Origin: a virus
IMG/VR virus record: IMGVR_UViG_3300041955_000171
Coordinates: 1 to 21,754 of that record
DNA: 21,754 nt
Strand: one strand, 5' to 3'
Shown: in pieces, positions 1-21,754 of the stretch
Layout: each line of letters opens with the position of its first letter
How positions within the stretch are numbered: position 1 is the stretch's first letter
Position numbers and translations under genes: made by a program
Notes under the pieces: generated by a model
Seen by the model: the letters and a program-made list of their open reading frames with translations, nothing else
What the model was told of the DNA's origin: nothing
Databases searched by the model: none

Positions 1-1512
1 GCGCGCGGCGTTAATCTGTTCATCCCGGAGCCGGTTGTACTGCTCTAGCTCGGCCCTGGTTTGTTCCTCGACGCGATGCCGTTCTGCCTCGTCGGCCTTC
101 TGTTGCTCATCAAATGTCCGGTTGAGCGTCTCCCGGCCGAGAGCGTCGATCTTTTCCTTGGCTTGAGACAGGGCGAGCTGGTTCTCGAGCACGCGCAGCG
201 TCTCCCGCTCGGCTGCGGTCCCCTCCTTCGAGGTGTTTGCCTTGAGGTTGTTAAGCTCGATCTGCTTATCCATTGCAGCAACGATCTGCTGCTGTGCCCC
301 GAGCTCGGCATCGGCCGCGTGGCTGACCTCGATCTGTGCGCGCGCGATCTGTTCGGGGGCATTGTCGGCTGTGCCTCGGCCACCCTTGGGCCCGGTTCCT
401 GTCAATTCCTCATGCTTGACCTGAGCGTCCTTCAGCCGCATCTGCTCCTGTAGCGCCGCCGTCTCCTTCTCGGTGTTAGCGATCAGGATCTGGGTGGCGC
501 TGATTTCGTTATCGAGCTCGTGGGGATACAGGCTAAGAGCCTGCTCGGTCTGCAAATCGCGTAGTTTCCTCTGCTCGACGGCCGTGAAACTGGTGGCTTC
601 GGCAAGCTGCTGCTGTAAGGAAACAGACTTATCCATCCAGAGGGCGTGCTGTTCGAGGTCAACCTGCTCCTGCCGTGTACCGGTGGTCGTCGACAGCCGC
701 TGCAGCGTCGAGCCGGCCAGGGATTGCATCTTGAGAAGCGATTCTTCCTTTTCGATCAACCCCTGCAGCTTCGAGTTCATCTTGTCGGCTTCGACCAGCG
801 CGTCGTCGAGCGCTTCCTTGATGGCGTTGGGGTTGGGCTTGTGTTCGAGCTTTGCGTTTGCCGCCTCGATTTTGTCGGCCTCGAGTGACGTCTCGTCGAT
901 CAGCGAGCGGTAGGAAGAGTCCAGGCCGGCGAGCTTCTGCTGGAACTCCCGCGCGCCCTCGCCACCCAGATCAAAGGCTTTGTAGATCGCCTCGCCCAGG
1001 TCGTAGAGCAGGAACACGCCTGCAGCAAGGACAGCTGCGGGAACCATACTGGCCAGCAGAGGCCCCACAACCGAGGAGCCAGCCGCCAGACGGGCCAAGC
1101 CGCCGGCCATCATGCCCATTGAACCGTCCATGGCGCCCATCGCCACGCGCGCCGCGCCCATCGCTTCCATGCGGTTATAGGTCGCCGCGGTATCGGCACG
1201 TTGTGCGCCCGTGTTGGCGACCGTCGAGGCTGTGTTGACCTCCTGCGCCGTCGTCATGGCAGCTAGAGCCGCCGTGGCCTCGGCGTTGGCCTGCGCGTAC
1301 TCCTGGATGATGGCAGCCGCCTGGGCATTCCCTGTGGCTGCAGCGGCGCCGAGTTGCTGTTGCGCTTCGGCAAGCGCCTTGGTTGCTGCGGTAGCTTTAG
1401 CCTGGGCTGCCGAGATCTGGTCGGCAGAAGCGGTGACGGCTGCAGTGGCCTCGGCGACCCCCGGCCCGACTCCAGAAGCATCGGCTGTAATGACTACTTT
1501 GAGTTCGTCCAC
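1..1512 (-). CDS. Tail tape measure protein, N-terminal 504 codons (runs off left edge)
   Basis: The minus-strand frame is open without a stop for 504 codons, from a GTG at 1512 to the window edge. Tape measure proteins fill the tail tube lumen, set tail length and are ejected with the DNA. The N-terminus is Ala/Thr/Gln-rich and helical. A hydrophobic stretch lies at roughly residues 140-170 (MVPAAVLAAGVFLLYDLG). After it comes a long Glu/Lys/Gln/Leu-rich region typical of coiled coil, continuing to the edge. The GTG start is preceded by GAGG-type SD sequence, and no ATG occurs until about residue 86. It overlaps the end of the upstream chaperone frame by 19 nt. Position directly after the frameshifted chaperone pair is the classic siphovirus order and is the main support. 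The C-terminus is outside the window, so full length is unknown. Confidence 0.88.
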   Translation of the reverse strand, partial: MDELKVVITADASGVGPGVAEATAAVTASADQISAAQAKATAATKALAEAQQQLGAAAATGNAQAAAIIQEYAQANAEATAALAAMTTAQEVNTASTVANTGAQRADTAATYNRMEAMGAARVAMGAMDGSMGMMAGGLARLAAGSSVVGPLLASMVPAAVLAAGVFLLYDLGEAIYKAFDLGGEGAREFQQKLAGLDSSYRSLIDETSLEADKIEAANAKLEHKPNPNAIKEALDDALVEADKMNSKLQGLIEKEESLLKMQSLAGSTLQRLSTTTGTRQEQVDLEQHALWMDKSVSLQQQLAEATSFTAVEQRKLRDLQTEQALSLYPHELDNEISATQILIANTEKETAALQEQMRLKDAQVKHEELTGTGPKGGRGTADNAPEQIARAQIEVSHAADAELGAQQQIVAAMDKQIELNNLKANTSKEGTAAERETLRVLENQLALSQAKEKIDALGRETLNRTFDEQQKADEAERHRVEEQTRAELEQYNRLRDEQINAAR

Positions 1513-2158
1513 GCCTGCCTCACGTCCTCGATCATCTTAAGCTGCTCCGGGGTGCGCAGGAACGCCGGCATGTCGGCCAGCTTCCTGACGTTTCTGCGCG
1601 GCGGCATCTTCGCCAGCGCTTCCGAATTCATCCTAGCAGCCTCACGCATCGATGGCCTGCCCCGTTTTCCGTCCCTGCCGGGGGCCCTGTAACCAAGGTA
1701 GGCTGCGACCAGGATGTCGGCCGGCGGGTGCTCGGCCATGAAGGCGTCGAGCATCCAGAAGTCAGTGAGGGGCATGCGCCTGGCCTTCTTTGGCGGAATG
1801 CCGTGCCAACGGGCCAGAGAGCCAAAGATGTATTGGAGGTCTACCCTGCTGCCGGTGCGTCCGGCGCCTGCGCGTTTTTTTCCGGTACCTTCACCTTGTC
1901 AAAGCCGTTGACGGCGTTGGCTGCGTCAATCAGCATTTTAAACGGCGAATCGCCGCCCTCAGGGTCGAAGGCCGGCAGGCCGCGCACCCAGGCCTCGGTA
2001 CCGCGCTCGGTATCACCAGAGGCGAGGATCGAGGCCGCGATCATGGCGATGTTCCACTTCCGGCCAGCCTTGCCCGTGAGTTCGATGTCTTCGAGAGCCC
2101 CGACCGTGATGGTCGAGAGAATAACTTCCTTACCTTCAATGCTTACCGGCTTTTGCAT
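1494..2158 (-). CDS. Tail assembly chaperone, long GT-type product made by -1 frameshift
   Basis: This is the inferred 221-aa fusion. Ninety-five codons are read in the frame of the short chaperone to the AAC at 1874, then a -1 slip leads into an overlapping frame that ends at 1494. The -1 frame has no stop between the slip site and 1494. The translated stretch before its first ATG (1775) looks coding, with motif LQYIFGSLARWHGIPP, so a separate 93-aa gene starting at 1775 would lose a plausible part of the domain. An AAGAAGG SD-like sequence does precede ATG 1775, so independent initiation there is an alternative. By analogy with lambda gpG/gpGT, the long form would bridge tape measure and tail tube protein during tail assembly. 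Gene order (tube, G/GT, tape measure) agrees with this. Confidence 0.8.
1841..2158 (-). CDS. Tail assembly chaperone, short G-type product
   Basis: A 105-aa protein that terminates at the TAG at 1841. I chose the ATG at 2158 because AAAGGA lies about 7 nt upstream; the longer reading uses a TTG at 2173 with no clear SD. The opening (MQKPVSIEGKEVILSTITVG) followed by a helical middle and an Ala/Pro-rich tail fits small tail chaperones that sit between the tube and tape measure genes and contribute the N-terminal half of a frameshift fusion. It would keep the tape measure protein soluble while the tube polymerises. It follows a strong terminator-like hairpin after the tube gene, which would lower its transcript level relative to the tube. 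Assignment rests on synteny and the slip site rather than on clear sequence motifs. Confidence 0.82.
   Translation of the reverse strand: MQKPVSIEGKEVILSTITVGALEDIELTGKAGRKWNIAMIAASILASGDTERGTEAWVRGLPAFDPEGGDSPFKMLIDAANAVNGFDKVKVPEKNAQAPDAPAAG
1874..1880 (-). promoter_or_regulatory. -1 ribosomal frameshift slippery heptamer A AAA AAC
   Basis: On the minus strand the short chaperone frame reads CCG GAA AAA AAC GCG, which contains the canonical X XXY YYZ heptamer A AAA AAC in the correct phase. Slipping back one base moves the ribosome into the open frame ending at 1494. Eleven codons of the short form remain after the site, as expected for a C-terminal slip. Confidence 0.82.
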
Positions 2159-2171
2159 CGGGTGTCCTTTC

Positions 2172-2206
2172 AATCAAAAAACGGGGCGCGAATTGCTCCG
2201 CACCCC
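2172..2206 (-). terminator. Rho-independent terminator after the tail tube gene
   Basis: The minus transcript forms an 8-bp GC-rich stem (GGGGUGCG with CGCGCCCC, one G-U pair) with an 8-nt loop, followed at once by G and a run of six T (2181-2176). It lies between the tube stop (2238) and the chaperone start (2158). It probably attenuates transcription so that tube protein is made in excess over chaperone and tape measure. Confidence 0.75.
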
Positions 2207-2237
2207 AGTTGCCTTGGTTCTCCCGTGAAGGAGCTTG

Positions 2238-3023
2238 TTAGAACGCCTGGTAGCTGACGAAGGGTACACCGTTGGGACCGGCAAAGCCCTCGTAGTCGGT
2301 CGTGTACATGGTGTAGTCCTCGAGCTTGGTGGCGATATCGATCTTGCCGAGCCGCACGTTCGGCAGATAAAAGCCGAGCCCACCCCCCTCGTAGGGAAAG
2401 ACCAGGTTCAAAGCGATGATCGGGCCGTAGCCCATTGGGTGCGAAGCGGCAGTCAAAGTAGAGTTCGCTGTGTTCGGCGAGGGCGTCCAGGAGTAGTTGA
2501 TGTAGACCGCAGCGCTCGCGTCAGCCGAGTCGAAGGTATAGACGCCCGTCGTGAGGTTCACCTTATACTGGCCGGCCGCACTGAGCGAGCCAGTGCCCAC
2601 ATTGACCAGAGGCACCCCGGTGTTTTGGTAGGTCACGCCGTAATCGACGAGCGGCACATCGGCGGCATTGGTGACGGTAACAGTGTATGTGCTGGACGCT
2701 GGGACAGTGTGTGCCTCACCCGGAAAAGTGGTTGTGTCGACCGTCCCGGCGGTGGTTCCGTCGCCAAAAAACAACTGGCTCATGAGCAGATTCGAGATCT
2801 GCGCGAACTCGAATGACCCCTTGATCGAGCGCTTCCCGATGGCGGTGTCAACGGCCCACTGGTCGATGCCGTAGAGCGACTTGATGTCGGCGCCGAGAGT
2901 GAGCTTGATGTTCTGAAGCACCCCGAGAGCGAGCGGCGTGGGGTTCGGGGCCGGATTGCCAGAGGAGGGCTGCGGTGCTGCGAGGGCGACGCCAGATCCA
3001 AACATCAAGCCGGGAAGCTGCAT
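2238..3023 (-). CDS. Major tail tube protein with inserted beta domain
   Basis: A 261-aa protein placed immediately before the tail chaperone pair, the standard position of the siphovirus tube subunit that polymerises around the tape measure. The ATG at 3023 has AAAGGAG 6 nt upstream. The body (residues 30-100 and 185-261) contains Gly/Thr-rich beta sequence ending in a segment that includes LGKIDIATKLEDYTMY. Residues 103-179 form an apparent insertion beginning EAHTVPAS and ending GVYTFDSADASAAVYINYSW. A homologous segment occurs in the connector protein at 4954-5889. Such inserts are usually exposed on the virion surface; that role is inferred here. A terminator hairpin follows the gene, consistent with high expression. 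No tube-family signature is recognised beyond position and composition. Confidence 0.82.
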   Translation of the reverse strand: MQLPGLMFGSGVALAAPQPSSGNPAPNPTPLALGVLQNIKLTLGADIKSLYGIDQWAVDTAIGKRSIKGSFEFAQISNLLMSQLFFGDGTTAGTVDTTTFPGEAHTVPASSTYTVTVTNAADVPLVDYGVTYQNTGVPLVNVGTGSLSAAGQYKVNLTTGVYTFDSADASAAVYINYSWTPSPNTANSTLTAASHPMGYGPIIALNLVFPYEGGGLGFYLPNVRLGKIDIATKLEDYTMYTTDYEGFAGPNGVPFVSYQAF

Positions 3024-3114
3024 GTTGAACTCCTTTGCCGGCGTCTTTGAGGTTCACGCGCTGGGACGGCGCGGTTCGAATCCATTCTACTGCCCGGTCA
3101 ATTCACAAGCACAA

Positions 3115-3306
3115 TCACCGCAGAAGCGGATGTCCAAAGCCGGCGAACGGGATCAGTAGGTAGATCAGCCAAATGCAGAAAATGACGGCGATGACCACGC
3201 GCGCCACTTGTGCAAACGGTGCCGGCAGTGGAATAAGGCTGATGATCCACCAGATCAGCCCAAAAATCAGGCACATCACCAAGATAGAAACCAGAATCGA
3301 AAGCAT
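3115..3306 (-). CDS. Small double-membrane-spanning phage protein
   Basis: A 63-aa, strongly hydrophobic protein. The ATG at 3306 has AAGGAG about 5 nt upstream. Two predicted membrane segments (about residues 2-25 and 36-55) are separated by a Pro-rich turn (IPLPAPF), and a short basic tail ends the protein. It resembles the small two-segment membrane proteins seen in many phages of Gram-negative hosts, whose role is unknown. It lies between the tail terminator and tail tube genes, where no structural protein is required, so it may be an accessory membrane protein. A holin role is possible from topology, but a better candidate lies in the lysis region at 18941-19800. Confidence 0.75.
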   Translation of the reverse strand: MLSILVSILVMCLIFGLIWWIISLIPLPAPFAQVARVVIAVIFCIWLIYLLIPFAGFGHPLLR

Positions 3307-3319
3307 TTGCTCTCCTTCT

Positions 3320-3832
3320 TCACTGCCCGCTCAGAATCGAGATCGGAAAGATTAGGGCGCTTCGATTGTCCTGCAAGCCTTCATTCAGGATCAGCCGCCC
3401 CTTCACTCTTGCATGATACACAACCCCTCCAAGCGTCTGTTTCTGGCCGCCCAGGAGCGGGATCACGGTCACGCCGTCCGCCTTCAAAGTCTGCTGCTGC
3501 ATCTGGTAAAGCACGGCGTCCCTGATGTTGTTGAGCTGGGTCGAGACGATCTGGTTCTCGCCTTCAGTGTTCTGGCACATCACGACCGCCAGCGCCTTCA
3601 TCTCGTATTTGGGCAGCGCAATCGCGTTCTCAACAACGTCCTGCTCGTACTCGATCTGCCAGAGCCCCGGCAGGATCGCCGGGGAAATGGCGCTGCGCTG
3701 CGGGATCCTGCGGCCAGTCGCCGTGGGGTTCTGGAAGATGGCCGGCCCCGAGGGCACGCCGCCCGTGAGGTACTGCGTCTGCGAAAGCAGGTTATACAGG
3801 TTTTGGAAGATCGTCTCTGAGGCGGTCATCAT
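3320..3832 (-). CDS. Tail terminator/completion-like protein
   Basis: A 170-aa protein. I chose the ATG at 3832, preceded by GGAGG 7 nt upstream and overlapping the previous stop in ATGA; the upstream GTG at 3871 has no better site. The N-terminus (MMTASETIFQNLYNLLSQ) and the later ALPKYEMKALAVVMCQNTEG strand fit the size and predicted alpha/beta look of tail terminator proteins (lambda gpU-like role), which cap the tail tube and join it to the neck. The neighbours are a gp10-like protein upstream and the tube gene downstream, matching the usual order. Assignment is mostly by synteny and length. Confidence 0.6.
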   Translation of the reverse strand: MMTASETIFQNLYNLLSQTQYLTGGVPSGPAIFQNPTATGRRIPQRSAISPAILPGLWQIEYEQDVVENAIALPKYEMKALAVVMCQNTEGENQIVSTQLNNIRDAVLYQMQQQTLKADGVTVIPLLGGQKQTLGGVVYHARVKGRLILNEGLQDNRSALIFPISILSGQ

Positions 3833-4023
3833 CGGATTTCCTCCACCAGGGAAATCTCGACGCTGGTGCACAGATAGCCGCCCTTCCGCTCGGTCTCCCG
3901 CACAAAGGATACAGCCGCGACCGTCTCCACGCGCTCAAGGTTTTCGGCCAGCGTGCGCAGCCGGGCGGCGAGGGCGATGGCCACGTCGGCGACCTGCGCT
4001 GCGGTTTGGGTTCGGTCCATCAT
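3829..4023 (-). CDS. Small hypothetical protein in neck region
   Basis: A 64-aa protein whose ATG at 4023 overlaps the previous stop and whose stop overlaps the next start, both in ATGA arrangements, so it appears translationally coupled on both sides. It is Ala-rich and probably helical (residues 8-35), followed by a short beta-like C-terminus (YLCTSVEISLVEEIR). I do not recognise a family. The tight fit between two structural genes makes it likely to be a real gene; it may be a neck accessory factor. Confidence 0.65.
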   Translation of the reverse strand: MMDRTQTAAQVADVAIALAARLRTLAENLERVETVAAVSFVRETERKGGYLCTSVEISLVEEIR

Positions 4024-4607
4024 GCCGCCAGCACCGCCGCAAGAGCCTCAACGACTTGGAACCGGGCTGTCTGCTCAACCTGAGCGAGCGAGGTCCGCAT
4101 GAAGGCGAACTCCTTGGACGGGGGATGGTTGACGCGCTTGGCAAACACCGTGCCGCCCCCCTCACCGATCCAGGCCAGCGACCGCGGCAGGCGCCCCTCG
4201 GCCAGCGCGATCGACTCCTCTGCCGAGTGCATCGATTCCTTCCCAAATTCCCCGCTCGGCCCCAGGAACTCAGCGAACCGGTCCATCAGGGGCACGATCT
4301 CATAGGCATGCGTGCCACCGAACTCGAGGACCATGCCCACCAGGTGCTCGAACGAGCCGTCGTCCGGGATCTCGCACCAGACCGAGGCCACCGGACCCTC
4401 AACCATGACCGGCGAGAGCTGCACGGCCGAGGCGAGCAGGCCGGTGCGGCTCTGGATGATTCCGCCGTTCATGTTGTACATGATGGCTTCGTAGAGCGAC
4501 TCGCCGGCCGCACCCATGGCCTCGGCCAGGGCGTCGACCACGGCGTCGCCTTTGGCCGCCAGCTGCGCGGCCACCTGCTCGCTGTTGATCGAGAAGTGCA
4601 GGATCAC
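4020..4607 (-). CDS. HK97 gp10-like neck/tail completion protein
   Basis: A 195-aa protein. The start is a GTG at 4607 sharing GTGA with the stop of the preceding gene, with GGAG 7 nt upstream. The longer reading from a GTG at 4724 would run through the upstream gene in another frame. The N-terminal helix (SINSEQVAAQLAAKGDAVVD) followed by GGIIQSRTGLLASAV and a middle beta region containing VLEFGGTHAYEIVP is the pattern of HK97 gp10 family proteins: a helix, a G-x-L-x-x-S turn, and a strand with E-F-G-T-x-x-x-x-I-x-P. This family closes the neck or joins head and tail. The location between connector and tail terminator fits. Confidence 0.78.
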   Translation of the reverse strand: MILHFSINSEQVAAQLAAKGDAVVDALAEAMGAAGESLYEAIMYNMNGGIIQSRTGLLASAVQLSPVMVEGPVASVWCEIPDDGSFEHLVGMVLEFGGTHAYEIVPLMDRFAEFLGPSGEFGKESMHSAEESIALAEGRLPRSLAWIGEGGGTVFAKRVNHPPSKEFAFMRTSLAQVEQTARFQVVEALAAVLAA

Positions 4608-4957
4608 GCAACTTCTCCATTTCTTATCCACCCGTGCCAGCCGCTGCACGCTGGCTCCGCTGGATTGATAAGAATCGAGGGATCGAGGGTGAGGTCGTCG
4701 TAGCTGGAACCGGCCGCGGCCCACCGGCTCGGGCCCCCGGTACTATTGCGGCTGCCCTTCTCGTCTGGGACGCCACGGCCCGCGAATGTTACCTCGAGGG
4801 CATGCGTTCCAACCGCCCCGTTGTTCCGCACGAAGCACGCCGGACACAGAAATACGATGCCTTCGGCCTGGCCTAAATCTGGCACATGACGAAGATAGTC
4901 GCCCGTTTCGTCGCTAAAGTACTTCACGAATTGGGGATCCAGTTGGCCTAGTTTCAT
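4604..4957 (-). CDS. DUF6527-like Cys-rich small protein
   Basis: A 117-aa protein with its ATG at 4957 in an ATGA overlap with the connector stop and GAGG upstream. It carries a putative metal site, with C38 and C41 (CPAC) near the centre and C104/H108 near the end, and the C-terminal signature LTLDPSI ... GWHGWIRNGEV. That signature matches my recollection of the DUF6527 family, small phage proteins sometimes misannotated as ammonia monooxygenase. Its function is unknown. It sits between connector and gp10-like genes in a coupled chain, so it is probably expressed with virion proteins. It could be a small zinc-binding structural or host-interaction protein. Confidence 0.7.
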   Translation of the reverse strand: MKLGQLDPQFVKYFSDETGDYLRHVPDLGQAEGIVFLCPACFVRNNGAVGTHALEVTFAGRGVPDEKGSRNSTGGPSRWAAAGSSYDDLTLDPSILINPAEPACSGWHGWIRNGEVA

Positions 4958-5889
4958 GGCAGGAACCTCATCTTGTAACGCTCGATAGTCATGGCCGTCC
5001 CGAGCTCAACCTCGAGCTTCGAATAAGCCGTCGTACCCACCTGGGGCTGGACCTGCGAGTCCTGGCCGATCCAGGACCGTTTACGGTACATCTGAGCCAC
5101 CAGACGCGCGCAGGCCTCCTGGAGGTCAAACGGCGGTGCCCCGTAGGTGTAGGAGAGCAGCACGGCCGCGCCCGCTTGGGCTGCGTTGAACGTGTAGAGG
5201 CCGGACGGCAGTACCCCAGCCTGCGGGGGCTGGTACTGCCCAGGACCGGGCGCAGAAGCCCCGCTGGAAGCCAGCGGCGTGCCATCCGCCAGCATCACGC
5301 CCTGGTCCGAGTAGAAGGTCGCCCCGTTGGTCGCCGCAATGGTGTATGGGCCCGACGCCGGCACGGTCTGGGCCTCGGACGGAACCGGGATCGTGTAACC
5401 GGCCGTGTACTGGACCGCGACGTTCTGGATCCCCTGCGCAAAGCGATAAGGGGCACTGCCAAGGGGCGGCGCGTTGCCGTATGCGCCCCAGCCGCCGGGC
5501 CGCACGCCCCAGCGGTCGTCGGGCCAGCCAGCGCCGAGGCCAGAGCCATTCGAGACCAGAGCGATGTTGCAGACCGAGCCCTCGGTGTCAATCACGTAAC
5601 CCGAGGAGATGTAGTCAGGGCTGGCAGGGATGGCGATCCCGTTCACCGAGAGCGACGCCACGGCCAGAATCGGGTAGTTGCGGACGGGTAGCTCCTGCGA
5701 GCCGTTCCCGTTGTAGCGCTCGGAGTAGGACCGCACACCGGAGAGGAAGCCGCGGCCGGTCCTGGTGAGGATGTTCTGAGAATAGGCGGTAACTTCGGTC
5801 TGGAGAAGGGCCTGATCGACCGTGGGGCTCTGGTTGAGGATCGCGTTTACAGCCACGACGGTGGTCAGATCGATGACGTTAGCGCCCAT
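4954..5889 (-). CDS. Head-tail connector (gp6-like adaptor) with inserted beta domain
   Basis: A 311-aa protein with ATG at 5889 preceded by an AGGA-type SD. The N-terminal helices (residues 1-45), the strand with SERYNGNGSQELPVRNYP followed by LAVASLSVNGI, and the later VAVQYTAGYT are typical of phage head-tail adaptor proteins that sit under the portal. Such proteins are usually about 100-200 aa. The extra length comes partly from a Gly/Trp-rich loop (residues 113-147) and partly from residues 172-249, beginning EAQTVPAS and ending GLYTFNAAQAGAAVLLSYTY. The latter is homologous to an insert in the tail tube protein. The C-terminus (FDLQEACARLVAQMYRKR) returns to the helical adaptor fold. 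It follows the capsid gene and a terminator-like hairpin. Confidence 0.78.
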   Translation of the reverse strand: MGANVIDLTTVVAVNAILNQSPTVDQALLQTEVTAYSQNILTRTGRGFLSGVRSYSERYNGNGSQELPVRNYPILAVASLSVNGIAIPASPDYISSGYVIDTEGSVCNIALVSNGSGLGAGWPDDRWGVRPGGWGAYGNAPPLGSAPYRFAQGIQNVAVQYTAGYTIPVPSEAQTVPASGPYTIAATNGATFYSDQGVMLADGTPLASSGASAPGPGQYQPPQAGVLPSGLYTFNAAQAGAAVLLSYTYGAPPFDLQEACARLVAQMYRKRSWIGQDSQVQPQVGTTAYSKLEVELGTAMTIERYKMRFLP

Positions 5890-5918
5890 GCGGCCATCCT
5901 ACCACCCTACAAAGGGAC

Positions 5919-5944
5919 GGCCTCGGGCTTCCCAACCCGAGGCC
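5919..5944 (-). terminator. Hairpin after the major capsid gene
   Basis: A perfect 9-bp stem (GGCCTCGGG/CCCGAGGCC) with an 8-nt loop lies in the 99-nt gap between the capsid stop (5989) and the connector start (5889). On the minus strand it is followed by GTCCCTTTG, only a weak T tract. It may act as a partial terminator or as a 3' stabiliser of the capsid message. Confidence 0.5.
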
Positions 5945-5988
5945 CAGACTCGCACTACGCCGGTGCAGCGCTCCTCTGTTCCCGCTTG

Positions 5989-7758
5989 TTAGAAGACGTT
6001 GGTCGCGCCGTAGGCTCCGAGGCCAGTCAACGCAAACAGCAGGTTCGGGGTCTTGACCGCCAGCACCTCTTCGGAGAACACACCGAACGGATACTTACGG
6101 CTGGTCTGCGCGAACTCGATGCCGTAGGTGTCGCGCCGGACGAACACGCCCCGCGTCTCGCCGAGGCGGGAGTTCGAGTAGGTCTCCTGCAACCGGTTCA
6201 CGTCGAACAGCACCGTGCCTGCCGGCAGGTAGGGGTGCTGCTTCACGTCGATGAACATGCCTCCAGGCAGCCCAAAGACGTTGTGGTACCGGGCGACGAG
6301 AGTGTTCATGCTCAGACCCGAGCCGTCGGTCGTGGGACCGCCGTCCGGGAAGAAGTACACCGAGGCCGCGCCCGTGGTCGCGCCCACCAGCATGGCCGAG
6401 CGGAACGGGCCAACCTGATCGGTCGAGAGGTAGATCGTGGTCGGGCCCGTCAGTGCCGCCTGCTGGATGGCAAACAGGATCCCGTCGAACTCCTTCACCG
6501 TGCCAGGCATGCCGTTGTTCGTGAGCCCGGCGCCGTGGTTGTTCCAGACGTTCGAGGTCACCGCCGTGCCGAAGCTGTTGATGTTGACAGTCGGTGTGGG
6601 CAAGCCCTGCGAATAGTTGGTGTTCGAGGTGATGGTGAGCAGGCCGTCCATGTCCAGGGAATTCGTGGACAGGTCCGACGCGAAGCCGGCGTAACCGCCC
6701 GAGCCCGAGTAGGCCGCCGTCTGCGTGCCCTGAGTCTGGCCGTAGATGTTCATCCAGGCATTGCCAGCCACGATGGCCGTCAGCTTGGCGAGAGCCGGGT
6801 TTGGCGTGAAGGTCGAGCTCGTGTTGATTTCCACGAACCAGGCGTAGCCCCAGGCGCCAGCCTGCGGTGTGCAGGAGAAGGTGACGGTCTTGGTGCCGGT
6901 CACCGTCGGGCCAACCACATTGGACGCAGCCGAGACGATCGCCGAGCCGCCGTTGATGACGTCGGCAGAGCCGTCGGCGTTCGAGCGGAGGTACTCGGTC
7001 GTGATGCCGGCCGAGACAGTGTTGCCGGGGTTGATCGCCGCCCGGTAGTTGAGGGCAACGGCGTAGGCCGCGACATAGGAACCGACGGGGAGCACTCCGG
7101 TAACGAAGTTCGCGTTGTTGAGCGACGAGAGAACGCCGGTGGGCGTGTTGGTCGTCCCGATCTGAAGAGCCCCGTTCGAGGCCGTGGTTCCGGCGCCGCC
7201 CAGGTAGCTGCGCTCCTGCTGACGGATGAACCGCAGAAGCTGCCACATCTTGCCGTCGCCCAGTGCATCCTCGTAGCCTTCGGAGGCCGAGATCGACTCG
7301 TAGGTCACGAAGTCGTCGGTGCCGAGCGTCACATAGGGCGCCGAGAAGTTCTGCAAGGTGAACTGGCCGTTCGAGTTGGTGTTTCCCTCAGAGACGCCGG
7401 GGAACTGCTGCGCGGCGTCGATCTGGGTAACAGCCTTCCACTGCGGCTGCACGCCGTAGCCGGCGTTGACCTTATCCCACCGCGGCGTGGAGTTGCGGAT
7501 GTGGGCAAAGATCGGGTCAAGCATGTAGGCCGGCGCGCGCAGGTCGAGGAAGTTCAAGCCGAGCCCGGTGGTTACGCCGGTCGTCGTTGAGGACTTGGCG
7601 AGCGACTTACTATGCACCTTGACGAAGTCGCGCCAGGCCTGGGGGCCGTTCTTCTCGACCAGATCCTCGATGCGCCGCATGTCGGTCTTCGAGATGAGTT
7701 GTGCGTACTGCGCCTGGAAAATGCCATTGTGGCCGTCAGACACCGAAGAAGGGTGCAT
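5989..7758 (-). CDS. Major capsid protein with beta-rich insertion
   Basis: A 589-aa protein; the ATG at 7758 has GAGGAG about 6 nt upstream. Its location after the protease/scaffold gene and before the connector identifies it as the shell subunit. The N-terminal part (residues 65-185) and the C-terminal part (residues 420-589, including ETRGVFVRRDTYGIEF and KYPFGVFSEEVLAVKT) look like a capsid body of the HK97-like class. Residues about 205-370 are Gly/Ser/Thr-rich beta sequence, with TKTVTFSCTPQAGAWGYAWF resembling an Ig/FnIII-like domain. That explains the length against the usual 300-400 aa. The insert is probably surface-exposed (inference). I see no family signature beyond these features, so the fold is inferred. 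Confidence 0.85.
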   Translation of the reverse strand: MHPSSVSDGHNGIFQAQYAQLISKTDMRRIEDLVEKNGPQAWRDFVKVHSKSLAKSSTTTGVTTGLGLNFLDLRAPAYMLDPIFAHIRNSTPRWDKVNAGYGVQPQWKAVTQIDAAQQFPGVSEGNTNSNGQFTLQNFSAPYVTLGTDDFVTYESISASEGYEDALGDGKMWQLLRFIRQQERSYLGGAGTTASNGALQIGTTNTPTGVLSSLNNANFVTGVLPVGSYVAAYAVALNYRAAINPGNTVSAGITTEYLRSNADGSADVINGGSAIVSAASNVVGPTVTGTKTVTFSCTPQAGAWGYAWFVEINTSSTFTPNPALAKLTAIVAGNAWMNIYGQTQGTQTAAYSGSGGYAGFASDLSTNSLDMDGLLTITSNTNYSQGLPTPTVNINSFGTAVTSNVWNNHGAGLTNNGMPGTVKEFDGILFAIQQAALTGPTTIYLSTDQVGPFRSAMLVGATTGAASVYFFPDGGPTTDGSGLSMNTLVARYHNVFGLPGGMFIDVKQHPYLPAGTVLFDVNRLQETYSNSRLGETRGVFVRRDTYGIEFAQTSRKYPFGVFSEEVLAVKTPNLLFALTGLGAYGATNVF

Positions 7759-7824
7759 GGAGTTCTCCTCTACCGGCGCCTGAAATTGTCACTCGCGCTG
7801 GGAGGGCGCGCCCTGCAAAACCTG

Positions 7825-9393
7825 TTACTTGGCGATCAATTCGCCGAATGCGGCGTCAACGTCGATCGTCTTGTTGACGAGCTGCGGACCGGCGTTAGCG
7901 CCAGTCGCCGGGATCTGCTGGCCAGGAGCGGGGGTCGCCTCGAGCTTGGCCTTCATCGTGGCCATTTCGGCCAGGACGGGGGCGAGCGCTGCGGTGACGG
8001 CCTTCGAGACGGCGTCCTCGGCAACCGGGGCAGCCTTCTCTTCAGGCTCGGGCTCTTCGCCGGCGCCGGCGTCCTTCGCGGCCTTCATGCACTTCTCGCA
8101 GTGATCCATCATGGCTTGGTGGGCCTTGACGATTGGGTGTTCTTTCGAGAGCGTGCCCTCGAGCTTCTCGTGGAGCGCCTTGTGCATCTCCATGTGCTTT
8201 TCGAGGTGGTCGGCTACGGTCTTCGCGGCCTTCGTCAGTCCAGCCTGGTCGGTGATTTTCATGCCCTTAGCTCCTTTGCCGCCAGCCGCGGCCAATTCGT
8301 CTGCTTCCTCGATCGCCATTTCCTTGAACTCTGCCAGGAGTGCCACCCAGGCCTCGCGCAACCCTTCGGGAACCTTGCTGTCGTCCCCTTCCAGTTCGCG
8401 CTCGAATTCCGTCTGTTGGCAGAGCCAGTGAAGACTCTCGAGGAGGTCGCCAAGCCAGCCGACCTCATACAGCCCCTTTTTCAAAGCGAGTTTAGCACAG
8501 GCCCTCGATACAGCAGCCTTCTCGCTCTCGGACGCCTCGATGCCGTTCTCCTTGGCCGCAGCCAGGATCTTCTTCTTCGCCTTGGCCTTTTCGTCGGCGC
8601 TCATCCCCTCGGTCTGTTCGAACCGGGCCAGCGCGTTCCGGATGTGCGACTTGGTCTTTTCCTCGTCGCCGGGGAACTTGATCGGCAACTTCCAGGTTTC
8701 AGGATCGTCGGGATCCCCGACGTGCGCGAAGCAGTCGGCGGTCAAAGACACCCCGTCAACTGTCTTGGACTTCTTCTCCTTCAGGAGTTCGAGGACCGTG
8801 CCCAGGGTGCGCTCCATCTTGTCGAGCCGCAGGTTGCCGGCGTCCGGAATCACCAGGGAGAGTTGCTCGGTCGCCCCGGCCGCCTTCACCAGCGTCACGG
8901 TGCGGCCCTTCATCGAATCCACCAGCGCCGTCGGTAGGCAGGGAGCATCTACGGCCGACCACTCCATCGGATCGGCGGTGTACCGGATGCAGCCAGGAAA
9001 GTCGGGATCGTCCCACTTTTTCACATACTCGCCGCCCTGTGAAAAACCGATCAGCACGCCGGACCGGAACTTCAGGACAGCGGTGGGCTCGACGATGTGG
9101 GTGAGGCCATGGATGCTCTTCGCCGTGTCGTTGTACTCGATCGACCGCCCGGCGCCGATCGCCTTTAGCTGGTGCATTTCCCGCACCGGCATGCACGACG
9201 GGGTCATGCCTGGAACTGAGGTCTTGGCAAGGTTCTCGGCCCCGCGCTGCTCATAGAGAGCCTTGGTCGTCGCGTAGTCGCAGACTTCCTTCTCGAGGTC
9301 CGGCTGCTGGGCCGTGATGAGAGCGTGAACCAGGAGAGTCCCGTCGCCCTGCTCCTCGATCTTCGTAAGCGGTGCGAACTTTTGGAGCTTCAT
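7825..9393 (-). CDS. Prohead protease (XkdF-like) fused to scaffold-like region
   Basis: A 522-aa protein. The ATG at 9393 overlaps the previous stop in ATGA; the longer GTG reading at 9426 lies inside the upstream gene. Residues 10-175 resemble XkdF-type phage proteases, with a conserved GVLIGFSQGG (candidate nucleophile S118) and MHQLKAIGAG (candidate H74); these residue roles are inference. Residues about 220-288 match a DUF6582-like segment (TWKLPIKF, IRNALARFEQTEG, KKKILAAAKENGIE). Residues 345-490 are acidic and helical, with a His/Met/Lys-rich stretch, then an Ala/Pro/Glu linker, as in internal scaffolding domains. The position directly upstream of the capsid gene fits a maturation protease that carries its own scaffold. 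Confidence 0.75.
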   Translation of the reverse strand: MKLQKFAPLTKIEEQGDGTLLVHALITAQQPDLEKEVCDYATTKALYEQRGAENLAKTSVPGMTPSCMPVREMHQLKAIGAGRSIEYNDTAKSIHGLTHIVEPTAVLKFRSGVLIGFSQGGEYVKKWDDPDFPGCIRYTADPMEWSAVDAPCLPTALVDSMKGRTVTLVKAAGATEQLSLVIPDAGNLRLDKMERTLGTVLELLKEKKSKTVDGVSLTADCFAHVGDPDDPETWKLPIKFPGDEEKTKSHIRNALARFEQTEGMSADEKAKAKKKILAAAKENGIEASESEKAAVSRACAKLALKKGLYEVGWLGDLLESLHWLCQQTEFERELEGDDSKVPEGLREAWVALLAEFKEMAIEEADELAAAGGKGAKGMKITDQAGLTKAAKTVADHLEKHMEMHKALHEKLEGTLSKEHPIVKAHQAMMDHCEKCMKAAKDAGAGEEPEPEEKAAPVAEDAVSKAVTAALAPVLAEMATMKAKLEATPAPGQQIPATGANAGPQLVNKTIDVDAAFGELIAK

Positions 9394-9872
9394 GCGGTCA
9401 CCCATCCACCGCTGAGGCCGGTGCACAGCACGCGCGCCATGACGGCGCCGCCGCTGACGTATGCGCCCAGGTAGGTCGGCGTCGTGGCATCGCTGACGAC
9501 AGCCGACGCCCCCTTGAGCGCGTCGCTTGCCGCTGGCAAGGGCGTGCCAGCCGCGCTATAGATCACCGCAGGCTGTTGGATCGACGGGAGATCAGCCGCC
9601 ACCAGCGCGCGGAAAGCGGGCGCGGCCGCAGATCCCGAGACTGGAGAGGCAAAGACCTTGTTCGCCGTCTGCGTGGCCTTGGTGACGGCCAGCGTTCCTG
9701 CGACGGTGATCGGCGAACCGGCCACCGCAAACTCGGCCGGCATCGAGAGCGCGACGCTCGTGACCGAACCCGAGCCATCGACCTGTTCGTCGAGCAGAAC
9801 GGCCTCGACGAGCGCGGCAACGGTGTCGACCTGAGACGTCGGGTTTTGCAGCAAACGCTGGAGGTTGCCCAT
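9390..9872 (-). CDS. Head decoration/fibre-like structural protein
   Basis: A 160-aa protein with ATG at 9872 and an AGAAGG SD just upstream. A short helical N-terminus (residues 1-30) is followed by Ser/Ala/Val-rich sequence (SGSVTSVALSMPAEFAVAG, then FRALVAADLPS). That phrase recurs in many phage appendage and head-surface proteins. The C-terminus (ASAVVSDATTPTYLGAYVSG ... GLSGGWV) resembles the end of head-fibre or decoration proteins. Its place between the portal and the protease/scaffold genes, next to a second beta-rich small protein, suggests a capsid surface component. Binding partner and fold cannot be told from sequence alone. Confidence 0.6.
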   Translation of the reverse strand: MGNLQRLLQNPTSQVDTVAALVEAVLLDEQVDGSGSVTSVALSMPAEFAVAGSPITVAGTLAVTKATQTANKVFASPVSGSAAAPAFRALVAADLPSIQQPAVIYSAAGTPLPAASDALKGASAVVSDATTPTYLGAYVSGGAVMARVLCTGLSGGWVTA

Positions 9873-9881
9873 TGCGCCTTC

Positions 9882-10334
9882 TTACTGCAGCGTGACGGTG
9901 CCGTTGGTCTTCGAGCCAGCGAGGGTCGCCGCCGATCCCGTGAGCCAGCCGCCGCCGTAGGCCGTGAGTTCGAGGCCAATGCCGGCGATCGACGTCGAGC
10001 TGCCGAAGCTGATGGTCGTGTAGGCGCCGTCGATCGAATCGGTGCCACAGGTGATCGTGTACGGGGCGGCATCGTCCGAGATGATCTTCATGCGCATCCC
10101 GTCCTGACCACCGGCAGACTGCGCACCAGGTAAGGGATTGGCGAGCGTCATGGCAACCGCACTCGTCCCGCCCTTTGCTAGGATGGCGACACCGCCGAGC
10201 GCGATCGCGCCAGCTGCGCTGTAGCTTGCGACGGCCAGGTTGTTCGCCTCGTCGAGCTGCGCAGCGACCTGGAGCTCGGTTACGCGGTCAGTGAGTTGCG
10301 CTGGATTCGTGGTCTGGAAGTTGACGTTCTGCAT
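9882..10334 (-). CDS. Beta-rich head decoration-like protein
   Basis: A 150-aa protein; its ATG at 10334 has AGGAGG 9 nt upstream. The N-terminal helix (residues 8-35) is followed by Gly/Ala/Thr-rich beta sequence. The motif QDGMRMKIISDDAAPYTITC and the stretch ISFGSSTSIAGIGLELTAYG lead to GGWLTGSAATL. These match the repeating pattern of small head-surface proteins encoded beside phage capsid genes. It ends 10 nt before the next gene, which has a similar composition, so the two probably form a decoration pair or two parts of one fibre. Function is inferred from composition and position. Confidence 0.6.
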   Translation of the reverse strand: MQNVNFQTTNPAQLTDRVTELQVAAQLDEANNLAVASYSAAGAIALGGVAILAKGGTSAVAMTLANPLPGAQSAGGQDGMRMKIISDDAAPYTITCGTDSIDGAYTTISFGSSTSIAGIGLELTAYGGGWLTGSAATLAGSKTNGTVTLQ

Positions 10335-10662
10335 CGCGGATGCCCTCCTGCTGCTTCGAATTGAATCCTAGCACAGCAGATTTACGGGCCAACCGCCGCA
10401 AGCGCTTCCTTTGCCGCCCTGATACGCCGTCTGGGCGCCTGGCCTGATGCTCAGCCTGTGCCTGCGCCTTGATGATCCGCGCGCCCCGCATGAACGACTG
10501 CCGAGCCTTCTCCCGTTGGATGCCTTCCTTGGCCCGAGCGACAAACTCGGGATCCGTGACGCGGTCGACTAGCTCTTGTGGCAGCCCGACGAGCTGCTCG
10601 GCGTCAATCGTGCCGTCTTCGTTAAAAGTCAGCGCACGCTGTTCCTGTTGTTTTTCTCCCAC
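10288..10662 (-). CDS. Hypothetical basic helical protein upstream of decoration genes
   Basis: A 124-aa reading from a GTG at 10662 with GAGG about 6 nt upstream, overlapping the next gene by 47 nt. The N-terminal half is ordinary protein-like sequence (TFNEDGTIDAEQLVGLPQEL), followed by a strongly basic helix-prone region (residues 48-100). I do not recognise it. The 3' end contains the AGGAGG of the next gene, so overlap is plausible. Composition would suit a nucleic-acid-binding or internal head protein, but nothing specific supports that. Confidence 0.5.
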   Translation of the reverse strand: MGEKQQEQRALTFNEDGTIDAEQLVGLPQELVDRVTDPEFVARAKEGIQREKARQSFMRGARIIKAQAQAEHQARRPDGVSGRQRKRLRRLARKSAVLGFNSKQQEGIRDAERQLPDHESSATH

Positions 10663-10693
10663 TTGCGGCCTCGTCTGTGCAGAGCAGTACCTG

Positions 10694-10945
10694 TCAAGCG
10701 CGATTTTTCGCAGGAATCGCCGGAATCATCTTTCGCCGGTGCGCGCCGTGGCCGTTTCCCTTGCCGTCCGCAGGCGGCGCCGCGACTCGGAGCCGGAAGA
10801 CGAGAAGCACCTGAATGAACGAGCCGTAACCGGACCCGACCTGGTGCGAACTCATCGCAATGAGGTCATGCGTTGGCGTCAGGCGGTCGAGGGCTTCCTC
10901 GACCTCGGTTGTCAGACAGGTCTCAAGGACGTGATCGGCGATCAT
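10694..10945 (-). CDS. Small hypothetical protein downstream of portal
   Basis: An 83-aa reading from the ATG at 10945, which lies 3 nt beyond the portal stop and is preceded by GGGGGA inside the end of the portal gene. The first 55 residues look like a compact alpha/beta protein (EEALDRLTPTHDLIAMSSHQ, then GSGYGSFIQVLLVFR). The last 25 are Pro/Gly/Arg-rich. No family is recognised. Close spacing after the portal gene argues for co-translation. It is less certain than the structural genes. Confidence 0.5.
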   Translation of the reverse strand: MIADHVLETCLTTEVEEALDRLTPTHDLIAMSSHQVGSGYGSFIQVLLVFRLRVAAPPADGKGNGHGAHRRKMIPAIPAKNRA

Positions 10946-10948
10946 CTA

Positions 10949-13240
10949 TTATCCCCCGGCGATTTTAGTGACGGTCAGCCAGCAGCGGCAGGACGGGTGC
11001 GCCCCCGGCGCGAAGATCATCGGCGCGAACTCATAGCCTACCTTGACCGGACCAAGCATTGAAAAGCTGGCGCAGAGAGCGCAGCAGCCCAGGTCCATCA
11101 CGGTCCACTGGTACTCAAGAACCTCGCCCGACGCGAGCCAACTGGTGACGTGCCCCGATGCCTGCTGTCGGCTGATTTCATTGTCGGCGATCAGTTCTCC
11201 GTGGTCTGGCGTCCACACGACACTGGCCTGCATGACGGCCTCAAGCTGCTCCGGCGTCCAGCCCTCGGCAATGCCCTGCCTGATCGTGGCCAGAACGTTG
11301 TCCTTAGCGGTCGTGGCGATCGACCAGGCGGCCGAGGGATCATCGGCCAGGGTACCATCCTCGGTGATTTCCATGCCCACCATCTCGGCCGCGCGCGCGT
11401 CGGCTGCAGCCTTTACCTTGGGCATCGCCTCGGCGAGGGTGCCGGGGAGCGATGCCCCAAGGTTCGCCGCCGTCTGATAGGCACCCGCGTGTGCGCCCTC
11501 TTCGGCTGCGATCTGGAGATAGGGAACGGAGATCCCGTAGAGCGTGTAGTAGTCCCAGTCGAGCAATGCCAGTATGGCCGCGGCGCGCTTCGTGTCCTCC
11601 TCGGTGTCGCCCTTCGACAGCGTGATGTGCGCAGCCTTCAGAGCCGAGTACTCCTGCCGGGCCTTGGTCGAGACGCGATCGCGCTGCGAGGCGAGGAACT
11701 TGATCAGCTGCTTCGAGAAGTCGTTCCGAGCCTGCCGGCTCTTCGGCGTCAGATCACCAGCGCGCACCTTGAGCGAGGCGATCTTTTTCACCTTGACCGG
11801 GGTCGACCTGCCGGGCTTGGGGGGTTCGTCGACGTCGTCCTCTTCGTCGGCCGGATCCGCGGGAGCCTGGTCGATCGAGACGACGCCACCAGGGGTTACG
11901 ACGTTCAATTCATTCGCCGCCGGTTCGGGCCGGGGATCGTCGCCGCGCGCCTCCCGGATCTCGTTCCGGGTGTATGTGCCGGTCGTAAGGTAGATCTGGT
12001 CGGTCTGCGCCTGTTTGAGCGGATCCATCTCCCGCTCATCCTGAAACGCGAACTCCACGTCGTCGAGCTTCAACTGGCGCTCGATGATCTGGCCGTTCAT
12101 CACGTTCTCGACATGCTTCAGGTAGGGCTCGAGGCCCTCGATTTGGGCGGTGTCGCTCGATTCCTTCGCCGTCCCCCGATTGACCTGCTTAATCAGATTT
12201 TGAGGCGAGATCGAGAAGGCGTAGGCCACGACCCGGATGAGGTAGTCGTCTGTGACGTCGGTCAGCGCCTCGTGCTTCGTCATGGTCGGTGGCCGCTTGG
12301 CGTCCGGAACCATGATCATGCGGCGCTTCATCCGCAGATTGCCGGCCAGCATGGCGTCGAACCACTTCTGAAAGTCCTTGATCTGCTGCGCAGTCCAGGA
12401 CTCGGGCATCGGCAGCAGACCCTCGGGAACGTTGCCCGAAACGTAGTAGTCGCGCAGAAACTGCTGCCGGTTGGCGCCGATCGAGAGCGTCGTGATGATC
12501 TGCTCGACCGGGCTGAATCCCCAGCGCGAGTCCACCCTCGGGTTCCGGGGCGAATAGACGAGCTGGTCGACGGTGTACTTCTTCTCCGCGGCCGAGGCGG
12601 CAACGTTCGCCGTCGGGATCCCGAGAATGATCTGCTGGTAGGCCGGGTCGGGCGGCTGGGGCACGAAGCCAAACTGGTCGAGTAACGGCGTGATGGTGGC
12701 GCCAGAGACGAGCCGTAAAGACAGGACCGTGTCCCCCATCGATCGCACCGGGTAGATGCACGGGGCGTCAAAGACCAGGAGTTGCTCCAGCCACATCCGG
12801 ATCCAGATGTCGAACGAATGCACGCCGTCGGGGCACTTGAGCAGGTTCGTGACCTTGGCGACGTTCGGGTTCGTTTTCTGCCGATCAGCCTGCGCCTTCT
12901 TCGTTTCGCCGGGCTGCGCTTTGACCCGGATGAGCCAGGGGCGATTAACCACCTGGTCCTTGCGGGTCTCGATCATCAGCCGGCAGAGGTCGAACGAGTT
13001 GCTCACGTTCCAGAGCTGCGGGAACTTGATCGCCACGTCGCCGCGCGGCGTGAACTGGAGGTTGATGCCGGGCGTGAAGTCCCATTGCCGGATCCCGACA
13101 CCGAGCTGTAGAGTGGGCCGGATCGGGTTCTGCGGGCTGGCCCAAGAGCCGGGCTCGACGCCGTCGATCAGGTTGCCAGCAGGGCGGAACATGGGGGCCA
13201 GGGCGTCAGAGACTGCCTTCACGATGCCAGTGCTTGCCAT
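10949..13240 (-). CDS. Portal protein fused to MuF/SPP1 gp7-like head morphogenesis domain
   Basis: A 763-aa protein. The ATG at 13240 has GGAGG 5 nt upstream and forms TGATG with the preceding stop; the in-frame TTG just before it is rejected. Residues about 30-450 are portal-like, with RDYYVSGNVPEGLLPMPESW and YAFSISPQNL as in HK97-type portals, which form the dodecameric DNA channel. An acidic/proline linker (about residues 455-486, DEEDDVDEPPKPG) leads to a C-terminal domain of about 275 aa. That domain ends in LGCCALCASF and a HPSCRCWL motif, the Cys/His signature of MuF/gp7 minor head proteins. Portal and MuF are usually separate genes. The position after the terminase region and before capsid genes is as expected. 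Confidence 0.9.
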   Translation of the reverse strand: MASTGIVKAVSDALAPMFRPAGNLIDGVEPGSWASPQNPIRPTLQLGVGIRQWDFTPGINLQFTPRGDVAIKFPQLWNVSNSFDLCRLMIETRKDQVVNRPWLIRVKAQPGETKKAQADRQKTNPNVAKVTNLLKCPDGVHSFDIWIRMWLEQLLVFDAPCIYPVRSMGDTVLSLRLVSGATITPLLDQFGFVPQPPDPAYQQIILGIPTANVAASAAEKKYTVDQLVYSPRNPRVDSRWGFSPVEQIITTLSIGANRQQFLRDYYVSGNVPEGLLPMPESWTAQQIKDFQKWFDAMLAGNLRMKRRMIMVPDAKRPPTMTKHEALTDVTDDYLIRVVAYAFSISPQNLIKQVNRGTAKESSDTAQIEGLEPYLKHVENVMNGQIIERQLKLDDVEFAFQDEREMDPLKQAQTDQIYLTTGTYTRNEIREARGDDPRPEPAANELNVVTPGGVVSIDQAPADPADEEDDVDEPPKPGRSTPVKVKKIASLKVRAGDLTPKSRQARNDFSKQLIKFLASQRDRVSTKARQEYSALKAAHITLSKGDTEEDTKRAAAILALLDWDYYTLYGISVPYLQIAAEEGAHAGAYQTAANLGASLPGTLAEAMPKVKAAADARAAEMVGMEITEDGTLADDPSAAWSIATTAKDNVLATIRQGIAEGWTPEQLEAVMQASVVWTPDHGELIADNEISRQQASGHVTSWLASGEVLEYQWTVMDLGCCALCASFSMLGPVKVGYEFAPMIFAPGAHPSCRCWLTVTKIAGG

Positions 13241-13449
13241 CAATCCTCCGGTTCCGGCTCACGCAAAGGATACCAGCATTTCTCTGGATCGATGGACTCG
13301 ATTGGAAGTTCACGGTCGAGAATCACGCGCGTCACGGCGAATGTATCGAGCTTGCAGGCGGCGATCGCGCGCTCTTTCGTGGAAAAGATGCCCTGAAAAT
13401 CCTGCGCTTTGTCGGGGAACCATTGCTCCACCAGCCAGAGGACGGTCAC
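13240..13449 (-). CDS. Small hypothetical protein just upstream of portal
   Basis: A 69-aa protein. The likely start is GTG at 13449, because GGAGGAA lies about 10 nt upstream and the previous gene ends 5 nt before it. An in-frame ATG at 13485 lies inside that gene. The sequence (VLWLVEQWFPD, then FQGIFSTKERAIAACK and VTRVILDREL) has a strand-helix-strand look with modest resemblance to small phage/bacterial DUF7336-type proteins, which I hold only weakly. The stop overlaps the portal ATG by one base, suggesting coupling. Confidence 0.6.
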   Translation of the reverse strand: MTVLWLVEQWFPDKAQDFQGIFSTKERAIAACKLDTFAVTRVILDRELPIESIDPEKCWYPLREPEPED

Positions 13450-13454
13450 TTCTG

Positions 13455-13787
13455 CTATTCCTCCACCTTGGGCAGGTTCGCCCATTTCTCAGGCTTTACA
13501 ACCGGATTATAAGCCCAGCACGCAAGGCACACCCGGCACTGGCAAACAACTTGCCCTGTGGAAGAGTCACACCGAATTGAGACTTTCGAGCAGTTCGCGC
13601 ACGCCGGGCAGATTTGCTTCTGCCTGATCCGGCGATGGCGGTAGTCATAGCTCAGAACTGGGAAGCACCGAATCAACCACCGCACCAGCGCAGCCAGAAC
13701 GGTCGCTGGGAGCCAGCGCGCCGCGGCGTAAAGGCAGCAGGCCAGCGTGACCAGACTAAACACGATGGGAAGCGCTGCTGGTGGCAT
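13455..13787 (-). CDS. Membrane-anchored zinc-ribbon protein
   Basis: A 110-aa protein whose ATG at 13787 forms TGATG with the previous stop. Residues 5-45 contain one or two hydrophobic segments (LPIVFSLVTLACCLYAAARW, ATVLAALVRWLIRCF). A basic stretch follows (YRHRRIRQKQ), then a cysteine-rich module with C60/C63 (CPAC), C66, and C82/C84/C87/C90 ending in CLACW. This looks like a zinc ribbon held at the cytoplasmic face of the membrane. Function is unknown. It belongs to a tightly packed train of small genes between the large terminase and portal genes. Confidence 0.65.
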   Translation of the reverse strand: MPPAALPIVFSLVTLACCLYAAARWLPATVLAALVRWLIRCFPVLSYDYRHRRIRQKQICPACANCSKVSIRCDSSTGQVVCQCRVCLACWAYNPVVKPEKWANLPKVEE

Positions 13788-13972
13788 CACTTGCTTTCCG
13801 GGCCGTCATCGCCCTTCGGCTGCCGTGGATTCCTTGTTACCAACGGGCAGAAGAGCTCATGGTGTCCTTGGATCTTCGAGCCGCAGAGCACACACGCGAG
13901 ACCGGAATATTCGCCGTTCTTGCGCAGCGTGCCCGGCTGCAGGGGCTTCTTGAGTTCGCCTGGCTTCTGCAT
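13787..13972 (-). CDS. Small Cys/His zinc-binding-like protein
   Basis: A 61-aa protein starting at the ATG at 13972 (TGATG with the upstream stop). A longer in-frame GTG exists at 14017 but lies in the previous gene without a better SD. It contains ACVLCG (C27, C30), H37/H38 and C42, a likely single zinc site, with Lys/Pro-rich flanks. No family is recognised. Coupled translation with both neighbours supports its reality. Confidence 0.6.
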   Translation of the reverse strand: MQKPGELKKPLQPGTLRKNGEYSGLACVLCGSKIQGHHELFCPLVTRNPRQPKGDDGPESK

Positions 13973-14163
13973 CAGCGCCACCGCGGGACAGTCAGCCGCA
14001 ATGGCGTCTCTTCCCACTTGTCGGTCTGCATCTGGACGGCAAAACCCGACTTCCCGCCGGCCATCGCCGCCTGGATCATGGTGCGCCGCAGCGCAGCGAT
14101 CAACCGCTCACGCCGGGCATTCATCAGGGCAAACTGGCCCTGCTGTGGTCTCTTCCTGCGCAT
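13972..14163 (-). CDS. Small basic hypothetical protein
   Basis: A 63-aa protein; the ATG at 14163 has GGAG about 8 nt upstream, clearly better than the in-frame TTG at 14214. The N-terminal half is Arg-rich and helical (MRRKRPQQGQF, NARRERLIAALRRTMIQAAM), followed by GGKSGFAVQM and a Trp/Arg-containing tail. The charge suggests nucleic-acid contact, but there is no recognisable domain. It overlaps the upstream gene by 56 nt. Confidence 0.55.
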   Translation of the reverse strand: MRRKRPQQGQFALMNARRERLIAALRRTMIQAAMAGGKSGFAVQMQTDKWEETPLRLTVPRWR

Positions 14164-14305
14164 TTCGTTTCTCCTCGGCCGCCACTTTGGCGACCAGCTT
14201 TTTGAAACAAGCAAAACAAAGATCGTGGTCGCGCCGCGCCCGGCGCCGACGGTCCGTCGAGGTCACGTAGGCCGCTGACCGCCCGCACTCCGAGCAGCGG
14301 ATCAT
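14108..14305 (-). CDS. Small zinc-ribbon protein
   Basis: A 65-aa protein from the ATG at 14305, which forms TGATG with the previous stop. It has a Cys4 pattern, C4/C7 (CSEC) and C30/C33 (CFAC), separated by a basic loop (DRRRRARRDHD), then a helical Lys/Glu region and a CPDEC tail. It resembles the small zinc-ribbon proteins common in phage accessory regions. Whether it binds DNA, RNA or a host protein cannot be told. Confidence 0.6.
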   Translation of the reverse strand: MIRCSECGRSAAYVTSTDRRRRARRDHDLCFACFKKLVAKVAAEEKRNAQEETTAGPVCPDECPA

Positions 14306-14526
14306 CAGCGCAGCCAAGAAAAGGCAGTGCCATCCGTGAATTTCGCCGTATACTTGGTGCCATATTCGACGCCGAGGCGCTCGCGAGCATTGTCGATCAG
14401 GTCGACCGATAGCTCTTTGCAAATCAGTGCACCCGACTCAATTTTCTCAGCGACATCGCGCAATCGCGTTGTCACCATCTCGTCAACTTCCGCGTTCACG
14501 CGTCCTATTTCGTTTAGCACAGCCAT
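14305..14526 (-). CDS. Small hypothetical helical protein
   Basis: A 73-aa protein with ATG at 14526, AGGTGG just upstream, immediately after the preceding TGA. It reads as a long amphipathic helix (residues 3-50, with VDEMVTTRLRDVAEKIESG) followed by a short beta-like C-terminus (GTKYTAKFTDGTAFSW). No family is recognised. It sits in the coupled train of small genes. Confidence 0.6.
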   Translation of the reverse strand: MAVLNEIGRVNAEVDEMVTTRLRDVAEKIESGALICKELSVDLIDNARERLGVEYGTKYTAKFTDGTAFSWLR

Positions 14527-14760
14527 TCACCACCTCGTTTGAAACTTCCCGATGTCCTTGGCCCGTCCCTGCTTCTCGTTCCATCCACGGCTGCGCACCA
14601 GGCGGTCGGCCTCGGCATCCAGTTCGTCGTCCTCGGTCATCCGTTCCCAGGTAAGCCCGCAACCGTTGCACTGGCGCTGCCGGTCGCCCGTCTTGACGGC
14701 TGGCGCGCCGCACTGCGGACATTCCGGAAGATCCTCGGTGACGACCAGCCGGTCGCTCAA
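14527..14760 (-). CDS. Small zinc-ribbon protein with TTG start
   Basis: A 77-aa protein. The start is inferred as TTG at 14760, because GGAGG lies 5 nt upstream and TTGA overlaps the previous stop; no ATG or GTG is available before the Cys motif. It has a classic ribbon, C14/C17 (CPQCG) and C31/C34 (CNGCG), followed by TWERM and an acidic/basic helical tail. The pattern is like the Cys4 ribbons of transcription-factor-like phage proteins. Role unknown. Confidence 0.62.
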   Translation of the reverse strand: MSDRLVVTEDLPECPQCGAPAVKTGDRQRQCNGCGLTWERMTEDDELDAEADRLVRSRGWNEKQGRAKDIGKFQTRW

Positions 14761-14975
14761 TTCTGCCTCCCGCTCACGAGAGTCATCGCCGCCATGTTCT
14801 GCCGCCGGCGCTGCTCGGCGGTGATCGCCGTGAACATCCGCTCGGCGTCCTGCCGTTCCTGCTCCGGGCCCTTCTCAAACTTCCGACGGTGCAGCCGGCA
14901 GGCGTTCTTCATCCGAACGAGCTCTTCGTCGGACTGCGCCGCAAGCATCGCCGGAAGTTGGAACCATAGCGTCAT
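14757..14975 (-). CDS. Small hypothetical helical protein
   Basis: A 72-aa protein, ATG at 14975 in ATGA overlap with the upstream stop. It is highly charged and helical (QSDEELVRMKNACRLHRRKF, then EQERQDAERMFTAITAEQRR). No known family. Its stop overlaps the following TTG start, giving a continuous coupled run. Confidence 0.6.
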   Translation of the reverse strand: MTLWFQLPAMLAAQSDEELVRMKNACRLHRRKFEKGPEQERQDAERMFTAITAEQRRRQNMAAMTLVSGRQN

Positions 14976-15310
14976 GTCGGGTCGACCACCAGACCCTCAA
15001 GACGCGCCTGCAGCACCAGCACTAGGATCTCTGCCTTGTCCCCGCCGTCGAGTTTCATCACCGCAGCGTGAACCTCGGCGGCCGGGATCTTCTCGATCAT
15101 CGCGTCCAGGTTCCCGGCCGGAACCTCGAGAGCGATGGGCCAAACGAGGCCCTCGTCGGCCCCGTCTGCATCGGCGACCTCGGCTGCAGCGGCATCCTCG
15201 ACGGGCTTCAGCTTCTTGGCCTTGTAATCGCTGATGTCCAATTGGCGGGCGACCTCAGCGATGGTCGCGCCGCCCTCGTAGAGCGTCCGCGCGCGTTCCT
15301 TGTTGTCCAT
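14972..15310 (-). CDS. HTH-containing hypothetical protein next to terminase
   Basis: A 112-aa protein; ATG at 15310 with AGGAG 8 nt upstream, preferred over GTG 15343, which lies in the parS-like gap. Residues 2-32 (DNKERARTLYEGGATIAEVA followed by RQLDISDYKAKKLKP) look like a helix-turn-helix of the kind in small transcription factors and terminase small subunits. An Ala/Asp-rich linker and a second helical domain (residues 55-110) follow. Since a DUF5681-type small terminase is already present, this may be a regulator or a DNA-recognition partner. It is the first gene after the large terminase and lies beside a parS-like palindrome, which it might bind (speculation). Confidence 0.62.
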   Translation of the reverse strand: MDNKERARTLYEGGATIAEVARQLDISDYKAKKLKPVEDAAAAEVADADGADEGLVWPIALEVPAGNLDAMIEKIPAAEVHAAVMKLDGGDKAEILVLVLQARLEGLVVDPT

Positions 15311-15343
15311 TGCACCGGCTCCTTGCTTTCCACACGATACCAC

Positions 15344-15359
15344 TGTTCCACGTGGAATA
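15344..15359. promoter_or_regulatory. parS-like palindrome in the terminase downstream gap
   Basis: TGTTCCACGTGGAATA contains a perfect 12-bp palindrome (TTCCACGTGGAA, 15346-15357). It matches 13 of 16 positions of the bacterial chromosomal parS consensus (TGTTTCACGTGAAACA). It lies in the 53-nt gap between the large terminase stop and the HTH gene. It may be a host ParB binding site or an operator. Resemblance is by eye only. Confidence 0.45.
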
Positions 15360-15363
15360 CACG

Positions 15364-16824
15364 CTAAATTTCGGGCCGTGGCTTACGACATTTGAAGCAC
15401 ACCTGGCCCGTGGGCGACTGCTGCCAGATCACGGAGCCGCACTCGCATTTGTCCCGGTTACCGCCGGCAACGTTGATCCGCTCGGAGCGTGGAGTCTCTG
15501 GAGACTTTCGACCTTCATCCTTCACAAATCCAGCCCAGCCGCTCGAGCCCTCGCCAAGTTCCGTCATTGCCCAGACCATCGCGTCCATCCTATCCGGCGA
15601 GTCGTCGTCGACCTTCGGATTGTAATTCTGCATCTGGTCCTCGAGGCCGGCAAAGGTGCCGTGGTGATGCACCCGGTGCTGCTCGTAGAGGGCCGATACG
15701 GGCTCGGCGCGCGTCACCTTGCCACGGCTGGCCGTGACTTTCTTGTAAGACACGTTCGCGTCCTGGTGGCGAATGAGGGCCTCAATCATGTCCCCGCCGT
15801 TGTTCGCCTCGCCCACCAGCCGATCGGCGCCCAGCCGGTGGTAAAGCCGAGTGGCCTGCTTCGCCGCCTCGTCGGGCGTATAGATGGCGCTCTCGTCGGC
15901 CAGCAGGTAGAAGTGCGCGGGATCCCGACCGTCCTGGCCGGCGGCGATGATGCCCCACTCGTCCGAGTCCTCGTTTGAGGTCGTAGCCGGATCCATGGCG
16001 ATCACGATGCGCACCAGGGGCGGCAGCTTCGAGACGCGGGCACCGTCGATGTCCGAGAGCTTGAAGAGGGCGCCGGGGTTGTCGTCCAGCACCTCGGCGA
16101 GCAGTTCCTGCCGGCCGAGCCGGGTGCCTTCGTACTTTTTAATGATGTTCGAGTAGAACTGCGTGGCCAGGTTCGCCCGGTTCTCGTAGGTCGTGCCGGC
16201 GGTCAAGACCGTGTTCGGATCGGCGATCAGATCCCTGACCAGCTTCGTCGGCCGCGGCGTGGTCGTGATCACCGCCTGTGGGTTCGATCCGAGACGCAGG
16301 CCCATCATGGCGTTGTCCCAGGTCTCCTGCCCGTAGCGCCAGCTGGCAAGTTCGTCAGCCCACAGGCCCTCGCATTCAGGGCCGCGCAGAGAGTCGGGCT
16401 CCTCGGCCGAGAACACGAACGTCGTCGCCCCGTTCGGCCAGAGGAACAAGCGCTTGTTGGCGATCCAGGTCGGACGTTCGTCTGGAGGGCAGACCTTCAG
16501 GATGCCACCAGAGCTGCGCACCAGCACCTTCTCGATATCGCCCACCGTGCGCACGATGATGTTGATCTGGCGACGGCCGTCCTTGATCCACTGGCGAACG
16601 GTCTCTGCGCCGGTGCGGGTCTTCCCGAACCCGCGGCCCGCCTTGAGAAGCCAGTAGGACCAGGGACGGTGCGTCGGGGGGAGCTGGTTGGGCCGAGCCC
16701 AGGACTGCCAGTCGTAGCGCAGCGCGATCGCCTTCTCGGGCGACAGCGACCGGACTAAGCGGTCCCGGTCAGTCTTTGGTAACGCGCTGATCCGCTCGAC
16801 GATCGAGGGCAGCGATGAGCTCAT
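15364..16824 (-). CDS. Terminase large subunit (packaging ATPase-nuclease) with C-terminal zinc ribbon
   Basis: A 486-aa protein, ATG at 16824, overlapping the small terminase by 56 nt. It drives ATP-dependent DNA packaging at the portal and cuts the concatemer. Walker A is KAGRGFGKTRTGAE (61-74), Walker B is LWADE (154-158), and the coupling motif is ITTTPRP (186-192). RNase H-like nuclease acidic residues appear in AMDPA (D278), VGEANNGGDM (about 337-346) and SPDRMDAMVWA (D411, D414). These place it in the Terminase_6/HK97-like group. The last 30 residues add a Cys4 module (C460, C462, C476, C479) not usual for the family; it may be a zinc ribbon contacting DNA or portal. Confidence 0.95.
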   Translation of the reverse strand: MSSSLPSIVERISALPKTDRDRLVRSLSPEKAIALRYDWQSWARPNQLPPTHRPWSYWLLKAGRGFGKTRTGAETVRQWIKDGRRQINIIVRTVGDIEKVLVRSSGGILKVCPPDERPTWIANKRLFLWPNGATTFVFSAEEPDSLRGPECEGLWADELASWRYGQETWDNAMMGLRLGSNPQAVITTTPRPTKLVRDLIADPNTVLTAGTTYENRANLATQFYSNIIKKYEGTRLGRQELLAEVLDDNPGALFKLSDIDGARVSKLPPLVRIVIAMDPATTSNEDSDEWGIIAAGQDGRDPAHFYLLADESAIYTPDEAAKQATRLYHRLGADRLVGEANNGGDMIEALIRHQDANVSYKKVTASRGKVTRAEPVSALYEQHRVHHHGTFAGLEDQMQNYNPKVDDDSPDRMDAMVWAMTELGEGSSGWAGFVKDEGRKSPETPRSERINVAGGNRDKCECGSVIWQQSPTGQVCFKCRKPRPEI

Positions 16825-17164
16825 TCCTCACATCCTCAACCGCCAAGTGTAGTGGGTTTTCCGGGGAATTGCCCGGTGCGCTGATACGGCCCTCGACGCG
16901 ATCAGCGAGCTCCGCTGCCGCCTGAACCTTCCCCTTAATGCCCTCACGAGCCAACGAAAGAGCGATCACTTCTGCGTAAGTTGGATGACCTTTAAGCCCG
17001 AGTTTCCGGAGCACATCGGCGGGAACGCGGCGTTTGAGAATCCGGCCATAGGCTTCGGTTAGAGGTTTTTTCTTTGGGCGACCAGACGGGTTTCCACTCT
17101 GGCCCGGCTTCCACGGCCGCAAATTCTCGCGGCCTTTGTTTTGCCCACTGTTAGCACCGGCCAT
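16769..17164 (-). CDS. Small terminase-like protein (DUF5681 type)
   Basis: A 131-aa protein with ATG at 17164. The N-terminal PWKPGQSGNPSGRPKKKP is the DUF5681 signature, found in phage proteins immediately before the large terminase and usually treated as the small, DNA-recognising subunit. A Lys/Arg-rich stretch and helices follow (KGHPTYAEVIALSLAREG, VQAAAELADRVEGR). It overlaps the large terminase by 56 nt and the upstream methyltransferase fragment by 14 nt. The packaging site itself cannot be identified by reading. Confidence 0.85.
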   Translation of the reverse strand: MAGANSGQNKGRENLRPWKPGQSGNPSGRPKKKPLTEAYGRILKRRVPADVLRKLGLKGHPTYAEVIALSLAREGIKGKVQAAAELADRVEGRISAPGNSPENPLHLAVEDVRNELIAALDRRADQRVTKD

Positions 17165-17399
17165 CGAGGACCGCCTTCTTGCCGGTGGCGTTTTTCCAGC
17201 GCTCGACGATCACGTCCACGTAAATGGGATCGAGCTCGAGCATAAGGCACCGGCGTGCGATCTTCTCGCAGGCAATCAGCGTCGTGCCGGATCCACCGAA
17301 GGGATCAAGAACAATGCCGCCTGGCGGGGTGCTGTTGATCAGGCACCGCTCTACCAAGCCCACGGGCTTCATGGTTGGGTCGAGCGGCTTCTTCTTCAT
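17151..17399 (-). CDS. C-terminal fragment of an N6/N4 DNA methyltransferase
   Basis: An 82-aa reading with the end of a beta-class DNA methyltransferase: DPTMKPVGLVERCL, then VLDPFGGSGTTLIAC (AdoMet-binding motif), ELDPIYVDVIVERW and the family-typical tail TGKKAVLDG. The catalytic DPPY half is absent. Immediately upstream the same frame is open for about 112 codons but interrupted by a TAG two codons before the ATG. That upstream sequence (including GTGRWKAARNFRR) has no DPPY and only weak likeness to a methylase. No good SD precedes the ATG. It is either a decayed relic or a retained cofactor-binding fragment. Activity as a methylase is unlikely. This gene type often neighbours terminase genes in phages. 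Confidence 0.75.
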   Translation of the reverse strand: MKKKPLDPTMKPVGLVERCLINSTPPGGIVLDPFGGSGTTLIACEKIARRCLMLELDPIYVDVIVERWKNATGKKAVLDGRC

Positions 17400-17707
17400 G
17401 GTCTACCGGCGAAAGTTACGGGCGGCCTTCCACCGCCCTGTGCCACTTTGCCATGGCTCATCCCGATTTCCACCCGCATCGGGCCCGTGCGCGGCCGGCG
17501 CGTCCCGGTTGCCCTTCGTTTCCCCGTCGCATCCCTCCGTTGAAGCGAAGGACGTCGAGGCGGTTCGCTGCCGACAATGACCGAAGGGCCAAAGGCTGGT
17601 TCCATTTTGAGGCCAGCCGCTGGGAATTTGAATCGCGCGGGCGAGTCGTTCCACTTCTGACCAGAGGTCGAGTGGCCACCAGCAGACCGCCGGCCCGCGC
17701 GAACTGG
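17400..17707. other. 0.3-kb gap without a convincing gene
   Basis: On the minus strand, three overlapping Arg/Gly/Pro-rich readings are open here, none with a persuasive SD or domain. One is in frame with the methyltransferase fragment and ends at the TAG at 17403-17405. A nested hairpin lies at 17651-17675 (CCACT...AGTGG outer stem, GACC...GGTC inner stem) without a T tract. I see no tRNA, promoter or repeat. It may be the eroded front of the methyltransferase gene. Confidence 0.5.
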
Positions 17708-18184
17708 TTAAGCGATCTGGGTGAAGGTTCCGCCCGTCACGTCATCGATGCTGGTTTCAGTCACAGTACCCGTGACGGTCGCCACCGTGCCATCGGTGTT
17801 CGTGTAGGTCCAGGTGACGGTGATCGGTTCATCGCCGCCTGTAGGCGTTGCCCCTGTCGGGATCGCTGCAGAGAAGGTGAGGCCGGTTGGGTCGGTGGAG
17901 ACCAGGGCGACCGGGAAGTTCGTCGGATCGCTTGAGGTCACGGCAGCCTGCGCAGCCACGGTAGTGAAGGGCGCGCCGCTGAAGGTGGGCGTAACAGAGA
18001 ATACGGGGGTTTGCCCCGGCTGAATCGGAACGAGAGCCATAGGTTCTCCTGATGGAATCTGGGCCATCTCGCCGCCCAGCACGCGGTTGAATTCATGGTT
18101 GAGGGTCTCCCCGATACGCTCGAGCTTCTCATCGATGCGCTCAAGCGTCCGGGCAATGCGTTCGAGAACGTGTTCTTCGGACAT
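17708..18184 (-). CDS. Coiled-coil plus Ig-like domain protein
   Basis: A 158-aa protein. The true start is the ATG at 18184, in TGATG overlap with the papain-like gene stop; the long upstream extension of this frame is Arg/Gly-rich antisense-like sequence and is rejected. Residues 4-40 form heptad-type coiled coil (VLERIARTLERIDEKLERIG). Residues about 55-158 are a beta-sandwich-like Thr/Val-rich domain (TPVFSVTPTFSGAPFTTVAA; VTWTYTNTDGTVATVTGTVT) typical of Ig-like phage domains. Such domains often bind carbohydrate or decorate virions. Coupling to the papain-like gene suggests joint function, which I cannot specify. Confidence 0.7.
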   Translation of the reverse strand: MSEEHVLERIARTLERIDEKLERIGETLNHEFNRVLGGEMAQIPSGEPMALVPIQPGQTPVFSVTPTFSGAPFTTVAAQAAVTSSDPTNFPVALVSTDPTGLTFSAAIPTGATPTGGDEPITVTWTYTNTDGTVATVTGTVTETSIDDVTGGTFTQIA

Positions 18185-18933
18185 CACGCCGTCACTTCCT
18201 CCAGGTCGATCTTGAGCTGCGCCAGATCGAGTCCCTGCGGTGAGCCCTTGGCGCCGAGCCAGTCCGGGCTGAGAAGTGCGTGCGCTTCGTCGCAATAACG
18301 ATTCCAGAAGGCCGCCGTCATGGTCTTGAGCTGGCCCCAGGTGACGCAGGTAAAGCCGTTCTGGTCGTACTTCGGCACAAAGACGCAATGGCCGCCCCAG
18401 CTGCCCGGCTCGGCGTTCGGGTCGCTCAACGCGCCGGCGTCCCAGACGTCCTGCGTCTGCGCCGTCAAGGGCAGGGACAGGCCGATGTAGACGCCTCCAA
18501 ACAGGTTGATGGCCTGCCGGACCTCCTGCAGGTTGGCCGGGTTCGGATCGGCGAAGGCTCCCAGCTGGTGCCCAGCGAAGTCTCCCTGACGCCATGAGTT
18601 GAGAACGTCTAGTTCGACGCCGCCCTCGTCGGTCGAAGGATCTGTCGGGTCGTAACCATCCCACTCCTCGTAAAAGGCCAGGATGGTCGAGTCGGGCAAC
18701 GTGACCTCGACGCCGGTATTGGCCGTCCAGATCTGCACCGCGTGCCCGCACCCTGCGATCGTACAATCCCCGAGTTGGTCGTTAAGCATCATGCCGAACT
18801 GAGCGATGCCCTCCGTCCAGTCAACGGAGATGGGCGGCGGCGGCTGGGCAGGCATATACCGAGCGAGCTTGAGCGTACGTGGATCCCGCCGGACTGCGCG
18901 CCGGCCGAGTTTCATCTGCGAATGGTTGACCAT
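18184..18933 (-). CDS. Papain-like (C1-type) cysteine peptidase-like protein
   Basis: A 249-aa protein, ATG at 18933 with AAGGGG just upstream. Its layout mirrors papain-fold enzymes. NDQLGDCTIAGCGHAVQIW resembles the Q-G-x-C active-site helix. GSWGGHCVFVPKYD resembles the catalytic His strand (G-G-H-A-V). CVTWGQLKTMT corresponds to the N-S-W-G segment but with Thr where Asn is usual. The C-terminus (YCDEAHALLSPDWL) matches my memory of phage proteins of this type. It may process a phage or host protein, or only keep the fold. It lies in the lysis-to-packaging region and is followed by the Ig-like protein. No signal peptide is evident; a basic N-terminus precedes the domain. Confidence 0.65.
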   Translation of the reverse strand: MVNHSQMKLGRRAVRRDPRTLKLARYMPAQPPPPISVDWTEGIAQFGMMLNDQLGDCTIAGCGHAVQIWTANTGVEVTLPDSTILAFYEEWDGYDPTDPSTDEGGVELDVLNSWRQGDFAGHQLGAFADPNPANLQEVRQAINLFGGVYIGLSLPLTAQTQDVWDAGALSDPNAEPGSWGGHCVFVPKYDQNGFTCVTWGQLKTMTAAFWNRYCDEAHALLSPDWLGAKGSPQGLDLAQLKIDLEEVTA

Positions 18934-18940
18934 AATCCCC

Positions 18941-19696
18941 TTACTTCAAGAGCATCTGCGTGAGCCCGTGCGCCTGAGCCTGGGCGTTCCAGTTGGCCTT
19001 CAGGTTGCCCGCCGGCGTGCGATACCAGCGATTCACCAGACGGTAGCGACCGAGGTGAGGGTTCTGCGCCATTACGACCCGCACATGCAGCGTGACGTTC
19101 GCTGGCAGCGCCGCCAGAACCGCTTCGATGCCGGCGACCAGGACGTCGATCAGGGGTGAATAGACGGCGGTGAGCGGAATGGCGCCGGTGATGACCACGA
19201 TCGTGTTGAGCGCATCATCGACCAGGGCCACGGTCCCGCCGTTCTGCCAGTTGGTCTCAGCCCCCTCAAGCGCAACCACGGCGTTCTTGAGCTGCTGCAG
19301 CCAGGGCGCGCTCGGGTCGGCCGCTGCAATCACGTTATCCGCCTCATTCAGCACGATATTAATCTCAGCCAGGACAGAGGAACCCGAACAGCCAGTGACC
19401 GTCACAACCGGGATCGACGTCGCGATCAGGACGAAGATCAGCAGGCAGCTGCCCATGCGCATCATCGCTCCGACCTTGACCGCCGCAACCGAGGGCGTGT
19501 CGGTGTAGAGGTGGTACAGGGCCACAATCACCACGCCGAGCGCTGCGAGGCCCGTCGACTTGACCTCGGCCAGGGTGAGGGCTGGCGTGCCGTTCTGAAC
19601 CCAGTTGTAGGCCGCCTTGGCGGCAAACGTCATGAGGGCAGAGGAAGCCGCAGCGAAATAGGGGTTGCTCTTGAGCCACGTGAAAAAAGCTTTCAT
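18941..19696 (-). CDS. Holin-like membrane protein with internal lipobox region
   Basis: A 251-aa reading from the ATG at 19696 (AAAGGA 6 nt upstream). Residues 1-70 resemble a small phage holin or membrane protein with hydrophobic segments around residues 12-30 and 48-64 (NPYFAAASSALMTFAAKAAY; GLAALGVVIVALYHLYTD). Residues 78-103 then form a complete lipoprotein signal peptide: MMRMGSCLLIFVLIATSI with a V-T-G-C lipobox at C103. A soluble helical Ala/Val-rich domain and a basic C-terminus follow. GGAG lies 2-5 nt before the tandem ATGs at 19465/19462, so a separate in-frame lipoprotein may also be made. Placed between the 33-aa membrane peptide and the papain-like gene, it is the best holin/spanin-type candidate here, but neither role is proven. 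Confidence 0.65.
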   Translation of the reverse strand: MKAFFTWLKSNPYFAAASSALMTFAAKAAYNWVQNGTPALTLAEVKSTGLAALGVVIVALYHLYTDTPSVAAVKVGAMMRMGSCLLIFVLIATSIPVVTVTGCSGSSVLAEINIVLNEADNVIAAADPSAPWLQQLKNAVVALEGAETNWQNGGTVALVDDALNTIVVITGAIPLTAVYSPLIDVLVAGIEAVLAALPANVTLHVRVVMAQNPHLGRYRLVNRWYRTPAGNLKANWNAQAQAHGLTQMLLK

Positions 19697-19698
19697 TT

Positions 19699-19800
19699 TC
19701 AGTCCTTTCCAATGCCTTTTGGCTTTGAAACGTAAAGAATCAGACAGATCACAAGCACGGCGGTCCCGCAGACGATCCGGGCGATCTCAAGTTCGCTCAT
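19699..19800 (-). CDS. 33-aa single-pass membrane peptide
   Basis: A short gene with ATG at 19800, GGAG 7 nt upstream, and TGA at 19699, ending just before the next ATG. The peptide has a short charged N-terminus (MSELEIAR), one membrane segment (IVCGTAVLVICLILYV) and a basic tail (SKPKGIGKD). Its place between the SleB-type hydrolase region and the holin-like gene suggests a lysis-cassette accessory such as a holin partner; that is inference. The strong ribosome site and snug fit support a real gene. Confidence 0.65.
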   Translation of the reverse strand: MSELEIARIVCGTAVLVICLILYVSKPKGIGKD

Positions 19801-19824
19801 GGCTGCTCCGTAAAGAACGGGATT

Positions 19825-19841
19825 TATATACTTAACTCCCT
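19825..19841. repeat. Left arm of inverted repeat around the 96-aa gene
   Basis: TATATACTTAACTCCCT. It is inverted at 20154-20170 with one mismatch in 17. It covers the 3' end (TAG at 19842-19840) of the enclosed gene. Confidence 0.7.
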
Positions 19842-20130
19842 ATTCCGTTTTCGGTGAGGTATTTGGAACCAGCGGCACCCTTCGCAAGAAATCTGGATGC
19901 GTGGTCGCCAGAACATGCTCGTCGGCAGGAAAGAGGGCGAGCACATCATCCAAATGTAGGCACTCTTTCAGATTTGGGCATGGATCACCGGGCTCTGTAA
20001 CGGCAATTTTCCCATTGCAGGTGTCGTTTCCAGCTTGAGCATCGTACAAAATGCCAACTACCGGGCTACCGTAGCCGAGGAGCACAACTTTGTCTCCGTT
20101 CTTCGCTTCACGTCCGTTTGCATAATGCAT
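19840..20130 (-). CDS. Small accessory protein between inverted repeats
   Basis: A 96-aa protein, ATG at 20130 with GAGG about 6 nt upstream. It opens MHYANGREAKNGDKVVLLGY, the M-x-Y-x-D/N-G-x-x-x-x-x-G-D-x-V pattern of small beta-barrel-like phage accessory proteins, and continues with Cys residues (C38, C51, C57) and an acidic patch. No known activity. Its base composition is lower in GC than its neighbours by eye, and a 17-bp inverted repeat brackets it. It may be an inserted moron-like gene within the lysis region. Confidence 0.7.
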   Translation of the reverse strand: MHYANGREAKNGDKVVLLGYGSPVVGILYDAQAGNDTCNGKIAVTEPGDPCPNLKECLHLDDVLALFPADEHVLATTHPDFLRRVPLVPNTSPKTE

Positions 20131-20153
20131 GTTTTCCTCTTTTCTCTCCCGTC

Positions 20154-20170
20154 AGGGAGTTAAGTATGTA
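20154..20170. repeat. Right arm of inverted repeat around the 96-aa gene
   Basis: AGGGAGTTAAGTATGTA, the reverse complement of 19825-19841 with one mismatch. It contains the TAA stop (20162-20160) of the SleB-type gene. In the leftward message the two arms could pair and enclose the whole 96-aa gene. Confidence 0.7.
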
Positions 20171-20603
20171 ATTCCCTAAAGAACAACTGGCCGCCGATTG
20201 AGGCCTGGTAGGTTACGACGGCCGGGTTCCAGGCTTCAGGGAACGGCACAGCCGAGCCGTCTGGAAGCGTAAAGGTCTTGGTAGACGTGATTGCCGCCGG
20301 GGCGTAATAGAGGGTGCTGCCGCGGGTCAGATCCGGGAGCCTGCCGGCAACCGCCTCCCAGGCGATGATCAGGGCTTCGCGCCACTGTGGATCGGCGTCC
20401 TCGGGCCATAGATCGGCTTCGGGGCCCGGTTCGGAGATTGAGGAAAACTGAGCGTGTTGCGTGCATACAGCATAGGGGGAATCGCCCGACTTGGCTACCC
20501 GGTTCATAACCACGTTGGCAACTGACTGCAGGCCAGGCGTGCCGGCCGAGCGGTTCTCGCGCCATGCGGTGAGTGCCGTAAGTGTCTGGTCCTGGGACGT
20601 CAT
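20160..20603 (-). CDS. SleB/CwlJ-type cell wall hydrolase (endolysin candidate)
   Basis: A 147-aa protein; the ATG at 20603 has AAGGTGG 6 nt upstream and overlaps the previous stop in ATGA, so the longer reading to 20651 is rejected. The sequence follows the Hydrolase_2 (SleB) family. AWRENRSAGTPGLQSVANVV carries the catalytic Glu (E16), followed by NRV and YAVCTQHAQFS, then the helix with WREALIIAWEAVAG, PDLTRGSTLYYAP and a C-terminal beta region. Proteins of this family cut peptidoglycan as lytic transglycosylases. No signal peptide is visible, so it would need a holin, consistent with the membrane proteins just downstream. Confidence 0.85.
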   Translation of the reverse strand: MTSQDQTLTALTAWRENRSAGTPGLQSVANVVMNRVAKSGDSPYAVCTQHAQFSSISEPGPEADLWPEDADPQWREALIIAWEAVAGRLPDLTRGSTLYYAPAAITSTKTFTLPDGSAVPFPEAWNPAVVTYQASIGGQLFFRELHT

Positions 20604-20737
20604 GCGCCCCACCTTGGATTGTGCCGGACATCCTTCGCCTGCGCTTCGCACACGCCACAGGAATCAATGGGCTGACCGTGGTAGGGGCAGACCCCGAAGG
20701 CCAAGTCCAGCAGCGATCTAAGCAGTCTCCAAAACAT
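20600..20737 (-). CDS. 45-aa zinc-knuckle-like protein
   Basis: A short gene with ATG at 20737 (TGATG with the previous stop), GGGAG 7 nt upstream and TGA overlapping the hydrolase ATG (ATGA). It has an amphipathic hydrophobic start (MFWRLLRSLLDLAFGV) followed by C17-x2-H20 and C27-x2-C30 (CPYH ... CGVC), a probable zinc site with a membrane-leaning helix. No known family. The overlaps at both ends argue strongly for expression. Confidence 0.65.
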   Translation of the reverse strand: MFWRLLRSLLDLAFGVCPYHGQPIDSCGVCEAQAKDVRHNPRWGA

Positions 20738-20964
20738 CAAGCGACTCCCGCGGCCTTCTTGGCGCGCCGTTTCGCTTCCCGGTCCCGACGGTCCGCCTTG
20801 CAGCCCTTGCAGAGCGTCGGGCCGCGTCCCGGTTCAGGATCCTTCTTGCTCAGCTCTATCGGGTTCAACCCGCAATCGCGGCAAAGACCTTGCGCAACCA
20901 GACGGTCGCGCCGGGTCTTCAACGACCTCTGCACCACCTTGCGCTTTTCCTCGATCGTTGCCAC
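20737..20964 (-). CDS. Small Cys4 basic protein, first gene of the leftward block
   Basis: A 75-aa protein. The start is uncertain: GTG at 20964 is chosen because sequence upstream of it is AT-rich promoter-like DNA. The frame stays open to 21195, but that part is antisense to the rightward gene. No strong SD precedes the GTG. It has Cys pairs C28/C31 (CRDC) and C52/C55 (CKGC) and a very basic C-terminal helix (KADRRDREAKRRAKKAAG). The pattern fits small zinc-ribbon nucleic-acid-binding proteins. As the first leftward gene it could act in regulation of the block. Confidence 0.6.
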   Translation of the reverse strand: MATIEEKRKVVQRSLKTRRDRLVAQGLCRDCGLNPIELSKKDPEPGRGPTLCKGCKADRRDREAKRRAKKAAGVA

Positions 20965-21081
20965 GGTCGCAGGATACCACCAAAGTACCAAACCATGTGG
21001 AAAAATAATTGTTGCGTTCTGTGTGGAAAAGAGTATTGTGGAAATCGTAGCAAGCGGCGACCAACCGCATAGGAGACAAAG
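20965..21081. promoter_or_regulatory. AT-rich divergent control region with three TGTGGAAA repeats
   Basis: This gap separates the leftward late block from the rightward Imm5-like gene. It is AT-rich against the GC-rich surroundings and carries direct repeats TGTGGAAA starting at 20996, 21022 and 21037. They could be operator sites or iterons. The complement (TTTCCACA) has some likeness to DnaA boxes (TTATCCACA), but the match is imperfect. No clear leftward promoter was found by eye. Confidence 0.55.
21012..21039 (+). promoter_or_regulatory. Possible sigma70-like rightward promoter
   Basis: TTGCGT (21012-21017), 16-nt spacer, TATTGT (21034-21039). The spacer contains the second TGTGGAAA repeat and the -10 overlaps the third, so a repeat-binding protein would block it. 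It lies 43 nt before the rightward ATG. Confidence 0.4.
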
Positions 21082-21754
21082 ATGACATTTCATTCGACCT
21101 TCGCCGCGCCGAATCCTACGGCAAGCGAAGCGTCCTGCGTGGTGGCAGGCAGGCCGGGCGACAAGACGGCCAGAAAAAGGACGGGGACAATGCAACTGAC
21201 TACGACCTTTGAGAAACTCCGCGCTGCAAACGCCTGTAAGAAACGCTACAGGTTCCTGCGCAAGGCGCTTCCCAACGTCAATGACCGTGAACCTATCAAT
21301 TTGCTCACGATCCTCGAAACAAGTGGCCTTGACGATGCTCTGTGGGCACTTTCAGCCACTGCCGAGAACTGCGACAAAGTCGCGCGCTTGATGGCGGCCG
21401 ACTTCGCCGAGCAGGTTCTACCGATCTGGCAGAATTACTCAACCGACAAACGGCCCGAGTTGGCGATTCAAGCCGCGCGCGATTTCGCGCAGGGCCGCAT
21501 TACGGCCGCCACCTGGGACGCCGGGGACGCCGCCGGGGCCGCCGCCGGGGCCGCCGCCAGGGCCGCCGCCAGGGACGCCGCCTGGGCCGCCGGGGCCGCC
21601 GCCTGGGACGCCGCCTGGGCCGCCGCCAGGGCCGTCGCCTGGGCCGCCGGGGACGCCTCCAGGGACGCCGCCTGGGCCGCCGCCTGGGCCGTCGCCTGGG
21701 GCGCCAGGGACGCCTCCAGGGACGCCGCCTGGGCCGCCGTGGACGCCGCCTGGG
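21082..21754 (+). CDS. Imm5-like family protein with Ala/Trp/Asp repeat (runs off right edge)
   Basis: This is the only rightward gene, open from ATG 21082 (AGGAG 6 nt upstream) to the edge. A second in-frame ATG at 21190 also has an AAGGA-type SD. It starts exactly where family resemblance begins (MQLTTTFEKLRAANACKKRY, then LETSGLDDALWALSAT and LMAADFAEQVLPIW, ending PELAIQAARDFAQG), so 21190 may be the true start. This matches my memory of phage and prophage proteins labelled Imm5-like or putative immunity protein. From about 21505 the protein turns into an Ala-rich helix with Trp, Asp and Arg repeating roughly every four residues. Role is unproven; the immunity label is by family name only. 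Confidence 0.7.
   Translation, partial: MTFHSTFAAPNPTASEASCVVAGRPGDKTARKRTGTMQLTTTFEKLRAANACKKRYRFLRKALPNVNDREPINLLTILETSGLDDALWALSATAENCDKVARLMAADFAEQVLPIWQNYSTDKRPELAIQAARDFAQGRITAATWDAGDAAGAAAGAAARAAARDAAWAAGAAAWDAAWAAARAVAWAAGDASRDAAWAAAWAVAWGARDASRDAAWAAVDAAW
21505..21754 (+). repeat. GC-rich low-complexity coding repeat (GCCGCC-T/A-GG units)
   Basis: Tandem short units built from GCC GCC TGG, GCC GCC AGG and GAC GCC GCC codons encode A-A-W/D-A-A-type repeats. The array is imperfect and continues past the window edge. It probably expands and contracts by slippage. Confidence 0.8.

Follow-up and report, generated by a model that had tools for sequence, protein, structure and literature searches.

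The window, by which we mean the whole stretch of viral DNA analyzed here (21,754 nucleotides), carries terminase, portal and endolysin genes. Close to one end, a gene for a 96-aa protein follows a cell-wall hydrolase gene; the 96-aa gene and all neighboring phage genes lie on the minus strand. A preliminary description had reported an inverted repeat around the 96-aa gene with 17-bp arms and one mismatch (19825-19841 and 20154-20170), covering the stop codons of this gene and of the hydrolase. We found the arms as described, overlapping the TAG stop codon of the 96-aa gene and the TAA stop codon of the hydrolase ORF at 20160-20651(-), and the repeat extends outward to 23 bp. The full arms (TIRs; GGGATTTATATACTTAACTCCCT at 19819-19841 and AGGGAGTTAAGTATGTAATTCCC at 20154-20176) are complementary at 21 of 23 positions. 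Each arm borders directly on one copy of TAAAGAAC (19811-19818 and 20177-20184); this exact 8-bp direct repeat is the decisive feature of the locus and had been overlooked. The features are as follows:

19811..19818: left copy of the target-site duplication (TSD), TAAAGAAC, an exact match to 20177-20184
19819..19841, plus strand: TIR at the cargo-stop end, GGGATTTATATACTTAACTCCCT, overlapping the TAG stop codon of the cargo
19840..20130, minus strand: cargo gene, 96 aa, of a family found in 79 viral loci
20131..20153, minus strand: leader from the start codon to the TIR, assigned from sequence
20154..20176, minus strand: TIR at the cargo-start end, GGGAATTACATACTTAACTCCCT on the minus strand
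20177..20184: right copy of the TSD, TAAAGAAC
19819..20176, minus strand: whole element, 358 bp, non-autonomous, with a single gene
20160..20651, minus strand: target gene, cell-wall hydrolase (PF07486, E = 1e-8)

The ribosome-binding site in the leader is purine-rich, GAGAAAAGAGGAAAAC, and a small hairpin, CTCCC-TGA-CGGGAG, is also present there. The cargo gene is the only ORF within the element, no promoter-like site was found around it within the limits of our promoter scan, and no transposase match was obtained anywhere in the window. The rest of the window has no second inverted pair with arms up to 600 bp apart, and 60 first-order Markov resamplings of the window did not yield a comparable pair. 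The TIRs together with the directly abutting, exact 8-bp TSD identify the 358-bp segment as a transposed element which, as judged from its ends, has demonstrably transposed once with an 8-bp duplication.

Reconstruction of the target site

The hydrolase now ends with ...GGQLFFRELHT*, of which RELHT and the TAA stop codon come from the TIR. When the flanks are joined at one copy of the TSD, the empty junction reads ...CAGTTGTTCTTTACGGAG..., the hydrolase ends with ...GGQLFFTEQP*, and its stop codon overlaps the ATG start codon of the small ORF that follows (ATGA). In L206 and L207, the homologues end with ...GGQVFFTQST*, which resembles the terminus obtained from the joined flanks; the state before insertion can thus be recovered from the sequence. 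On this reconstruction, the insertion replaced the last codons of the hydrolase by TIR sequence.

We also searched relatives for an empty site, as the preliminary description had proposed, and none was found at the nucleotide level. A syntenic junction was present neither in the hydrolase relatives L206-L208 (47-65% identity) nor in relatives of the neighboring 251-aa protein (L209-L215). L204 and L205 matched the junction pattern exactly and were rejected, as the DNA around both is unrelated. Comparison of the joined flanks of all elements with all fetched loci gave one weak paralogous match, in L179, and nothing else. Apart from this locus, positions 21515-21754 of the window form a long GCC-GGG/GCCGCC-type repeat run up to the contig end, which in a plus-strand frame reads as a low-complexity Ala/Trp/Asp-rich sequence cut by the contig end.

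Copies of the element and distribution of the 96-aa family

Another viral contig, L001 (also L114), holds a copy of the element that is 98.9% identical over 355 bp, and the similarity stops at its ends. Elements that are 74-75% identical are present in L002 and L074, each with its own distinct 8-bp TSD (AAAAGAAG and TTCTGTTT, respectively), and remoter homologues of the 96-aa gene in L139 and L149 are bounded by the same kind of TIRs. The suggestion that the repeat is the footprint of a mobile cassette is therefore strongly supported by the TIRs, the exact TSD, and the presence of the same element in unrelated DNA. No relative was encountered in which the gene occupies this site and the repeats are lacking; in relatives, the gene occurs at other sites, in a few cases with intact repeats, in some with decayed ones, and in most with none. 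In L114, three single-gene cassettes lie in the same orientation within 1.7 kb (8154-9874), with a NUDIX gene, a 121-aa gene of no recognized family, and the 96-aa gene as cargo. The last two are joined at a shared CCC (ATAATTCCCATTTATATAC); this fusion accounts for the absence of one terminal GGG.

Most of the 79 viral loci of the 96-aa family lie outside cassettes. The core of the protein is nearly invariant (MHYxNGREAKNGDKV...GNDxCNGxxA...NLxExLHxDD), and it has no match in Pfam or PHROG. The known phage and plasmid records contain neither a homologue of the protein nor a meaningful DNA match. Its structure model has a mean pLDDT of 68, and the top PDB matches are SH3/Tudor-like with none below E = 0.07; with low confidence, the predicted fold may be a small SH3/Tudor-like barrel. 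The model and the matches are too weak for a functional assignment. An anti-defence role would be a guess from the company that the gene keeps.

The tree of the protein is poorly resolved (70 columns), and the TIR-bearing copies do not form a single supported clade. The best upstream TIR match of the homologues follows a bimodal distribution. It has 0-1 mismatches in L001, L002, L073 and L074, and 3-6 mismatches in L004, L009, L013, L021, L024 and L026, where the remnants are usually one-sided and sit at the expected upstream distance of a gene that is not in a cassette. The remaining homologues are at background, with 8 or more mismatches, and shuffled controls never gave an upstream match as good as 6 mismatches. 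We read this pattern as the gene having arrived by cassette, with the ends presumably decaying afterwards. The majority of the homologues are without any TIR, so that the gene either also spreads otherwise or has lost its TIRs.

A family of elements with common TIRs

The window element is one of a family of elements with the same TIR of about 22 bp, GGGAAYTATATASTTAACTCCC. Pattern scans recovered this TIR in two overlapping sets of viral stretches, 61 and 62 in number, and in 32 genome stretches, mostly from acidobacterial, proteobacterial/deltaproteobacterial and candidate-phylum MAGs. Once the TIRs had been paired and duplicates discarded, 80 distinct insertions with both flanks remained in viral contigs and MAGs. 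An exact 8-bp TSD was present in 57 of these and one with a single mismatch in 5 more, compared to three 7-mer duplications and one 9-mer; swapping flanks between elements gave an expectation of about 0.06% for an 8-bp TSD. Low-complexity TSDs (e.g. T8) and leftover duplicates are few and cannot explain the 57 cases. The AT content of the TSDs is 82%, compared to 45% for the loci.

Sixty distinct viral insertions are transposase-less, measure 222-1426 bp (median 536) and mostly contain a single gene. Their architecture was evaluated in the 31 elements with an assignable cargo strand. In these, the ORF takes up a median of 90% of the element, the start codon is usually 22-53 bp from one end, and the stop codon lies inside the opposite TIR in 18 of 31 elements and otherwise usually no more than some tens of bases away from it. 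Read outward from the cassette, the TIR contains stop codons in two of three frames (RELSI* and GS*), which explains why many cargo proteins end with ELSI, ELTI or GS. In 28 of 30 cases the cargo lies on the strand that most of the large ORFs within 4 kb occupy, and in 2 it is opposite (p of about 1e-6 with rough ORF calling). Portal, Mu F, head-tail connector and DnaB helicase families are represented among the ORFs that flank other cassettes, and three or more cassettes can be present in one viral record. The cargo would be promoterless and depend on read-through from phage promoters.

IS1595-type transposases

Longer members of the family (1.5-3.1 kb) encode a transposase of about 305 aa with Zn_ribbon_IS1595 and DDE_Tnp_IS1595 domains. 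Both PF12762 and PF12760 were detected in all five transposases scanned from longer elements (E to 1e-48), and the DDE_Tnp_IS1595 domain is present in the TIR-sharing elements of L084, L110, L126, L132, L157 and L179. Twelve aligned transposases are 58-91% identical to the first; the copy in L129 has an internal deletion. The TIRs of the window element and of the transposase-bearing elements are identical at most positions. An 8-bp TSD is a known trait of IS1595 elements, as is a terminal GG of the related Merlin elements (PMC8101967). The window element is without a transposase and is thus a non-autonomous relative, not an IS1595 insertion sequence. A clear transposase match was found in 8 of 50 cassette-bearing records, which are partial. 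We infer that the cassettes are mobilized in trans by the IS1595-type transposases.

Two further arrangements were observed. In L147 (3433-4595) and L166 (3382-4534), a TnpB gene (OrfB_IS605/Cas12f-like) lies within IS1595-type TIRs, so that the ends of one transposon bear the nuclease gene of another. In L179 (209-2275), an Acidocella MAG, an HNH endonuclease that has homing-associated repeats (PF18780) is encoded behind the IS1595 transposase.

Cargo of the cassettes

According to Pfam, 15-17 of about 60 cassettes carry DNA-modification genes, including D12, N4/N6, C5, Dam and MT-A70 methylases, Mom and DpdA. Among the 103 ORFs flanking the same cassettes, at least two belong to DNA modification among the 25 families listed, besides which there are 33 single-member families. 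Fisher's test of 16/60 against 2/103 (among the families listed) gave p = 2e-6, with some of the cassettes interrelated. DNA modification (anti-restriction) seems to be the main selected cargo. Other cargo comprises NUDIX, MazG-like, TnpB, HNH and E2-like proteins and many proteins of no recognized family.

The cassettes with D12-type adenine methyltransferases in L128 (7224-8286), L135 (2020-3040), L155 (2259-3327) and L156 (732-1800) contain internal units of about 14-15 residues repeated in tandem (HLGDAGKGVHRQRP-like and IPHASDAGRGVQAIGK-like), and the number of units differs between close copies. A second small protein family (about 83 aa, ...GxxYYVDF...) without a Pfam match is present in four cassettes at different sites (L085, L092, L099 and L102). 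The cassette at L117:974-1767 encodes DpdA (7-deazaguanine insertion into DNA), and the rest of the pathway is absent.

Discussion

The window element is very probably a mobile insertion cassette, one of a family that shares its TIRs and is presumably moved in trans by IS1595-type transposases. It consists of a TIR, a ribosome-binding site, one ORF, presumably promoterless, and a second TIR, and contains no transposase. A full-length copy in the host or in a co-resident phage or prophage may provide the transposase, which would recognize the common TIRs and move cassettes to AT-rich sites. At the present locus, as the sequence shows, the element entered the 3' end of the phage hydrolase gene by DDE transposition and duplicated 8 bp. 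The insertions that are retained may be those with cargo in line with the phage operon, transcribed from a phage promoter, and the TIR provides genes reading into or out of the cassette with stop codons in two of three frames. With time, the TIRs would decay and the cargo would become a resident phage gene. The cassette pool may be exchanged among phages at co-infection or through prophages and hosts.

Since the TIR also occurs in 32 genome stretches, mostly MAGs, and host copies are a likely source of the transposase, the elements could be mainly bacterial-chromosomal, and the viral cases mis-binned host fragments or occasional prophage hitchhikers. We consider this unlikely given the terminase, portal and endolysin genes of the window, the phage families next to other cassettes (portal, Mu F, head-tail connector and DnaB helicase), and the presence of three or more cassettes in one viral record; in addition, the viral matches were drawn from a smaller collection than the genome matches. 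There is little to recommend the proposal that the element is a degenerate IS whose cargo is an inert leftover or a chance ORF in a MITE-like remnant. Non-autonomous IS derivatives (MITEs) are indeed common, and part of the element set has no recognizable cargo. However, the 96-aa protein is conserved across its viral loci, most of which are not in cassettes, coding sequence makes up about 90% of the element in the 31 evaluated, the cargo matches diverse intact enzyme families, and the 96-aa cassette does not derive from a transposase ORF.

The preliminary description had offered two further readings of the repeat, a long-range mRNA stem and an invertible cassette. As such a stem, or as a bidirectional terminator, the repeat would insulate the gene, and mobility would play no part. 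In the minimum-energy fold of 19800-20200 pairing between the arms is possible, and the cargo stop codon is at one arm, but the fold is unexceptional (z = -1.53; 9 of 100 shuffles were as good), the window has no Rfam match, and the single weak terminator-like site in the scan is within chance. An mRNA structure would also leave unexplained why the TSD of 8 bp is exact, why the identical element is present within unrelated DNA, and why there is the same repeat bounding unrelated genes and transposases, which makes it scarcely credible. Inversion by a site-specific recombinase, suggested by the bracketing inverted repeats, is similarly far-fetched, as no inverted copy and no recombinase next to the element were found, the orientation is strongly biased toward the phage genes (28 versus 2), and an 8-bp TSD at AT-rich, otherwise unrelated targets is typical of DDE transposition.

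The mobile insertion cassette of the window resembles the MICs, e.g. MIC231 of Bacillus cereus and mic-qnrD of Proteeae, in having two inverted repeats around a passenger gene, no transposase, and a target duplication; for MICs, mobilization in trans by the transposase of an IS is either assumed or demonstrated (PMC3913671). The MICs described there are single elements in bacterial chromosomes or plasmids, with a transposase of the IS231/IS4 type or an unidentified one. In contrast, dozens of cassettes share one IS1595-type TIR in phage genomes here, and they differ further in their extreme compactness, their co-orientation with phage genes, the use of TIRs as stop codons, and the bias toward DNA modification. 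With the IS1595 family, the window element has in common a TIR beginning with GG(G) and an 8-bp TSD, and the autonomous members of the TIR family carry a zinc ribbon and an ISXO2-like DDE transposase (PMC8101967), whereas the window element and 59 other viral elements are without a transposase. The same difference separates it from the tISs, IS derivatives with passenger genes (PMC9330008), which longer members resemble in combining a transposase with passenger genes (e.g. L157, L179, L160 and L202). MITEs are likewise TIR-bounded but non-coding, unlike the window element with its conserved 96-aa gene. Integron gene cassettes, recently reported in phages (PMC9892861), are also compact, promoterless one-gene units bounded by recombination sequences and found in clusters, as the three within 1.7 kb in L114; however, TIRs combined with an 8-bp TSD at dispersed, AT-rich sites point to DDE transposition and not to attC/attI site-specific recombination. 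The window element is therefore by definition a MIC, and neither an autonomous IS1595 element nor a MITE or tIS. In the open literature searched, no description of IS1595-type cassettes in phages was found. While the general kind is known, a phage-borne cassette family of such size, compactness and cargo bias is, provisionally, new with respect to this literature.

For the most part there is no explanation of how phages acquire single genes ("morons"). Phages are believed to contain few insertion sequences (PMC8136500, citing Leclercq and Cordaux 2011), and the survey of phage transposable elements in PMC8136500 went by transposase. As such surveys search for transposases, transposase-less cassettes would be missed. 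A pool of cassettes that is widespread and precisely bounded by TIR and TSD would offer a direct mechanism for one-gene mosaicism in environmental phages that can be tested by sequence. It is conceivable, if slightly short of an even call, that IS1595-type transposases and a shared cassette pool serve phages as integrons serve bacteria, preferring genes for DNA modification and counter-defence, moving them between unrelated phages, and thereby driving mosaicism. If this is true, the 96-aa protein and other cargo families would be promising candidates for a role in counter-defence. The clear over-representation of DNA modification in the cargo makes a TIR-based collection of candidate anti-defence genes possible.
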